This document shows, piece after piece, positions 1-64,000 of a stretch of 64,000 bases of DNA. Each line of letters starts with the position of its first letter. The first letter of the stretch is position 1. Location: positions 620,001 to 684,000 of the forward strand of contig NZ_JNYV01000003.1 in assembly GCF_000717275.1 (NCBI RefSeq). The letters are read 5' to 3'. The notes under the pieces were generated by a model. It had not been told where the DNA came from. It ran no database searches and saw only the letters and a list, made by a program, of their open reading frames with translations. This DNA is from Kitasatospora arboriphila. Its GTDB lineage: Bacteria > Actinomycetota > Actinomycetes > Mycobacteriales > Mycobacteriaceae. A program made the translations under genes and the position numbers.

Positions 1-641
1 AGCCTGCCCCGAACACTGAAACCTTCGGCCAGTCCTCGGTTGTCGGATTTGGGGACCAGGCGCAACACCGACTGGCCGGCCAGAGCACGACGCAGCGCGA
101 GCGCATTGGACGTCATCGATTCGAGCTCGCCGGGCGCGGCAAGGATCAGCGCGGACTGCCGGACCTCCGCGGCGGCGGGAAGCACGGCAGAACTGGTCGG
201 TGCCGGGTAGAGGGCAGCGAGTGCCTTGGCCTTGCTGCTCCGTGACGCGGCCAACGTCGCGGCCGATGCGCCGAAGCCATGACCGGCGACCGCCAGACGC
301 TGTTTGTGCACGGTGATGTCGCCGGCACCGAGGCGGACCTCGGTGATGATCGACAGGGTGGTCTCGAGATCTGCGGCCAGTCCCTGATCGGAACCGAGCA
401 TGCCCTTCTCGGTGGTGGGCGCCGCGGCGACGATGCCCCAGGAGGCCAGATGCGCGAGGGTCTTGTTGTACTGCTTGGCGCCCGTGAGCCAGCCATGACC
501 GAACGCCACCCCGGGCAGGTCCTTCCCACCGACGGGCGCGTAGACGGTGCCCGGCAATCCGACAATCGCCATATCGCCGCGCAAGACCTTGTGCGGTCCC
601 GTCTTGGACAGCTGCGAGAGAAGCTTCTTGGGGTTGGCCAC
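1..641 (-). CDS. alpha/beta-hydrolase fold protein, dienelactone-hydrolase/PAF-acetylhydrolase-like, 3' part outside window
   Basis: About 213 residues are visible; the C-terminus lies beyond the window edge. The start is a GTG at 641, because a TAG in the same frame lies four codons upstream and no ATG fits. The protein begins VANPKKLLSQLSK and shows the fold's early strand and oxyanion region (GVAFGHGWL near residue 45). The nucleophile elbow, usually GxSxG, reads GHGFG, so the serine is replaced by glycine, and the usual chemistry would need another residue. No signal peptide is visible. It is divergent from the AlaRS-like gene across 122 bases, which contain an inverted repeat (CGCGCCGA-T-TCGGCGCG, 715-731) that may be an operator. 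Substrate unknown. Its place beside the lipid-alanylation genes may be meaningful or accidental. Confidence 0.7.
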   Translation of the reverse strand, partial: MANPKKLLSQLSKTGPHKVLRGDMAIVGLPGTVYAPVGGKDLPGVAFGHGWLTGAKQYNKTLAHLASWGIVAAAPTTEKGMLGSDQGLAADLETTLSIITEVRLGAGDITVHKQRLAVAGHGFGASAATLAASRSSKAKALAALYPAPTSSAVLPAAAEVRQSALILAAPGELESMTSNALALRRALAGQSVLRLVPKSDNRGLAEGFSVRGR

Positions 642-763
642 GAACTGACTCTAAGCGATCGTGTTGCCGGCCGACATCACCCGTTGCCCGTATCGGAGAC
701 AATTTTCAGGCCAACGCGCCGATTCGGCGCGCACACCGGCCGTGATCTTGGGACAGTTACCGG

Positions 764-2176
764 ATGGATGCCAATGAAATCCGCAGCGCCTACCTCTCGC
801 TGATGCAGGAGCGCGGCCACGCCCTCATCAACAGGGCCCCGCTGGTGCCGAAGGACGACCCCACCACACTCTTCACCGGCAGCGGGATGCAGCCGTTGCT
901 GAGATATCTGCTGGGCGCCGAACATCCGGACGGCAACCGGCTCGCCGACTCGCAGACCTGCCTTCGGTCCCAGGATATCGAGGAAGTCGGCGACAACCGG
1001 CACACCACCTTTTTCGAGATGCTCGGCAACTGGAGCTTGGGCGATTACTTCAAGTCCGAACAGATCCCGCTGTTCTGGCATTTCCTGACCGAGATCGTCG
1101 GACTTGATCCGAACAGGATCTACGTGACGGTGTTCTCGGGAGACCCCGAACACGGCATCCCCCGCGACGATGAGAGCGCGGACATCTGGACCGAGTTGTT
1201 CACCAAGGCCGGTGTCTCGTCGGACAGAGTGGTTCTGCTGACCGAAGAACAGGGCAACGAGCAAGGAAACCAGGGCGCGCGGATCGCGTATTACAGCGAC
1301 AAGAACTGGTGGTCGCGGTCCGGTGGTCCGGACACGATGCCCGTCGGCGACCCCGGCGGACCGGACAGCGAGGTCTTCTACTACTTCCCACAGGTGGAGC
1401 ACGACACGGCTTTCGGCAAGTACCCGCATCAGAACTCCGATGGCGGTCAGTACATGGAGATCGGTAACTCGGTGTTCATGCAGTACTGCAAGACCGATGA
1501 CGGGTTTGCGCTGCTTCCCAAGCAGAACGTCGACTACGGCGGCGGTCTCGAGCGGATCGCCGCGGCATCCATCGACAGTCCCGATGTATACCGCATCAGC
1601 CTCCTCTGGCCGATCGTCCAGAAGATCGAGGAGCTCTCGGGTGTGAGCTACGACGACAACACGGTCGCGATGCGAGTGATCGCCGACCACATCCGCGGTG
1701 CGGTGTTCCTTGCGGTGGACGGTGTGGTGCCGTCGAACAAGGAACAGGGCTATGTGATGCGACGGCTCGTCCGGCGGGCAATCCGTTTCGCCCATCAACT
1801 CGGTGTTCAACAGAACCTGCTGACGGAGTTGGTCCCGGTTGTCGCCGGTCTGTACGCCGAGGCCTACCCGGAGGTGGCCGATCGGCGCGACGTGGTGATC
1901 GCCGTGCTCGAGAAGGAGGAACGGGCCTTCCGGCGCACCCTCGGCAAGGGCTTGCGAGAGTTGAAGCGACTGGGCAAGACCGGTGACACCGTCAACGGCG
2001 ACGACCTCTTCAAGCTCTACGACACATTCGGATTCCCGGTGGAGCTGTCCACCGAAGAGGCCGTCAACCGAGAGCTGCCGCTGACCGAGAACTGGCGAGC
2101 AGAGTTCGATGCTGCCATCGAGGTGCAGCGGCAGCGGTCGCAGGCCTCGACCAAACTCGGTGCCGGAACCGCCTGA
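764..2176 (+). CDS. free-standing alanyl-tRNA synthetase catalytic core (AlaRS paralogue without editing domain)
   Basis: 470 residues, matching the aminoacylation plus acceptor-recognition part of AlaRS (E. coli AlaRS is about 876 residues; its N-terminal 461-residue fragment is active). Motif 2 is HTTFFEMLGNWSLGDYFK (80-97) and motif 3 is VDYGGGLER (256-264), with the alanine-amino-binding Asp at 257 and an NWW tryptophan near 182. Asn325 (in PSNKEQGY) and Asp420 (in LYDTFGFP) align with E. coli Asn303 and Asp400, which read the G3-U70 pair of tRNA-Ala. The usual GPCGPC segment is replaced by a GDPGGPDSE variant. The protein ends where the editing (HxxxH...CxxxH) and C-Ala domains would follow, so it should charge RNA but not proofread. 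It converges on the aminoacyl-lipid synthase gene. Inferred role: charging an acceptor RNA for lipid alanylation, probably the tRNA-like element at 5972-6027. A housekeeping alaS is not in this window. Confidence 0.9.
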   Translation: MDANEIRSAYLSLMQERGHALINRAPLVPKDDPTTLFTGSGMQPLLRYLLGAEHPDGNRLADSQTCLRSQDIEEVGDNRHTTFFEMLGNWSLGDYFKSEQIPLFWHFLTEIVGLDPNRIYVTVFSGDPEHGIPRDDESADIWTELFTKAGVSSDRVVLLTEEQGNEQGNQGARIAYYSDKNWWSRSGGPDTMPVGDPGGPDSEVFYYFPQVEHDTAFGKYPHQNSDGGQYMEIGNSVFMQYCKTDDGFALLPKQNVDYGGGLERIAAASIDSPDVYRISLLWPIVQKIEELSGVSYDDNTVAMRVIADHIRGAVFLAVDGVVPSNKEQGYVMRRLVRRAIRFAHQLGVQQNLLTELVPVVAGLYAEAYPEVADRRDVVIAVLEKEERAFRRTLGKGLRELKRLGKTGDTVNGDDLFKLYDTFGFPVELSTEEAVNRELPLTENWRAEFDAAIEVQRQRSQASTKLGAGTA

Positions 2177-2195
2177 CCCAACCGATCTGCTGGTC

Positions 2196-2225
2196 AGCCC
2201 CGTCGGTGTATCCACCGACGGGGCT
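2196..2225. terminator. bidirectional hairpin terminator between convergent genes
   Basis: A perfect 13-bp inverted repeat, AGCCCCGTCGGTG / CACCGACGGGGCT with a 4-base loop TATC, lies between the ends of the AlaRS-like gene and the aminoacyl-lipid synthase gene. There is no long U tract, which is common for actinobacterial terminators. It could serve both converging transcripts. Confidence 0.75.
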
Positions 2226-2264
2226 TGCCTCTATTCGCTCGTGCCCTTACTCCCTTGTCCGGCC

Positions 2265-4394
2265 TTACTCCCTTGTAGTGGCCAGCTTCAGCATCTGACC
2301 CGGGGTGGCGTTGGGCAGATACGCCCTGGTGAGCGCCAGTCCGATCCGTGGCAGATCACCTTCATCGCGGAAGCACATGTACACCGGCTCGTATCGCGGC
2401 TGGAACTTCATCTTGAATGCGTGCAAGGAGCGGAAACCGTAGAACGGTTCCATTGCTGCTCCCAGCATGTCCAGCAGGCGATCCATGGCTTCCACCTCGC
2501 CGGTGTCGTCGGCGGCACGGGCGAGCGGAGCGCCCGAGAGTGAGAGGATCTGCGCGCCTTCGGCTTTGAAAGCCAACGCAGAGCTCGCGATGAGGAACTC
2601 GATGACCGGGCGGAAACCGTCGTCGCGCCGGCGCATCACGTCGAGCGTCCAGCCCCTCACCTGATCATCTCCACCGAACACCGGCAGCCACGACAAGACT
2701 CCGTGCACCGAACCCGTCTCGTCAATGGCAAGGGCCACGCGGACTTCCGGGTCGAGGGCCTCCTCGACGCTGCCGAGGGTGAAACCCATTTCCGGCAGGC
2801 CCTTGTCGCCGACCCATTCCTCGGAGATCGCCCGCACCTGGGCGAGCACGGCGAACGGCTCGTCCTTCAGTGTTGTCAATCTGAAGTTGATGCCTTCCTT
2901 CTTCGCCCTGTTGATCGCTGATCGGATGTCCTGCCACGGTTTGCCTTTGAAGGCCAGTGTGGGCAGGTCGATGATGGTGTCCTCGGCGATCTGCAAAGTG
3001 CGCCAGCCCATCTCGCGGGCGATCTCGGCCGTTGCCTCACTGACAGAGAACCAGCACGGGATGCGTGCGCTGCTCTCGGCCATGTCGGTGAACTCGCGGA
3101 TCGTCTCGGCCAGTTTCTCCGGGGCGCAGACGGGGTCCGCGAGGGCGATGACGGTGCCGGCCGGTCGCTGGTAGCCGATCACGCCTTCGCCGTCCTTGGT
3201 GAACGCGTACTGATTGTTCTCCCAGGTGATCATCCAGCTCATGGTGCTGCCTCCATATTTCTTGAGGAGGCTGCGTACCTGTTCGGCCGGATTGGATCCG
3301 CCCATACCCGCCATGGCTTTCCGGCTGCGCAGCGGGACGTTGAACGCGTACCGCCCGGCGAACAGCAACGACAGTTCGACGATCCACAACAGACCGGTGC
3401 CAACCGTGACCGCGCCCTGACCCTTGAAGTCGGAGGTGATCACCGCGACCAACACGAAGACGAGCAGGGCGACGTACAAGAGCCCGTAGATCACGGTGAT
3501 CCACCACGCCCAGCGCCGCCCGCGCCGCAACTGGTCGGCGATCAGCAGCACGATCAGAACACTGACGATCGACCCCCAGCTGAGGCTGTCGTCGGAATCG
3601 GTGGGACCGAAGGGCCCGTCGCCGGGGAACACGGCGACGGCGATGTTGACGATCCCGATGAGGACCAGGCCGAGGAAACTGATCATCCGGATCTCTTGCC
3701 GCGTTCGCGGCATCACACCGGATTCACCTCGACTGAAGAACTTTTCGCCGACCACGAGCATCACCACTGCGGCGATGAGGTGGGTGACGTCATGCAGCGA
3801 GCCCTCGAACAGAAAAGAAACGGCAACGTAGGCAAGGAGAATCGCCCGCACCCGCAGTCGCCACGGCGAGCGGAGTCTGGCACTTGCCGCGGCCACGGCA
3901 GCAACGATGGCGGTGGAATGGCCCACGTCCTGGACGTCGGCGAGATGGTCGACCCATTCCCAGCTGGTCGGCCGGAACACTGCGATGAACGCGACGGCGC
4001 CCAGCTCGCCGATCAGTTGCCCCGCAATGGTGACAACGGCGACCCTGACCGTGCCCAGCAACCACTCGCACCACCCGACAACAACGGCGAAGATGACGAT
4101 GAGTGCGATGTAGTGGGCAGGTGTCAGCCCGAACAGGGTGCCCGACAACGGAGTCCACCACTTACCGTCGGTGAGCGGGGGATAGCCATAGGCGACATCA
4201 CCGAACCAGGACCGGTTCTCCACCGTCTCCCACAACGCTCCGGTGACGATGCCGAGAACGATCGTCACCGCGACCACGGTCGAGGTGAAGGGAACCTTGC
4301 GGATGGTCCAGGCCACCGAACCGAGCACCTTGTCGGCCCGCGATGATGTCGGTTCGGCGGGGGGTGCCTCGGCAGTGGTGTCGGTCGTGCTCAT
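2265..4394 (-). CDS. membrane aminoacyl-lipid synthase, MprF/DUF2156 type (probable alanyl-diacylglycerol/alanyl-PG synthase)
   Basis: 709 residues. The N-terminal half (about 33-350) is membrane-embedded with roughly 8 helices. The C-terminal half (about 370-700) is the cytosolic DUF2156 transferase domain that moves an amino acid from aminoacyl-tRNA to a lipid. The membrane part resembles a rhomboid fold: GKWW near 77, GHST at 158-161 in the position of GxSG, and a conserved-looking His205 in HDVTHL. The esterase gene lies upstream on the same strand, 112 bases away. In Corynebacterium glutamicum a homologous synthase makes alanyl-diacylglycerol alone and alanyl-phosphatidylglycerol together with an esterase encoded upstream, so alanine is the best guess. 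Lysine cannot be excluded from sequence. The last codons carry a 14-base direct repeat (CCTTACTCCCTTGT at 2245 and 2263). Confidence 0.85.
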   Translation of the reverse strand: MSTTDTTAEAPPAEPTSSRADKVLGSVAWTIRKVPFTSTVVAVTIVLGIVTGALWETVENRSWFGDVAYGYPPLTDGKWWTPLSGTLFGLTPAHYIALIVIFAVVVGWCEWLLGTVRVAVVTIAGQLIGELGAVAFIAVFRPTSWEWVDHLADVQDVGHSTAIVAAVAAASARLRSPWRLRVRAILLAYVAVSFLFEGSLHDVTHLIAAVVMLVVGEKFFSRGESGVMPRTRQEIRMISFLGLVLIGIVNIAVAVFPGDGPFGPTDSDDSLSWGSIVSVLIVLLIADQLRRGRRWAWWITVIYGLLYVALLVFVLVAVITSDFKGQGAVTVGTGLLWIVELSLLFAGRYAFNVPLRSRKAMAGMGGSNPAEQVRSLLKKYGGSTMSWMITWENNQYAFTKDGEGVIGYQRPAGTVIALADPVCAPEKLAETIREFTDMAESSARIPCWFSVSEATAEIAREMGWRTLQIAEDTIIDLPTLAFKGKPWQDIRSAINRAKKEGINFRLTTLKDEPFAVLAQVRAISEEWVGDKGLPEMGFTLGSVEEALDPEVRVALAIDETGSVHGVLSWLPVFGGDDQVRGWTLDVMRRRDDGFRPVIEFLIASSALAFKAEGAQILSLSGAPLARAADDTGEVEAMDRLLDMLGAAMEPFYGFRSLHAFKMKFQPRYEPVYMCFRDEGDLPRIGLALTRAYLPNATPGQMLKLATTRE

Positions 4395-4506
4395 CGGCGC
4401 CTTTCGAGTTGTGGAGCCGGTCGCGCCGGCCGAACGGACGGGCCCGTACCCGCCGCTCGTGGTCGAGATGTTGCAGAGTCGCTATCGGATGGGATTATTC
4501 CCTAGA

Positions 4507-5793
4507 TCACGGCAATCCCAGGCGCTTACCGAGCCATGGCATCTCCAATTTCAAGCCTGCCGACCAGACGGCGAACGAATGTCCACCCGGGACGATGTTG
4601 AAATGGACGTCCATCCCGGCAGCCTGTGCGGCTTGGTAGACCTGCTGCAGACCGGGCCGGTATTCCGCATCGTCCTTACCCACGACAAAGGCACCGGCCA
4701 CCTGGGGGTACTTCTTCGACTTCATCAGGTCCATCGGGTTGACCGCGGTGAACTTGGCCGCGTCGCCGCCGAATGCCTGGTCGATGGTTCGTTTGCGGTC
4801 ACCGAGGGTGGGCTCGAGTTGACCCGACATGTCCAGGAACGTCGGATACACCTCTGGGTGGTTGGTGGTCATCTGCAACGCGCAGGTACCGCCGTACGAC
4901 AACCCGCCGATAGCCCATCCCGACGGGTCGGTCTCGACCTGCAAGGTGTTCTTCACCCAGGTGGGCACGTCCACCGACAGGTAGGTCGAGACGTTGCCGA
5001 GGTTGGAATCCATGCACAGTGGATTGGCGAGTTCGTCGCCGGTGGCATCGGCGACCACCACAACGGGCGACAGTCCCTCGTTGGCGGCAGCGTACTGATC
5101 CATCGTCTGTGTCAACCGGCCGCCGACGAGCCAGTCTTCCGGCGACCCAGGTTGGCCGGCCATCAGCACCAGTACCGGTAGCAACGGACGGGGTTCGGCG
5201 AAGTAGGCGGGTGGTAGATAGACCTTGGCCGGCCGGGCGGTGAACTTCGAGACCTCACCCGGGATGGACGAGGTGATCACACCGCCCTGCGACGGCAGGC
5301 CCGCGGGCTTGCGCCACTTGTCCACCTCCACGGTCTTGATGTCGGTGCTGCGGGCCTCGTCGATGGACACCGTCCTGACGTTGTTGATCCCGAAGACGGA
5401 GCCAACGGTCGGGTATTCGTCGAAGTGGTCATTGATCTGGGCGAGAGCCATCACCACCGCGAACACCGTCGCGAAGACCGTGATGATCCGGGCGGCCACC
5501 CCCCGGCCACGGATGAGCCTCGGAATGAACAGCAGCAGTGCGAACACCGCTGCGCCGCCCCACATGTAGTTGGACGCCGGGATGGGGTCCGAGAACAGTT
5601 TCCAGACGTCCTCGATGAGCCATTTCGACACGAAGACCAGGAGGAGGCTGACGACCGCAGCGATTGGTACGACAGCAAGAAGGTAGGTCTTCTGAGGCAG
5701 CAGGATCAGCCACAACAGCCCCAGGGCGCCGAGTAGGAGGATGGCCCACGGCAATGGTCCGTCGAGCACCGATATGTCCCACAGCCAGTCCAT
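4507..5793 (-). CDS. membrane-anchored esterase, partner of the aminoacyl-lipid synthase
   Basis: 428 residues from the ATG at 5793, chosen because AAGGA lies 5 bases upstream; an in-frame ATG at 5835 would add 14 residues. Four membrane helices (about 16-32, 37-56, 78-92, 101-119) precede an extracytoplasmic alpha/beta-hydrolase domain of the esterase D/antigen-85 superfamily. The nucleophile elbow is GGLSYGG (Ser about 299), the acid is in VVGKDDAEY (about 375) and the histidine in PGGHSF (about 405). It lies directly upstream of the MprF-like gene on the same strand. In C. glutamicum the equivalent esterase is needed to make alanyl-PG in addition to alanyl-DAG, so this enzyme may transfer or remodel the alanyl group rather than only hydrolyse it. 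A trehalose mycolyltransferase-like role is less likely because of the multi-helix anchor and the neighbours. Confidence 0.85.
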   Translation of the reverse strand: MDWLWDISVLDGPLPWAILLLGALGLLWLILLPQKTYLLAVVPIAAVVSLLLVFVSKWLIEDVWKLFSDPIPASNYMWGGAAVFALLLFIPRLIRGRGVAARIITVFATVFAVVMALAQINDHFDEYPTVGSVFGINNVRTVSIDEARSTDIKTVEVDKWRKPAGLPSQGGVITSSIPGEVSKFTARPAKVYLPPAYFAEPRPLLPVLVLMAGQPGSPEDWLVGGRLTQTMDQYAAANEGLSPVVVVADATGDELANPLCMDSNLGNVSTYLSVDVPTWVKNTLQVETDPSGWAIGGLSYGGTCALQMTTNHPEVYPTFLDMSGQLEPTLGDRKRTIDQAFGGDAAKFTAVNPMDLMKSKKYPQVAGAFVVGKDDAEYRPGLQQVYQAAQAAGMDVHFNIVPGGHSFAVWSAGLKLEMPWLGKRLGLP

Positions 5794-5971
5794 GTACGTC
5801 CTTCGGGAGGATGGACCCAAAAGTGGAGCCCGCATCGAAACCTACAGCGAAATGCGAGGTATCACGTGTGTACGGACCAAAAAAGAGTGTTTGCAGATCG
5901 AACCGTGACCAGAGGGGATCGCTACAGGATTTTCACGTGGAACGCGGTAGAGAAGTGGGGGGTGACCCCGG

Positions 5972-6027
5972 TGGTGGAGGACATACGGATCGAACGTATC
6001 AAAGGCGTCCCAACCGACGCATCCCCC
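5972..6027 (-). ncRNA. tRNA-like RNA without anticodon arm, alanine identity (G3-U70), encoded CCA
   Basis: Read on the minus strand from 6027. The 5' acceptor strand GGGGGAU (6027-6021) pairs with GUCCUCC (5982-5976): G1-C72, G2-C71, G3-U70, G4-C69, G5-C68, A6-U67, U7-G66. Next is a 5-bp hairpin GCGUC / GACGC with loop GGUUGG (6020-6005), like a D-arm. After the linker CUUUG comes a perfect T-arm: stem AUACG / CGUAU with the 7-base loop UUCGAUC (5999-5983), including the standard G53-C61 closing pair. Discriminator A73 is at 5975 and CCA at 5974-5972. There is no anticodon arm, so it cannot decode. G3-U70 and A73 are the classic alanine identity elements and are enough for AlaRS to charge minihelices. 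It is about 180 bases upstream of the esterase/synthase pair, on the same strand. Function is inferred: alanyl donor for lipid modification. Confidence 0.8.
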
Positions 6028-6071
6028 TCGACTCCTTGAGCTTGACGCTCGAGAACTGCAAGAGTTCGCAC

Positions 6072-6101
6072 AGCGTAACCCATAACTTCACCTGTTGTCA
6101 G
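6072..6101 (-). promoter_or_regulatory. predicted promoter of the tRNA-like RNA
   Basis: On the minus strand, CTGACA (6101-6096) and TACGCT (6077-6072) form -35 and -10 boxes with an 18-base spacer. Transcription would start near 6065, about 38 bases before the acceptor stem, leaving a leader for RNase P. The leader holds two small hairpins (GAACT-CTTGC-AGTTC and GAGC-GTCAA-GCTC). A run of six T on the minus strand (5884-5879) downstream could end a short transcript; otherwise transcription may continue into the esterase gene. Confidence 0.5.
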
Positions 6102-6172
6102 TGCGAGCGCAAGAATTGGCACTTCACCAGCGACTTCTGTGTATCCGCGCGCGGCAAGTACCCTGTAGCACT

Positions 6173-8035
6173 ATGTGTGGAATCGTCGGATACGTGGGCA
6201 GACGCGACGCCCTCGAGGTTGTCGTGGAGGCCCTGCGCCGGATGGAATACCGCGGGTACGACTCCGCGGGTGTGGCAATCCTCGACGGCGCCGGACATGC
6301 CGCAGTCGAGAAGAAGGCCGGGCGGCTGGAGAACCTCGACAAGGAGCTGGCCACCATCGGCCGCGAAGCATTCGCGGGCTCGACCGGTATGGGACATACG
6401 CGCTGGGCCACCCACGGACGGCCGACCGACCGAAATGCGCACCCGCACACCAGCCTCGACGGCAAGATCGCCGTGGTCCACAACGGCATCATCGAGAACT
6501 TCGCGGTCCTGCGGGAAGAGGTGGAGAAGGCCGGCATCGAGTTCTCGTCCGACACGGACACCGAGACCGCCGTCCACCTGATGGCTCTGCAGTACGCCAG
6601 TGGTTCGACGGCGGGGAACTTCGTCGACAGCGCATATGCGGTGCTGGGCCGACTCGAGGGTGCGTTCACGCTCGTGTTCACGCACGCGGACCACCCCGAC
6701 ACCATCGTGGCCGCGCGCCGGTCCACTCCACTGGTGGTGGGTGTGGGCGAGGGCGAGATGTTCGTCGGCTCCGACGTCGCGGCTTTCATCGAACACACCC
6801 GTGAGGCTGTCGAACTCGGTCAGGACCAGGTGGTCGTGATCACCGCCGACGACTACACGATCACCGACTTCGAAGGCAACGAGGAATCCGGCAAACCCTT
6901 CCACATCGACTGGGATCTGGCAGCGGCGGAAAAGGGCGGGCACGACTTCTTCATGCTCAAGGAGATCGCCGAGCAGCCACAGGCTCTCGCCGACACCCTG
7001 CTCGGGCACTTCGAGAACGGCCGGATCATCCTCGACGAGCAGCGACTCACCGACGACGACCTGCGCGACATCGACAAGGTGTTCGTGGTCGCCTGCGGTA
7101 CCGCCTACCACGCGGGGTTGCTCGCGAAGTACGCCATCGAACACTGGACGCGTCTGCCGGTCGAGGTCGAGTTGGCCAGCGAATTCCGTTACCGCGACCC
7201 GGTTCTCGATCGTTCCACCCTTGTGGTTGCCATCTCGCAGTCGGGCGAGACCGCCGACACATTGGAGGCGGTCCGGCACGCCAAAGAGCAGAAGGCCCGG
7301 GTCTTGGCCATCTGCAACACCAATGGTGCGCAGATCCCGCGAGAATCCGACGCCGTGCTCTACACGCACGCCGGACCTGAGATCGGGGTGGCGTCCACCA
7401 AGTGTTTCCTCGCCCAGATCGCAGCGACGTACCTGGTGGGTCTGGCACTCGCACAGGCCAGGGGTACGAAGTATCCCGATGAGGTGGCACGTGAATACGC
7501 TGCGCTCGAAGCGATGCCGGCCGCGGTCGCCACAGTGCTCGAGACGGTCGAGCCGGTGCGTGCGCTGGCCCGCGACCTGGCCGACCGGGGGACCGTCCTG
7601 TTCCTCGGGCGCCACGTCGGATACCCCGTCGCGCTCGAGGGCGCACTCAAACTCAAAGAACTCGCGTACATGCACGCCGAGGGATTTGCTGCCGGTGAGC
7701 TCAAGCACGGGCCGATCGCACTGATCGAAGACGGCGTTCCGGTCATCATCGTGATGCCCTCACCGACGGGGCGGGCATTGCTGCACTCGAAGATGGTCAG
7801 CAACATCCGGGAGATCCAGGCGCGTGGAGCGACCACCATCGTCATCGCGGAGGAAGGTGACGAGTCGGCACGGGGTGTCGCCGACCATCTGATCGTGATC
7901 CCGCAGACACCCACGTTGCTGCAGCCACTGGTTTCGACTGTGCCCCTGCAGGTCTTCGCTGCGGCTGTCGCTCAGGCGCGCGGGTACGACGTGGACAAGC
8001 CGCGCAACCTGGCCAAGTCCGTCACCGTCGAATAG
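6173..8035 (+). CDS. glmS: glutamine-fructose-6-phosphate aminotransferase (isomerizing)
   Basis: 620 residues, close to the family norm of about 610-625. It makes glucosamine-6-phosphate from fructose-6-phosphate and glutamine, the entry to UDP-GlcNAc, peptidoglycan and arabinogalactan linker synthesis. The start is the ATG at 6173 because processing must expose Cys2 (MCGIVGYVGRR), the glutaminase nucleophile; the longer open frame upstream is not used. The glutaminase domain covers about 1-225, followed by two SIS sugar-isomerase domains (SQSGETADT near 355, and the region around 470-600), and the protein ends in the family-typical DKPRNLAKSVTVE. No glmS ribozyme is visible in the 145-base upstream region, which it shares with the divergent tRNA-like RNA. 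Confidence 0.97.
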   Translation: MCGIVGYVGRRDALEVVVEALRRMEYRGYDSAGVAILDGAGHAAVEKKAGRLENLDKELATIGREAFAGSTGMGHTRWATHGRPTDRNAHPHTSLDGKIAVVHNGIIENFAVLREEVEKAGIEFSSDTDTETAVHLMALQYASGSTAGNFVDSAYAVLGRLEGAFTLVFTHADHPDTIVAARRSTPLVVGVGEGEMFVGSDVAAFIEHTREAVELGQDQVVVITADDYTITDFEGNEESGKPFHIDWDLAAAEKGGHDFFMLKEIAEQPQALADTLLGHFENGRIILDEQRLTDDDLRDIDKVFVVACGTAYHAGLLAKYAIEHWTRLPVEVELASEFRYRDPVLDRSTLVVAISQSGETADTLEAVRHAKEQKARVLAICNTNGAQIPRESDAVLYTHAGPEIGVASTKCFLAQIAATYLVGLALAQARGTKYPDEVAREYAALEAMPAAVATVLETVEPVRALARDLADRGTVLFLGRHVGYPVALEGALKLKELAYMHAEGFAAGELKHGPIALIEDGVPVIIVMPSPTGRALLHSKMVSNIREIQARGATTIVIAEEGDESARGVADHLIVIPQTPTLLQPLVSTVPLQVFAAAVAQARGYDVDKPRNLAKSVTVE

Positions 8036-8048
8036 GCCGCGCGGGGCG

Positions 8049-9509
8049 ATGATCGACTACTTCACCGCCGAATCGATCCGGGCCGCCGAGGTGGCAACCG
8101 GAGATCTGTTGGTGCGCGGGGTGTTGATGGGTCGTGCAGCTCGCGCTGTCGCGGATGTGGTTGCGGAAGAACTGGTCTCACGATCAGGTGGGTGTTACGG
8201 ACGCACGGTCGGTGTGCTTGTGGGAGCCGGCGACAACGGTGCGGACGCTCTGTTCGCGGGCGCGCTACTACGTCGGCGGGGCGTCGACGTGCGGGCTGTC
8301 CTGCTTGCCGGCGACCGTACTCACACAAGCGGTCTCGCCGCATTCCGCGGCGCCGGCGGGCGTATCACCGACAGCTTCTCGCCCGACGTCGACGTGGTGA
8401 TCGACGGCATCGTGGGGCTGAGCGGTTCGGGACCACTGCGCCCGGAAGCGGCTCGGATCGTCGGTGAGGTCACCGCGCCCATCGTGGCGGTGGACATCCC
8501 GTCAGGGGTCGACGCGGACACCGGCCAGGTCAACGACCCGGCCGTGCGGGCCGCGGTGACAGTGACATTCGGCGAATACCGGGTGGCTCACGTGCTCGCC
8601 GCACCCCAGTGCGGCCGGATCGTGTTGGCTGACATCGGCATCGAGGCCCACCGCCCGGCTTTGCGGCAGTTGAGCAACGCCGAGGTGGCCGCGATGTGGC
8701 CGGTACCCGGACCATCGGACGACAAATACAGCCAGGGAGTGGTCGGTGTCGTCGCGGGTTCGGCGCGCTATCCGGGGGCCGGCGTGTTGTGCAGCGGGGC
8801 GGCTGTGGCCGCCACCTCAGGAATGGTCCGATACGCCGGAACCGCAGGGCCGCAGGTGCTTTCGCACTTCCCCGAGGTTGTCGCCAGTGATGAGCCGGAC
8901 AAGGCGGGCAAGGTGCAGGCGTGGGTCATCGGGCCCGGCGCCGGAACCGATGACACCGGGATCAGGCGACTGCGACACGTGTTGGACACCGACCTGCCCG
9001 TGCTTGTCGACGCGGACGGACTGACTCTGGTGGCCACCCACCGTGAGCTGCTGACCGCCCGCACCGCACCCACGTTGATCACGCCACACGCCGGGGAGTT
9101 CGCCCGGATCACCGGCCGGCCCCCCGGCGTCGACCGGATCGCGGCCGTGAGGGATCTCGCGGCAGAACTGGGTGCGACCGTGCTCCTCAAGGGGCGGGCG
9201 ACACTGATCGCGGATCCCTCCGGGCAGGTACTGGTGAACGACGCAGGATCGTCGTGGGCCGCCACGGCCGGCGCCGGCGACGTGCTGTCGGGCATCGCAG
9301 GCAGTCTGCTGGCCGCCGGTCTGGAACCGTCGTCTGCCGCGGCTGCGGCAGCGCGAGTACATGCGCTGGCGGCGATCGCGGCGTCTGCGGGAGGGCCGAA
9401 CCACGGCGGCGGGAATGCCCCGATCGGCGCGTCGGCATTGCTGGCGGCGGTGTCGCCCACCTTGCGTGCCCTCCTAGGCGGTGTCGAGTGCGACAATGGT
9501 GGGCGATGA
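8049..9509 (+). CDS. nnr: bifunctional NAD(P)H-hydrate epimerase / ADP-dependent dehydratase
   Basis: 486 residues. It repairs hydrated NADH and NADPH: the N-terminal YjeF domain (about 1-210, with VGAGDNGADALFAGALL) epimerises NAD(P)HX, and the C-terminal ribokinase-like domain (about 220-480) dehydrates it. The C-terminal nucleotide-binding signature NDAGSSWAATAGAGDVLSG is present near 400. It starts 14 bases after glmS and overlaps alr by four bases (ATGA), so the genes are probably cotranscribed. Order and fusion match M. tuberculosis Rv3433c. Confidence 0.95.
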   Translation: MIDYFTAESIRAAEVATGDLLVRGVLMGRAARAVADVVAEELVSRSGGCYGRTVGVLVGAGDNGADALFAGALLRRRGVDVRAVLLAGDRTHTSGLAAFRGAGGRITDSFSPDVDVVIDGIVGLSGSGPLRPEAARIVGEVTAPIVAVDIPSGVDADTGQVNDPAVRAAVTVTFGEYRVAHVLAAPQCGRIVLADIGIEAHRPALRQLSNAEVAAMWPVPGPSDDKYSQGVVGVVAGSARYPGAGVLCSGAAVAATSGMVRYAGTAGPQVLSHFPEVVASDEPDKAGKVQAWVIGPGAGTDDTGIRRLRHVLDTDLPVLVDADGLTLVATHRELLTARTAPTLITPHAGEFARITGRPPGVDRIAAVRDLAAELGATVLLKGRATLIADPSGQVLVNDAGSSWAATAGAGDVLSGIAGSLLAAGLEPSSAAAAAARVHALAAIAASAGGPNHGGGNAPIGASALLAAVSPTLRALLGGVECDNGGR

Positions 9510-10681
9510 ATTCTCCGGCGCTCGAGGCCCGCATCGACTTGTCGGCGGTTGCCCACAACATCGAGGTCCTGCAGTCACACACCACCGCTGCGCTGATGCC
9601 TGTGCTCAAAGCGGACGCGTACGGTCACGGCGCCGTGCAGGTCGCTGCCGCGGTGATGAGCGCTGGTGCGGCCGAGATCGGGCTCGCGACCATCGACGAA
9701 GCGCTGGCGTTGCGTAGGGGCGGGATCGACGCGCCTCTGCTGGCCTGGCTGCATGGCAGTTCGGCGGACTTCGGTGCTGCGATCGAGGCCGACGTGCAGA
9801 TCGGTGTCTCCTCACCCCGCGAGCTGACCGCGGTCGTCGAGGCGGCTCGCACGGTGGGCCGCACCGCGTCGGTCACCGTCAAGGTCGACACCGGCCTGGC
9901 CCGTAACGGGGTGGCGGCAGATGAGTGGGACGAGCTGCGGGACGGCGTCGCAACTGCCTCGGCGGAGCAATCGATCGTGCTACGTGGAGTGATGTCCCAC
10001 CTCGTGCGCGGGGATGAACCCGGCCATCCACTCAACAGCCTGCAAGGCGAACGCCTCGATGAGGCCGTGGCCGACCTGCGCCGCATCGGCGTGGGTCCAC
10101 AGATCGTCCACATCGCCAATTCGGCGGCCACGCTCACCAGGCCCGACCTGAGCCGAGACCTCGCCAGGCCCGGCATCGCCGTATACGGCCGATCACCTGC
10201 CCCGGACCTCGGGGACTTCGGTTTGATCCCGGTGATGACTCTCTCGGCTGAAGTCTTGTCGGTCAAGAAAATCCCGGCAGGTCAAGGTGTTTCGTATAGT
10301 CACACGTGGACCGCACCGAGCGACACCACCGTTGCGTTGCTGCCGGCAGGCTACGCGGACGGGGTTCCGCGACTGCTGTCGAACACCCTGCGGGTGCACA
10401 TCAACGGCCGGAGCTTTCCGAATGTCGGACGTGTCTGCATGGACCAGATGGTCGTCGACCTCGGCGCGGACGGCGGCGGTGTCGAAGTGGGTGATCGCGC
10501 GGTGCTGTTCGGTACGGGGGAGCATGGTGGACCCACCGCTCTCGAGTGGGCCGAGGCCATCGGCACCATCGACTACGAGATCGTCTCCGGAATCCGTGGG
10601 CGGGCGGTGCGGACGTATGTCGGTGCTCCTGCGCCGATTACAAACGGCCGCCACACACCCGTCGCGACGGGGCCCGGCTGA
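9506..10681 (+). CDS. alr: alanine racemase
   Basis: 391 residues. PLP-dependent interconversion of L- and D-alanine for peptidoglycan. The start is the ATG at 9506, overlapping the nnr stop; the open frame upstream is the shadow of nnr. The PLP lysine is Lys35 in VLKADAYGHG, and the second catalytic base is the tyrosine in GQGVSYSHTW near residue 265. The C-terminal beta domain ends in RTYVGAPAP. The stop overlaps the next start by one base. Confidence 0.97.
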   Translation: MNSPALEARIDLSAVAHNIEVLQSHTTAALMPVLKADAYGHGAVQVAAAVMSAGAAEIGLATIDEALALRRGGIDAPLLAWLHGSSADFGAAIEADVQIGVSSPRELTAVVEAARTVGRTASVTVKVDTGLARNGVAADEWDELRDGVATASAEQSIVLRGVMSHLVRGDEPGHPLNSLQGERLDEAVADLRRIGVGPQIVHIANSAATLTRPDLSRDLARPGIAVYGRSPAPDLGDFGLIPVMTLSAEVLSVKKIPAGQGVSYSHTWTAPSDTTVALLPAGYADGVPRLLSNTLRVHINGRSFPNVGRVCMDQMVVDLGADGGGVEVGDRAVLFGTGEHGGPTALEWAEAIGTIDYEIVSGIRGRAVRTYVGAPAPITNGRHTPVATGPG

Positions 10682-11727
10682 TGGAGCGCACCGGACGCTG
10701 GGAGATCTTGGCCGGTACCGCCGGCATCGCGACTCTGGGCGCTCTCGCCGTGGGGGCGGCAGCGCGTTCGCTGACGCGGCGGCACCCCACCACCGACCCC
10801 AACTCCATCGAGGACTTCGGGTCGATCTACAACGATCGCGCGAGCATCGTGGCCGCCGATGATGGTGTGCCGCTGGCTGTTCGGGAAGCCGGTCCGGGAG
10901 ATGCGCCGCTCACCGTCGTTTTTGTCCACGGCTTCTGCCTACGCATGTCCACGTGGCACTTCCAGCGCCGCGATCTCGCGCAGACGTGGGGTGACGACGT
11001 CCGCATGGTTTTCTTCGATCACCGGGGGCACGGTGAGTCTGCGCAGGCGACCGCGGGCTCGTGCACCATCACGCAGATGGCCGCGGACCTCGAAACCGTT
11101 CTGCGCGTAGTTGTTCCGAAGGGGCCCGTGGTGCTGGTGGGGCACTCGATGGGCGGCATGGCGATCATGGCGTTGGCCAGCAGACGGCCGGAGCTGTTCG
11201 GGTCGAAAGTGGTCGGTGCCGGATTCGTGGCGAGCGCAGCCCACGGGATCACGCAGGCCGGATTGGGACGTGGACTGCAGAATCCGCTGGTCGACGCCTT
11301 TCGGCTGTCCGTCCGGCAGGCCCCGCGAGCGGTGGAGGCAGGCCGGGGCGTGACGAGGATGCTGATGGCCCCGGTACTGACCGCGGGCAGTTTCGGCTCT
11401 ACATACCATTCTCCCGCCGTGATCGAGTTCACCGAATCGGTCATCCAGAACACCAGGATCGACACGGTCGTCAACTTCTTGCGTGCTCTCGAGGAGCACG
11501 ACGAGACCTCCGGGCTCCCGGTGCTCTCCGCGGTCCCGACGATGGTTGTGTGCGGGTACGAAGACAAGGTCACGCCGGTGGCGAACTCGGTGGAACTGCA
11601 CAACCGTCTGGGCAAGAACTGCGAACTGATCGGCGTTGCCGAGTGCGGCCACATGGTGATGATGGAGAACCCGCCGGCAGTCAACGACGCGATCAGCGGG
11701 CTCATCGGGCGGGTACAGCGGCCGTGA
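10681..11727 (+). CDS. membrane-anchored alpha/beta hydrolase
   Basis: 348 residues. One N-terminal helix (about 8-29) precedes an alpha/beta-hydrolase domain. The oxyanion segment is FVHGFCLR, the nucleophile elbow is GHSMGG (Ser about 160), the acid is in CGYEDKVTP and the histidine in CGHMVMME. Substrate unknown; related proteins are annotated as lipases or esterases. It sits between alr and tsaE with 1- and 4-base overlaps and so is part of the same operon. A gene of this type often sits here in Gordonia and Rhodococcus relatives but not in M. tuberculosis. Confidence 0.85.
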   Translation: MERTGRWEILAGTAGIATLGALAVGAAARSLTRRHPTTDPNSIEDFGSIYNDRASIVAADDGVPLAVREAGPGDAPLTVVFVHGFCLRMSTWHFQRRDLAQTWGDDVRMVFFDHRGHGESAQATAGSCTITQMAADLETVLRVVVPKGPVVLVGHSMGGMAIMALASRRPELFGSKVVGAGFVASAAHGITQAGLGRGLQNPLVDAFRLSVRQAPRAVEAGRGVTRMLMAPVLTAGSFGSTYHSPAVIEFTESVIQNTRIDTVVNFLRALEEHDETSGLPVLSAVPTMVVCGYEDKVTPVANSVELHNRLGKNCELIGVAECGHMVMMENPPAVNDAISGLIGRVQRP

Positions 11728-12185
11728 CATCAGACGACCAGGCTGACTTCGAGCAGGAGATCCTGCCGACGGTGCAGGACACCGAGGCGTTCGGACGTAC
11801 CCTGGCTGCCGGCCTGGGCGCGGGAGATCTGGTGATCCTCGACGGGCCACTCGGCGCGGGCAAGACCGCTCTGGCACGGGGGATCGGGGCAGGTCTCGGC
11901 GTGCAGGGTCGCGTCACCTCACCCACGTTCATCATCGCGAGGGAGCACCGGCCGGGGCCGGGAGGTGGACCGGCGATGGTTCACGTCGATGCCTATCGGC
12001 TGGGTGGTCTGGAGGAACTCGACGCCCTCGACCTCGACACCGACCTCACCGACTCCGTGGTGGTCGTCGAATGGGGGGAGGGGGTGGCGGAACGGCTGAG
12101 TGGACGTCATCTGCTCGTTCGCCTCCGCCGCGACCTCGACACCGACGAGCGCACCGTCAACTACGGCTGGATCACTCGCGGCTGA
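11724..12185 (+). CDS. tsaE: tRNA threonylcarbamoyladenosine biosynthesis ATPase TsaE
   Basis: 153 residues from the GTG at 11724, which overlaps the preceding stop. A P-loop ATPase that drives turnover of the TsaB-TsaD complex in making t6A37 on ANN-decoding tRNAs. The Walker A motif is GPLGAGKT (about 36-43), with the typical TSPTF motif near 64 and HVDAYRL near 85. Its partners tsaB and tsaD follow within 2.3 kb. Confidence 0.95.
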   Translation: MTSDDQADFEQEILPTVQDTEAFGRTLAAGLGAGDLVILDGPLGAGKTALARGIGAGLGVQGRVTSPTFIIAREHRPGPGGGPAMVHVDAYRLGGLEELDALDLDTDLTDSVVVVEWGEGVAERLSGRHLLVRLRRDLDTDERTVNYGWITRG

Positions 12186-12245
12186 CGCAGTCGGCGACGT
12201 CCGGTCGCCACGGCGCGTCGGCCGTCACGGGTAGGCTGGCTGATC

Positions 12246-12947
12246 GTGCTTGTCCTCGCAGTCGATACCGCAACGCCCGAGGTCGTGACCGGGATCGTGG
12301 AACTCGATACCGGCACGGCCGGCTCAGCGCCCGGCCGGCTCGCCGTGCGGTCCGAACGTGTGGAGACCACCACGCGGGGCCACGCTGAAATCCTCACCAC
12401 CCGCATCCTCGAGTGCTTGGAAGAAGCGGGTGTCACCAGGGCAGACCTGGACGCAGTTGTGGTGGGACAAGGTCCCGGACCGTTCACCGGGTTGCGTGTC
12501 GGGCTGGCCACCGGCGCTGCCTTCGCCGATGCGCTGGGCGTCGATGTCCACGGAGTGTGCTCGCTGGACGCGATCGCGGTCGCGGCGAGCGACGTCGACT
12601 CTCTACTCGTTGTGACCGACGCGCGCCGCCGGGAGGTCTACTGGGCGCGGTACGCACGTGGCGCCCGTACCGACGGTCCGGACGTCATGGCTCCCGCCGA
12701 TCTCGCTGCCACGCTCGAGCACGCAGCGGCGACCTCGCCGGGCTCGGCGGTCATCGACGCGATTGCCGGGTCTCCCGCTCATACCGCGCTTTTCGATTAT
12801 CCGGTGCTCACCGCCACAGCTCCCACGGCCATCGGACTGGTTCAGGTGGCGTTGCCAGGACTCCTGTCGAGGACGCCACCCGCGCCGTTGACGCCGCTGT
12901 ACCTTCGTCGACCGGATGCCGTGGAACTCAAGGACCGCAAGAAATGA
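12246..12947 (+). CDS. tsaB: tRNA threonylcarbamoyladenosine biosynthesis protein TsaB
   Basis: 233 residues, GTG start. ASKHA-fold partner that dimerises with TsaD; it is not the catalytic subunit. It begins LVLAVDTATPEVVTG and has the GQGPGPFTGLRVG segment near 77 typical of TsaB. A gap of 60 bases separates it from tsaE. It overlaps rimI by four bases (ATGA). Confidence 0.95.
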   Translation: MLVLAVDTATPEVVTGIVELDTGTAGSAPGRLAVRSERVETTTRGHAEILTTRILECLEEAGVTRADLDAVVVGQGPGPFTGLRVGLATGAAFADALGVDVHGVCSLDAIAVAASDVDSLLVVTDARRREVYWARYARGARTDGPDVMAPADLAATLEHAAATSPGSAVIDAIAGSPAHTALFDYPVLTATAPTAIGLVQVALPGLLSRTPPAPLTPLYLRRPDAVELKDRKK

Positions 12948-13438
12948 CCTCGTCGAAAGTGGAGATCGGACCACTTCTCCCTCGCGACGCGGCCCGTTGC
13001 GCGGCCATCGAGAGCCTGCTGTTCGCGGGCGACTCGCCGTGGCCCGCGCAAGCATTTCGCGCCGAGATCTCAACTCGACACAATCACTACTTCGCGGCCC
13101 GTGACGGCGACGACCTGGTCGGCTACGCGGGTATCTCCGTGCTCGGACCGGAGGGCGACCACGAGTGTGAGATCCATACGATCGCGGTCGCCCCGGAGCA
13201 TCAGGGACACGGTCACGGACGGGATCTGCTCGCGGCGCTGCTCGAGATCGCGGACAAGCGTCGGGCGCCGGTGTTCCTCGAGGTGCGTACCGACAACGAG
13301 GCGGCCATCAACTTGTACCGCCGCAACGGTTTTGAGATCGTGGGAACCCGGAAGGGCTACTACCAGCCCAGCGGGGCAGACGCGTACACGATGCGGCGTG
13401 AGCAGAGATCAGCCCCGCCCGAGGGAGGCCGACCATGA
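12944..13438 (+). CDS. rimI: ribosomal protein bS18 alanine N-acetyltransferase
   Basis: 164 residues. GNAT acetyltransferase. The acetyl-CoA loop is represented by [15 protein letters not shown] (about 80-94), and the C-terminal part has [14 protein letters not shown]. It overlaps both tsaB and tsaD by four bases. In E. coli RimI acetylates the N-terminus of bS18; the mycobacterial enzyme is broader in its N-terminal substrates. Confidence 0.92.
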
Positions 13439-14466
13439 TCGTCCTGGGTATCGAGAGTTCCTGTGACGAAACAGGTGTGGGAGTCGTCCGGTGGAATGCC
13501 GACCGTACGACCACACTGCTGGCCGACGAGGTGGCCTCCAGTGTCGATGAGCATGCCCGATATGGGGGAGTGGTACCCGAAGTCGCCTCCCGCGCACATC
13601 TGGAAGCCATCGTCCCCACCATGCGGCGCGCGCTCGCGACGGCGGACATCCGAGTGCCCGACGCCGTGGCGGTGACCATCGGTCCGGGACTTGCCGGTGC
13701 GCTGCTCGTAGGGGTTGCGGCAGCGAAAGCCTATGCGGCGGCGTGGGATGTGCCGCTGTACGCGGTGAACCACCTCGGCGGACACGTTGCGGTCGACACC
13801 CTCGAACACGGCCCGATGCCGCCCTGCGTGGCGCTGTTGGTGTCGGGCGGGCACACACACCTGTTGCACGTCGACGACCTCGGTGCGCCCATCGTGGAGT
13901 TGGGCACGACGGTCGACGACGCCGCCGGTGAAGCGTTCGACAAGGTGGCCCGCTTGCTGGGCCTCGGATTCCCGGGTGGGCCGGCACTCGATGCGGCTGC
14001 AGCTCAGGGTGATCCGAACGCCATCCGGTTCCCCAGGGGCATGACCGGTCCACGAGATGCGCGGCATGACTTCTCGTTCAGCGGTCTCAAGACTGCGGTT
14101 GCCCGATACGTGGAGCAATGCCGCCGTGATGGTGTCGAGCCGCCCGTCGCGGATATCGCGGCGTCTTTCCAGGAAGCGGTGGCCGACGTACTGACCATGA
14201 AGGCCGTGCGGGCATGCAGAGACGTCGGTGTGGACACGTTGGTGCTCGGCGGCGGCGCGACCGCGAACTCGAGAATCCGGTCGCTCGCGCGAGAACGCTG
14301 TGACGACGCCGGGATCACGCTGAGGGTTCCTAAGCCGCGGTTGTGCACCGACAACGGCGTGATGATCGCGACCCTGGGTGCTCACGTGATCGCCGGTGGG
14401 GCCGCCCCGTCAGATCTCACGGTGGCCACCGACCCGGGTCTGTCGGTGCAGGTCAGCAACTACTGA
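13435..14466 (+). CDS. tsaD: tRNA threonylcarbamoyltransferase TsaD
   Basis: 343 residues. Catalytic subunit that transfers threonylcarbamoyl from its adenylate to A37 of tRNA. It begins [15 protein letters not shown]; the metal ligands are His113 and His117 (NHLGGHV), and the nucleotide-binding GGGATANS is near 264. It is last in the nnr-to-tsaD run, where all spacings are overlaps or 60 bases or less. Confidence 0.97.
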
Positions 14467-14473
14467 TCCGCGT

Positions 14474-14914
14474 TCAGCTATGTGGGCCTTGGTTCACTTC
14501 GATTGCGCCGCAGATCGATCCGGATGAATGGCATTCGGCCTCGGCACGGAGGATGGCCCGCTGTACGGGCTTGGCCGCCTCGTACCTGGCTCGCCCCTCG
14601 TCGGTGAGCTGTGTGAAGACGGAGCGGCGGTCTTGGGGACACATCGATCGGCATGCCAACCCGTCTTTTTCGAGCCCGGCCACGAGACGAGACAGGGCGC
14701 TTTGACTCAGGTGGACTGATCCGGCGAGCTCGCTCATCCTGAGTTTGCAGTCGTCCGCGGCCGAGAGGAGCTCGAGAACCTCGAACTCACTGTTCGAGAT
14801 CTGTTGTGCTGCTTGCAATTCCCGGTCCAGATCGCACTGGAGGCGGTGGTAGCGCACCGACAGCGAATGCCAGGCCTGGGCCAGGTCGTCGTCGCTCCGG
14901 TGCGGGGTCGGCAT
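14474..14914 (-). CDS. MarR-family transcriptional regulator
   Basis: 146 residues. Winged-helix regulator with the MarR pattern: the recognition region MSELAGSVHLSQSALSRLVAGLE (about 59-81, written here in one piece only as positions and ends) and the wing with CPQDRRSVFTQLTDEGR. It is divergent from the MFS exporter across 86 bases and probably represses it and itself, with release by a ligand that the pump exports. Cys91 lies near the wing; redox sensing is possible but not shown. Confidence 0.9.
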   Translation of the reverse strand: MPTPHRSDDDLAQAWHSLSVRYHRLQCDLDRELQAAQQISNSEFEVLELLSAADDCKLRMSELAGSVHLSQSALSRLVAGLEKDGLACRSMCPQDRRSVFTQLTDEGRARYEAAKPVQRAILRAEAECHSSGSICGAIEVNQGPHS

Positions 14915-14920
14915 AAGGGC

Positions 14921-14992
14921 ATCGTATCAGATGCAATCACATCATGTTCGTATGCATTTTATGTAGACACATTAGATGCACATGCATATAGT
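14921..14992. promoter_or_regulatory. divergent promoter region of marR and the MFS exporter, with operator-like palindrome
   Basis: An AT-rich stretch in GC-rich DNA. On the plus strand TAGACA (14964-14969), a 17-base spacer and TATAGT (14987-14992) form a strong vegetative promoter. Transcription would start at about 14999-15001, at the exporter's ATG, so that mRNA is probably leaderless. The inverted repeat ATGT-AGAC-ACAT (14961-14972) covers the -35 box and is the best MarR operator candidate. On the minus strand TACGAT (14926-14921) lies 6 bases before the marR ATG and would also give a leaderless transcript. Repeated TGCA/ATGCA motifs lie between. Confidence 0.6.
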
Positions 14993-15000
14993 TCTGGACC

Positions 15001-16527
15001 ATGACGGTTGAAACCACACCCGAAGACCCGAAGATCCAAGAACCCAGAACGAAAGAAGAGAAGGAGTTGACGGCCGGCGACGCGCCGGCCACCGAGCACG
15101 TCACGTCTGCCGGCGGATGGACCGGCAAGACCTGGTTGTTGCTGGTGGTTCTCGCCGGCGCGCTGTTCCTCGACGGGCTCGACGTCTCGATGGTGGGGGT
15201 TGCGCTCCCTTCGATGGGCTCCGAACTCGCCATGGACCAGGCGCAGCTGCAGTGGATCGTCAGCGGGTACGTCCTCGGCTACGGCGGCCTGCTGCTACTG
15301 GGAGGTAGAGCCAGCGATCTACTCGGCCGTCGAAGGGTGTTCCTCACGGCACTGGCCGTGTTCGGCGTCGCCTCGGTCGTCAGCGCGGCGACCGAGATCG
15401 ATACCCTGATCATCGCGCTGCGTTTCGTCAAAGGCGTGGCCGCGGCCTTCACGGTGCCCGCAGGCCTGTCGATCATCACCACGACCTTCGCCGAGGGGCC
15501 GGCCCGCAACAAAGCACTGTCGATCTACACCGTGTGCGGTGCCAGCGGGTTCTCCCTGGGCCTCGTCTTCGGTGGACTGCTCACCGAATTGTCCTGGCGC
15601 GCAACACTGATCTTCCCCGGCCCCGTTGCGTTGCTGCTGCTCGTGGTGGGTGCCCGGGTGATCGCGAAGTCGCCACGCGCGGCGTTCAACTGGTCGCACT
15701 TCGACGTCATCGGCGCGGTCACGAGTACATCTGCGCTGTTGATACTCGTGTTCGCCGTGGTGCAGGCGCCTGAGGTCGGCTGGGCAGCGACGTCGACCGT
15801 CGTCATGTTTGTCATCGCGGGCCTGCTCGCGGCGGCCTTCATCGCGGTGGAGGTGCGGCACAAACACCCCCTGCTCCGCCTGGGGATCCTGCGGTCGATC
15901 ACGCTCGTGCACGCCAACCTGTCGGCCGCGGCGATGTTCGGTGGCTATGTGGCCTTCCAATTCGTCGTCACGCTGTACCTGCAGGACTCTCTGGGATGGT
16001 CGCCGATCGAGATGGCCCTCGGGTTCCTGCCCGCCGGTGTGCTCGTGGTGGCCAGCGCGTTCTTCATGGACCGGGTGCTCGACCGCGTGAGCACCAAGCT
16101 GCTCATCGCGGGCGGTTTCGTGGCGTTCCTCATCGGATACCTGTGGTTCCTCCGCGTGGAGCCGGGTATGAACTACTTCGTCTTCCTGTTACCGACCATC
16201 CTGTTCCTCGGCATCGGGTTCGCGGCCACGTTCCCCTCGGTCAACTCCCAGGCCACCGCCGGTGTGTCCGACGACGAGCAGGGGCTGGCCTCGGGTCTTG
16301 TCAACACCAGCATCCAGATCGGTGGTGCGCTGATGATGGCGGTGATCACCGCCATCCTCGGCAGCGCCGAGCCCGCGCGTCCGGGGGAGTTGATCGGCGG
16401 CATGGTTCCGGCCATCACGGTGATCGCAGTGCTGACCGTCGTCGCCCTCGTGTCGACGGTGGGCCTGATCGGATGGGAGCGTCGTCGCGACCGCCCCGTC
16501 GCGACGAAGGTATCCGTCCCGGTATGA
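15001..16527 (+). CDS. MFS drug exporter, DHA2 (EmrB/QacA) family
   Basis: 508 residues, with about 14 predicted membrane helices after a hydrophilic N-terminus of about 38 residues. It has the DHA2 features LDVSMVGVALPSM in helix 1, GGRASDLLGRRRV between helices 2 and 3, and WRATLIFPGPVA before helix 6. It probably exports amphipathic or aromatic compounds with the proton gradient. It is controlled by the divergent MarR gene. Substrate cannot be told from sequence. Confidence 0.92.
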   Translation: MTVETTPEDPKIQEPRTKEEKELTAGDAPATEHVTSAGGWTGKTWLLLVVLAGALFLDGLDVSMVGVALPSMGSELAMDQAQLQWIVSGYVLGYGGLLLLGGRASDLLGRRRVFLTALAVFGVASVVSAATEIDTLIIALRFVKGVAAAFTVPAGLSIITTTFAEGPARNKALSIYTVCGASGFSLGLVFGGLLTELSWRATLIFPGPVALLLLVVGARVIAKSPRAAFNWSHFDVIGAVTSTSALLILVFAVVQAPEVGWAATSTVVMFVIAGLLAAAFIAVEVRHKHPLLRLGILRSITLVHANLSAAAMFGGYVAFQFVVTLYLQDSLGWSPIEMALGFLPAGVLVVASAFFMDRVLDRVSTKLLIAGGFVAFLIGYLWFLRVEPGMNYFVFLLPTILFLGIGFAATFPSVNSQATAGVSDDEQGLASGLVNTSIQIGGALMMAVITAILGSAEPARPGELIGGMVPAITVIAVLTVVALVSTVGLIGWERRRDRPVATKVSVPV

Positions 16528-16554
16528 GAAGTTCGCACACTCTCACCTTGAGTG

Positions 16555-16581
16555 CTGGCACTCGCATGTATAGAGTGCTAG
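16555..16581. promoter_or_regulatory. CIRCE (HrcA) operator of groES-groEL
   Basis: CTGGCACTC - 9 bases (GCATGTATA) - GAGTGCTAG, matching the CIRCE consensus TTAGCACTC-N9-GAGTGCTAA. A further GAGTGCTGG half-site (16550-16558) overlaps its left arm, with a weaker partner (GCACACTC, about 16535) 7 bases upstream, so a second imperfect operator may exist. HrcA binding here would make the chaperonin operon heat-inducible. Confidence 0.9.
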
Positions 16582-16706
16582 TCGGCACCCAGTGAGGTTC
16601 CGGCACCCGCGACGACGGGACCGATCCAGGCGCCGTATACGTTCCGAACAGCTAACAGGGCCCGGTCTTCGGGCCCGAACTATCCCGAAAGTGGAGGGCT
16701 CACATC

Positions 16707-17006
16707 GTGGCGAGCGTGAACATCAAGCCGCTCGAGGACAAGATCCTCGTTCAGGCCAATGAGGCCGAGACGACGACTGCGTCCGGCCTGGTCATCCCCG
16801 ACACGGCCAAGGAAAAGCCGCAAGAGGGCACCGTCGTCGCCGTTGGCGAAGGACGCGTGAACGAGCAGGGCAACCGGATCCCGGTCGACGTCAAAGAAGG
16901 CGACACCGTCATCTACAGCAAGTACGGCGGCACCGAGATCAAGTACTCCGGCGAGGAGTACCTGATCCTGTCGGCGCGTGACGTGCTGGCAGTCATCTCC
17001 AAGTAA
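16707..17006 (+). CDS. groES: co-chaperonin GroES
   Basis: 99 residues from a GTG start with GGAGG 9 bases upstream (16693-16697). Forms the heptameric lid of the GroEL chamber. It begins [15 protein letters not shown] and has the mobile loop [14 protein letters not shown] and the [16 protein letters not shown]-terminal strand. The leader of about 125 bases contains the CIRCE operator. Confidence 0.97.
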
Positions 17007-17019
17007 CTCTGGTTCGACA

Positions 17020-18726
<1,707 letters not shown>

Positions 18727-18742
18727 TTGTTGCCCGACCTCG

Positions 18743-18769
18743 AACGCCCCGGCCAACGGCCGGGGCGTT
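18743..18769 (+). terminator. intrinsic terminator of groES-groEL
   Basis: AACGCCCCGGCC (18743-18754) pairs with GGCCGGGGCGTT (18758-18769) around a 3-base loop and is followed by TGTCGTT. It lies 17 bases after the groEL stop. Confidence 0.85.
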
Positions 18770-18818
18770 TGTCGTTCACCGGTTGTTCGGGTGGTGTTTC
18801 TCGTATTCGTCTTGACAA

Positions 18819-18856
18819 CAAAAGCGAGGAGCCGGTATCAGGCGTCCTCGCTTTTG
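18819..18856. terminator. bidirectional hairpin terminator between groEL and whiB3
   Basis: CAAAAGCGAGGA (18819-18830) pairs with TCCTCGCTTTTG (18845-18856), a perfect 12-bp stem with a 14-base loop. The T-rich arms act as U tracts in both directions. It lies 77 bases beyond the end of the convergent whiB3. Confidence 0.8.
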
Positions 18857-18932
18857 TGAAGATTCATTTGTTTGAGATTGAAATCCAATTCTGTTTTGTT
18901 TCTTTGCGTTGGATTTCGTGGGGTTGCAAAGG

Positions 18933-19229
18933 TCAGCTCGCGATGCGGCGCCCGACTCCGCGCTTCATCAGCATTCCGCGCTCGGACTCGGACAGGCCGC
19001 CCCAAATGCCGTAGGGCTCAGCGACTGCCAGGGCGTGTTCGCGACATTGAGCTACCACGGGGCACTGGTGGCACAGTTCTTTCGCGCGACGTTCCCGCTG
19101 GGCCCGGGCACGGCCACGCTCGCCGTCAGGATGGAAGAACATTGATGAATCGACACCGCGGCACAAGCCCTTCATCTGCCAATCCCAGATGTCGGCATTC
19201 GGTCCGGGAAGGTGGTTCGGCTGAGGCAT
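18933..19229 (-). CDS. whiB3: WhiB3-type [4Fe-4S] redox regulator
   Basis: 98 residues from the ATG at 19229, with GAGGAG 9 bases upstream; the longer open frame is not coding. Cys23, Cys53, Cys56 and Cys62 bind the iron-sulfur cluster (C-x29-C-x2-C-x5-C), and GIWGG (74-78) is the beta-turn that contacts the sigma factor. It begins MPQPNHLPGPNADIW, very close to M. tuberculosis WhiB3, and lies in the same place next to groEL1. WhiB3 senses NO, O2 and reducing stress and adjusts lipid metabolism. Confidence 0.95.
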   Translation of the reverse strand: MPQPNHLPGPNADIWDWQMKGLCRGVDSSMFFHPDGERGRARAQRERRAKELCHQCPVVAQCREHALAVAEPYGIWGGLSESERGMLMKRGVGRRIAS

Positions 19230-19667
19230 CTGCGTGCTCCTCTGTGACGTGCCGGTGAGGCGTAATTGTGACTGACTGTCGAGACCGCGTTGTTTTCGAC
19301 GTCCAGCACACCGTATGCAAAGCGAGGAAATGGAGTCAACAGGCCCCGATTCCGCCAATTGAAGACGCGAACTTCGGGCGATGTTAACCATTTGTTTATC
19401 GACGCCCTGTTGTTTTGTGATGGCGACTGGCGTCGAGGCATGGCGAAGGCAAACGGCGTATGCGCACGTCAGGGGCCATTGAAGTGCTGTCGCCCGAGCT
19501 CGCGGTGGTTTGAGAACAGCGTCTGGAGGGGAAACGCGGAAGAGCTGCAATTTACCCGCAGGAAATGTTCCGGTGACCTCAGATTGACGTCGAGGCGACT
19601 TTTGAGCCGGTTTCAGTAAGTTAAATTCACGCTAACTTGGTTACCGCGCCGTGATGTGAGGAGGGCG
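19230..19667. other. 438-base divergent regulatory region of whiB3 and an Rv3415c-like gene
   Basis: No gene is supported here. The region is less GC-rich than its surroundings. It contains a perfect inverted repeat AAGTTA-N9-TAACTT (19618-19638) about 30 bases before the rightward start, a possible operator or -10 region element. The long spacing suits the complex regulation known for whiB3. Confidence 0.5.
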
Positions 19668-20498
19668 ATGCAGGTCACACTACCCGCGATCGCCTTCGGC
19701 GGCAGTGCGGGCGAGTACCCACTTCCCGTGGCTGTCGACGGTTGGGACAGGTGGTTTCGCGCCGTCGCGTCGGGCGGCAGCGGCCACTACGCCGCGGCGG
19801 CGACCGAGTTGCGCCGGATCGCCACCACCAGCACTGACGTCGTTCTCCGATCCCTCGCCGCGAGTACGCGCGCCGCGCATCTGCGCCAGGGCGGAGAGCA
19901 CTTTCGCGCAGTTCACCATGACGCACACGCACTGGCCCTGCTTGCCACACCGGTGGCAGGGTCCGATTCGGCCACGATCGCCGGACCCCGGGTGTCTGCT
20001 TGGTGTGACGCACTCACGGGGCTGGCCGCCGACGATCTCGGGCGCGGGATGTTCGGTGCCGCCGCGCGACTGCTGGACCGGGTCGACGCCCTACTGATTG
20101 ACTCGCATGAACGCATCGAGGGCAGCAGCGAATGGGTGTGGCACGGCCGACCGGCCCTGCGCTCACTGTGGGTGCGGGCCGAACTCGCGATGTACACCGG
20201 TGACCCCGAGGCTGCACAAGAACACTCGTCGGCAGCCCTTGCCGTGGCCCGAGGGTGTCCCTCGCAGCGGCATCTCATCAAGACCGAACTGATCGCTGCT
20301 GCGGCCGCGGCGAGCGCGGGGGAGACGACGCGCGCCATCGAGGGAGCCCAGCGAGTTGGTGATGCGGCAGCATTCACTGGTCAACTGCCGCTGTGGTGGG
20401 CATCGGCCATGTTGCTCGAAGCGCTCGGCGCCGGCAGATCGCCGACTGCGGCCGATCTGAGGCACGAACTGGCCGCTCGCGGCGGTGCGATGCGCTAG
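19668..20498 (+). CDS. conserved helical (TPR-like) protein of the Rv3415c family
   Basis: 276 residues from the ATG at 19668, preceded closely by AGGAGG; a GTG four codons earlier is possible. The sequence is Ala-rich and helical throughout, with repeated helix pairs of TPR appearance (AAAATELRRIATT, LRSLWVRAELAMYTGDPEAA). No signal peptide, membrane segment or catalytic motif. Its position between whiB3 and sigD matches M. tuberculosis Rv3415c. Function unknown; an adaptor role in SigD control is only a guess. Confidence 0.75.
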   Translation: MQVTLPAIAFGGSAGEYPLPVAVDGWDRWFRAVASGGSGHYAAAATELRRIATTSTDVVLRSLAASTRAAHLRQGGEHFRAVHHDAHALALLATPVAGSDSATIAGPRVSAWCDALTGLAADDLGRGMFGAAARLLDRVDALLIDSHERIEGSSEWVWHGRPALRSLWVRAELAMYTGDPEAAQEHSSAALAVARGCPSQRHLIKTELIAAAAAASAGETTRAIEGAQRVGDAAAFTGQLPLWWASAMLLEALGAGRSPTAADLRHELAARGGAMR

Positions 20499-20613
20499 CG
20501 GCGAGAACGCGAGGCCGTTCGCTGGCTAAGCTACTAGCGACTTACCGCCGGGGGTATGGCCTCCGCGCGGCCGGCACCAATCGGCAAAGGTAACGCGGAG
20601 ACGTCTACGAGCG

Positions 20614-21180
20614 ATGATTTTTACAGGTGATGAGTTGGACCGGGTTGTCTCTGCCGCAGCGCAGGGCGACCGATCGGCTCTCTCCGACGTACTCGAAAGT
20701 GTCCGCCCCCTGGTTGTGCGCTATTGCAGGGCCAGGGTCGGAGGTGGTGAGCGGCATTCGCTCTCCGCCGACGACGTAGCGCAGGAGGTCTGCATGGCCG
20801 TCATGACAGCTCTGCCCCGGTATCAAGACCAGGGCCGACCGTTCATGGCGTTCGTCTACGGCATCGCCGCCCACAAGGTTGCCGATGCTCATCGAGCGGC
20901 GGGTCGTAACAAGGCCGAGCCAGTGGATGAGATGCCCGAGCGGATGGCCGTCGACGACGGACCCGAACAGCGGGCGCTGGACTCCGACGCGGGCCGTCGG
21001 ATGAACGAATTGTTGTCGACGCTTCCGGACAAGCAGCGCGAGGTGCTGGTGCTCCGACTGGTTGTCGGGCTGTCGGCCGAAGAGACCGCGTCCGCTGTGG
21101 GGAGTACGGCGGGAGCGGTGCGGGTGGCTCAACACAGGGCACTCGCGAAATTGAAGACCGAGATCGAGAAGGGTAGGTGA
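20614..21180 (+). CDS. sigD: ECF RNA polymerase sigma factor SigD
   Basis: 188 residues. Region 2 (about 30-95) has SADDVAQEVCMAVMTALPR and YGIAAHKVADAHR. Region 4 (about 130-182) has LPDKQREVLVLR and SAEETASAVGSTAGAVRVAQ. It is very close to M. tuberculosis SigD. The anti-sigma gene starts 5 bases after it or overlaps it, which is the usual arrangement for an ECF sigma factor and its inhibitor. Confidence 0.95.
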   Translation: MIFTGDELDRVVSAAAQGDRSALSDVLESVRPLVVRYCRARVGGGERHSLSADDVAQEVCMAVMTALPRYQDQGRPFMAFVYGIAAHKVADAHRAAGRNKAEPVDEMPERMAVDDGPEQRALDSDAGRRMNELLSTLPDKQREVLVLRLVVGLSAEETASAVGSTAGAVRVAQHRALAKLKTEIEKGR

Positions 21181-21185
21181 GGGCG

Positions 21186-22094
21186 ATGGGTGACAGGCGC
21201 GATCGACGTGGTGGCAAGGGGTTCGGTGATGAATCCGACGAGCGTTTCCAGAGCGTGCCCTCATCGGCATCTGAGGCGATCGACGAAGACTCCATCCCGG
21301 TGAACCTCGGCGCGGTTCGTGCCGACGACGAGTTCATCGACGCTCTGGTGTCCCAGCGCGGAGTGCCTGCGCACACGCCTGTGGACCATGAACTGGCGGC
21401 GCTGCTGTCCAACTGGCGTGCCGAGGTCTCGGCTGCCCCGATGCCGGCAAGCCCGACCCTCGAAGAGGTCGAGGCAGGCATCGCCGCGCAGCGAAGGACC
21501 GCGACTCGTCGCCGGTCGCTGACCGTGGCCCGCTACACGGCCGGCGCCGCGGCAGCGTGTGCGATCGTGTTCGGCGGTCTGTCAGTGGTGGCCCATGACG
21601 CCTCGCCCGGTGACCCGCTCTGGGGTGTCAAAGAAGCGATGTTCGGAGCGGATGCCTCCGCGACGCTTGCCGTCGGTGACGTCGAGAACGACCTCGACCA
21701 CGCCGTCGACCTGTTGTCGACGGGCGACAAGTCCGCGGCTCAGGACCTTCTGAACCGTGCGGAATCCCAGCTCGCCGATGTGACCGACAGCGACAGGCGT
21801 GCCGAGCTGCAGGCGAAGATCGACCAGCTGCGTGGTCTGCTCACGGCCATCCTGCCGACCATTCCGCCTCTGCCCACCGTCACCCTGCCTCCAGTGGAGA
21901 CAACCTTGCCGCAGCTGCAGTTGCCGGCGGTGACGATCACCGAGACCCAGCAGACGGTGACGGAGATCCCGTCCGAGACGACCTCGGTGTCCACGCCGCC
22001 ACCGACCAGCGATGAGACCGTGACCAGTGAGCCGCCGGTGACCCCGACCACCACCTCGACCACCAGCAGCGTGCCGCTACCGCCGCCGGGCTGA
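21186..22094 (+). CDS. rsdA: membrane anti-sigma-D factor (RsdA-like)
   Basis: 302 residues from the ATG at 21186 with AGGTGAGGG upstream; a GTG at 21177 overlapping the sigD stop would add three residues. The N-terminal cytosolic part (about 1-110) should bind SigD: DDEFIDALVSQR and HELAALLSNWRAEV resemble the RsdA sigma-binding helices. One membrane helix (about 115-135) is followed by an extracytoplasmic part with a helical segment and a long Pro/Thr-rich tail (about 225-302). In M. tuberculosis RsdA is degraded to free SigD. Confidence 0.88.
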   Translation: MGDRRDRRGGKGFGDESDERFQSVPSSASEAIDEDSIPVNLGAVRADDEFIDALVSQRGVPAHTPVDHELAALLSNWRAEVSAAPMPASPTLEEVEAGIAAQRRTATRRRSLTVARYTAGAAAACAIVFGGLSVVAHDASPGDPLWGVKEAMFGADASATLAVGDVENDLDHAVDLLSTGDKSAAQDLLNRAESQLADVTDSDRRAELQAKIDQLRGLLTAILPTIPPLPTVTLPPVETTLPQLQLPAVTITETQQTVTEIPSETTSVSTPPPTSDETVTSEPPVTPTTTSTTSSVPLPPPG

Positions 22095-22124
22095 TCGGCC
22101 CGACGCCCGCGGTGGGGACGAAAG

Positions 22125-22541
22125 TCAGTCCTCGTCTCTGGCGTGCATCGTCGCGTCGGCGTAGCCGCGGCAGTAGTCCCAGGTGACGTACGCCTCGGGA
22201 CTGGGGTCGACGGCAGGCTCGTGCGGTCGTACCGTGCCCTCGACCAGGAGCTGCAGCAGGTTTGCGCGCAGCATGTCCCAGTCGTGATAGTGGTCGAGCT
22301 GGCAGTCGTCGCACACCACGACGAGACCGCGAATCCCCTGGCGGTGCAGAAGTGCCTCGTAGACAGCGAGATCGGCGAGGTCTTCCTCGATCGCCATGCG
22401 TTCGTTCGCGTCCAGTGGCTCACCGGGTGGGGCGGCGTCCAGCGCCGCCGATGGGTCCCCTCGGGGATCGTCGGCGAACGGGTCCGGTGGCAGCCCCGGC
22501 GGCAGATGATCTCGCACGCTGACCACGGTAGTCAGCCTCAC
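22125..22541 (-). CDS. DUF5319 protein (Rv3412 family)
   Basis: 138 residues. Highly conserved actinobacterial small protein of unknown function. It begins near VVSVRDHLPPGLPPDPF, so an internal GTG a few codons in may be the true start. Conserved features are the CDDCQLDHYHDWDMLR segment and TWDYCRGYAD, whose three cysteines and histidines could bind a metal. It is convergent with rsdA and divergent from guaB, as in M. tuberculosis. Confidence 0.85.
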   Translation of the reverse strand: MRLTTVVSVRDHLPPGLPPDPFADDPRGDPSAALDAAPPGEPLDANERMAIEEDLADLAVYEALLHRQGIRGLVVVCDDCQLDHYHDWDMLRANLLQLLVEGTVRPHEPAVDPSPEAYVTWDYCRGYADATMHARDED

Positions 22542-22638
22542 CCCACCGGCGCCAGTCTGTGCACCGCATGAATGAAAGATCGACGCCGGTTGGATGAACG
22601 ATCCTCCTTCACATAGGTGAACGACCTGTGGGCCGTGA

Positions 22639-24342
<1,704 letters not shown>

Positions 24343-24454
24343 GTTCCCAGGCGGCCGGCTTCGATCAGTTCGGGCAGGTCAAACCAGTTCGTGAACCGAT
24401 CTGTCGGTGGTCACCGATGCGGTTCTGTGTGCAGCAGTGACGAAAGGCACCTTC

Positions 24455-25597
24455 GTGCAAGATCATGTGGAAATCGGGATGGGCCGAACGGCTCGCCGTA
24501 CCTTCGAGCTCGCCGACATCAACATCGTGCCGTCTCGGCGCACCCGCTCGTCGAAAGAGGTGTCGACCGCGTGGCAGCTCGATGCCTACCGGTTCGAGAT
24601 CCCCATCTTGAGTCACCCCACGGACGCGCTCGTCTCACCGCAGTCGGCTGTCGAACTGGGCCGGCACGGGGGTCTCGGGGTCCTCAACGGTGAAGGTCTG
24701 TGGGCCCGACATCGCGATGTGGAGGCCAAGATCGCCGAGGTCGTGCGGATCGCCGAGGACGAGATCGATCCGACAGCGGCAGTGCGCAAGCTGCAGGAAC
24801 TCCATGCGGCACCGATCGATCCGGACCTGCTCGGTCAGGCGGTGTCGTCGATTCGTGAGTCCGGCGTCACCACCGCGGTGCGGGTCAGCCCACAGAAGGC
24901 TGCCGAGCTGACGCCGGTGCTGGTGGCAGCAGGGGTGGAGCTCCTGGTCATCCACGGCACGATCATCTCCGCCGAGCATGTCTCCCAAGGAGATTCCGAA
25001 CCACTGAACCTGAAGACGTTCATCGCCGATCTGGATGTACCGGTGATCGCCGGTGGCGTGCACGACCACCGCACCGCCCTGCACCTGATGCGTACCGGTG
25101 CTGCCGCGGTGATCGTCGGTTACGGCTCCACCGCCGGGGCCACCACCACTGGGGAAGTCCTCGGGATAGGGGTTCCGATGGCCACGGCCATCGCCGATGC
25201 CGCAGCGGCCCGTCGCGACTACCTCGATGAAACCGGCGGTCGCTACGTCCACGTGATCGCCGACGGCGACATCCACAACTCCGGCGAGCTCGCCAAGGCG
25301 ATTGCTTGCGGCGCCGACGCCGCCGTCCTGGGCACACCTCTGGCTGCGGCAGCCTCGGCGCCCGGCCGCGGCTATTACTGGTCCGCTGCCGCCGCGCATC
25401 CGTCGATGCCTCGTGGCGCACTGCTGGCCGTGGCCGAGGACGAAGGCAGGCCGGATCTGCAGACGGTGTTGCACGGGCCCACCGACGACCCGTTCGGACA
25501 CCTCAACATCGTTGGCGCATTGCGGCGTTCGATGGCCAAGGCCGGCTACTCCGACCTCAAGGAGTTTCAGAAGGTCGGCCTGTCGGCCTGCGATTGA
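24455..25597 (+). CDS. guaB3: GuaB3-family IMP dehydrogenase-like protein
   Basis: 380 residues from the GTG at 24455, chosen for GAAAGG 7 bases upstream and because relatives start just before VEIGMGRTARRTFEL; a GTG at 24407 is open too. IMPDH-family TIM barrel without CBS domains. The usual catalytic Cys loop is altered, so its reaction is uncertain although it is conserved beside guaB2 across actinobacteria. Confidence 0.93.
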   Translation: MQDHVEIGMGRTARRTFELADINIVPSRRTRSSKEVSTAWQLDAYRFEIPILSHPTDALVSPQSAVELGRHGGLGVLNGEGLWARHRDVEAKIAEVVRIAEDEIDPTAAVRKLQELHAAPIDPDLLGQAVSSIRESGVTTAVRVSPQKAAELTPVLVAAGVELLVIHGTIISAEHVSQGDSEPLNLKTFIADLDVPVIAGGVHDHRTALHLMRTGAAAVIVGYGSTAGATTTGEVLGIGVPMATAIADAAAARRDYLDETGGRYVHVIADGDIHNSGELAKAIACGADAAVLGTPLAAAASAPGRGYYWSAAAAHPSMPRGALLAVAEDEGRPDLQTVLHGPTDDPFGHLNIVGALRRSMAKAGYSDLKEFQKVGLSACD

Positions 25598-25636
25598 CCA
25601 CTCGCCCCTGGCTCTTCTCACACGAGAATTCGCCAT

Positions 25637-25656
25637 ACATTACCGGCCGGTAACGT
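25637..25656. promoter_or_regulatory. operator-like palindrome upstream of choD-like gene
   Basis: ACATTACCGGCCGGTAACGT is a 20-base palindrome with one mismatched pair; its core TTACCGGCCGGTAA (25640-25653) is perfect. It ends 5 bases before the first possible start codon. The size and symmetry suit a TetR-family repressor. Confidence 0.55.
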
Positions 25657-25660
25657 ACCA

Positions 25661-27475
25661 ATGTACGATGACGTGGTGTCTGTATCACGCGGTAACAGCT
25701 ACTCCCAGCCCGAGCAGCCGGCCACTCGCGAGAAGCACGATTACGACGTATTGATCGTCGGATCGGGCTTCGGTGGGAGTGTCAGCGCCTTACGGCTGGT
25801 CGAGAAGGGCTACAAGGTCGGTGTCGTCGAAGCGGGCCGACGGTACGCCGACGACCAGTTCGCCAAAACCAGCTGGCGACTGCACAAATGGTTGTGGGCT
25901 CCCAAGCTCGGGATGTTCGGCATTCAGCGCATCCATCTGCTCAAAGACGTGATGGTGATGGCCGGTGCGGGCGTCGGCGGCGGGTCGCTGAACTATGCCA
26001 ACACCCTCTACAAACCGCCGACACCGTTTTTCCGGGATCCACAGTGGGAGCACATCACCGACTGGGAGAGCGAGCTGTCGCCGTACTACGACCAGGCCAG
26101 CCGCATGCTGGGTGTGGTCAGCACCCCCATCGTCACCCACGCCGACCGCGTCATGCGGCAGGTGGCCGACGAGATGGGGGTGGGGGACACCTTCGGGCCG
26201 ACCCCAGTGGGCGTCTTCTTCGGTGAGAAGTCCGGTGGCACAGGAACTCCGGGTGAGCGAGTGGCCGATCCGTACTTCGGTGGCGCAGGCCCCGACCGGA
26301 CGGTGTGTGTCGAGTGTGGCGCCTGTATGACCGGATGCCGGTACGGCGCGAAGAACACCCTGCTGAAGAACTACCTCGGTCTGGCGGAATCACGTGGTGC
26401 GACGATTCTCGACCGCACCACGGTCACCGGGCTGGATCCGCAGGCAGATGGCAGCTGGAAGGTACACACGGCTCGGTCGGCGGCCTGGGGCCGGATCGGT
26501 GCCCGCCGTCGGACCCTGACCGCGGGTCAGGTGATCGTCGCCGCCGGTACCTTCAACACCCAGAAGATCATGCATCTGGCCAAGGACAAGGGGTCGCTGC
26601 CGGAGCTCTCCGAGACCCTGGGTGTGCTGACCCGCACCAACTCCGAGTCGATCTTGGGCGCGATGCGCCGTTCTTACGATCCGGCACAGGATTTCTCCGA
26701 AGGCATCGCGATCACATCGTCCTTCCACCCGTCTTCCGACACGCACATCGAACCAGTTCGATATGGCAAGGGCTCCAACGCCATTGCGGCGCTGCAGACA
26801 TTCCTCACCGACGACAAGCCGGGTCGGTCGAGGCGGCTCAAGCTGCTCGACAAGGCCCGTGAAGAGGGCTGGCGGGGCGTTCTGCAATTGATCTGGTTGC
26901 GGCATTGGAGTCAGCGCACGGTGATCCTGCTGGTGATGCAGAACCGGAACAATTCGCTCACCACCTTCGTGAAGAAATTCGGGCCGTGGCGTCTGGTCAC
27001 CACCAAACAGGGCCATGGGGAGCCCAACCCGACGTGGATCCCTGCGGGTAACGAAGCCACCGAGCGTGCGGCGAAACAGTTCGACGGTCTGCCCGGCGGA
27101 ACCTGGGGAGATGTGTTCAACATGCCGCTCACCGCTCACTACCTCGGCGGGTGTGTGATCTCCGACAGTCCCGACACCGGTGTGATCGACCCCTACCATC
27201 GGGTGTGGAACTACCCGACCCTGCACATCACCGACGGTGCGGCCATCTCGGCGAACCTGGGCGTGAATCCCTCGCTGTCGATCTGTGCCCAGGCCGAGCG
27301 CGCAATTGCGTTGTGGCCCAACAAGGGTGAGCGCGACAACCGGCCGCCGCAGGGGCAGCCCTACGAACGGATCTCGCCGACGCCGCCCAAGGCGCCGGTG
27401 GTTCCGGCGGATGCGCCCGGTGCGCTTCTGCTGCCGCTGACGGTGATCACCAAGACCGACGGTGTGAGCGCCTGA
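25661..27475 (+). CDS. choD: GMC-family oxidoreductase, ChoD-like
   Basis: 604 residues. FAD-binding [13 protein letters not shown] near 35, [18 protein letters not shown] near 100, a cysteine-rich [14 protein letters not shown] near 215 typical of the ChoD group, and a C-terminal GMC segment with [17 protein letters not shown]. Annotated in M. tuberculosis (Rv3409c) as cholesterol oxidase, but the group lacks proof of that activity in most species, so the substrate is uncertain. The ATG at 25661 or the GTG at 25676 could start it; no clear ribosome site is visible. The palindrome just upstream suggests its own regulation. Confidence 0.88.
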
Positions 27476-27539
27476 GTGTCGACCTCGTCCGGTTGCCGGT
27501 GGGACGGGCCCGACCTCGGCCGGGTTTAGACTGACAGGC

Positions 27540-29132
27540 GTGGCAGACAGCGAAGATACAGGTGTGGAATCAGCGGCTCCGCGACCGGTTCTGGTGGTCG
27601 ATTTCGGGGCGCAGTACGCCCAGCTGATCGCGCGTCGCGTGCGTGAGGCCCGGATCTACTCCGAGGTGATCCCCCATACCGCCGACCTCGACGAGATCAA
27701 GGCGAAGAATCCGGTCGCGCTGATCCTGTCCGGGGGACCTGCGTCGGTCTATGCGGACGACGCCCCGGGAATCGACGGCGATCTGTTCGACCTCGGCGTT
27801 CCGGTGTTCGGTATCTGTTACGGCTACCAGGCCATGGCGAATGCGCTGGGCGGCGTCGTGGCCAACACCGGTGGGCGCGAGTTCGGTCGCACCACGATGA
27901 CCAATGAGGGCGGCGTGCTGCACTCGGGCACCCCGGCCCAACAGCCGGTGTGGATGAGCCACAACGACGCGGTCCAGGAACCGCCGCCCGGGTTCGAGGT
28001 CACCGCTTCGACGGCGGGCGCCCCGGTCGCCGCGTTCGAGAGCATCGAACGCCAGATGGCCGGTGTGCAGTACCACCCCGAGGTGATGCACACACCGCAC
28101 GGTCAACAGATCCTGACCCGGTTCCTGCATGAGGTCGCCGACCTCAAGCCCACCTGGACCGCGGCGAACATCGCCGATGCGCTTGTGGAGCAGGTGCGAC
28201 AGCAGATCGGTGACGGCACCGCCATCTGCGGTCTGTCCGGCGGTGTCGACTCGGCGGTGGCTGCCGCGCTGGTGCAGCGGGCCATCGGAGATCGTCTGAC
28301 CTGTGTCTTCGTCGACCACGGATTGTTGCGGGCCGGCGAACGCGAGCAGGTTCAGCAGGACTTCGTGGCTGCCACCGGCGCTCGTCTGGTGACGGTTGAT
28401 GCCGAGGAGACGTTCCTGCGTGAGTTGGCAGGCGTCAGTGATCCGGAGACCAAACGCAAGATCATCGGCCGCGAATTCATCCGCGCCTTCGAAGGAGCGG
28501 TGAGCGATGTGCTCGGCGACCGGGCAGCCGAAGGGGAAAAGGTCGACTTCCTCGTGCAGGGCACCTTGTACCCCGACGTTGTGGAGTCGGGCGGCGGAAC
28601 CGGTACGGCAAACATCAAGAGTCATCACAACGTCGGGGGCCTGCCAGAGGATCTCGAGTTCAGCCTGGTGGAGCCGCTGCGCCTGCTGTTCAAAGACGAG
28701 GTCCGGGCTGTCGGGCGTGAGTTGGGTCTGCCGGAGGAGATCGTCGGACGCCAGCCGTTCCCGGGTCCGGGCCTGGCGATCCGCATCGTCGGCGAGGTCA
28801 CCGCAGACCGTCTCGAACTCCTCAGGAAGGCCGATCTGATCACCCGTGAGGAACTGACCTCCGCCGGTTTGGATCACCAGATCTGGCAGTGTCCGGTGGT
28901 TCTGCTCGCCGACGTGCGCAGCGTGGGTGTGCAGGGCGACGGCCGCACGTACGGCCATCCGATCGTGTTGCGTCCGGTGTCGAGTGAAGATGCGATGACG
29001 GCCGACTGGACGCGCATTCCTTACGAGGTGCTCGAACAGATCTCGACACGGATCACCAACGAGGTGCCTGAGGTGAATCGGGTGGTACTCGACGTCACCA
29101 GCAAGCCTCCTGGCACCATCGAATGGGAATAG
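27540..29132 (+). CDS. guaA: GMP synthase (glutamine-hydrolysing)
   Basis: 530 residues, GTG start. Converts XMP to GMP. The class I glutaminase domain (about 15-205) has the nucleophile in GICYGYQAM and the His-Glu pair in VQYHPEV. The ATP-pyrophosphatase P-loop is [10 protein letters not shown] (about 230), and the dimerisation domain ends KPPGTIEWE. With guaB2 and guaB3 it completes the GMP branch here. Confidence 0.97.
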
Positions 29133-29525
29133 GTTCGCGGTCGTGCCTGTGGGCGCGAGGAGTTCCATTCGTCGGCGTGAACGAATAGTTTCACTCCCGC
29201 ATGGGCTTTTTCCATCCATTCGCTCTGAATCGGATGCGGCCTTTTATTTAGGCTGCCACCAGCACGCATTTCAATGTTTGATTTGTGTCTGCCTATTGTG
29301 AACATGCTGACGGATCAATCCGAGTGATCGCCGGGCCAACCCTGAATCGTCTCCGTGCTACGTTTGAAAAAGTAATGGTGTGTGCGAGCGGGGTCGTATC
29401 ACCGAATTGTCGTATCGGCCTCGTTTGTGAATTCACCATTCGGGAAACAAGGTGAAGTACACGGTTCATATGTGGGACACAACACGTTTGTGTTGGGTGT
29501 CCACGAACAGGGTTGGGGGCATCAG
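29133..29525. other. 393-base AT-richer gap after guaA
   Basis: No gene is supported. Base composition is clearly lower in GC than on either side. It contains an imperfect hairpin (GCGGCC / GGCTGC, 29236-29256, T-rich loop) and a small one (ATTCGT / ACGAAT near 29165-29190), either of which might end guaA transcription. The frame of the next gene stays open back to 29382, but the composition and lack of a ribosome site suggest a leader rather than coding sequence. Confidence 0.45.
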
Positions 29526-30200
29526 ATGGCGATCATGAGCGGCAACAATTCCGTCAAAGAACGTTGGTCTCTTCTTCGAATCGAAGACCATGACCACATT
29601 GCATCGGATTCGGAACACTGGAATTTCAACACCCATTATTACCCACTCATCGAACGGTCGCTGCGAGGGCGAGCAGCGTCGGTGCTCGACGTCGGATCGG
29701 GTGAGGGAATGCTGACCCGACTTTTACATCGATCCATACCGCACGTGGTCGGGATCGACTGCGATGAGGCGAGCGTCGACATGGCGGCGGCGAAGTCGGA
29801 CGACATCGACTACATCTGTGGTGACGTCCTCAGTCATCCGTTCGAACCGGAGTCGTTCGATGCGGTCGTCTCGGTTGCGACACTGCATCACATGGATCCC
29901 CGCCATGGCCTGCGGCGCATGGGAGAACTCATCCGCCCTGGCGGAACGCTTGTCGTGGTCGGCTGTGCGGGCAGTGAAGGTCTACGCGATCGTGCGTTGG
30001 ATTACGTGTCCATCGTGGCCGCGGGCGCTGCGGTGGCACGGCGCAACGTGTGGAAACAGCCGTCGCCCATTGTGTGGCCGCCACCGGTCTCGTATCGGGA
30101 AATGCGCACCCATGCGTCTGAACTCCTGCCCGGATCACGTTTTCGGCGGGAATTGCTCTACCGCTATTCGATTACGTGGACAAAGCCGCTGTCACGGTGA
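29526..30200 (+). CDS. class I SAM-dependent methyltransferase
   Basis: 224 residues from the ATG at 29526, with GGGGG 6 bases upstream; the frame is open further but looks non-coding. SAM-binding motif I is SVLDVGSGEGMLTRLL, the acidic residue after strand 2 is in VVGIDCDEAS, and the post-motif is SFDAVVSVATLHHM. UbiE/COQ5-like fold. Substrate unknown. It is not part of the conserved mycobacterial order, and the AT-rich DNA before it suggests a later arrival. Confidence 0.85.
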   Translation: MAIMSGNNSVKERWSLLRIEDHDHIASDSEHWNFNTHYYPLIERSLRGRAASVLDVGSGEGMLTRLLHRSIPHVVGIDCDEASVDMAAAKSDDIDYICGDVLSHPFEPESFDAVVSVATLHHMDPRHGLRRMGELIRPGGTLVVVGCAGSEGLRDRALDYVSIVAAGAAVARRNVWKQPSPIVWPPPVSYREMRTHASELLPGSRFRRELLYRYSITWTKPLSR

Positions 30201-30251
30201 ACGACGCATCGATCCGACCGCTGCTGCGCGGCCGGATCGATGCGAATACTG

Positions 30252-30467
30252 CTAGCTGGTCGTTTCGTGCTCGGACACCCCGGGCAGCTTTCTCTTGTCT
30301 CTGCCTCCGCTGAAGATCAGGATGAGTCCCACCCCGACAGCAACGGCGAGCGCGATCCACATCGTCGAATCCGACCCGTTGAGTTCGGGGCCGCCCGCGA
30401 TGGCCCACACGGCCACCAATAGTCCGGCAATTCCGGTCACTGCTTGAAATGGTGCGAACTTAGTCAC
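30252..30467 (-). CDS. small two-helix membrane protein coupled to pspC gene
   Basis: 71 residues from the GTG at 30467, which overlaps the end of the pspC gene (TAA at 30462-30460), so translation is probably coupled. Two membrane helices (AVTGIAGLLVAVWAIAGG and MWIALAVAVGVGLILIFSG) and a basic tail (GRDKRKLPG). Function unknown; a small membrane accessory of the envelope-stress system next to it is likely. Confidence 0.7.
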   Translation of the reverse strand: MTKFAPFQAVTGIAGLLVAVWAIAGGPELNGSDSTMWIALAVAVGVGLILIFSGGRDKRKLPGVSEHETTS

Positions 30468-31797
30468 GGATGACCTCCACATTTCCGATGTTCGAATGGG
30501 CGTCGATGGTCAGCACCGGACCTTGTGATCCATCAGGTCCGCCCTCGAGGCCTTCGGGGCATTTGACCTCTCCGATGGCCACTTCACAATCGGCGCGCAG
30601 GTTCATGTTCTCGGGCGCGATGATCTTGAAGTCGCCGACACCCATGTCGATCGTCACCTTCTTGTCGGCGTCGAGTTCGATCGCGGTGAGGTCGAGTCGT
30701 GCCGAACCCATCGTCAGGGAGTACTCGTCCTGGAGATCGGCCACCGAGAGCGGCTTCCAGTCGCGGTCGCCGATGCCGCCTTCGGGAAGGTTCACGTTGC
30801 CGATCACCGTGGCGATCACCACGAACCCGGCGAGGGGAATGGCGATCGGGATCAGGCCACCGCCCTTGCGCACGAATGCTCCGATGACCAGTCCGCCGGC
30901 AACCACGGCCAACGCGATGGCCCCGACCCGTGCCGGGCCGAACCAATCCACCTCCGTGCCGATCGCCGCCGCGACCGCTGCGACGATGACCGCGATACCG
31001 AGCACCACCGGGGTGAAGCGTGACGACGGTTTGCGCTCCACCGGCGACGACGGTTCCGGCAGATCCCAGGCGAAAGGCGCTGCACCCAGTGGGTCCCACG
31101 AAGGTGGGGTCGGGAGAGGCGGTTCGACATCGGAACCCGCCTCCTCACCATCAGCTGTCTGCGTCGCGTCGGCCGCCGTCGCCGGAGGGTCCTCCTTGAG
31201 CCAGGCGCGGGGGGTCCAACTCTGGAAGTGCCCGCCCGCAGCAGGGGTGTGCACACCTGTGGCGGTCTGCCACCACGAACCGCCTGCGGTGACCGGATCG
31301 CCGGCAGCCTGTTGCCCCAACGTGTCGGCGCTCGTACCGGGCTCGGGGACCGGTGTGCGCTGGTAGAGCAACCACCAGCCCAGCATCATCAGCGCCAGGC
31401 CGAAGAGACCACCACTGCTCCACGCGAGATGGGGCCCGGCGATCAGGGCCACGACGGCCACGACGGCCACCGCGACAACGGTCGGCGGATGAGATGAGGC
31501 ATGACGCATCCCATGCCGAAAGCGTTTGGGACGCATCGTCGTTTCCGGTGACGACTGTGCAGGAGCGCCCTCGGGCAGCACGATCCACGCAGCGATGTAG
31601 AGCAGGATGCCTGCACCACCGAACAGTGCCGAGACGATGAACGCCACCTTCACGAGCGTGGGGTCGACCTTGTACCGAACACCGATCCCGGTGCACACGC
31701 CACCGATCGTCGAACCCGACGCCGCACGTGCCGGGCGCGTTCGCCACATGTCCTGCAGTACTTCGGCATTGATGGTGGGACTGGATGCAGCATTCAT
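30460..31797 (-). CDS. PspC-domain membrane protein with LiaF-like C-terminus (EsrI-like)
   Basis: 445 residues. The N-terminal PspC domain (about 23-80, GSTIGGVCTGIGVRYKVDP) is followed by more membrane helices, a Pro-rich linker, another helix cluster (about 265-345) and a beta-rich C-terminal domain of the LiaF/DUF2154 type (about 360-445, with repeated aliphatic-Asp strands). It is divergent from a PspC-fused histidine kinase and a NarL-type regulator. In C. glutamicum the same trio (EsrI, EsrS, EsrR) near guaA controls a cell-envelope stress response, with EsrI inhibitory. Its leader has a duplicated ribosome-site/ATG cassette. Confidence 0.85.
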   Translation of the reverse strand: MNAASSPTINAEVLQDMWRTRPARAASGSTIGGVCTGIGVRYKVDPTLVKVAFIVSALFGGAGILLYIAAWIVLPEGAPAQSSPETTMRPKRFRHGMRHASSHPPTVVAVAVVAVVALIAGPHLAWSSGGLFGLALMMLGWWLLYQRTPVPEPGTSADTLGQQAAGDPVTAGGSWWQTATGVHTPAAGGHFQSWTPRAWLKEDPPATAADATQTADGEEAGSDVEPPLPTPPSWDPLGAAPFAWDLPEPSSPVERKPSSRFTPVVLGIAVIVAAVAAAIGTEVDWFGPARVGAIALAVVAGGLVIGAFVRKGGGLIPIAIPLAGFVVIATVIGNVNLPEGGIGDRDWKPLSVADLQDEYSLTMGSARLDLTAIELDADKKVTIDMGVGDFKIIAPENMNLRADCEVAIGEVKCPEGLEGGPDGSQGPVLTIDAHSNIGNVEVIRD

Positions 31798-31898
31798 GGT
31801 CTAGCTCCGCTTCGCTTCGTCGGCATTCATGGTCGAGCTCCGCTTCGCTTCGTCTTCGGGACTTCTGGTCGAGCTCCGCTTCGCTTCGTCTTCGGGAC
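31790..31898. repeat. three tandem copies of a 24-32-base unit in the pspC leader
   Basis: Units starting GGTCGAGCTCCGCTTCGCTT at 31831 and 31867 are identical over 32 bases; the copy at 31798 matches over 24 bases with one change (TCGA to TCTA). Periods are 33 and 36 bases. Copies 1 and 2 are each flanked by GCATTCAT, which holds an ATG on the minus strand. Confidence 0.9.
31801..31830 (-). CDS. nine-codon upstream reading frame before pspC gene
   Basis: On the minus strand GGAG, 8 bases before an ATG at 31830, opens MNADEAKRS and stops at TAG (31803-31801), three bases before the pspC ATG. It arose from a tandem duplication of the pspC ribosome site and start. Ribosomes ending here would be placed on the pspC start, so it may act by coupling. 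Confidence 0.45.
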   Translation of the reverse strand: MNADEAKRS

Positions 31899-32034
31899 AT
31901 CTCCGCTCATGCGTTCAATACTGATCACGGGTCGGGCACCGCACCATCGGGATTCACCCTGATCTGCTCCCTGGAATCACATCTGGGGATTGTCCCTGAT
32001 GTGTGCGACCGCGGGCGCGTGCCACTATCGACTG

Positions 32035-33273
32035 GTGCCAACAGTCGAACGTGTCCACCGCCGCGATGGTGGCCGTGTCATCGGCGGGGTCGCCGGAGGC
32101 GTGGCCGACCACCTCGGAGTCGACGCATTCCGGGTGCGTGTGGTGTTCGTCGTGCTCAGCGCACTGGCCGGGGCCGGCGTGTGCGCCTACGGTCTGCTCT
32201 GGTTCATGTGCCCGCCGGGTACCGACACCGAACCGCCGACCTCCTCCGAACGGCGGCAGGGAATCGGCCTGGCGATCGTCGGCGTGGTCGCAGTGGTGTC
32301 GGTGGGGTTCGTGGCCTCAGGCACCCCCGCGCAGTTCCTCATCCCGCTGGTGGTGGTGGCGGTCGGCGCATCACTTGTCTGGCGCGAACTCGATTCCACA
32401 TGGAGGCCCAGATCCGCATCGGCCCGGGCGATCACCTGGACCCGGATCGCCGGTGGCGCAACGCTGGTGGTGATCGGACTGGTGGTGGTGGTGCTCGCCG
32501 GGAACAACCGGATCGGCGGGTTGAGCACCACGTTGCTGGCTGTCGCCGCGACGGTACTGGGTGTGCTGCTGCTGACGATCCCGTTGTGGTTGCGGATGGC
32601 CCGGATGCTGGGTGCCGAACGCGCCGCACGCATCCGCAATGCCGAACGGGAAGAGATCGCCGCGCACCTCCACGATTCTGTGCTGCAGACCCTGGCGCTG
32701 ATCCAGAAGCGGTCGGGACATGCCGAAGAGGTGCAGCGCCTGGCGCGGAGCCAGGAACGCGAGCTGCGCCGCTACCTGTTCGAAGGTGAAGGGCAGCAAA
32801 GCGATTCGCTGACCACCGCACTCAAGGCCGTGGCCGCCGAGGTCGAAGACCACTACGGCGTCGAAGTCGAGGTGGTGACCGTCGGCGACGTCACGGCCGA
32901 TGATCCCTCCTGGAGTGGCGATCACCGTCGATGGGCTGCGCTGATCGCGGCGACGCGGGAGGCACTTGTCAACGCCGCCAAACACTCCGGGGAACGCTCG
33001 GTTGATGTGTACGCCGAGGTGGATAACTCCCAGGTGGAAGTGTTCGTTCGCGACCGTGGCGTCGGCTTCGACCCCGACCAGGTACCAGAAGATCGCCGCG
33101 GGGTGTCGGGGTCGATCAAGGCGCGGGTGCAGCGGCACGGCGGTAGCGTTGAGATCAAGTCGGCCGCCGGTCGAGGGGTTGATGTCCGGATGTCGATGCC
33201 GCGTGGCGGCGAGACGCCGTTGGTCACGGACCTCGGTGAGGACGCCGGTTCCGAATCGGGTGCGGTGAATTGA
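32035..33273 (+). CDS. PspC-fused sensor histidine kinase, NarL/LiaS type (EsrS-like)
   Basis: 412 residues from the GTG at 32035; in-frame ATG (31999) and TTG (31990) codons would lengthen it. An N-terminal PspC domain (RDGGRVIGGVAGGVADHLG) is followed by about 5 membrane helices, then a HisKA_3 dimerisation domain with phospho-acceptor His213 in HLHDSVLQTLALIQ, and an ATPase domain with TREALVNAAKHSG and RDRGVGFDP. It lies 13 bases before its response regulator and is divergent from the other PspC gene. Confidence 0.9.
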   Translation: MPTVERVHRRDGGRVIGGVAGGVADHLGVDAFRVRVVFVVLSALAGAGVCAYGLLWFMCPPGTDTEPPTSSERRQGIGLAIVGVVAVVSVGFVASGTPAQFLIPLVVVAVGASLVWRELDSTWRPRSASARAITWTRIAGGATLVVIGLVVVVLAGNNRIGGLSTTLLAVAATVLGVLLLTIPLWLRMARMLGAERAARIRNAEREEIAAHLHDSVLQTLALIQKRSGHAEEVQRLARSQERELRRYLFEGEGQQSDSLTTALKAVAAEVEDHYGVEVEVVTVGDVTADDPSWSGDHRRWAALIAATREALVNAAKHSGERSVDVYAEVDNSQVEVFVRDRGVGFDPDQVPEDRRGVSGSIKARVQRHGGSVEIKSAAGRGVDVRMSMPRGGETPLVTDLGEDAGSESGAVN

Positions 33274-33286
33274 GAGAGTTGGGGCG

Positions 33287-33958
33287 ATGACCGGCCGAAG
33301 TGAGCCATACCGGGTGTTTCTTGTGGACGACCACGGTGTCTTCCGCTCTGGCGTACGAGCGGAGTTGGCCTCGGAGACCGACATGACCGTGGTCGGGGAG
33401 GCAGGCGCGGTCGCCGATGCGATCGCGGGCATCCTCCAGTCGTCACCGGACGTGGTGTTGCTCGATGTGCACATGCCTGCCGGTGGAGGGATCGCGGTGC
33501 TGCGAGGTGTCGCCGACGCCGCACCGCAGAAGTCACCCGTCTTCCTGGCGCTGAGTGTGTCCGACGCCGCCGAAGACGTCATCGCCACCATTCGCGCGGG
33601 TGCCCGCGGCTATGTCACCAAGACGATCGGCGGCTCGGAATTGGCCGACTCCGTGCGTCGGGTCGCAGACGGGGACGCCGTGTTCAGTCCGCGACTGGCC
33701 GGATTCGTGCTCGATTCGTTCACCGGGAAATCGCCCGTGCCGGAACCGCATCTGGATCCCGAACTCGATTCGCTGACACCGCGCGAGATGGAGGTCCTGC
33801 GGCTGCTGGCCCGGGGGTTCACGTATCGGGAGATCGCCGAAGACCTCGTGATCTCCATCAAGACGGTGGAGACCCACGCGTCCAACGTTCTTCGCAAGAC
33901 CCAGCAGTCCAATCGCAACGCACTCACCAGGTGGGCCGCCAACCGGCACATCAGCTAG
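33287..33958 (+). CDS. NarL/LuxR-type response regulator (EsrR-like)
   Basis: 223 residues. Receiver domain (about 9-125) with phospho-acceptor Asp60 (DVVLLDVHMP) and a C-terminal LuxR helix-turn-helix (about 160-218, LTPREMEVLRLLARG). Probably activates envelope-stress genes, including the divergent pspC operon. Confidence 0.93.
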   Translation: MTGRSEPYRVFLVDDHGVFRSGVRAELASETDMTVVGEAGAVADAIAGILQSSPDVVLLDVHMPAGGGIAVLRGVADAAPQKSPVFLALSVSDAAEDVIATIRAGARGYVTKTIGGSELADSVRRVADGDAVFSPRLAGFVLDSFTGKSPVPEPHLDPELDSLTPREMEVLRLLARGFTYREIAEDLVISIKTVETHASNVLRKTQQSNRNALTRWAANRHIS

Positions 33959-34027
33959 TGCCGACGCGCGGCCGTGTGCGCGGCGCACTGATCCGAACCG
34001 GTGCGTAGCGCTCGAGACGACGCGGGT

Positions 34028-35206
34028 CTAGCGAATTAGTGCGATGAGGGTGACCGCGATGGCGGCGAGCACCACGAACGCCAGGAACACCGCGGCCGCG
34101 AGAGCGGCGTGGCGGGGCGGAGTCTTCTCGGGTTGTTGGTCGAATCCGGAGAACGCCGGCCGTGAGTGCTGGGTGACCTGCCACGACTCGCCGACACCCG
34201 AGGTCGGGTGGGCCCGTCCGGCAGTGGCCGGTCCCGGAGCTGCCGGGAGGCCTGACTGGGTGGTGGTCGGGATGCGCCGGGTGGGTGGCCGCGGGGGGAG
34301 GGGCGCGATTCGTCGATCCAGCGGACTGGTGAGGATCTGTGCGGTGTTGCCGGCATCGCCCGCGGCGATCTGGGCAAGCCGATCGCGGATCCCGGCCATC
34401 GTCGGCCGACGGGTCGGACTCGGCTCGAGCATGGCGAGCAGAGCGCCCTCGAGGGCGCCGGCCCGCTGGGGCCGGATGATCTCGCCGCGGGCGACCTTGT
34501 GCAGCAGCACCAGGGAGTTCTCGTCGAGCCCGAACGGCGGCTGACCTTCCACGCAGGTGTAGAGGGTGGAGCCGAGCGAGTAGACGTCGGAGGCCTCCGT
34601 CGGATCTTCGCCGCGGGCGACCTCCGGTGCGAAGTACGCCGGGGTACCGGTGATCACTCCGGTCTGGGTGAGCTGCACATCGTCCTTGGACCGCGAGATC
34701 CCGAAGTCGGTCAGCTTCACCAGCCCGGCGTTGCGTCCTTCTGCGATGAGGATGTTGCCCGGCTTGATGTCGCGGTGCATGATGCCTGCGTTGTGGGCCT
34801 CGGCCATGGCGTCGGCCACCTGGGCACCGATCTGGGCCACCTGCTTGACGGGCATGGTGCCGGTTTGGTGGAGAATCTCGGCGATGCTGCGCGAGGGCAG
34901 ATACTCCATCACCAGCCAGGGTTCACCGGCGTCGAGGGCCACATCGTGCATTGCGATGGCGTTGCGATGACTCAGCCGGGCCGCGATCCGGCCCTCGCGC
35001 ATGGCTCGCTGACGCATCTCGGCCGCAGAGTCCTCGGTCATGCCGGCCACCGACAACACCTGCTTGATGGCGACCTGCCGGTCGAGGAGGGTGTCGTGCG
35101 CCAGCCAGACGGCGCCCATGCCACCGCCACCGATCTTCGAGCGCAGACGGTACCGCCCGGCAACCAGATAATCGGGGCCGGGAACGCGGTAGGAAGAGGC
35201 GCTCAT
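34028..35206 (-). CDS. membrane Ser/Thr protein kinase
   Basis: 392 residues. Eukaryotic-like kinase domain (about 18-280): glycine loop KIGGGGMGAVW, Lys48 in VAIKQV, catalytic Asp146 in HRDIKPGN, DFG at 167-169, and GTPAYFAPEV in the activation loop. A Pro-rich linker (about 300-365) leads to one C-terminal helix (about 368-390) with almost nothing outside, so it is membrane-tethered without a sensor domain. It converges on the response-regulator gene and is divergent from imuA'. Confidence 0.92.
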   Translation of the reverse strand: MSASSYRVPGPDYLVAGRYRLRSKIGGGGMGAVWLAHDTLLDRQVAIKQVLSVAGMTEDSAAEMRQRAMREGRIAARLSHRNAIAMHDVALDAGEPWLVMEYLPSRSIAEILHQTGTMPVKQVAQIGAQVADAMAEAHNAGIMHRDIKPGNILIAEGRNAGLVKLTDFGISRSKDDVQLTQTGVITGTPAYFAPEVARGEDPTEASDVYSLGSTLYTCVEGQPPFGLDENSLVLLHKVARGEIIRPQRAGALEGALLAMLEPSPTRRPTMAGIRDRLAQIAAGDAGNTAQILTSPLDRRIAPLPPRPPTRRIPTTTQSGLPAAPGPATAGRAHPTSGVGESWQVTQHSRPAFSGFDQQPEKTPPRHAALAAAVFLAFVVLAAIAVTLIALIR

Positions 35207-35291
35207 TGGTTTGACCTTAGTGGACTCCTGAGACTGGAGTGGGTGGTGTGCCGGGCGAGGACGACTCGCCCGGGCGACGCGCCGAGGCGTA

Positions 35292-35346
35292 TTGACGCTT
35301 GTCGGAGTGCTGACCTACATTTGAAAAGAATCGAAAATGTGTTCGA
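35292..35346 (+). promoter_or_regulatory. SOS promoter of imuA'-imuB with LexA box
   Basis: TTGACG (35292-35297), an 18-base spacer and TACATT (35316-35321) form a promoter. The LexA box TCGAAA-ATGT-GTTCGA (35331-35346) overlaps the start of transcription and fits the mycobacterial consensus TCGAAC-N4-GTTCGA with one change. Confidence 0.85.
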
Positions 35347-35398
35347 GTCAGACCGGTGGTTGCAACTTCCCTGCGCCACTTCCCCCTTGGTGGGGAGT

Positions 35399-36214
35399 AT
35401 GGACAGGGGTGCGATGCAGACCATGGAGACAGCTCCGGACAAGGCGCAGAAGCTGGCGATGTTGCGGCAGACCCTCGCTGCTGCCACCACTCGATCAAAG
35501 CCCGAATCCGTTGTGCCACAAAGACAGATATCGGCGGTTGTCAATGAGCAGGAGAAGTACACCGACCGCGAGAGGCTGGCTGTCCCGCCGGCTCTGGAAC
35601 GAGTGCTCCCCGGTGCCGGACTGATCCGTGGTCAGGTGTTGGCCCTGGAGGGTGCACGGTCGCTGTTGTTGTCGCTGATCGCACAGGTCAGTGCCGACGG
35701 CGGTCATGTGGCGGTCATCGGCCAGCCGCAGCTGTGTCTGCTCGCGGCGGTCGAGATGGGGGCCGACCTGTCCCGGATCGCGGTGATACCCGACCCCGGG
35801 CCAGATCCGGTGGAGATCGCCGCGGTGCTGCTCGATGGACTCGACCTGGTGGTGGTGGGCCTCGGTGGTATCTCGGTGCCACCCTCGCGCAGCCGGGTGG
35901 TGATGGCCCGCGCTCGTAGCAAGGGCGCGGTGCTGGTGGTCACCGACGGCACGTGGTCGGGAGCACATGTGAAGTTGCAGTCGCGGGTCTGTGCGTACCG
36001 GCATCAGCCCACCGCCCATCAGCCTTCCGCTGTGCGGCGTGGTTACGGCCGACTCGGAGGTGTCTCACTCGCGGTCCGTTCACACGGACGCGGATTCGCC
36101 GGAGCCGATACCCGGCTGGACGTGATGCATTGCGGCGACCGGGTGCAGCTCGTCGATGTGGTCGGCTCCCAGAGCAATTCGTACGATGCTCCTTCGCTGC
36201 CGGTGGCGTTGTAG
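35399..36214 (+). CDS. imuA': mutasome accessory protein ImuA'
   Basis: 271 residues from the ATG at 35399, with GGGGAG just upstream; the Met at 35414 is an alternative, and the open frame further upstream is antisense to the kinase. RecA-like fold without a proper Walker A motif (LALEGARSLLLSLIAQ in its place), as in M. tuberculosis Rv3395c. It works with ImuB and DnaE2 in SOS-induced mutagenic lesion bypass. imuB follows with no gap. Confidence 0.9.
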   Translation: MDRGAMQTMETAPDKAQKLAMLRQTLAAATTRSKPESVVPQRQISAVVNEQEKYTDRERLAVPPALERVLPGAGLIRGQVLALEGARSLLLSLIAQVSADGGHVAVIGQPQLCLLAAVEMGADLSRIAVIPDPGPDPVEIAAVLLDGLDLVVVGLGGISVPPSRSRVVMARARSKGAVLVVTDGTWSGAHVKLQSRVCAYRHQPTAHQPSAVRRGYGRLGGVSLAVRSHGRGFAGADTRLDVMHCGDRVQLVDVVGSQSNSYDAPSLPVAL

Positions 36215-37813
36215 ATGAGTGATCGGGTGTTCGGGGTCTGGTGCCCGGATTGGCCGGCCGTCGCCGCGGCGGCAGAGATGGATCTGTCGCCGGATCGTCC
36301 GGTTGCGGTGCTGCGGTCCGGCCGCGTGATCGCCTGTTCGGCCGCGGCACGTGCGGTGGGGGTGCGCCGGGAGATGCGCAAACGCGATGCCCAGGCGCGG
36401 TGCCCCCAGCTGACCGTGACAGATGCGGACGAGGGACGTGATGCCCGGTTGTTCGAGCCGGTGGCCGCCGCCGTCGCCGAACTGATCCCGATGGTCGAGG
36501 TGTTGCGGCCGGGACTTCTGGTGCTGCCCGCCCGTGGGGTTGCGCGCTATTTCGGTGGTGAAGAGGCGGCGGCCGAGAAACTCACCGACGTGGTGTCTGC
36601 CTGTGGCATCGAATCCCAGGTGGGTATCGCCGACGAACTCTTCACGGCGATCATCGCTGCTCGGCACGGCAAGGTGGTACCTCCGGGCGAGGGTGCGGAG
36701 TTCCTTGCGCCGCTGCGTATCTCGCAATTGGCGGTGGAGCCCAGCATGTGTGCCGACGATCGATCTGCCCTGGTCGATCTGCTGTGGCGGATGGGGCTTC
36801 GAACCATCGGCGCCTTTGCCGAACTGTCGTCCACCGATGTCGCCACCCGCTTCGGGGCGGACGCGATCTTCGCGCACCGCACCGCTCGGGCATTGCCGCA
36901 ACGCCCGCCGTCGGGGCAGGCGCCGCCACCGGACCTGGTCGTCGAACATCGCTGCGACCCACCGGTGGATCGCGTCGATGCCGCCGCCTTCATCGGCAGG
37001 CGACTGTCCGCCCAGCTGCACGATGTGCTGGCCGCGGCGTCGGTGGCCTGCACGCGGCTCACCGTTCAGGCCACCACCGAGAGCGGTCGTGAGTACTCCC
37101 GCACCTGGCGCTGTGCACAGCCGCTGACCCCCGACGCGACAGCTGACCGGATCCGCTGGCAGTTGGAGGGGTGGCTTTCCGGCCGCAGCGCCGCCGACCG
37201 CCCTGATGGGCCGGTGGTGATGTTGCGTCTCGATCCGGTGGAGGTGATCGGCTCGGGCGCGATGCAACTCGGGCTCACGGGTGGGGGATTGGCCGGAGGA
37301 GACGGAGAAGTGGCCGAGCGGGTGCGCCGGGCACTGGTGCGGGTGCAGGGGTTGCTGGGAGGCGAACGCGTGCAGGTTCCGGTACGCAGTGGTGGCCGTG
37401 GGCCCGGGCAGCAGATCACCCTGGTACCCCTCGGGGACGAATTGGTGGCACAGGCCGACCCGGATGCCCCCTGGCCGGGGCAATTGCCGGGACCGTCGCC
37501 CTCGGTGCTGCCGATGGCACCGGTGACCCTTCTCGACGCCGAGGACTCCCCGGTGCAGGTCACTGCCCGGGGCAGTTTCAGTGCCGATCCGGCCAGTCTG
37601 ACCTGGGGTCGGCGCAGTTGGTCGTTGAGCTGGTGGGCGGGGCCGTGGGCCACCGACGAACGGTGGTGGGCCGCAGGGCCGGGTGATGGTGGCGGTGGTG
37701 TCGATGTGCATGTCGGGACATACGCCAGAGCGCAAGTGCTGCTGGAGGATTCACGAGCACTATTGCTGCACTATCAAGATGGGCAGTGGACCGTCGAAGG
37801 TGTGTACGAATGA
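36215..37813 (+). CDS. imuB: Y-family polymerase-like mutasome hub ImuB
   Basis: 532 residues. Y-family fold in which the acidic catalytic residues are lost (CPDWP near residue 10, and RPGLLVLPARG where SxDE is expected), so it is not a polymerase. It bridges DnaE2, ImuA' and the beta clamp; MQLGLTGGG near 350 is a plausible clamp-binding motif (QxxLxxx). It shares the LexA-controlled promoter of imuA'. Confidence 0.92.
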   Translation: MSDRVFGVWCPDWPAVAAAAEMDLSPDRPVAVLRSGRVIACSAAARAVGVRREMRKRDAQARCPQLTVTDADEGRDARLFEPVAAAVAELIPMVEVLRPGLLVLPARGVARYFGGEEAAAEKLTDVVSACGIESQVGIADELFTAIIAARHGKVVPPGEGAEFLAPLRISQLAVEPSMCADDRSALVDLLWRMGLRTIGAFAELSSTDVATRFGADAIFAHRTARALPQRPPSGQAPPPDLVVEHRCDPPVDRVDAAAFIGRRLSAQLHDVLAAASVACTRLTVQATTESGREYSRTWRCAQPLTPDATADRIRWQLEGWLSGRSAADRPDGPVVMLRLDPVEVIGSGAMQLGLTGGGLAGGDGEVAERVRRALVRVQGLLGGERVQVPVRSGGRGPGQQITLVPLGDELVAQADPDAPWPGQLPGPSPSVLPMAPVTLLDAEDSPVQVTARGSFSADPASLTWGRRSWSLSWWAGPWATDERWWAAGPGDGGGGVDVHVGTYARAQVLLEDSRALLLHYQDGQWTVEGVYE

Positions 37814-37952
37814 CGCACGGTACGCCGCGCGGCGGATGTGCGGCCTTGTTTCACCCAGGGTGACGAGAACACTTGGACAGTCCGGCGTTCCCGACTTCGA
37901 TGGCAGCGAGCGCCTTCCGGCGCCCTCTCGACACCCGAAGGACCTGATACCG

Positions 37953-39326
37953 ATGAGTCGTCAACTGCACCTGGGCGGATTCCTGATCGCCTCGCCCGTC
38001 ACCCATTCCCATGCCGCATGGAGGCACCCGGGCTCCACGACGGAATTCTTCTCGCCCGAGCACTATCACCGTGTCGGTCGCATCCTCGAGCGCGGCAAGT
38101 TCGACTTCGCGTTCTTCGCGGATCTGCTGGCCGCACCCTTGCGTTTCGGTGCAGATCAGTCCGAACCACTGCGTCGTGGCACCCAGGCCGCCGCGACACT
38201 CGATCCGTCCGTTGTCGCCGCCAGCATCGCCGCGGTCACCAGCAATCTGGGCATCGCGATCACCAAGTCCACCACCTACTTCCACCCGTACGAACTCGCT
38301 CGGGTCTTCGGATCCCTCGACCACATATCCCGCGGCCGGGTGGCATGGAACATCGTCACATCCCTGACCCAGGCCGAAGCGCTCAACTTCGGTTTCGACC
38401 AGCACGTGGCACACGACGAGCGGTATCTGCGAGCCGAGGAGTTCGTGCAGACCGCAGTGGAGTTGTGGTCGGCGTGGGACGAGGACGCCGTTGTCGCGGA
38501 CAAGGCGAGCGGGGTGTGGGCCGATGCGGACAAGGTTCGTCCGGTCGACCACGACGGCCGGTATTACCGCACCCGGGGCCCGCTGAACCAGCCGAGATCA
38601 CCCCAGCATCGGCCGGTACTCATCCAGGCCGGATCATCCTCCACCGGAAGGGATTTTGCGGCCCGCTGGGCCGAAGCCATCTTCGAGATCGACCCGACCC
38701 CGGAAGGGCGCCGGGCCTACTACGACGACGTCAAGTCGCGTGTGGTCGACGTGGGCCGCAATCCCGACCATGTCAAGATCCTGCCCTCGTTCATCCCGTT
38801 CATCGGCGAGACCGAATCGATCGCCCGGGAGAAGCAGGCGTTCCACAACGAACTCGCAGATCCGATCTCGGGCCTGATCACACTGTCGGTGCACACCGAC
38901 CACGACTTCTCGCAGTACGACCTCGACGCCCCATTGGAAGACATCTCCGTCTCCGGAACGCAGGGACTGTTCGATGTGGCGAGGCGGCTGAGTGAACGGG
39001 ACAGCCTGACGCTCCGCGACATCGGCAAGCTCTACGCGCAGGGAGTGCTGCTGCCGCAATTCGTGGGTACCGCTTCCGATGTGGCCGATCAGATCGAGGC
39101 CGGGTTCACCGGGGGAGAAGCCGATGGCTACATCGTCTCCACGGCCCAGACACCGGGAACCTTCAACGACTTCGTCGACTATGTGGTCCCCGAGCTCCAG
39201 CGTCGCGGTCTGTTCCGCACGGAGTACCAGGGCAGCACGTTGCGCGAAAACCTGGGGCTCGGGCATCCGGACGAAGACCTGCCCGCAGACATCCGCGAGC
39301 GGTCGCTGGTACCCGCTGCAGGCTGA
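37953..39326 (+). CDS. FMN-dependent monooxygenase, NtaA/SnaA/DszA family
   Basis: 457 residues from the ATG at 37953, with GAAGGA 10 bases upstream; length fits the family. Luciferase-like TIM barrel using reduced FMN from a separate reductase: FAFFADLLAAP, GIAITKSTTYFHPYELARVF, SRGRVAWNIVTS and LIQAGSSSTGRDFAARWAE are typical. The family includes nitrilotriacetate, pristinamycin and dibenzothiophene-sulfone monooxygenases. No reductase or transporter lies beside it, so the substrate is open. It is an insertion in the conserved imuB-dnaE2 interval. Confidence 0.9.
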   Translation: MSRQLHLGGFLIASPVTHSHAAWRHPGSTTEFFSPEHYHRVGRILERGKFDFAFFADLLAAPLRFGADQSEPLRRGTQAAATLDPSVVAASIAAVTSNLGIAITKSTTYFHPYELARVFGSLDHISRGRVAWNIVTSLTQAEALNFGFDQHVAHDERYLRAEEFVQTAVELWSAWDEDAVVADKASGVWADADKVRPVDHDGRYYRTRGPLNQPRSPQHRPVLIQAGSSSTGRDFAARWAEAIFEIDPTPEGRRAYYDDVKSRVVDVGRNPDHVKILPSFIPFIGETESIAREKQAFHNELADPISGLITLSVHTDHDFSQYDLDAPLEDISVSGTQGLFDVARRLSERDSLTLRDIGKLYAQGVLLPQFVGTASDVADQIEAGFTGGEADGYIVSTAQTPGTFNDFVDYVVPELQRRGLFRTEYQGSTLRENLGLGHPDEDLPADIRERSLVPAAG

Positions 39327-39347
39327 CACCCTGCAGCGCAGGGCAAT

Positions 39348-39890
39348 TCACTGCAGCTTACGTAAGGTGTTGAGGTTCCGGTTGGTGAGGAACCAGCCGG
39401 AATCCGACTTCTTCTTCGATCCGGTGCGTTTACCGATCACGCTCTCGAGGGTGTCGCCTTTTCGTACCTGCCAGTACAGCACCGATTCGCCTGCTGCGAT
39501 CTGTTCCTGCTGCGGATCGAGTTCGCCCGCGATGGCGGCGACGACGTCGACCTGAGCGGGGTCGGAGTAGAAGACGACATATGCGTGCCAGTCGTCTCGT
39601 TCGGGGAATGGGTAGGCGTCGATGATCGCAGTGAGCCTGTCGACAGGCACCACAAGAACCCTTGCCGCGTAGCCGAATCGGTCGGACAAAGCCTTCTCGA
39701 GTGCAGCGGTGAGTCCGTCCACGTCGGTACTCGGTGACTCGAACAGCACATTGCCGCTGGCGAGCACTGTCTTGACGTTCGTGTGCCCGAGCGCTTCGAC
39801 GCAGGCCTTGAGATCGGCCATCTTGATTCGGATGCCACCCACGTTGACACCGCGCAACAGAGCCGCGTATCGGTGCGCCGTCCGCGCCAT
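39348..39890 (-). CDS. DUF1697 family protein
   Basis: 180 residues, begins YAALLRGVNVGGIRIKMADL, the clear DUF1697 signature, and has TVLASGNVLFES and the C-terminal NRNLNTLRKL. Function unknown across the family. Its ATG overlaps the serpin stop by one base, so it is the last gene of a three-gene operon. Confidence 0.9.
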   Translation of the reverse strand: MARTAHRYAALLRGVNVGGIRIKMADLKACVEALGHTNVKTVLASGNVLFESPSTDVDGLTAALEKALSDRFGYAARVLVVPVDRLTAIIDAYPFPERDDWHAYVVFYSDPAQVDVVAAIAGELDPQQEQIAAGESVLYWQVRKGDTLESVIGKRTGSKKKSDSGWFLTNRNLNTLRKLQ

Positions 39891-41155
39891 CAGACCCTCC
39901 CAGGCTTGTTGATCGATCCGAGGAACAGCGGCAAACCCGTTGAGGTGTCGATGATCTGGTACACGAATGGTCGGTCGGCGACGAAGAGTTCCATCTGCTC
40001 AGGGGGCAGCGCGGTCACTCCGGCATCGATCTGGGTCGCCGACGCTGCCACCGTGCCTTTTTCGCCCACCGTGATGGTGCTGTCCTGGGCGGCGGCCGTG
40101 ACGAGCAGCTGGGGACTGATGCCGTTCAGATCGGCAGCGTCGGTGAACAGTTCCCGGACGCCGAGCCCTTCGAGCACGGTCTTGAGATCCACCGAACTCT
40201 CCACCTCCCATCGCGGCAGACTCACCGACACCGAGGTGGTGGGCGCCGAACGCAGCTGTGTGCTCGCCCCGGACAGCACCTGCTGGTCGAGTATCGTCCT
40301 CACGTCGCGGCCCGCGGGCAGAAACACCTGCATGGCCAGTCCGTCGGAATAGGGCAGTTGCACACCGGTCCACCCCGCGCCGGAGACCCAGCCGGCCGAG
40401 ACAGTCTTGCGCATCATGTTGACCTCGTCGACCGATCCGTCTGCGGAGGTGAAATCGGATGGCGCAGTGGAATCCGGTGAGAACGGCTGCTGCCACGCGG
40501 CTGCGAGGTAGACGGTCGAGAGGAGGCTGATCACCGTGTCCGGGTTGTATTCGGTGGGGGTCTGGAGGATCTTGCCCCCGGTGTTCACCCCCAGCCACTT
40601 GTCGATGGCGGATTCGGTGTCAGGCGATGTGAAGTCCACCGGATACACCCCGCTGTCGAAACGGCTGCCGAGTACTTCGAGGTATTCGGCGCCGACCTCC
40701 ACCGAATCGTCGATGAAGATTCCGGCAGCCTGATGGAACACCGGTGGGGTGGGGGGTTTGTCCTCGTCGACGCCGCCGGGATCCCCGTCGAATCGATCGA
40801 GCTGTCCGATCAGCGCCGCACTGGCATCGTCGTCCTGCTGACCGATCACCGCATCGAGTTCGGCAGCGGTGGTGCCACCCGCGCCCGCCCGCAGCATCTG
40901 TAGTGCGATCATCGCGCTCCACGGTGAGATCACCTGATTGTCCGAGAGGTCGGTGCCCCGCAGCACGTCGACGCCGAACCCGGTGGTGTCGACGACCATG
41001 GTCTCTGCCGTTTCGCGCACTTCGTCGACACCGATCTGGTCGAAGCGGACCCCGGAGGCCTTGGTCAGTTGTGCGGTCACCGCCTGCTCCGTTTCCCGGG
41101 CACAACCGGCCACGGTCAGGCTGATGATCAGCATCACCGTACACAGGGCTCTCAC
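39890..41155 (-). CDS. serpin-family lipoprotein
   Basis: 421 residues from the GTG at 41155, which overlaps the preceding stop (GTGA) and gives a compact lipoprotein signal peptide (RALCTVMLIISLTVAGC, lipid-modified Cys18); an ATG at 41185 would add ten residues. The body is a full serpin: NQVISPWSAMIALQML near the start, STVYLAAAWQQPF, and the signature FVADRPFVYQIID...LPLFLGSINKP at the end. The reactive-loop hinge EKGTVAASAT fits the inhibitory consensus (P17 Glu, P15 Gly, P14 Thr, small P12-P9), with P1 expected near the Val-Thr of DAGVTA. Probably a cell-surface inhibitor of serine or cysteine proteases. Serpins are uncommon in bacteria. Confidence 0.9.
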   Translation of the reverse strand: MRALCTVMLIISLTVAGCARETEQAVTAQLTKASGVRFDQIGVDEVRETAETMVVDTTGFGVDVLRGTDLSDNQVISPWSAMIALQMLRAGAGGTTAAELDAVIGQQDDDASAALIGQLDRFDGDPGGVDEDKPPTPPVFHQAAGIFIDDSVEVGAEYLEVLGSRFDSGVYPVDFTSPDTESAIDKWLGVNTGGKILQTPTEYNPDTVISLLSTVYLAAAWQQPFSPDSTAPSDFTSADGSVDEVNMMRKTVSAGWVSGAGWTGVQLPYSDGLAMQVFLPAGRDVRTILDQQVLSGASTQLRSAPTTSVSVSLPRWEVESSVDLKTVLEGLGVRELFTDAADLNGISPQLLVTAAAQDSTITVGEKGTVAASATQIDAGVTALPPEQMELFVADRPFVYQIIDTSTGLPLFLGSINKPGRV

Positions 41156-42264
41156 GAGTTGGCTCCTCGTGCGCTCACCCGCCACGGCGTCACCTCACCG
41201 GCGAGGTCGACCACCATCAGCTCGTTCGCGAGATTGACTGCGGCACAGACGTGATTGGGCGCCACCTGGACCCGGTCTCCCACCTCCGGCCGCGACTTCG
41301 AATTGGCGAAGTCGACGGTGGCGTGGTGTTCGGACAGTGCGATGACACGTGCGTCGGGATAGGTCGGCAGACGGCCACCGCCGCTGGCCCACGCGGGCTG
41401 GTCTGCTCCCAGAACCTTGCTGCCACAATCGAGTACCACTTTGCCTGCTTCGCGGTGGACGACCGTGGTGACCGCGGTGAGCGCCACTTGTGCAAACGTG
41501 CAGATACCCAACTCCACCTGCTGGGCATCACCGAACACGTACACCCCCGGCCGGATCTCGGTGAGCACCGAAGGATCCGCCTCGCTGGCCGAGGGTGTCG
41601 AACCACCACTGCGGATGACCGGATCGATACCGCCGTTGCGCAGCGACTGGGCTGCCATGGCAACGGCTCCGGACTCTTGTCTCGCCACCCCGGCGGGACG
41701 GCCGGGTTGGTAGCTGTGTCCGGGAAAGGTGAACGCGCCGAGCACTTTCAGTCCTGCCGCCACCGCACGGTGTCCGACATCGCCGGCGCGCTGAGGATGC
41801 ACCCCGGTCCGGTGATGACCGCTGTCGATCTCGACGAGCACACGCGCGCCGGGCAAGTGCTGTGCCAACTGCCCGGCGCCTGCCGCCGAATCCACGGTCA
41901 GGAGCACCTCGGCCTGATCCATGACCCTGCGAAGTCGTTGCGCCTTGCTCTCGGTGACCCAGAGCGGATAGGCGATGAACAGGTCGGTGATGCCCGCCGC
42001 CGCGAACACCTCGGCTTCGCCGATGGTGGCGACGGTCAGCCCGACCGCTCCATGCGCGATCTGACGGTGGGCGAGTTCGGTGCTCTTGTGGGTCTTGGCG
42101 TGCGGACGCAACGCAAGACCCGATGCGGCGGCGAACTCGGACATTCGTGCGAGGTTGGCGTCGAGAACGGCGTCGTCGACGGCGAGAAACGGGGTGTCCA
42201 GGGCTGCGGTGGCAGTGAGCACCCTGTTGTCGGGGCCTGAGTCGACACTGTCGGTGTGGGTCAC
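41152..42264 (-). CDS. PLP-dependent D-threonine aldolase / D-serine dehydratase-like enzyme
   Basis: 370 residues from the GTG at 42264; the frame stays open upstream but overlaps dnaE2 antisense. Fold-type III (alanine-racemase-like) barrel with the PLP lysine in LRPHAKTHKS (about 40-50) and the C-terminal DSD1/aldolase domain with metal-site His and Cys (ALSEHHATVDF, VAPNHVCAAVNL). It cleaves or dehydrates D-hydroxy amino acids. First gene of an operon with the serpin and DUF1697 genes. Confidence 0.88.
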   Translation of the reverse strand: MTHTDSVDSGPDNRVLTATAALDTPFLAVDDAVLDANLARMSEFAAASGLALRPHAKTHKSTELAHRQIAHGAVGLTVATIGEAEVFAAAGITDLFIAYPLWVTESKAQRLRRVMDQAEVLLTVDSAAGAGQLAQHLPGARVLVEIDSGHHRTGVHPQRAGDVGHRAVAAGLKVLGAFTFPGHSYQPGRPAGVARQESGAVAMAAQSLRNGGIDPVIRSGGSTPSASEADPSVLTEIRPGVYVFGDAQQVELGICTFAQVALTAVTTVVHREAGKVVLDCGSKVLGADQPAWASGGGRLPTYPDARVIALSEHHATVDFANSKSRPEVGDRVQVAPNHVCAAVNLANELMVVDLAGEVTPWRVSARGANS

Positions 42265-42465
42265 CGCGCCGTGCCGTTGAGGTGTGTGAGGGTGCGGCCG
42301 GCTGCTGTCGAGTGTGGCGAGGGGTGTTGTCTCCGGCCGCTCGGGCCACCGACATCGCGGTGCATCATGTGGGTCAACAATGCCAGAGTCGGGTGACCCG
42401 TGCCGACATATTCGGCCGTCCGGGCCGGTCCGTGGTGAGCGCTGAGAGCCCGGCAATCGCCGGGC

Positions 42466-42494
42466 TTGTTCATCGAAAACATGTTCGATACGGT
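42466..42494 (+). promoter_or_regulatory. SOS promoter of dnaE2 with LexA box
   Basis: TTGTTC (42466-42471), a 17-base spacer and TACGGT (42489-42494). The LexA box TCGAAA-ACAT-GTTCGA (42473-42488) fills the spacer between the two boxes. The predicted start of transcription falls at or next to the GTG at 42500, so the mRNA may be leaderless. Confidence 0.85.
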
Positions 42495-42499
42495 GAGGT

Positions 42500-45400
42500 G
42501 TGGGTTGGCACAACGGCCCTCCGACCTGGTCGGAGCTGGAACGCGTTCTTTCCGGGCGGCCGCATGTCGGCGGCCGATCCGGCGAGACCTTTGCCGGCGA
42601 CGGTGGCGACAGTCCGGCGTGGTCGCGTAAACGCACGCCCTACGAGGCCGGCGAGTTACGCCGAGGCAAGTCGCAGGTCCGGTACGCCGAACTGCACGCC
42701 CACAGCTCCTACAGTTTTCTCGACGGAGCCAGCAGTCCCGAGGAGATGGCAGAGGAAGCGCATCGGCTGGGCCTCGAAGCCTTGGCGATCACCGACCACA
42801 ACGGGTTCTACGGTGTGGTGCGTTTCGCCGAGGCAGCCCTGGAATGGAAGCTGCCCACCGTCTTCGGCTCCGAACTCTCGCTGCTGCGTGATGCCCCTCG
42901 CACCGGTGTGGCCGATCCGGACGGTTCGCATCTGCTGGTCCTGGCCCGCGGCCAGGAGGGCTACCGCAGGCTGTCCCGGCAGATCGCCGCCGGACACATG
43001 GCAGCAGGCGAGAAGGGACTGCTGCGTTTTGACGTCGAGACGTTGGCAGGGGCCGCGGACGGGCACTGGCTGATACTCACCGGATGCCGAAAAGGCACTG
43101 TGCGCCAGGCATTGTCGTCGAGCGGGCCGGATGCCGCCGATGCTGCGCTCGGTGAGTTGATCGACCTGTTCGGCCGCGACAACGTGGCCGTGGAACTGAC
43201 CGCGCAGGGGATGGCCGATGACGACGAACGCAACGCGGTGCTCGCCGGGCTGGCCCGGCGCAATCGGGTGATGACGGTGGCGACCACGGGTGCCCACTTC
43301 TCGGCGCCACATCGCAGGCGGTTGGCGATGGCGATGGCCGCGGTGCGTGCTCGCCGCAGCCTGGATGAGATGGATGGCTGGCTCGCGCCACTCGGGGGCG
43401 CCCACCTGCGCAGCGGAGACGAGATGGCGCGGCTTCTCAGTGCCCACCCCGATGCCATCGACAACGCCGCGATGCTGGCCGGCGAGCTCGCCTTCGGATT
43501 GCACCTGATCGCACCGCAGTTGCCGCCGTTCGACGTACCCGAAGGGCACACGGAGAGTTCGTGGCTGCGAGAACTGACCGCACGCGGGGCCACCGAGCGG
43601 TACGGCACGCCGCAGAGCCATCCCAAGGCGTATGAGCAGATCGAGCATGAACTCGATGTGATCGACACCCTCGGGTTCCCGGGCTACTTCCTGGTGGTCG
43701 AGGACATCGTCAGGTATTGCCGCAACAACAACATCCTCTGCCAGGGCCGCGGCAGTGCGGCCAACTCGGCGGTGTGTTACGCACTGGGGATCACCGCGAT
43801 CGACCCGGTCGGCAACGATCTGCTGTTCGAACGATTCCTGTCACCCGCCCGCGATGGCCCACCCGACATCGACATCGACATCGAGTCGGATTTGCGAGAA
43901 GAGGCCATCCAGTACGTGTACCGACGGTACGGGCGGCAGAACGCCGCTCAGGTTGCCAATGTGATCACCTATCGGGGCAAGTCGTCGGTGCGGGATATGG
44001 CTCGCGCACTGGGGTATTCGGTGGGGCAGCAGGATGCCTGGAGCAAACAGGTGCATCGATACGATGCGGCGAAGGCCAACGAACACGACATCCCCGACGA
44101 TGTGGTCGACCTCGCCAATCAGATCAACGGCATGCCGCGGCATCTGGGAATCCATTCCGGCGGCATGGTGATCTGCGACCGGCCGATCGCCGACGTCTGT
44201 CCCACCGAATGGGCCCGGATGCCCAATCGCAGTGTGCTGCAATGGGACAAAGACGACTGCGCTGCCATCGGTCTGGTGAAGTTCGACATGCTGGGTCTGG
44301 GAATGCTCTCAGCCATCCACTACGCCATCGACTTCCTCGAGCAGCACCGCGGCATCCATGTGGACCTGGCGAAGATCGATCTGACCGAAAAAGCCGTGTA
44401 CGACATGTTGTGCAAAGCAGACACCGTCGGCGTGTTCCAAGTGGAATCGCGGGCGCAGATGGCAACGCTGCCACGGCTCAAGCCACGCAAGTTCTATGAC
44501 CTGGTGGTGGAGGTGGCGCTCATCCGCCCCGGGCCCATTCAAGGTGGGTCGGTGCACCCGTATATCCGGCGTCGCAACGGGTTGGAAGAGCCGACCTGTG
44601 AACACCCTTCGATGGAGGCGGCACTCGCGCGAACACTGGGAGTGCCATTGTTCCAGGAACAGTTGATGCAGGTTGCGGTGGATGTGGCCGGGTTCAGTGC
44701 AGCGGAGGCCGACCAGTTGCGCCGCGCGATGGGGTCGAAGCGATCGCCGGAGAAGATGAACCGGCTACGCGGCCGCTTCTACCAGGGGATGGAGGATCTG
44801 CACGGCATCACCGGGGAGATGGCCGACCGCATCTTCGAGAAGATGGCAGCGTTCGCCAATTTCGGTTTCCCGGAGAGTCATTCGCAGAGTTTTGCGTCCC
44901 TGGTGTTCTACTCGTCCTGGCTCAAGCTGCACCATCCGGCGGCCTTCTGCGCGGCGTTGATCAAAGCGCAGCCCATGGGCTTCTATTCACCACAGACGCT
45001 GGTTGCCGATGCCCGGCGCCACGGCGTCGCCGTACATGGTCCTGACATCAACCTCTCGCAGGCGGACGCCGATCTGGAGAACGACGGACTCGACGTGCGC
45101 CTCGGGCTGGCGTCGGTGCGGTCGATCGGTACCGAGTTGGCCGAGCAGATCGTCGAGCAGCGCTTGACCGGTGGCCCGTTCACGGGCGCAGCGGACCTGT
45201 CCCGGCGCACGGATGTGAGCACCAACCAGCTCGAGGCCTTGGCCACGGCCGGGGCATTCGACTGTTTCGGCATCAGCCGACGGCAGGCGTTGTGGGATGC
45301 CGGTTCGGCAGCTCAGGAGAAGTCCGACCGGCTGCCGCTGCATGAGAACAGTGCTGCGCCGGCACTTCCGGGGATGAGTGAGGTGGAAATGGCGGCGTCG

Positions 45401-45787
45401 GACGTATGGGCGACGGGGGTCAGCCCGGGCAGCTATCCCACCGAGTTCATCCGCCCTCAGCTCGACGCGCTGGGAGTGGTCGCGGCGGCGGACCTGTTGT
45501 CGGTGCCCGACGGTTCCCGTGTGTTGGTCGGCGGTGCGGTGACCCACCGGCAACGACCCGCCACGGCGGCGGGGGTGACGTTCGTGAACCTGGAAGACGA
45601 GACCGGGATGGTCAATGTGGTGTGCTCGGTGGGGCTTTGGGCGAAATACCGCAAACTGGCTCAGACGGCGCCCGCCCTGCTGATCCGGGGGCGGGTACAG
45701 AATGCCGAGGGGGCGGTGACGGTGGTGGCCGACCGCCTGCAGCGCATGGACCTCCGTGTCGGATCCCGATCTCGTGACTGGGCCTGA
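42500..45787 (+). CDS. dnaE2: error-prone DNA polymerase DnaE2
   Basis: 1095 residues, shorter than replicative DnaE1 (about 1180). C-family polymerase: PHP domain (ELHAHSSYSFLDGASSPEEM, about 65-85), palm with acidic motif PDIDIDIESD (about 455), fingers (SGGMVICDRP, RRAMGSKRSPEKM), and a C-terminal OB domain. The C-terminal clamp-binding motif of DnaE1 is absent, consistent with dependence on ImuB. GTG start at 42500. It does SOS lesion bypass and induced mutagenesis. In this genome it lies about 4.7 kb from imuA'-imuB. Confidence 0.95.
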   Translation: MGWHNGPPTWSELERVLSGRPHVGGRSGETFAGDGGDSPAWSRKRTPYEAGELRRGKSQVRYAELHAHSSYSFLDGASSPEEMAEEAHRLGLEALAITDHNGFYGVVRFAEAALEWKLPTVFGSELSLLRDAPRTGVADPDGSHLLVLARGQEGYRRLSRQIAAGHMAAGEKGLLRFDVETLAGAADGHWLILTGCRKGTVRQALSSSGPDAADAALGELIDLFGRDNVAVELTAQGMADDDERNAVLAGLARRNRVMTVATTGAHFSAPHRRRLAMAMAAVRARRSLDEMDGWLAPLGGAHLRSGDEMARLLSAHPDAIDNAAMLAGELAFGLHLIAPQLPPFDVPEGHTESSWLRELTARGATERYGTPQSHPKAYEQIEHELDVIDTLGFPGYFLVVEDIVRYCRNNNILCQGRGSAANSAVCYALGITAIDPVGNDLLFERFLSPARDGPPDIDIDIESDLREEAIQYVYRRYGRQNAAQVANVITYRGKSSVRDMARALGYSVGQQDAWSKQVHRYDAAKANEHDIPDDVVDLANQINGMPRHLGIHSGGMVICDRPIADVCPTEWARMPNRSVLQWDKDDCAAIGLVKFDMLGLGMLSAIHYAIDFLEQHRGIHVDLAKIDLTEKAVYDMLCKADTVGVFQVESRAQMATLPRLKPRKFYDLVVEVALIRPGPIQGGSVHPYIRRRNGLEEPTCEHPSMEAALARTLGVPLFQEQLMQVAVDVAGFSAAEADQLRRAMGSKRSPEKMNRLRGRFYQGMEDLHGITGEMADRIFEKMAAFANFGFPESHSQSFASLVFYSSWLKLHHPAAFCAALIKAQPMGFYSPQTLVADARRHGVAVHGPDINLSQADADLENDGLDVRLGLASVRSIGTELAEQIVEQRLTGGPFTGAADLSRRTDVSTNQLEALATAGAFDCFGISRRQALWDAGSAAQEKSDRLPLHENSAAPALPGMSEVEMAASDVWATGVSPGSYPTEFIRPQLDALGVVAAADLLSVPDGSRVLVGGAVTHRQRPATAAGVTFVNLEDETGMVNVVCSVGLWAKYRKLAQTAPALLIRGRVQNAEGAVTVVADRLQRMDLRVGSRSRDWA

Positions 45788-45793
45788 CCCGTC

Positions 45794-45952
45794 GACCGTG
45801 CCGAAACACCCGTTGACCGTGCCGAAACACCCGTCGACCGTGCCGAAACACCCGTCGACCGTGCCGAAACACCCGTCGACCGTGCCGAAACAAGGATTGA
45901 CCGTGCCGACGCGGAGCGTATCGGCCCACCCGACGCGAGTTTCGGCACGGTC
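45794..45952. repeat. 21-bp tandem repeat array with a terminal inverted copy
   Basis: GACCGTGCCGAAAC recurs at 45794, 45815, 45836, 45857 and 45878 in units of 21 bases (spacer ACCCGTC or ACCCGTT), with a degenerate sixth copy at 45899. The reverse complement GTTTCGGCACGGTC follows at 45939-45952, so each unit can pair with it to form a long hairpin. It starts 7 bases after the dnaE2 stop. It may act as a terminator for dnaE2. Reading through as protein gives TVPKHPS repeats, but there is no sign this is translated. Confidence 0.9.
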
Positions 45953-46031
45953 AGCGGGCTGGTGGGCTGTTTGATGGATCGCTGCCAGTACCGGCCGGCA
46001 CTAGCATGACGGGATGCGCGGTGGGCGGGGC

Positions 46032-46126
46032 GAGAGTGGGTTCTCCGAACCCGTCTCAGGGGCAACCCCTGGGTGCATCTCACAGTTGGTATCAGCGTCC
46101 GACGCCGGCAGGCACGCTCCGCGTGC
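46032..46126 (+). ncRNA. cluster of short hairpins upstream of the reverse transcriptase (candidate msr-like RNA)
   Basis: Three 6-bp hairpins with 3-base loops follow closely: GGGTTC-TCC-GAACCC (46038-46052, with an outer GAGA/TCTC pairing), CAGGGG-CAA-CCCCTG (46057-46071) and GCACGC-TCC-GCGTGC (46112-46126). Retron RNAs have one to three short msr hairpins just upstream of the RT gene, preceded by a branching guanosine; a TAGC lies at 46002. I could not find convincing long outer repeats or an msd stem, so this is a candidate only. Confidence 0.35.
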
Positions 46127-46180
46127 TACGCGGCGCCGCAGACGAGAGTTCTGGTCGCCTCGCCGCCGCGCATCTGCCTC

Positions 46181-47494
46181 ATGACCACCGACTCGACCGA
46201 TCCGGGAGACTCCACCGACTCCGCACATCCTGACGATCTGGGTGGCCTCGGCCCCGGGATCCGAATCCCGGCACGGTCGCTCGACCTGCTCATCAACCGG
46301 CTCGAGGTGGATCCGCGGTGGTCGGTCCATGCGCTGGGCGAGATGCTGGCGGCCACGACGGCGCCTGCCACAGCCACGGCCCTGCTCGGCCTGCTGCTCG
46401 AGGAGTTCCCCGAGAGGCCCGAGCCGGAGGCCGTCCGCAGGGCGCTCTGGTCGATGGTCATCGAGAACCGCAGCCAGGTGTTCGGTGAACTGCCGACGCC
46501 CGAGATGACGTTCGGCCTTCCTCCGCTGGCCGGCGCCACCGATGTGGCGCGCTGGCTCGGCCTCACGGTGGGCGAACTGGAGTGGTTTGCCGATCGAGGT
46601 CACTGGCTACGCTCGAAAAAGGCGGCCCTCGTCCATTATCGGTATGTCACGATCCCCAAACGGAACGGCGTCAGGGTGATCGAGGCACCAAAACCCCATC
46701 TCCGCGAGATCCAGCGCCGGATACTCCGAGAGATACTCGATCGCATCCCACCGCATCGCGCGGCGCAGGGATTTGTCGCGGGCCGGTCCACGGCGAGTTT
46801 CGCCTGGCCACACTCCGAACGCAACGTGGTGTTGCGGGTCGATCTGCGGAACTGCTTTCCGACCATCACCTCGGCGCGGGTGCGCGCGGTTTTCGCAGCT
46901 GTCGGATATCGGAGGACGTCCCGGCTCTTGTCCGAGATATGCACCACCGCAACACCTCCCGATGTCCTTCGAGGTCTCGACTTCGCCCACGCGTCGCTGC
47001 TGCGGGCGCGGCATCTACCGCAGGGTGCCCCGACCTCGCCGGCTCTGGCCAACCTGGCCATGCGCACCATGGACCGCCGGATCTGGGGTTATGCCCGGCA
47101 CCACAACCTTCACTACAGCCGTTACGGCGATGATCTGGCCATCTCGGGCGACGTCATGGACGCAGGGAAGGTGCTCTGGACAGTGCTGCGTATCATCGCC
47201 GACGAAGGTTTCACCGTTCACCCCGACAAGACGAAGATCATGTACTCACACCAGCGGCAGCAACTCGCGGGGCTGGTGGTCAACGACATGCCCAGGGTCG
47301 GCCGGGTCGACTACGACAACCTCAGGGCTCTGCTGCACAACGCCATTCGCACGGGCGCCCATGCCCAGAACCGCGACGACCATCCGCGGTTCCGCGAGCA
47401 CGTGTACGGCAAGATCGCCTGGATCGCCGCCACCAGCCCAGCCCGTCGAAACACGTTGCTGGCCATGGCCGAACGGGTTGACTGGAATCGCTAG
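46181..47494 (+). CDS. retron-type reverse transcriptase
   Basis: 437 residues from the ATG at 46181; a GTG at 46073 is in frame but would run through the hairpin cluster. An N-terminal extension of about 140 residues precedes the RT domain: HYRYVTIPKRNGVRVIEAP, FVAGRS, catalytic RVDLRNCFP, LPQGAPTSPALANLA, and the active-site YGDD at 315-318. Retron-group marks are present but altered: FAWPH in place of NAxxH and QLAGLVVND in place of VTGLVVN. Known retron RTs make branched RNA-DNA from an upstream RNA and defend against phage. The gene lies between dnaE2 and trmL, outside the conserved order. The effector is not obvious; the next gene is a candidate. Confidence 0.85.
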   Translation: MTTDSTDPGDSTDSAHPDDLGGLGPGIRIPARSLDLLINRLEVDPRWSVHALGEMLAATTAPATATALLGLLLEEFPERPEPEAVRRALWSMVIENRSQVFGELPTPEMTFGLPPLAGATDVARWLGLTVGELEWFADRGHWLRSKKAALVHYRYVTIPKRNGVRVIEAPKPHLREIQRRILREILDRIPPHRAAQGFVAGRSTASFAWPHSERNVVLRVDLRNCFPTITSARVRAVFAAVGYRRTSRLLSEICTTATPPDVLRGLDFAHASLLRARHLPQGAPTSPALANLAMRTMDRRIWGYARHHNLHYSRYGDDLAISGDVMDAGKVLWTVLRIIADEGFTVHPDKTKIMYSHQRQQLAGLVVNDMPRVGRVDYDNLRALLHNAIRTGAHAQNRDDHPRFREHVYGKIAWIAATSPARRNTLLAMAERVDWNR

Positions 47495-47564
47495 CCCATC
47501 GCCGGCAGGGGTGGGCACGTTCGGCGGCCTGTATTTACCGGCCCGCAGCGACTAGCCTCGGTAG

Positions 47565-47984
47565 ATGACGCGCAGCAACTATTCGAACAATCTCAACCGC
47601 CAGACACCCGGCGCTGTCGAGAACACCGACAGCGAGAACTCGCTGGACACTCAGATCGCAATAGTGTGGGCGCTCGAAGACGGCTGGCAGGGTGCTGACT
47701 CACTGGCCCCGAGCCCGCAAGCCAAGGAGTTCTACGAGATCTACCGCGATGGCCTGCCCAGTTCTTACTGGAACGAGTCGGCACCGAGCGCCACCGTCGA
47801 CGGTGGTTTGCACCTCGGATGGGAACGCAGCGACCACATCTATTCCGCCGATATCCTGTCCGGCGGCGAACTGGTCCTACGGGTGACCGCACCTCATGAG
47901 TCGGACAACGCCGAACTCCGTCTGGATCAACCGACAGCAGGAATGCTCCGCCGTTTCGTGATGCGTGGCCTGCCGATCGACTGA
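47565..47984 (+). CDS. small protein of unknown function downstream of the reverse transcriptase
   Basis: 139 residues, soluble. After a polar N-terminus it reads ALEDGWQGADSLAPSPQAKEF and VDGGLHLGWERSDHIYSADI, a GW-x-G ... P-x-x-DGG-x-x-L-x-W pattern that I have seen in small unassigned bacterial proteins but cannot name. It lies 70 bases after the RT on the same strand and may be cotranscribed. No catalytic motif is recognisable. Confidence 0.65.
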   Translation: MTRSNYSNNLNRQTPGAVENTDSENSLDTQIAIVWALEDGWQGADSLAPSPQAKEFYEIYRDGLPSSYWNESAPSATVDGGLHLGWERSDHIYSADILSGGELVLRVTAPHESDNAELRLDQPTAGMLRRFVMRGLPID

Positions 47985-48011
47985 CGTCAGACCACTCGAT
48001 CGCCCGGACCG

Positions 48012-48476
48012 CTAGACCGCCCCGGCGAAACCGTGCTGTCGCCATGCCTCGTACACAACGATGCTCGCTGCGTTCGCGAGGTTGAGGGAACGTCGGCCGG
48101 CCAGCATGGGGATGCGGACACGTTCGGTCACGTGCGGGTCGGACATCACCTCTTCCGACAGCCCGGTGGGCTCGGGACCGAACAGCAGAACGTCGCCGGG
48201 TTGATAGTGGATGTCGGTGTAGAACGTGTCGGCATGGGCGGTGAAGGCGAAAACCCGTTGTGGGGCAAGCGCACCCCAGGCAGCGAACAGATCCTCGTGC
48301 ACGGTCACCGACGCCATGTCGTGATAGTCGAGCCCGGCACGCTTCACCTTGGGTTCGGACAGGTCGAATCCCAGCGGTTCCACCAGGTGTAACTGACACC
48401 CGGTGTTGGCCGCCAACCGGATCGCGTTACCGGTGTTGGGGGGTATGCAGGGCTCGTGGAACAGCAGTCGGAACAC
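48012..48476 (-). CDS. trmL: tRNA (cytidine/uridine-34-2'-O)-methyltransferase TrmL
   Basis: 154 residues, GTG start. SPOUT (trefoil-knot) methyltransferase with motifs PPNTGNAIRLAANTG, LFGPEPTGLSEEV and RIPMLAGRRSLNLANAASIVVYE. It methylates the wobble ribose of leucine tRNAs. Corresponds to M. tuberculosis Rv3366 (spoU). Confidence 0.95.
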   Translation of the reverse strand: MFRLLFHEPCIPPNTGNAIRLAANTGCQLHLVEPLGFDLSEPKVKRAGLDYHDMASVTVHEDLFAAWGALAPQRVFAFTAHADTFYTDIHYQPGDVLLFGPEPTGLSEEVMSDPHVTERVRIPMLAGRRSLNLANAASIVVYEAWRQHGFAGAV

Positions 48477-48546
48477 TCGTCAAGCTTGACTCACCGCCAT
48501 GGAGGACTCTTCGGCGGTGTCGCCGTGGCGGTGTAGACATGCATTC

Positions 48547-49155
48547 ATGAGCGATGAGGCCGCCGTGGACGAACGGTTCGATTTTGCCGACCATTCCGGC
48601 GAGGAATGGATGGGCCGGCAGTTCGTCGGATGCAGTTTTAGCGAATGTGACCTCAGCGAGCTGTCCACGGAGGGCACAACATTCACCGATTGCGACTTCA
48701 CCGGCGCGAGTCTCGCCCGCTCCCGGCATCGGTCGAGTGCCTTCCGGAATTGTCACTTCGAGCGCACCCATCTCAACAAGGTCGAGATGGCCGACTGCAG
48801 TCTGGTCGGCTCGGTCATCACCCACTCGCGGGTTCGGCCCCTGACGATGATCGACTGCGACATGTCGCTGATGTCGATCGGCGGTCTGGACATGTCGGGT
48901 GTGGTGCTCCGGGGATGCCGCCTCCGGGAGGCGAATCTGACCGAGTCCATCTTGATCGGCGCGGATCTCTCCGGCTCAGATCTCACCGGGATCCGGGCTG
49001 TGGGTGTCAAACTCGGACAAGCGAACCTGCGTGGTGCGCGGTGCGATCCGCTGCTCTGGCTGCAGGCGTCGGTGACCGACGCCTCGGTTGATCCCGACCA
49101 GGCCATGGAGTTCGCGGTGGCACACGGTCTGCGGATCGGGGGAGGAGAGTTGTGA
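48547..49155 (+). CDS. mfpA: pentapeptide-repeat protein MfpA
   Basis: 202 residues from the ATG at 48547; the frame is open to 48499 without a better start. Right-handed quadrilateral beta-helix of A(D/N)LxX repeats: FVGCSFSECDLSELS, FTDCDFTGASLARS, RGCRLREANLTES, ADLSGSDLTGI. It ends PDQAMEFAVAHGLRIGGG, matching M. tuberculosis MfpA, which mimics DNA, binds gyrase and gives low-level fluoroquinolone resistance. The mfpB-E genes that precede mfpA in mycobacteria are missing here. It overlaps the next gene by four bases. Confidence 0.93.
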   Translation: MSDEAAVDERFDFADHSGEEWMGRQFVGCSFSECDLSELSTEGTTFTDCDFTGASLARSRHRSSAFRNCHFERTHLNKVEMADCSLVGSVITHSRVRPLTMIDCDMSLMSIGGLDMSGVVLRGCRLREANLTESILIGADLSGSDLTGIRAVGVKLGQANLRGARCDPLLWLQASVTDASVDPDQAMEFAVAHGLRIGGGEL

Positions 49156-50255
49156 CCCACACACCTGGTGAGGCCCGGAGGCCTGGCAACGAGCACAACA
49201 TTGCATCGAAGAAGCCGGTCATCCACCCGGTGGCCTGGACGCCGCCTCCTGCGAACACCGCGGGCTGGCCGGCGCCGCTCACCCCTGAAGTCACGGTGAT
49301 CACCCTGGACGACGATTCACCCGAGGACGTCGTCGTGGACCGCGACGGACGGGTCTACACCGGTGCCATCGGCGGCAACATCATCCGCATCGACCCGGTC
49401 GACCACTCGCGGCAGGTGGTGGCGAACACCGGTGGGCGCCCCCTGGGTATGGAGCTGCTCGGCGACCACCTGTTCATCTGCGACAGCGAGCGCGGCCTGT
49501 TGCACATGGACGTCCGGTCCGGACGCATCGACACCGTCGTCGACCAGGTGGATGGCGAACGGCTGACCTTCTGTTCCAACGTGGTGGTCACCGCCGCCAC
49601 CGACGGCCCCGATCCTCGGCCACTCGAGCTCTACGTGACCCAGTCGACCACCCGCCATCCGTATGAGATGTACATGGCCGACATCTTCGAGCACTCGGGC
49701 GCGGGCAGACTGCTGCGCGTGGTGCTGGACGATCCCGGTGATCCGGGCTCTCACGATTCATCGACCTCACCCTGGTCGGGTACTGCCGACGTGGTCCTGA
49801 CCGGTTTGCAGTTCGCCAACGGGCTGGTCGTGCACCAGGGTCGGCTGCTGATCGCCGAGACCGGCGCCTATCGGTTACGGTCCTTCGATCTGGCGACGGG
49901 AACCGATTCGGTGCTTCTCGACGGTCTGCCCGCCTTTCCCGACAACAGTTCGCTGGCACCGGATGGTGAGCACATGTGGCTCGCCCTCGTGGCCAACCGC
50001 AACGGCACACTCGACGCCCTGGCCGGCAGACCCGGTCTGCGCAAACTGCTCTGGCGGCTGCCGGATCGTCTGTTGCCGAAGGCGGTGGCACCGATGCGTC
50101 TGCTCAAGATCCATCTGGCCACCGTCCGGGTCGTCGCGGAGTACCGGGTCCCCGTCGCCGGTTTCGGTCAGAGCACGGGTGTGGTCGAACACAACGGGCG
50201 CGTCTGGGTCGGCGGGATCGAGGCGCCCGCGGTGGCGTGGTTCGATCTCGAATGA
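49152..50255 (+). CDS. SMP-30/strictosidine-synthase-like beta-propeller hydrolase
   Basis: 367 residues, GTG start overlapping the mfpA stop. Six-bladed beta-propeller: [59 protein letters not shown] and [19 protein letters not shown] carry the usual metal-site Glu, Asn and Asp. No signal peptide is visible. Related proteins are lactonases or esterases. Substrate unknown. Confidence 0.88.
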
Positions 50256-50319
50256 CCGCTCATCGACCCCGCGCGTGCCCCTGGCACCAGGTGTCACCGA
50301 CGCCTGGAACAATGGCAGC

Positions 50320-51192
50320 GTGAACGCAGCCGTACTGGATGGAAAAGCCACCCGCGACGAGGTCTTCACCGACCTCAAGGCCCGCGTGGACAAACTTCGG
50401 GCCGCGGGGGTCACACCCGGACTCGGCACGGTCCTCGTCGGCGACGACCCGGGCTCGCAGGCCTACGTCCGCGGCAAACACAACGACTGCGCCAAACTCG
50501 GGATCGCCTCAATCCGCAAGGACCTGCCGGCCGACATCACCACCGAACAGCTCAACGAGGCCATCGACGACCTGAATGCGGACCCGGCATGCACCGGATA
50601 CATCGTGCAGCTGCCGCTGCCGAAGCACCTCGATGAGAACGCGGCCCTCGAGCGGATCGACCCGGACAAGGACGCGGACGGTCTGCACCCGATCAACCTC
50701 GGCCGGCTGGTCCTCGACGGTTCCGGAACCTCGTCCGACGCGCCACTGCCGTGTACCCCCCGGGGCATCCTGCATCTGTTGCGGCGCTACGACATCCAGA
50801 TCGCCGGTGCCCACGTTGTGGTCGTCGGCCGCGGAGTCACCGTCGGCCGCCCCATCGGTCTGTTGCTGACACGGCGCAGCGACAACGCCACGGTGACCCT
50901 CTGTCACACCGGTACCCGGGATCTGGCCGCCGAGGTCAGCCGCGGCGACATCGTGATAGCTGCCGCAGGTGTGGCCGGACTGATCACCGCCGACATGGTG
51001 AAGCCTGGCGCTGCCGTGATCGACGTGGGCGTGAGCCGCACCGATGCCGGTCTGGTCGGAGATGTCGCGGCCGATGTCTGGGACGTGGCCGGCCACGTAT
51101 CTCCCAATCCGGGTGGTGTCGGTCCACTCACCAGGGCGTTCCTGATGGCCAACGTCGTGGAACGCGCAGAGTCCGCGCTCGCACAGCGTTGA
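50320..51192 (+). CDS. folD: methylenetetrahydrofolate dehydrogenase / methenyl-THF cyclohydrolase
   Basis: 290 residues from the GTG at 50320. Supplies 10-formyl-THF from 5,10-methylene-THF with NADP. Signatures: [20 protein letters not shown] with the catalytic lysine, [14 protein letters not shown], and the nucleotide loop [14 protein letters not shown]. Same place as M. tuberculosis Rv3356c. Confidence 0.97.
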
Positions 51193-51205
51193 TCGTCGAC
51201 AGCAG

Positions 51206-51562
51206 ATGACGCCCAGATCGTCCGACATCCGAGGTGGGGCCGATCGTGCCGCACGGAACCGTGCCCGGCGGCTGCACCAGGTGCGCAGGCTGCGGTGGGT
51301 TCTCGTGCAGATCCCATTCATGGCCGTCGTCGCCCTGGTCGTGATCGCAGCGGTGTTCCTGGTGTTCGACCGCTGGCGTCGTGGAGCCTTTGTCTTCGGG
51401 TCTGCTGCCCTCTTCGCAGCGCTCTTACGTGCGATTCTGCCCAGTTCAAGGGTGGGTCTCCTCGAGGTGCGTGGACGATTCGCCGACGTCGTGGCGATGT
51501 CTTTGGCCGGCGTCGCAATACTGTGGTTGGCTACCTCGATCGACCCTTTGGGCACAGATTGA
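51206..51562 (+). CDS. DUF3017 membrane protein
   Basis: 118 residues with a basic N-terminus and three membrane helices (about 32-52, 57-78, 92-111). Follows folD by 13 bases, as Rv3355c does in M. tuberculosis. Function unknown. Confidence 0.85.
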   Translation: MTPRSSDIRGGADRAARNRARRLHQVRRLRWVLVQIPFMAVVALVVIAAVFLVFDRWRRGAFVFGSAALFAALLRAILPSSRVGLLEVRGRFADVVAMSLAGVAILWLATSIDPLGTD

Positions 51563-51741
51563 TTACAATCGTGTCTGTTACTGCACAAGTCGGTTGACCT
51601 GAGCCGCGACGATCGTTGTCGATCGTCGGCCGGGAGCCGGCAACGAAAGTGCTGGGGGGCACGCCAGGAGAGCTTGTCGCACGATGTGGAAGAACCGCAT
51701 CCGCGCAGGCAGGCGACACATCAACAGTTCGGAAGAGAGCA

Positions 51742-53196
51742 ATGAATACCTCGCTGGGCCTGTCCGCAGGCAGTGGAATGGTCCACTGCGTTCTGCTGAC
51801 GACCGACGAGAGTGGTCGTGTCGATGCTCTGGGCCGGGTGATCGACGTCGACCCCACCGATGGACTGACCCGGGCCGGACGGATCAACTCCGGCATCGAT
51901 CTGATGCTCTCCCAGGCGCGAGAGCGCGGCGACAGCGTCGGCACCATCGGCGTTGCCTACCGAACCGATGAGCACGCCCGGGAAATCGCGTCCAAGGGGA
52001 CCGGCGCCAAACGTCAGATCCAGTTGGTCGCGGAGACCGAGGCCGTGGCGCACCAGCTGATCAGTACGGGCGAGATCAGTCGCTTCGCACAGGTGGTCGT
52101 CGTCGACCTCGGCGACACCGGGATGGGCATGTACTGCCTCGACCCGTCGAGTCGTCGCATCACCGACTATCGACGTACCGAATCGGTTGCCGGTATCGCG
52201 TTGGATTCGCTCCTCGCCGATGACGTGGTGGGTTCTGGCCGGTTACGCGGGCGGCGCAAGTCCACGGTCCTGAGCGCCTGCCGTACCGCCAAAGAAGAAC
52301 TGTCCATCAAGGATTCGACGGCACTGATGGCCGGTAACCGCGCCGAACCGGTGACCGTCACCCGCACCTCGCTCGAGCGGCTGACCACTCCGATGGCCGA
52401 ACACGCCGCGCGCGTGGTCGGCGATTACGTGAACGGGCCGCATGCCGCGGGGGCAGAAGCAGTGGTGCTCGTCGGCGGTATCGCGAACATCCCGATCTTC
52501 CGTGACCTGATCGTCGACGCCGCCGGCCTCGAGGCAGTTCTGCCCAAGGGGCCGGAGTCGGTGGCGGCCACCGGCGCGGCGAAGATCGCGGCGCGGGGAC
52601 GTGGCGGTGCCGACCTCGCCTTCATCGGTGGTCGGCGCAGTCGCGACTGGCTCTCGGCCGCGCCGCTTGCCGTCTTCGGAGCGTTGCTTGCCGGCGCATT
52701 GATGACCGTGTACGCGGTGGGTTCATCGTTGGCGGGCAATCCGAGCACTCCGGCGTCGCAGCCACCCACGTCGTCCACCACGACCACCACGGTGCCACCC
52801 ACGACCACCGTCGAGATCTCCAGTCCCCGCGTGAGCACACCGGACCGTCCACCCGTGCAACCTCAGCCGGTGACGATCACCACCACTGTCGATCCGGCAC
52901 CACCGGCCACCGGTGGAGGTGGCGGCGGTGGCGCTGGAAACTCGGACCCGGGTTGGGCCACAACTGAATTGCCGGCGGGTACCGGACCGTCCCGGCCGTC
53001 GACCTCCACTTTGAGCCCCTCGCTGTGGCCGTTCCCGTTGCCGTCGCTCCCGTGGACCCCGACACTGGTTCCGCCGACACGCAATCCGACGACGCCGCCC
53101 CCGGACAACACTGCCATCGAGCCGCCACCCACCATCACGCCGAGCAGCCCGACGACGATCCCGGACGCCATCGCGACCACGCCGCAAGCGCCCTGA
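51742..53196 (+). CDS. Hsp70/actin-fold membrane protein with Pro/Thr-rich tail
   Basis: 484 residues from the ATG at 51742 with GGAAGAG upstream; an ATG at 51616 gives a less likely longer form. The N-terminal half is an Hsp70-like nucleotide-binding domain: a phosphate loop variant LGLSAGSGMVHCVLL, the second phosphate motif VVVVDLGDTGMGMY and the adenosine motif VVLVGGIANIPIF. No substrate-binding domain follows. Instead there is one membrane helix (about 305-327) and about 155 residues rich in Pro, Thr and Ser with a Gly run. Related proteins occur in mycolic-acid bacteria; function unknown. It is convergent with metX. Confidence 0.75.
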   Translation: MNTSLGLSAGSGMVHCVLLTTDESGRVDALGRVIDVDPTDGLTRAGRINSGIDLMLSQARERGDSVGTIGVAYRTDEHAREIASKGTGAKRQIQLVAETEAVAHQLISTGEISRFAQVVVVDLGDTGMGMYCLDPSSRRITDYRRTESVAGIALDSLLADDVVGSGRLRGRRKSTVLSACRTAKEELSIKDSTALMAGNRAEPVTVTRTSLERLTTPMAEHAARVVGDYVNGPHAAGAEAVVLVGGIANIPIFRDLIVDAAGLEAVLPKGPESVAATGAAKIAARGRGGADLAFIGGRRSRDWLSAAPLAVFGALLAGALMTVYAVGSSLAGNPSTPASQPPTSSTTTTTVPPTTTVEISSPRVSTPDRPPVQPQPVTITTTVDPAPPATGGGGGGGAGNSDPGWATTELPAGTGPSRPSTSTLSPSLWPFPLPSLPWTPTLVPPTRNPTTPPPDNTAIEPPPTITPSSPTTIPDAIATTPQAP

Positions 53197-53227
53197 GCGT
53201 CGAGCCAGCAGGACCGATCGTCGCGGG

Positions 53228-54394
53228 TCAGCGACGCGCCAGGTCGACCGTCTTCTTCAAAAGCGCTGACACGGCGTCGAATTCGGTCAAGAAGCCGTCG
53301 TGGCCGTTGGCCGAGTGCACAACATGCAATCCGTCGACGCACCCCGGCATCAGCTCGGCCAACTCGACCTGCTGACGGATCGGATACAGGCGGTCGGAGT
53401 CGATACCACCGATGATCACCGGCACCTCACAGCTTCGCAGCGCTGCCTCGACTCCACCACGACCGCGTCCGACGTCGTGGTGGTTGAGCACCTGCGAGAG
53501 CACCACGTAGCTGCCCGGATCAAAGCGTTGAACCAGCTTGTCGGCCTGGTGTTCGAGGTAGCTCTGGACGGCGTAACGGCCACCTTCGAGTGGATTCTCT
53601 TGTCCTTGGGGCGAATTAGCGAAGCGCTCGTCCAGCTCGAGTTCGTGGCGGTAGTACATGTGCGCAATACGCCGCGCGACTCCCAATCCCGCGGTCGGCC
53701 TGCGGCCCGTGCCGTGATAGTCGCCGCCCTGCCAGTCGGGATCGGCTTGGATGGCGGCGATCTGGGTGGTCTGGGTGCCGATCTGGTCCGCGGACGCCCG
53801 GGCTCCCACAGCCAAGATGAGTGCACTGCGCACTCGTTCGGGGTAGCCGATCACCCACTCGAGCGACCGCGCGCCGCCCATGGATCCACCGAGGACCGCA
53901 GCGACGGTGTTGATCTCGAGGGCGTCCATCAATGCGACCTCGGCCCGAACCTGGTCGAGGACGGTGATCTGTGGGAAGCGTGAACCCCACACGCGCCCTT
54001 CGGAATCGAGCGACGCCGGGCCGGTGGACCCACGACAACCGCCGAGAACGTTGGCCGAGACCACGCACCATTCGTTCGTGTCGACGGCGGCGCCCGGACC
54101 GATCAGCCCATCCCACCAACCGGGGGAGGGCTGACCGGGTCCGGCCGGGCCGGTGACATGGGAGTCACCGGTGAGCGCGTGTAGCGCCAGCACCACGTTG
54201 TCGCGCGCTTTCGAGAGTGTGCCCCACCGCTGGAACGCGAGGGTGACGTTCTCGATGCGCTCGCCGTTGTCGAGCTCGATGGGCCCCACCGACACACTGG
54301 TCAGCTTCCCGTCAGGCAGCGACTCCCAATCCGGGTGGATTCGCGGGGGCGTGTGCGGGTCGGTGCTCAATGTCGGCTTGGGGCTCGTCGTCAC
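53228..54394 (-). CDS. metX: homoserine O-acetyltransferase
   Basis: 388 residues, GTG start overlapping the metY stop. Alpha/beta-hydrolase fold: nucleophile in [12 protein letters not shown] (Ser about 180), acid in GIDSDRLYP and His in NGHDGFL. Makes O-acetylhomoserine from homoserine and acetyl-CoA for methionine synthesis. Named metA in M. tuberculosis (Rv3341). Confidence 0.96.
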
Positions 54395-55707
54395 TTGGCT
54401 GCGGCGAAGCCTGCGTCGAGGTCGGCAATGATGTCGGCGATGTTCTCGATGCCGACGGCCAACCGGACCAGCCCTGGGGCGACACCCGCGGCGAGCTGCT
54501 CTTCCGGCAGCAGCTGCGAATGGGTGGTGGAGGCCGGGTGGATCACCAGCGAGCGCACGTCGCCGATGTTGGCGACATGGCTGTGCAGGGTGAGTCCCTC
54601 GACGAACCGCTTACCGGCATCGACGCCACCGGCGATCTCGAAGCCGATGATGGCGCCCTGGCCGCGCGGGGCGAGTTCCTGACCGCGCTTGTACCAACGC
54701 GACGATTCGAGGCCGGCGTACGCGACCGACTCGACCTGGGCGTGCTCGGAGAGATACTTGGCGACGGCCTGGGCGTTGGACACGTGCCGCTCGATCCGCA
54801 GGCTCAACGTCTCCAGGCCTTGCGCGATGAGGAAGGCGTTGAACGGCGAGATCGCGGCGCCGGTGTCGCGCAGCCACTGGACCCGGGCCTTGAGCGCGTA
54901 GGCCGGTGCACCGAGGTCTGCGAACACGGCACCGTGGTAGCTGGGGTCCGGTGTGGTGAAGCCCGGGAACAGGTCTTTGCCGTCGCGCTGTCCACGCCAG
55001 TCGAAGGTACCGCCGTCGACGATCACGCCGCCGATCGCTGTGCCGTGGCCGCCGAGGTACTTGGTTGCCGAGTGGACGACGATGTCGGCGCCGTGGGCGA
55101 GGGGATTGATCAGGTACGGGGTCGCGACGGTGTTGTCGACGATGAGGGGCAGGCCCGCCTCGTGCGCGACCGAGCTGATCCCCGGTAGATCAAGGATCTC
55201 GTTGTTGGGGTTGGAGATGGTCTCACCGAAGAACGCGCGGGTGTTCGGCTTGATCGCCGCGCGCCAGCTGTCGAGATCCTCGGGATCCTCGACGAAGCCC
55301 ACCTCGATGCCCAGCTTGGGCAGTGTGTAGTGGAAGAGATTGTAGGTACCGCCGTAGAGCCGCGGGCTCGACACGACGTGCCCGCCGTTTTCGACGATGT
55401 TGAGGATGGCGTAGGTCTCGGCGGCCTGACCGGACGCGACCAGGAGAGCGGCGACGCCACCCTCGAGTGCCGCGATGCGCTGCTCGACGGCATCCTGCGT
55501 CGGGTTCATGATGCGCGTGTAGATGTTGCCGGGTTCGACGAGTCCGAAGAGGTTCGCTGCGTGCTCGGTGTCACGGAAGGTGTACGAGGTGGTTTGGTAG
55601 ATCGGCAATGCCCGGGCCGAGGTCTGCGAATCGGGGCTCTGACCAACATGGACCTGCTTGGTCTCGAAGCTCCAGTTGTCGGCGGGATTGACGTCAGTGT
55701 CAGACAT
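54391..55707 (-). CDS. metY: O-acetylhomoserine sulfhydrylase
   Basis: 438 residues. PLP enzyme of the Cys/Met family, with the PLP lysine in [13 protein letters not shown] (about 210). It makes homocysteine directly from O-acetylhomoserine and sulfide. First gene of metY-metX and behind a SAM-IV riboswitch. The ribosome site AAGGAAGAAG lies 6-10 bases before the ATG. Confidence 0.96.
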
Positions 55708-55749
55708 GGCGAACTTCTTCCTTCATGGTCGGTGGTGCATCCAACTGTT

Positions 55750-55768
55750 GGGTCCGACCTTCGGACCC
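55750..55768 (-). promoter_or_regulatory. hairpin in the metY leader (SAM-IV expression platform)
   Basis: GGGTCCGA and TCGGACCC pair around a 3-base loop, between the riboswitch and the metY ribosome site. Without a U tract it is more likely to act on translation or with Rho than as a classical terminator. Confidence 0.5.
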
Positions 55769-55789
55769 GCGCTTGCCGCGGCGAAAAAC

Positions 55790-55880
55790 CGCTGGCCTGG
55801 TCATCACCCGGAGCACCCCACCGCGGTTGGAGGGTTGCCGATCAGCGAGCCGGGGCTTGTCGCTGATACTCATGACCTGG
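55790..55880 (-). promoter_or_regulatory. SAM-IV riboswitch
   Basis: On the minus strand the leader reads GGTCATGAG, then CAGCGACAAGCCCCGGCTCG with CTGATCGGCAACCCTCC, the GCGGTGGGGTGCTCCGGGTG stretch and closing GATGACC. GGTCATGAG and the final GATGACC pair as P1. This is the typical actinobacterial SAM-IV aptamer. High SAM should switch off metY-metX. Just upstream, TTATAT near 55893 is a likely -10 region. Confidence 0.88.
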
Positions 55881-56166
55881 CGATAAGGATATAACACGCG
55901 TCACCCAGCCAAAAAAGCATCCTGCGCAGACTGATTCTGACCTTGCGTAACAGCACTTTTTGCCCGCGTGCCCGAGGTGATTCGGCGGGAGTGACAACGT
56001 CGTGGAGGGGCGTCGAGGCCGCGCTCAGCAAGGGCTGACCTCCATCGCCCGGCTGTGGGCGAGTTCACCTCACCGCAGGGAATCATCGCGGTGGCCACGC
56101 AGTTGAAACCTTGGTTGCCCGGCAGCGTCGCCGCCTCACCCCAAGCACCCCTCGAGAGGATGAACC
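55881..56166. other. divergent region between the metY leader and the MFS gene
   Basis: No gene is supported. The left end holds the metY promoter; a short A-rich stretch (AAAAAAGC) follows. The rest is ordinary GC-rich DNA with a possible ribosome site GAGAGGATG-like sequence just before the MFS start. Confidence 0.4.
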
Positions 56167-57435
56167 ATGTCTGCCGTCAGTACCCCGGTTCCCACCGCGA
56201 ACCCACAGGGATGGCGGAAATGGCGGGGGAGCCGTCGCAACGCAGTCCTGGCTCTTGCCCTCGGCGCCTTCGGGATCGGCACCACCGAGTTCGTGGCGAT
56301 GGGACTGCTCCCGTCGATCGCGGACTCCCTCGGGACCACCGAACCCACAGCCGGACACGTCATCTCCGCCTACGCTCTCGGTGTCGTGGTGGGTGCACCG
56401 CTGATCGCTGCGCTGACCGCCCGGATGTCCCGGCGCACACTCTTGATCGCCTTGATGGTCGCCTTCACCATCGGCAACGCCGCCACAGTGCTCGCCCAGA
56501 GTTACGGCATGCTCATGGTGGCCCGCTTTGTCGCAGGCCTTCCCCACGGCGCCTACTTCGGGGTCGCGGCTCTGGTCGCCGCACACCTCGCCGGCCCGGA
56601 TGCACGGGCCAAGGCGGTGGGGCAGGTGATGCTGGGCCTCAGCGTCGCCAACGTGATCGGCGTCCCTGCCGCCACCTGGCTCGGCAGCACTCTGGGATGG
56701 CGCGCCGCATTTGTTGTGGTGGTGGTGATCGGGCTGCTGACCATCGGTGCCCTGTCGGTGTTCCTGCCCACGTTGTCCGGCATGAAGATCACCAACCCCA
56801 TCACCGAACTGGGTGCCCTCACCCGGCCTCAGGTGTGGTTCACGCTGTTCATCGGTATCGTCGGATTCGGCGGGATGTTCGCGTTCTACACCTACATCAG
56901 CACCACGCTGACCAGCGTTTCCGGAGTATCCGAGTCGTTCATCCCCATCGCACTGATGTTATTCGGCCTCGGCATGGTCACCGGCAACATCGCCGGCGGT
57001 GCGCTTGCCGATCGCGGTGTGGTCCGGGCCATCTTCATCGGGCTGGTGGCGATCACGGTGGTACTCATCCTGTTCGCGTTGTTCGCCGACAACCCTTGGG
57101 CCGCCTTGGTGCTCACGTTCCTGATCGGTGTCAGCGGGACCGCGCTGACACCGGCGTTGCAGATCCGGCTGATGGATGTCGCCGAGGACGCGCAAACGCT
57201 CGCCGCTGCGCTGAACCACTCGGCACTCAACATCGCCAACGCCGGAGGGGCATGGCTCGGCGGTCTGGTGATCGCGGCCGGGTACGGGTACCGCGCGCCG
57301 TCTCTGCTCGGCGCCGGGTTGGCAGTGGCAGGTCTGCTGGTCCTGGCGCTGGCCCTCGCGTATGCCCGGCGGGTCGGGACCAAGGCTCCGGTTCTTCCGC
57401 AGTCGGACGAGCTGGTCGCGGCCGACGCACGTTGA
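56167..57435 (+). CDS. MFS exporter, DHA1 (AraJ/CmlR-like) family
   Basis: 422 residues with 12 predicted helices. Helix 1 has GAFGIGTTEFVAMGLLP, the family mark of AraJ/chloramphenicol-type pumps; LTARMSRRTLL is the loop 2-3 motif and RFVAGLPHGAYFG is in helix 4. Export of sugars or drugs; substrate unknown. Confidence 0.9.
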   Translation: MSAVSTPVPTANPQGWRKWRGSRRNAVLALALGAFGIGTTEFVAMGLLPSIADSLGTTEPTAGHVISAYALGVVVGAPLIAALTARMSRRTLLIALMVAFTIGNAATVLAQSYGMLMVARFVAGLPHGAYFGVAALVAAHLAGPDARAKAVGQVMLGLSVANVIGVPAATWLGSTLGWRAAFVVVVVIGLLTIGALSVFLPTLSGMKITNPITELGALTRPQVWFTLFIGIVGFGGMFAFYTYISTTLTSVSGVSESFIPIALMLFGLGMVTGNIAGGALADRGVVRAIFIGLVAITVVLILFALFADNPWAALVLTFLIGVSGTALTPALQIRLMDVAEDAQTLAAALNHSALNIANAGGAWLGGLVIAAGYGYRAPSLLGAGLAVAGLLVLALALAYARRVGTKAPVLPQSDELVAADAR

Positions 57436-57497
57436 CACGCGCGGAGTTCACGGACCGCTGCCGGTGATGTCGTGACCCGCACGTAGGGTCGTCGGAC

Positions 57498-58304
57498 GTG
57501 ACGACAATCGTGACCACGATCAACGCAAATGGCATCCGGGCAGCGGTGAAACATCGCTCCGAGCGCAACCTGGGGCTCCTGCCGTGGCTGCGTGGCACCG
57601 ACACCCACCACGTGCTGCTGCAGGAAACCCGGGCCACCGAAGAGCAGGTGGTCGAAGCACTCGCCCCGGCCCTCGCCGACGGGTGGCATCTCACGCTGAA
57701 CGAGTCGGCGGTCAAAGGTCACTCAGGTGTGGCGATCCTGTCGCGCTCGGCTCCGGACCGTGTTCGTAAGGGGTTCGGCAGCAACGAGTTCGACGGCACC
57801 GGCCGGTACGTCGAGGCCGACTTCGGTGATCTGACCGTGGCCAGTCTGTACCTGCCCAAGGGTGCTTCGGACGGCCCGAAGCGCGAGGAGAAGTTCCGGT
57901 TCCTCGATGAGTTCGCTGCCCATCTCGCGGCATTGTCGCGCAAACGCCGCGACGTGGTCATCGGCGGCGACTGGAACATCGCACCCACCGAGCTCGACCT
58001 GAAGAACGCGAAGGGAAACGTCAAGAACCCTGGCTTCCTGCCCGAGGAGCGGCAGTGGGTCGCCGGACTGCTCGAGGCCGGCTGGGTCGACGTCGCCCGC
58101 GAACTGGCGGGTGAGGTGCCTGGCCCGTACTCGTGGTGGAGTTGGCGCGGCAAGGCCTTCGACAACGACGCCGGCTGGCGGATCGACTACCAGCTCGCGA
58201 ACAAGCGACTGGGGCAGCGGGCCACCAAGTCATACGTCCATCGGGCCGACGCCTATGACCTCCGCTGGTCCGACCACGCCCCCGTCACGGTGGAGTACTC
58301 GTGA
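57498..58304 (+). CDS. xthA: exodeoxyribonuclease III (AP endonuclease family)
   Basis: 268 residues, GTG start. EEP-fold nuclease: TTINANGIRAAVKHR, LLQETRATEEQV with the metal-binding Glu, VVIGGDWNIAP and the terminal WSDHAPV with catalytic Asp-His. Processes abasic sites and 3' ends in base-excision repair. Starts 62 bases after the MFS gene and 33 before trpS. Confidence 0.93.
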   Translation: MTTIVTTINANGIRAAVKHRSERNLGLLPWLRGTDTHHVLLQETRATEEQVVEALAPALADGWHLTLNESAVKGHSGVAILSRSAPDRVRKGFGSNEFDGTGRYVEADFGDLTVASLYLPKGASDGPKREEKFRFLDEFAAHLAALSRKRRDVVIGGDWNIAPTELDLKNAKGNVKNPGFLPEERQWVAGLLEAGWVDVARELAGEVPGPYSWWSWRGKAFDNDAGWRIDYQLANKRLGQRATKSYVHRADAYDLRWSDHAPVTVEYS

Positions 58305-59387
<1,083 letters not shown>

Positions 59388-59440
59388 ACAGACTCTCGCC
59401 AGACGCCAAGGGCTCGACGGACGAACCGAACGGGGATTCG

Positions 59441-60484
59441 ATGTCCACTCCAGAGACAGACAAAGCGTCCGAGAAGCCGTCCTTCCTGGACAAGCAGCGC
59501 GCACAGCGGCCCTGGCTCGATCACCTGGTGGATGCGGGCACGCGTTACCAGGACAGCAAGGGGGACTTCTTCGCTGCAGGCGCAACCTATTTCAGTGTCT
59601 TCGCGCTGTTCCCTCTGCTGATGATCGGGTTCGCCACCGCGGGTTTCGTGTTCGCGGGCAACCCCGACCTCCTGGACAAGGCGAAGGACGAGATCGCCGA
59701 GTCCGTGGACGGCAGCATGAGTCAGCAGCTGACCGATCTGATGGACCAGGCGATCGAGTCACGTACCACCATCGGCGTCGTCGGGTTGGTGGTCGCGCTG
59801 TACGCGGGACTGGGGTGGATGGCCAACTTGCGCAACGCACTGACCGTCCAGTGGGGACCCGAGCCGGAGTCCGCAGGTGTGGTGAAGACCAAGCTGGCCG
59901 ACCTCGGTGCGCTGGCGGGACTGTTCCTCGCGATCGTCCTGACGTTTTCCCTTTCGGCGTTGTCCAGCAGCGGACTCACACTGAAGATCCTCGAGTGGTT
60001 GAGTGCCGACGACCTGCCCGGGGTGTCGGTGGGCATCCGGGCCCTGTCGTACGTGTTGTCGATCCTGGCGTCGTGGTTGCTGTTCACCTGGGTCATCGCG
60101 AAGTTGCCCAGGGTGGCACTGCCGCTCCGGAACGCGGCCAAGGCCGGCCTGCTGACTGCCGTGGTCTTCGAGATCTTCAAGTTCGTTGCCTCGTTCTACC
60201 TGAAATCGGTCCTGACGGGGCCCGCGGGGGCGACGTTCGGGCCGATCCTCGGAATCATGGTCTTCGCCTTCATCACCACACGGATCATCTTGTTCGCCAC
60301 GGCGTGGGCTGCCACTGATCCGATCAATCGCAAATTTGAAGCGACGCGGGTCCCCGATCCGGTGGTCATCAGTCCGCGGGTCGACGTCCGCGACGGCTTG
60401 TCCCCGCGGGGCACCGTGGCCGCCGTCGGGGCGGGAGTCGTCGCCGCGCTGGGCATCTCGGCATTACGGGGACGCAAACGCTGA
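59441..60484 (+). CDS. yhjD: YihY/YhjD-family inner-membrane protein
   Basis: 347 residues with about 6 membrane helices. The family motif GDFFAAGATYFSVFALFPLL lies near 40-60, followed by IGVVGLVVALYAGLGWMANLRNA in parts and a C-terminal helix. Often annotated as ribonuclease BN in error; an envelope or transport role is more likely (YhjD changes bypass lethal lipopolysaccharide loss in E. coli). Follows trpS as in M. tuberculosis Rv3335c. Confidence 0.9.
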   Translation: MSTPETDKASEKPSFLDKQRAQRPWLDHLVDAGTRYQDSKGDFFAAGATYFSVFALFPLLMIGFATAGFVFAGNPDLLDKAKDEIAESVDGSMSQQLTDLMDQAIESRTTIGVVGLVVALYAGLGWMANLRNALTVQWGPEPESAGVVKTKLADLGALAGLFLAIVLTFSLSALSSSGLTLKILEWLSADDLPGVSVGIRALSYVLSILASWLLFTWVIAKLPRVALPLRNAAKAGLLTAVVFEIFKFVASFYLKSVLTGPAGATFGPILGIMVFAFITTRIILFATAWAATDPINRKFEATRVPDPVVISPRVDVRDGLSPRGTVAAVGAGVVAALGISALRGRKR

Positions 60485-60542
60485 CGGTGTCCAGGGTTCG
60501 CCACACCGATTGACACCGTGCGGTATCGGGTACGTACACGTC

Positions 60543-61352
60543 ATGACGAACTCGCCCAGCACACCAACCGGTAAGCCACTTGCCCTCGTGACCGGCGCCT
60601 CGAGCGGAATCGGCTACGAGCTGGCAGCACTCTTCGCCGCAGATGGATACGACCTCATCGTCGCTGCCGACAGCGAGAAGATCGACGCCGCCGCCGAGCG
60701 TCTCGGTGAGACCGGTGCTCATGTTCGGTCGGTCACCGCCGATCTGCGGACCGAGGACGGCGTGGCGCAGGTCTACGCAGCTGTCGCGGCAGACGAACGC
60801 CCCTTGGCCGCAGCGGCGCTCAACGCAGGTGTCGGGCGGGGCGGCGCCTTCCTCGACACCCCGTTGCCCGACACCATGTCGGTCATCGACCTCAATGTGA
60901 AATCGACGGTGCATCTGACCAAACTCGTCCTCGAGGACATGGTGCGGCGCAATGAGGGCAAGCTCCTGGTCACCTCGTCGATCGCTTCCACGATGCCGGG
61001 GCCATACCAGGCGGTCTACAACGCGTCGAAGTCCTTTGTGCAGTCATTTGTCGAAGCGCTGCAAGGGGAGTTGAGTGACAGCGCGGTCACCGTCACATCA
61101 CTGATGCCGGGTCCCACGGGCACCGATTTCTTCCATCGGGCGCAGATGGACGACACAAAGATGGGGCAGGCGAAGAAGGACGACGCCGGTGAGGTCGCGC
61201 GTCAAGGTTATGAGGCGATGATGAGCGGGAAGCGCAAAGTGGTGGCGAGCTCCATCATGTCGAAGGCGATGGCGGCGGTCGACGCTGTGACGCCCGACGT
61301 GGCGAAAGCGGCAGCGCACAAGTTCTTGGCGCGGCCGGGGTCGGGACGCTGA
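60543..61352 (+). CDS. short-chain dehydrogenase/reductase
   Basis: 269 residues from the ATG at 60543. NAD(P) loop TGASSGIGYE (about 18-27), NAGVG near 87, catalytic Ser in LLVTSSIAS and YNASK near 160. The 58-base gap to yhjD holds an inverted repeat (ACGGTGTC / GACACCGT, 60484-60519) and a TTGACA with a TACGTA 15 bases later, ending 7 bases before the ATG, so a leaderless start is possible. Substrate unknown. Confidence 0.9.
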   Translation: MTNSPSTPTGKPLALVTGASSGIGYELAALFAADGYDLIVAADSEKIDAAAERLGETGAHVRSVTADLRTEDGVAQVYAAVAADERPLAAAALNAGVGRGGAFLDTPLPDTMSVIDLNVKSTVHLTKLVLEDMVRRNEGKLLVTSSIASTMPGPYQAVYNASKSFVQSFVEALQGELSDSAVTVTSLMPGPTGTDFFHRAQMDDTKMGQAKKDDAGEVARQGYEAMMSGKRKVVASSIMSKAMAAVDAVTPDVAKAAAHKFLARPGSGR

Positions 61353-61375
61353 CGCGGGCCGGATGAGCTTGTCGC

Positions 61376-62443
61376 TCAAGCTTTGTCGCGGGTGGCCACG
61401 CCACGGCCGCTGAGTACCTTGCCCACTTCGCCGATGAGGTTGCGGCGTCGCAGCGGGGGGCTCGCCCCGTCTTCGGATCCGAGCACGGCATCCACTGACT
61501 GTGTGATGGTCTCGGTTCCGCTGAACCGAGGAGCCCAGTTGAGTTCCTGCCGTGCGCGAGTGCAATCGAGAAGGGGGACCTGGTAGGCCAACTCGATCCA
61601 GCCCCGGTCCACCGGTTGCACGTGCAGCCGCCACGACAGGGCAACCGCGCCGGCGACCACAGGCTTCGGAACGTGGACCAGACGGGCGCCCAGCGCCGTG
61701 GCGATGTCGGCCGCGGTCACGGGCGGATCGGCGGCGAGGTTGAAGGCGCCGTGAGCGCGTCGATCGATGATGGTGCCGATTGCGACGGCAACGTCGCGCG
61801 CATGAACCGCGGGGATGGTCAACGAGCGATCCAGGGGCACTATCGGGATCATCTTGAGCAGGCCGGCGGGGAAGTAGCCGGGGAGGGCGTAACGGAGCAG
61901 TTCGGCGCCGATTCCTCCTTGGCCGATGAAGCCGGGTCGAAGTCTGGCAACGGGCGGGGTGTTCGGGTGTGTCTGCTCCCACTCGTCGATCGACCGCTCC
62001 GCGTCGACCTTGCCGATGCTGTAGACCGACTCCTTGACGCCTGATCGTGACCACGATTCGTCGACAGCGCGATGATCGTCGACGCCGCTGTACACCGCGC
62101 CCGACGACATGTGCACCAGGTGGCCGATGCCGGCGGCCGCCGAGGCGGCGAGCACATTGCCGGTGCCTTGCACTCCGGTCGCGCGCAATTGGCCCACGCG
62201 ATGCGTCGGCTGGAATTGCCACGCCAGATGGACAACAACATCGACGTCTTCGAACGCCGCCGTCAGTTGTCGGACCGCATCCCGGCCACCGACGTCTATC
62301 GCAAGCCATCGGGCGCTGTCATACGGCGGCACCGACTGGGGAACCCGTCGCGCGATCCCGATCAGGTCGTGTCCGGACTCGGCAAGCTCGGACAGGAGTG
62401 CCGTGCCCAGGTTGCCGCTGGCTCCGGTGATGGCGATACGCAT
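61376..62443 (-). CDS. NAD-dependent epimerase/dehydratase (extended SDR)
   Basis: 355 residues. N-terminal NAD loop TGASGNLGTALL, VVHLAWQFQPTHR, catalytic Ser in HMSSGAVYS and YSIGK (about 142-146). The C-terminal 60 residues (ending VATRDKA) are charged. Resembles actinobacterial sugar-epimerase-like proteins of unknown substrate. Convergent with the SDR gene. Confidence 0.88.
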   Translation of the reverse strand: MRIAITGASGNLGTALLSELAESGHDLIGIARRVPQSVPPYDSARWLAIDVGGRDAVRQLTAAFEDVDVVVHLAWQFQPTHRVGQLRATGVQGTGNVLAASAAAGIGHLVHMSSGAVYSGVDDHRAVDESWSRSGVKESVYSIGKVDAERSIDEWEQTHPNTPPVARLRPGFIGQGGIGAELLRYALPGYFPAGLLKMIPIVPLDRSLTIPAVHARDVAVAIGTIIDRRAHGAFNLAADPPVTAADIATALGARLVHVPKPVVAGAVALSWRLHVQPVDRGWIELAYQVPLLDCTRARQELNWAPRFSGTETITQSVDAVLGSEDGASPPLRRRNLIGEVGKVLSGRGVATRDKA

Positions 62444-62489
62444 GCCGCAGCATTACCCCGCGCGTTCTGATCGCAACCGGGCCGAGGTG

Positions 62490-63824
62490 TCAACGCCGCC
62501 TGTTCACCCGTGTCCCGGCGTAGACCAGCCCGATCACAACCAGTGCTCCGACAAGCCCGATGGTGATGCGGGCCGTCCATGACGACCGGCCCGAATCCTG
62601 GACGGATGGGGGCCCCGCCACGCCTTCGTCGGTGCCACCGGAGTACTCCACCGAACTCGGCGATGCGGGATCGTCGGTGAGCGAGCCGACGAACAGATCC
62701 GGTGACTGAGCGAACCCGTAATCGAGCATCGCCTCGGCCTGTCGCCAGAACGAGCCATAGGAGTCGTTGAGGCCGTACATCTGGACCACGAGGATGGTGC
62801 GTCCGTCCCGCTCCGCCGCGCCCACGAAGGTCTTTCGGGCATCGTCGGTGTAGCCCGTCTTGCCTGCCAAGGTGCCGGGATAGTCGTACAGCAGCTGGTT
62901 CATGTTGTAGAGGTCGATCCCGGGGTCCCCGGCAGGAGTCGACTGTGTGGTGGTCTCGGTGACCGCGCCGTCGACGCTCTGGTCGGTGGGGGTGGGCGTC
63001 GGCATGCCTGGGTAGCCGGGGAACCTCATCTGCGTCTGCTGCGAGATCTCCACGAAGTCGTCGTTCTTCAGGGCCTCGGCGAAGATGAGTGCCTCGTCGT
63101 ACGGGGAGCTGCTCATCCCGGGACCGTCCAGACCGGAGGCCGACGCCGCGCGTGTGTCCAGGGCGCCCAGCTCGCGGGCTTTCTCGTTCATCCTCTCGAC
63201 TGTTTCCTCAGGGCCGCCGAGAGCGCGGGCCAGGGCGTTGGCGCAGTCGTTGCCGGACACCATCATCAGACCTGCCAGGAGTTCACGCACCGTGTAGACG
63301 CCACCCGGCCCGACACCGGCAGCATCGCCCTCCACCTCGTCATCCTCCTGCGTTCCGGTGACCGTGTCGTCGAGATCCAACTCGTCGAGAACCACCAGGA
63401 TCAGCAGGACCTTGATGGTGCTGGCGGGACGGTACCGACCGTGTGGGTCTTTGGCCGCCAATACCTTGCCCGCGGTCAGATCGGCGATCAGCCAACCTGC
63501 GGCGGTGAGCCCGGCGGGTGGAGGAGCCGCATTCGGTGCCGTGACCACGCCACATCCGCCGAGTGGTTCACCACCGACCGGTGGGCTGGGCACGGGCAGA
63601 GGTGCAGGTGAGGATGAGCCCGGCGGAACCACCTCGGATTCGTCGACAGGAGGAATCGGCTGCGTTTTGTACGGGCAGCTGTCGGTGATGGTCTCGGGTG
63701 CCGGAGCACCTGCGGTCGGTGTGCCCTGGATCGGCGCAGCGGTCACCTCGGCGGCGCCGAGCGAAAGAGACGTCAGCATCACCACGGTCGCCAGGGCTGC
63801 GGCACGCGTCATCGGTCGGATCAT
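62490..63824 (-). CDS. dacB: D-alanyl-D-alanine carboxypeptidase (class A low-molecular-weight PBP)
   Basis: 444 residues from the ATG at 63824, which starts a clean signal peptide (IRPMTRAAALATVVMLTSLSL); an ATG at 63887 is open. Penicillin-binding motifs: STIK (SxxK) near 137, SGN in MMVSGNDCAN and KTGYTDDARK. A Pro-rich segment precedes the catalytic domain and a C-terminal helix (about 415-437) anchors it outside the membrane. Trims the terminal D-Ala of peptidoglycan stem peptides. Same place as M. tuberculosis dacB1 (Rv3330). Confidence 0.93.
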   Translation of the reverse strand: MIRPMTRAAALATVVMLTSLSLGAAEVTAAPIQGTPTAGAPAPETITDSCPYKTQPIPPVDESEVVPPGSSSPAPLPVPSPPVGGEPLGGCGVVTAPNAAPPPAGLTAAGWLIADLTAGKVLAAKDPHGRYRPASTIKVLLILVVLDELDLDDTVTGTQEDDEVEGDAAGVGPGGVYTVRELLAGLMMVSGNDCANALARALGGPEETVERMNEKARELGALDTRAASASGLDGPGMSSSPYDEALIFAEALKNDDFVEISQQTQMRFPGYPGMPTPTPTDQSVDGAVTETTTQSTPAGDPGIDLYNMNQLLYDYPGTLAGKTGYTDDARKTFVGAAERDGRTILVVQMYGLNDSYGSFWRQAEAMLDYGFAQSPDLFVGSLTDDPASPSSVEYSGGTDEGVAGPPSVQDSGRSSWTARITIGLVGALVVIGLVYAGTRVNRRR

Positions 63825-63953
63825 CGCCTGCAGGGTACCCGGGTCCGCAGACCGGGTGTGCTGCCTGTCGGCAGTGTCCGTATTCAACCGACCCGGTGGT
63901 TTGCGAGCGGTAATGGTCGTCGAATTGTCGTTTATCCGAGTACGATTCGCTGA

Positions 63954-64000
63954 GTGACCCCCGCCGAGAGCACCGTCCCCGGGACGCGCCTGCCCGGCCG
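63954..64000 (+). CDS. start of a gene running out of the window
   Basis: A GTG at 63954 opens a frame (VTPAESTVPGTRLPG) to the window end. TACGAT at 63941-63946 lies 7 bases before it and would give a leaderless mRNA. Divergent from dacB. Too short to identify. Confidence 0.4.
   Translation, partial: MTPAESTVPGTRLPG

Follow-up and report, generated by a model that had tools for sequence, protein, structure and literature searches.

Do some actinobacteria supply their membrane lipids with alanine from a charging system of its own, set apart from translation? The question is raised by the window, a 64,000-nucleotide stretch of the Kitasatospora arboriphila genome, in which an earlier note had placed four elements within 5.4 kb: an alanyl-tRNA synthetase (AlaRS) core, an MprF/DUF2156-type gene, an esterase and a tRNA-like RNA. 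All four are confirmed, the three proteins by their Pfam domains and the RNA by a scan and by covariation. Judging from sequence, we estimate a probability of roughly two in three that the truncated AlaRS and the 56-nt anticodon-less RNA constitute a private charging pair that hands alanine to the neighbouring predicted MprF for use on membrane lipids.

The protein genes of the locus

The AlaRS core is encoded on the forward strand at 764-2176 (470 aa). PF01411 is the sole Pfam family present (E = 4e-109, 366 bits), with a match spanning model positions 1-433 of 552, and residues 4-461 align with chain residues 5-437 of 3hxu, the 441-residue catalytic fragment of the E. coli enzyme. The protein is thus homologous over its full length to the class II (class IIc) catalytic core of AlaRS and comprises the catalytic and acceptor-recognition part without the editing and C-Ala domains. 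It stops after the catalytic fragment and scores below the respective cut-offs of TIGR00344 and NF002436. An editing domain is present in both Saccharibacteria-type AlaRS relatives scanned (n = 2), and its absence from the core suits a role outside translation. N325 and D420 of the window core align with E. coli N303 and D400, which we take to be the asparagine and aspartate reading G3:U70; the residues at these positions are each retained in 24 of 25 cores. A full-length AlaRS is also encoded in the host genome, within an open frame of 893 aa.

On the reverse strand at 2265-4394 lies a predicted MprF/DUF2156-type aminoacyl-tRNA:lipid transferase of 709 aa. An LPG_synthase_C domain (PF09924, E = 3e-76, 256.6 bits) occupies residues 374-675 and nine hydrophobic stretches inside residues 36-346 indicate a multi-pass membrane N-terminal part, the combination characteristic of MprF/aaPGS (DUF2156) proteins. 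It is distinct from LysX-type fusions, as synthetase and MprF are separate genes and the protein's score of 144.6 falls short of the LysX cut-off (742). A true LysX (1123 aa, 1636.6 bits against the same cut-off) is encoded elsewhere in the host genome and, because lysine is served by this separate enzyme, the window MprF is by elimination putatively of the alanine type.

The membrane esterase (4507-5835, reverse strand, 442 aa) carries PF00756 at residues 202-432 (E = 2e-17), a GLSYG motif at residue 311 and a hydrophobic N-terminal part. As an alpha/beta hydrolase adjoining an MprF-type gene it is PesT-like by family and place, PesT of Corynebacterium glutamicum reportedly being an esterase. 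The earlier note had counted it as part of the module; fixed membership is not supported as stated there, an esterase lying near the other elements in 7 of the loci inspected. The esterase is accessory.

A predicted anticodon-less tRNA-like RNA

The predicted RNA runs from 6027 to 5972 on the reverse strand. Its 7-bp acceptor stem is formed by the 5' strand GGGGGAT (6021-6027, G3 at 6025) and the 3' strand GTCCTCC (5976-5982, U70 at 5978), with pairs 1-6 invariant and G3:U70 present in 18 of 18 distinct copies. In alignment A3, a D-like arm (6005-6020, GCGT-loop-ACGC with a nearly invariant loop GG) is followed directly on its 3' side by a variable-loop-like linker (6000-6004), with no anticodon arm between the two. 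The T arm (5983-5999) has the loop TTCGATC, and the RNA ends in the discriminator A73 and an encoded CCA (5972-5975), found in 20 of 20 and 15 of 20 copies, respectively. It differs from canonical tRNAs in that the anticodon arm is absent from all 20 copies, and from tmRNA in that ARAGORN calls neither tRNA nor tmRNA at any of the 20 RNA loci and Rfam yields no match at gathering cut-offs in 18 of them. ARAGORN finds zero tRNAs over the window and Rfam gives zero matches at the window RNA even at E <= 10.

A strict scan and covariance model R1, of which the window RNA is one seed (E = 2.8e-14), identify 20 copies, 18 of them distinct, in 19 actinobacterial genomes. Taken alone, the window RNA folds unconvincingly: shuffles of 5966-6026, a stretch lacking the first G of the RNA, fold equally well and the cloverleaf of the 56-mer lies 5.7 kcal/mol above the minimum free energy. 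Proof of the structure is therefore comparative. In a covariation test on all 20 copies, 99.7% of 288 cells are paired, compared with 41-63% in slid registers. Double-change cells number 34 against a shuffled mean of 11.8, a count reached by none of 500 shuffles, and 6 of 16 pairs contain a double change against 4.1 in shuffles, of which 5 of 500 reach six. Double changes occur in three of four pairs of the D-like arm and three of five pairs of the T arm. The number of further pair types shows no excess over shuffles (11 vs 10.9). RNAalifold recovers the same 16 pairs unprompted.

The copies also carry gene-like signals. A promoter-like TTGnnn-16..19-TAnnnT motif, picked after the upstream regions had been viewed, lies within 60 nt upstream of 13 of 20 copies compared with 10 of 4000 random places, and terminator-like stems of at least 10 bp are found just downstream of 13 of 20 copies compared with 9.5% of 1500. 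The window copy has no strict promoter or terminator.

Several further candidates were set aside. Other R1 hits coincide with ordinary tRNAs called by ARAGORN at all 9 loci in one set and at 25 of 26 in another, the sole exception being L281 (45 nt, E = 0.95); the second-best hit in the window genome was rejected because ARAGORN calls an ordinary tRNA there. In viral contigs the pattern GGGGGATGCN{25,40}TCCTCCACC returned 17 stretches, all scored with R1, of which 10 gave 11 matches at E <= 1 (best 1.2e-4 and 0.001, the remainder at least 0.012). None of the four inspected has a TTCRA T loop or a CCA end, and these four were judged to be chance matches. A role as glmS leader was rejected, the RNA lying on the opposite strand and glmS not being found in the fetched non-Williamsia loci.

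Distribution, origin and competing explanations

Among 298 genomes of the order, the core is found in 12, the RNA in 10 and a full-length MprF (E <= 1e-180) in 30. All 10 RNA genomes encode the core (Fisher p = 5e-17) and a full-length MprF, which is also present in 12 of 12 core genomes compared with 18 of 286 others (p = 1e-13); the genomes being related, these p values are only a guide. The nested distribution (RNA 10 < core 12 < MprF 30) supports the view that core, Ala-identity RNA and MprF-type synthase belong together. Core and RNA are unlinked in 6 of the 10 RNA genomes, so linkage does not explain their co-occurrence; genomes with an unlinked pair are G051, G059, G066, G080, G087, G122 and G311. 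In 7 of 17 genomes carrying both, the two are 73-189 bp apart, and in 8 of the 19 RNA genomes a full-length MprF is found no more than 10 kb from the RNA; in G051, for example, the RNA lies downstream of the MprF gene at a distance of about 100 nt. The dedicated set of these three proposed by the earlier note is thus supported also where its genes are not neighbours, and the order does not show the pattern that would speak against it, in which the core or the RNA would be common in genomes lacking the synthase. The synthase itself can do without the other two, as both are absent from 18 of the order's 30 genomes with a full-length MprF.

The co-occurrence for which the earlier note had suggested a genome survey is found nested in the order, with exceptions across the wider sample. 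Among 335 genomes of the class, the RNA and the core are each present in 7 and occur together in 5. Eight genomes have a core without a detected RNA (G042, G135, G428, G600, two Rhodococcus, Brachybacterium and Brevibacterium), and in the last two MprF was not found. Conversely, the RNA occurs without the core in two genomes, G320 and G588, whose only AlaRS is full-length; the presence of MprF was counted over the order's 298 genomes.

An unlikely alternative, though the one that survives best, accepts core and RNA as a private alanine pair serving another aminoacyl-RNA-dependent enzyme, such as a Fem-like or other GNAT transferase, so that the proximity of MprF would be partly coincidence. 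Five of the six order genomes in which RNA and core are apart also have no full-length MprF near the RNA, and a GlnR-type regulator is found close to the RNA in G320 and G588, with a GNAT gene adjoining the RNA of G320 as well. Against such a user stand the presence of MprF in every core and RNA genome of the order and its closeness to the RNA in the 8 genomes mentioned. A comparison of 13 RNA loci moreover reveals no neighbour family common to unlinked loci; if the cores and the synteny between G320 and G588 are set aside, the only matches among neighbours are three weak pairs (34-38% identity).

Less probable again is a general stand-by AlaRS that would charge ordinary tRNA(Ala) when cells are stressed, starved of metal or exposed to an AlaRS inhibitor, with the RNA acting as decoy or regulator. 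The neighbourhoods of some cores without detected RNA fit this reading: those of Rhodococcus adjoin cobN, and those of Brachybacterium and Brevibacterium, where MprF is missing too, adjoin a ribonucleotide reductase small chain gene. A cobalamin riboswitch suspected from sequence before the Rhodococcus core gave no Rfam match at the gathering cut-off. The absent editing domain, the link to MprF and the conserved A73 and encoded CCA, which a decoy would not need, all argue against a stand-by enzyme.

We consider it very improbable that the full-length AlaRS charges the RNA in all genomes while the core has a different task. G320 and G588 would be cases in point, and a G3:U70 RNA should be readable by any canonical AlaRS; this reading is opposed by the short core-RNA distances and by the core being present in every RNA genome of the order (10) and in 5 of the 7 found in the class. 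Since the full-length enzyme should also read the RNA, the private channel would not be strictly closed. Least credible is a functionless relic of a tRNA or of the tRNA-like domain of tmRNA, which the RNA resembles in alanine identity, T arm and lack of an anticodon, given the compensatory changes, nearly invariant acceptor stem, promoter-like motifs, terminator-like stems and negative Rfam and ARAGORN results.

In phylogenetic trees the window core nests among AlaRS of Saccharibacteria, bacteria that live on actinobacteria, and by sequence it is a Saccharibacteria-type AlaRS reduced to the catalytic fragment. The core of Subtercola, which also has the RNA and MprF, falls on a different Saccharibacteria branch (support 98/96), and monophyly of the 25 cores is rejected (p-AU 0.00014). 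The tree thus supports derivation of the cores from Saccharibacteria-type AlaRS more than once. A covariance model search of Saccharibacteria and other Patescibacteria genomes found no RNA at E < 0.001, and a search of plasmids and phages gave zero matches. Plasmids include 56 records with AlaRS relatives, every one below 60% identity; among the 20 relatives listed, all that are annotated are alaS or alanine--tRNA ligase.

Proposed pathway and comparison with known systems

In the private charging pair that we favour, the RNA is predicted to be made as a small transcript, which in most relatives would start from a promoter-like motif and stop at a terminator-like stem of its own, and to fold with an acceptor stem, a D-like arm and a T arm. 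The AlaRS core would read G3:U70 and charge the RNA with alanine, needing no C-Ala domain nor, outside translation, an editing domain. Because the RNA has no anticodon arm, Ala-RNA could not decode, and its alanine would be kept out of protein. The MprF-type enzyme would then move alanine to diacylglycerol or phosphatidylglycerol; as a precedent, an MprF accepts minihelix-Ala (PMC4052509). Where present, the esterase may move or remove the alanyl group. With somewhat less confidence, though still on the favourable side of even, we suggest a code-free alanine supply in which actinobacteria took a Saccharibacteria AlaRS on more than one occasion, trimmed it to the part that charges minihelices and coupled this core to a free-standing tRNA of a new class, devoid of the anticodon arm, lipid alanine never competing with the ribosome.

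How MprF-type enzymes draw aminoacyl-tRNA away from EF-Tu and the ribosome is described as an open question in a 2023 review (PMC9976931). If the proposal is true, a private non-decoding RNA would answer it directly at the genetic level, and deletion of a 56-bp gene would put the question to the test. The RNA would represent a tRNA that occurs in nature as a free-standing molecule and has no anticodon arm; with the core it would be a natural equivalent of the pair of minihelix and AlaRS fragment that figures in arguments on the origin of the genetic code, and possibly an orthogonal acyl-donor pair.

The tRNA-like domain of tmRNA is likewise alanylated through G3:U70 and has a T arm and no anticodon arm, whereas the RNA described here is contiguous (54-56 nt), has a paired D-like arm and lacks tag reading frame and pseudoknots. 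Truncated metazoan mitochondrial tRNAs, also naturally shortened, are missing the D or the T arm and, as far as described, function in translation, while the window RNA keeps D-like and T arms without the anticodon arm. Non-proteinogenic staphylococcal tRNAs and those of the VlmL/VlmA system keep the cloverleaf. In these systems a synthetase paralogue (VlmL) or a tRNA is reserved for non-ribosomal transfer (PMC2922099, PMC9976931), either one being special; here both are. Laboratory pairs of minihelix-Ala and AlaRS fragment match the acceptor-T helix and catalytic fragment (3hxu and 1riq constructs) and are engineered, in contrast to the natural gene pair of the window; charging of minihelices with alanine appears in literature cited by PMC9976931. 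C. glutamicum is reported to make alanyl lipids with AlaDAGS, an MprF-type synthase of alanyl-diacylglycerol accompanied by a pesT gene (PMC10580965), and as far as described there it has no private synthetase or RNA; the likeness to the window, an MprF-type gene with an esterase gene, is one of family and place only. A close parallel in design is LysX of mycobacteria and corynebacteria, in which MprF is fused to LysRS (PMC10580965, PMC2922099). There, as proposed here, an MprF-type lipid aminoacyltransferase is supplied by a synthetase paralogue dedicated to it, LysX with a fused synthetase and, as far as described, ordinary tRNA(Lys), the present system with a separate AlaRS core and a small RNA of its own.

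The window locus and its tRNA-like RNA

All four parts described in the earlier note were found at their coordinates: a truncated 470-aa AlaRS (the core; 764-2176, plus strand), a DUF2156-type MprF protein of 709 aa (2265-4394, minus strand), a PesT-like esterase of 442 aa (4507-5835, minus strand) and a predicted 56-nt tRNA-like RNA (6027-5972, minus strand). The RNA is flanked by glmS on one side and the esterase gene on the other. RNA, esterase and MprF are co-oriented, separated by 136 and 112 bp, and could share one transcript. The genome is 5.75 Mb in size and its closest named relative among the AlaRS core matches is Williamsia soli (91%; MprF 86% over residues 22-709). The window also holds a SAM-IV riboswitch at 55764-55877 on the minus strand (Rfam RF00634, 108.9 bits).

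The minus-strand sequence of the RNA is GGGGGAT / GCGT CGGTTGGG ACGC / CTTTG / ATACG TTCGATC CGTAT / GTCCTCC / ACCA, with G3:U70, A73 and an encoded CCA as acceptor features and no anticodon arm. The arm behind the acceptor, with GG in its loop, leads straight into a variable-loop-like linker and the T arm and is therefore best read as D-like rather than as a reduced anticodon arm. Since the window RNA alone folds no better than shuffles (tested on a stretch lacking the first G), relatives were sought. A strict scan found the RNA in W. soli and at two Pseudonocardia loci, the latter with a compensated T stem, a pattern scan of the 298 genomes of the order found it in the window genome and G066, and covariance models raised the total to 20 copies in 19 genomes. 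Weaker model matches elsewhere were ordinary tRNAs in 34 of 35 loci checked by ARAGORN. W. soli carries a second copy on another contig (locus L087, 1501-1556) differing by one base from the first.

The RNA is conserved across these genomes. In the alignment of all 20 copies 99.7% of cells are paired, compared with 41-63% in slid registers, and RNAalifold recovers the same 16 pairs. Six pairs are altered on both sides, and double-change cells number 34 versus 11.8 after shuffling; the count of further pair types is not above shuffles. All acceptor-stem pairs are invariant except pair 7. The motif TTGnnn-16..19-TAnnnT lies within 60 nt upstream of 13 of 20 copies versus 10 of 4000 random places, a descriptive figure as the motif was picked after inspection of the flanks. 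Immediately downstream, 13 of 20 copies have a stem of 10 bp or more, versus 9.5% of 1500 places. The two Williamsia copies adjoining glmS have neither feature in strict form. ARAGORN makes no call at any of the 20 loci, and Rfam gives no match at gathering cut-offs in 18 RNA loci and none at the window RNA even at E ≤ 10.

Co-occurrence of core, RNA and MprF

Core, RNA and MprF co-occur in a nested pattern. Twelve of the 298 genomes of the order have the core (E ≤ 1e-100). Ten of these twelve, and no other genome of the set, have the RNA (E ≤ 1e-3). Full-length MprF occurs in 30 genomes, among them every one with the core; the MprF cut-off of E ≤ 1e-180 was set at a gap in scores, the next weaker match being 5.7e-119. 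Fisher p values (5e-17 for core-RNA, 1e-13 for core-MprF) are not relied upon because the genomes are akin. More telling is co-occurrence without linkage: in six genomes of the order (G051, G059, G066, G080, G087, G122) core and RNA are on separate contigs or 0.6 Mb or more from each other, and in Subtercola (G311) they are on separate contigs. In G051 and G122 (loci L234 and L243) the MprF homologue found within 5 kb of the core is a second, more distantly related one, not the full-length type. In the class survey of 335 genomes, seven have the RNA, seven the core and five both; the core-RNA distance is 114-124 bp in three genomes with both added by this survey (G506, G580, G609; two families). 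The large RNA surveys used stricter filters and scored 17-19 candidates per genome, so weak copies were possibly overlooked.

Full-length MprF is present in all 14 RNA genomes searched genome-wide and at the fetched G609 locus, and lies within 10 kb of the RNA in 8 of 19 RNA genomes (the window genome, G298, G301, G302, G136, G188, G609 and G051). Seven of the fetched loci, those of the first seven genomes named, also contain the esterase.

The earlier note had proposed that the four parts form a dedicated lipid-alanylation module. The nesting within the order supports this for core, RNA and MprF, but a genome search found no MprF in the core genomes of Brachybacterium and Brevibacterium. The RNA was not found in eight core genomes: these two, two Rhodococcus, G042, G135 (88% complete, 400 contigs), G428 and G600. 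Four RNA-less core genomes from the large surveys still yielded none when re-searched with 150 candidates each. In G042 and G600 the core adjoins an MprF although the RNA was not found. The Rhodococcus cores (L002, 7905-9293; L003, 10001-11398) adjoin cobN (PF02514), apparently as part of a cobalamin cluster. A gene for the small chain of ribonucleotide reductase (PF00268) is close to the Brachybacterium and Brevibacterium cores (L016, 8418-9803; L017, 6564-7955); in Brachybacterium an FMN reductase gene lies between the two. The core can therefore serve another use. Conversely, G320 and G588 have the RNA with full-length AlaRS only, so a normal AlaRS can probably charge it. At two such loci of one family the RNA lies near a GlnR-type regulator (L260, ~9531; L261, ~9356), in L260 also adjoining a GNAT gene. 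Full-length MprF occurs without core or RNA in 18 genomes of the order, so the synthase can work without them.

Nature and origin of the core

Core residues 4-461 align with the 441-residue catalytic fragment from E. coli, and two stretches align with 1riq, an Aquifex-type fragment. The residues matching E. coli N303 and D400, the readers of G3:U70, are each kept in 24 of 25 cores. All 25 are 446-478 aa long, with start codons chosen by script. Saccharibacteria AlaRS proteins among the relatives' loci measure 561-660 aa, and both scanned Saccharibacteria-type relatives (L007, L008) have the tRNA_SAD editing domain; loss of editing in the core would fit a role outside translation.

In a 63-row tree, whose CPR-labelled rows include a few non-Patescibacteria, the cores fall inside Saccharibacteria (fork 100/100), far from host AlaRS, and at two positions: 22 group together (100/99), while those of Subtercola, Brachybacterium and Brevibacterium lie within another Saccharibacteria group (98/96). 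A single clade of all 25 was rejected (p-AU 0.00014, for a group defined after the tree was seen). Where NCBI names are given among the best 120 relatives, they are mostly 'alanine--tRNA ligase-related protein' or 'alanyl-tRNA synthetase'. Sequence resembling alaS is also present on 56 plasmid records, including plasmids of Bacteroides (25.7 kb) and Acidithiobacillus (22 kb).

Proposed function and known systems

The window genome encodes a separate LysX, so the other MprF is, by elimination, of the alanine type. Taken with the precedents below, this supports a model in which core and RNA would act as a charging pair feeding alanine to lipid alanylation: the RNA would be charged with alanine, kept from the ribosome and used for transfer to lipid.

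Several precedents have been published. An MprF accepts minihelix-Ala (PMC4052509), and diversion of aminoacyl-tRNA from EF-Tu by MprF is posed as an open question (PMC9976931). In C. glutamicum, AlaDAGS produces Ala-DAG, described as of unknown role, in work using a strain with pesT deleted along with the AlaDAGS gene (PMC10580965). The dedication of synthetase paralogues to ligases of the MprF type is a theme already described (PMC2922099). A literature search, covering papers outside subscription, found no description of the RNA or the core-RNA pair. That an MprF can have a synthetase dedicated to it is already known; what is new, as far as could be seen, is a free-standing tRNA that lacks the anticodon arm and has its own synthetase.
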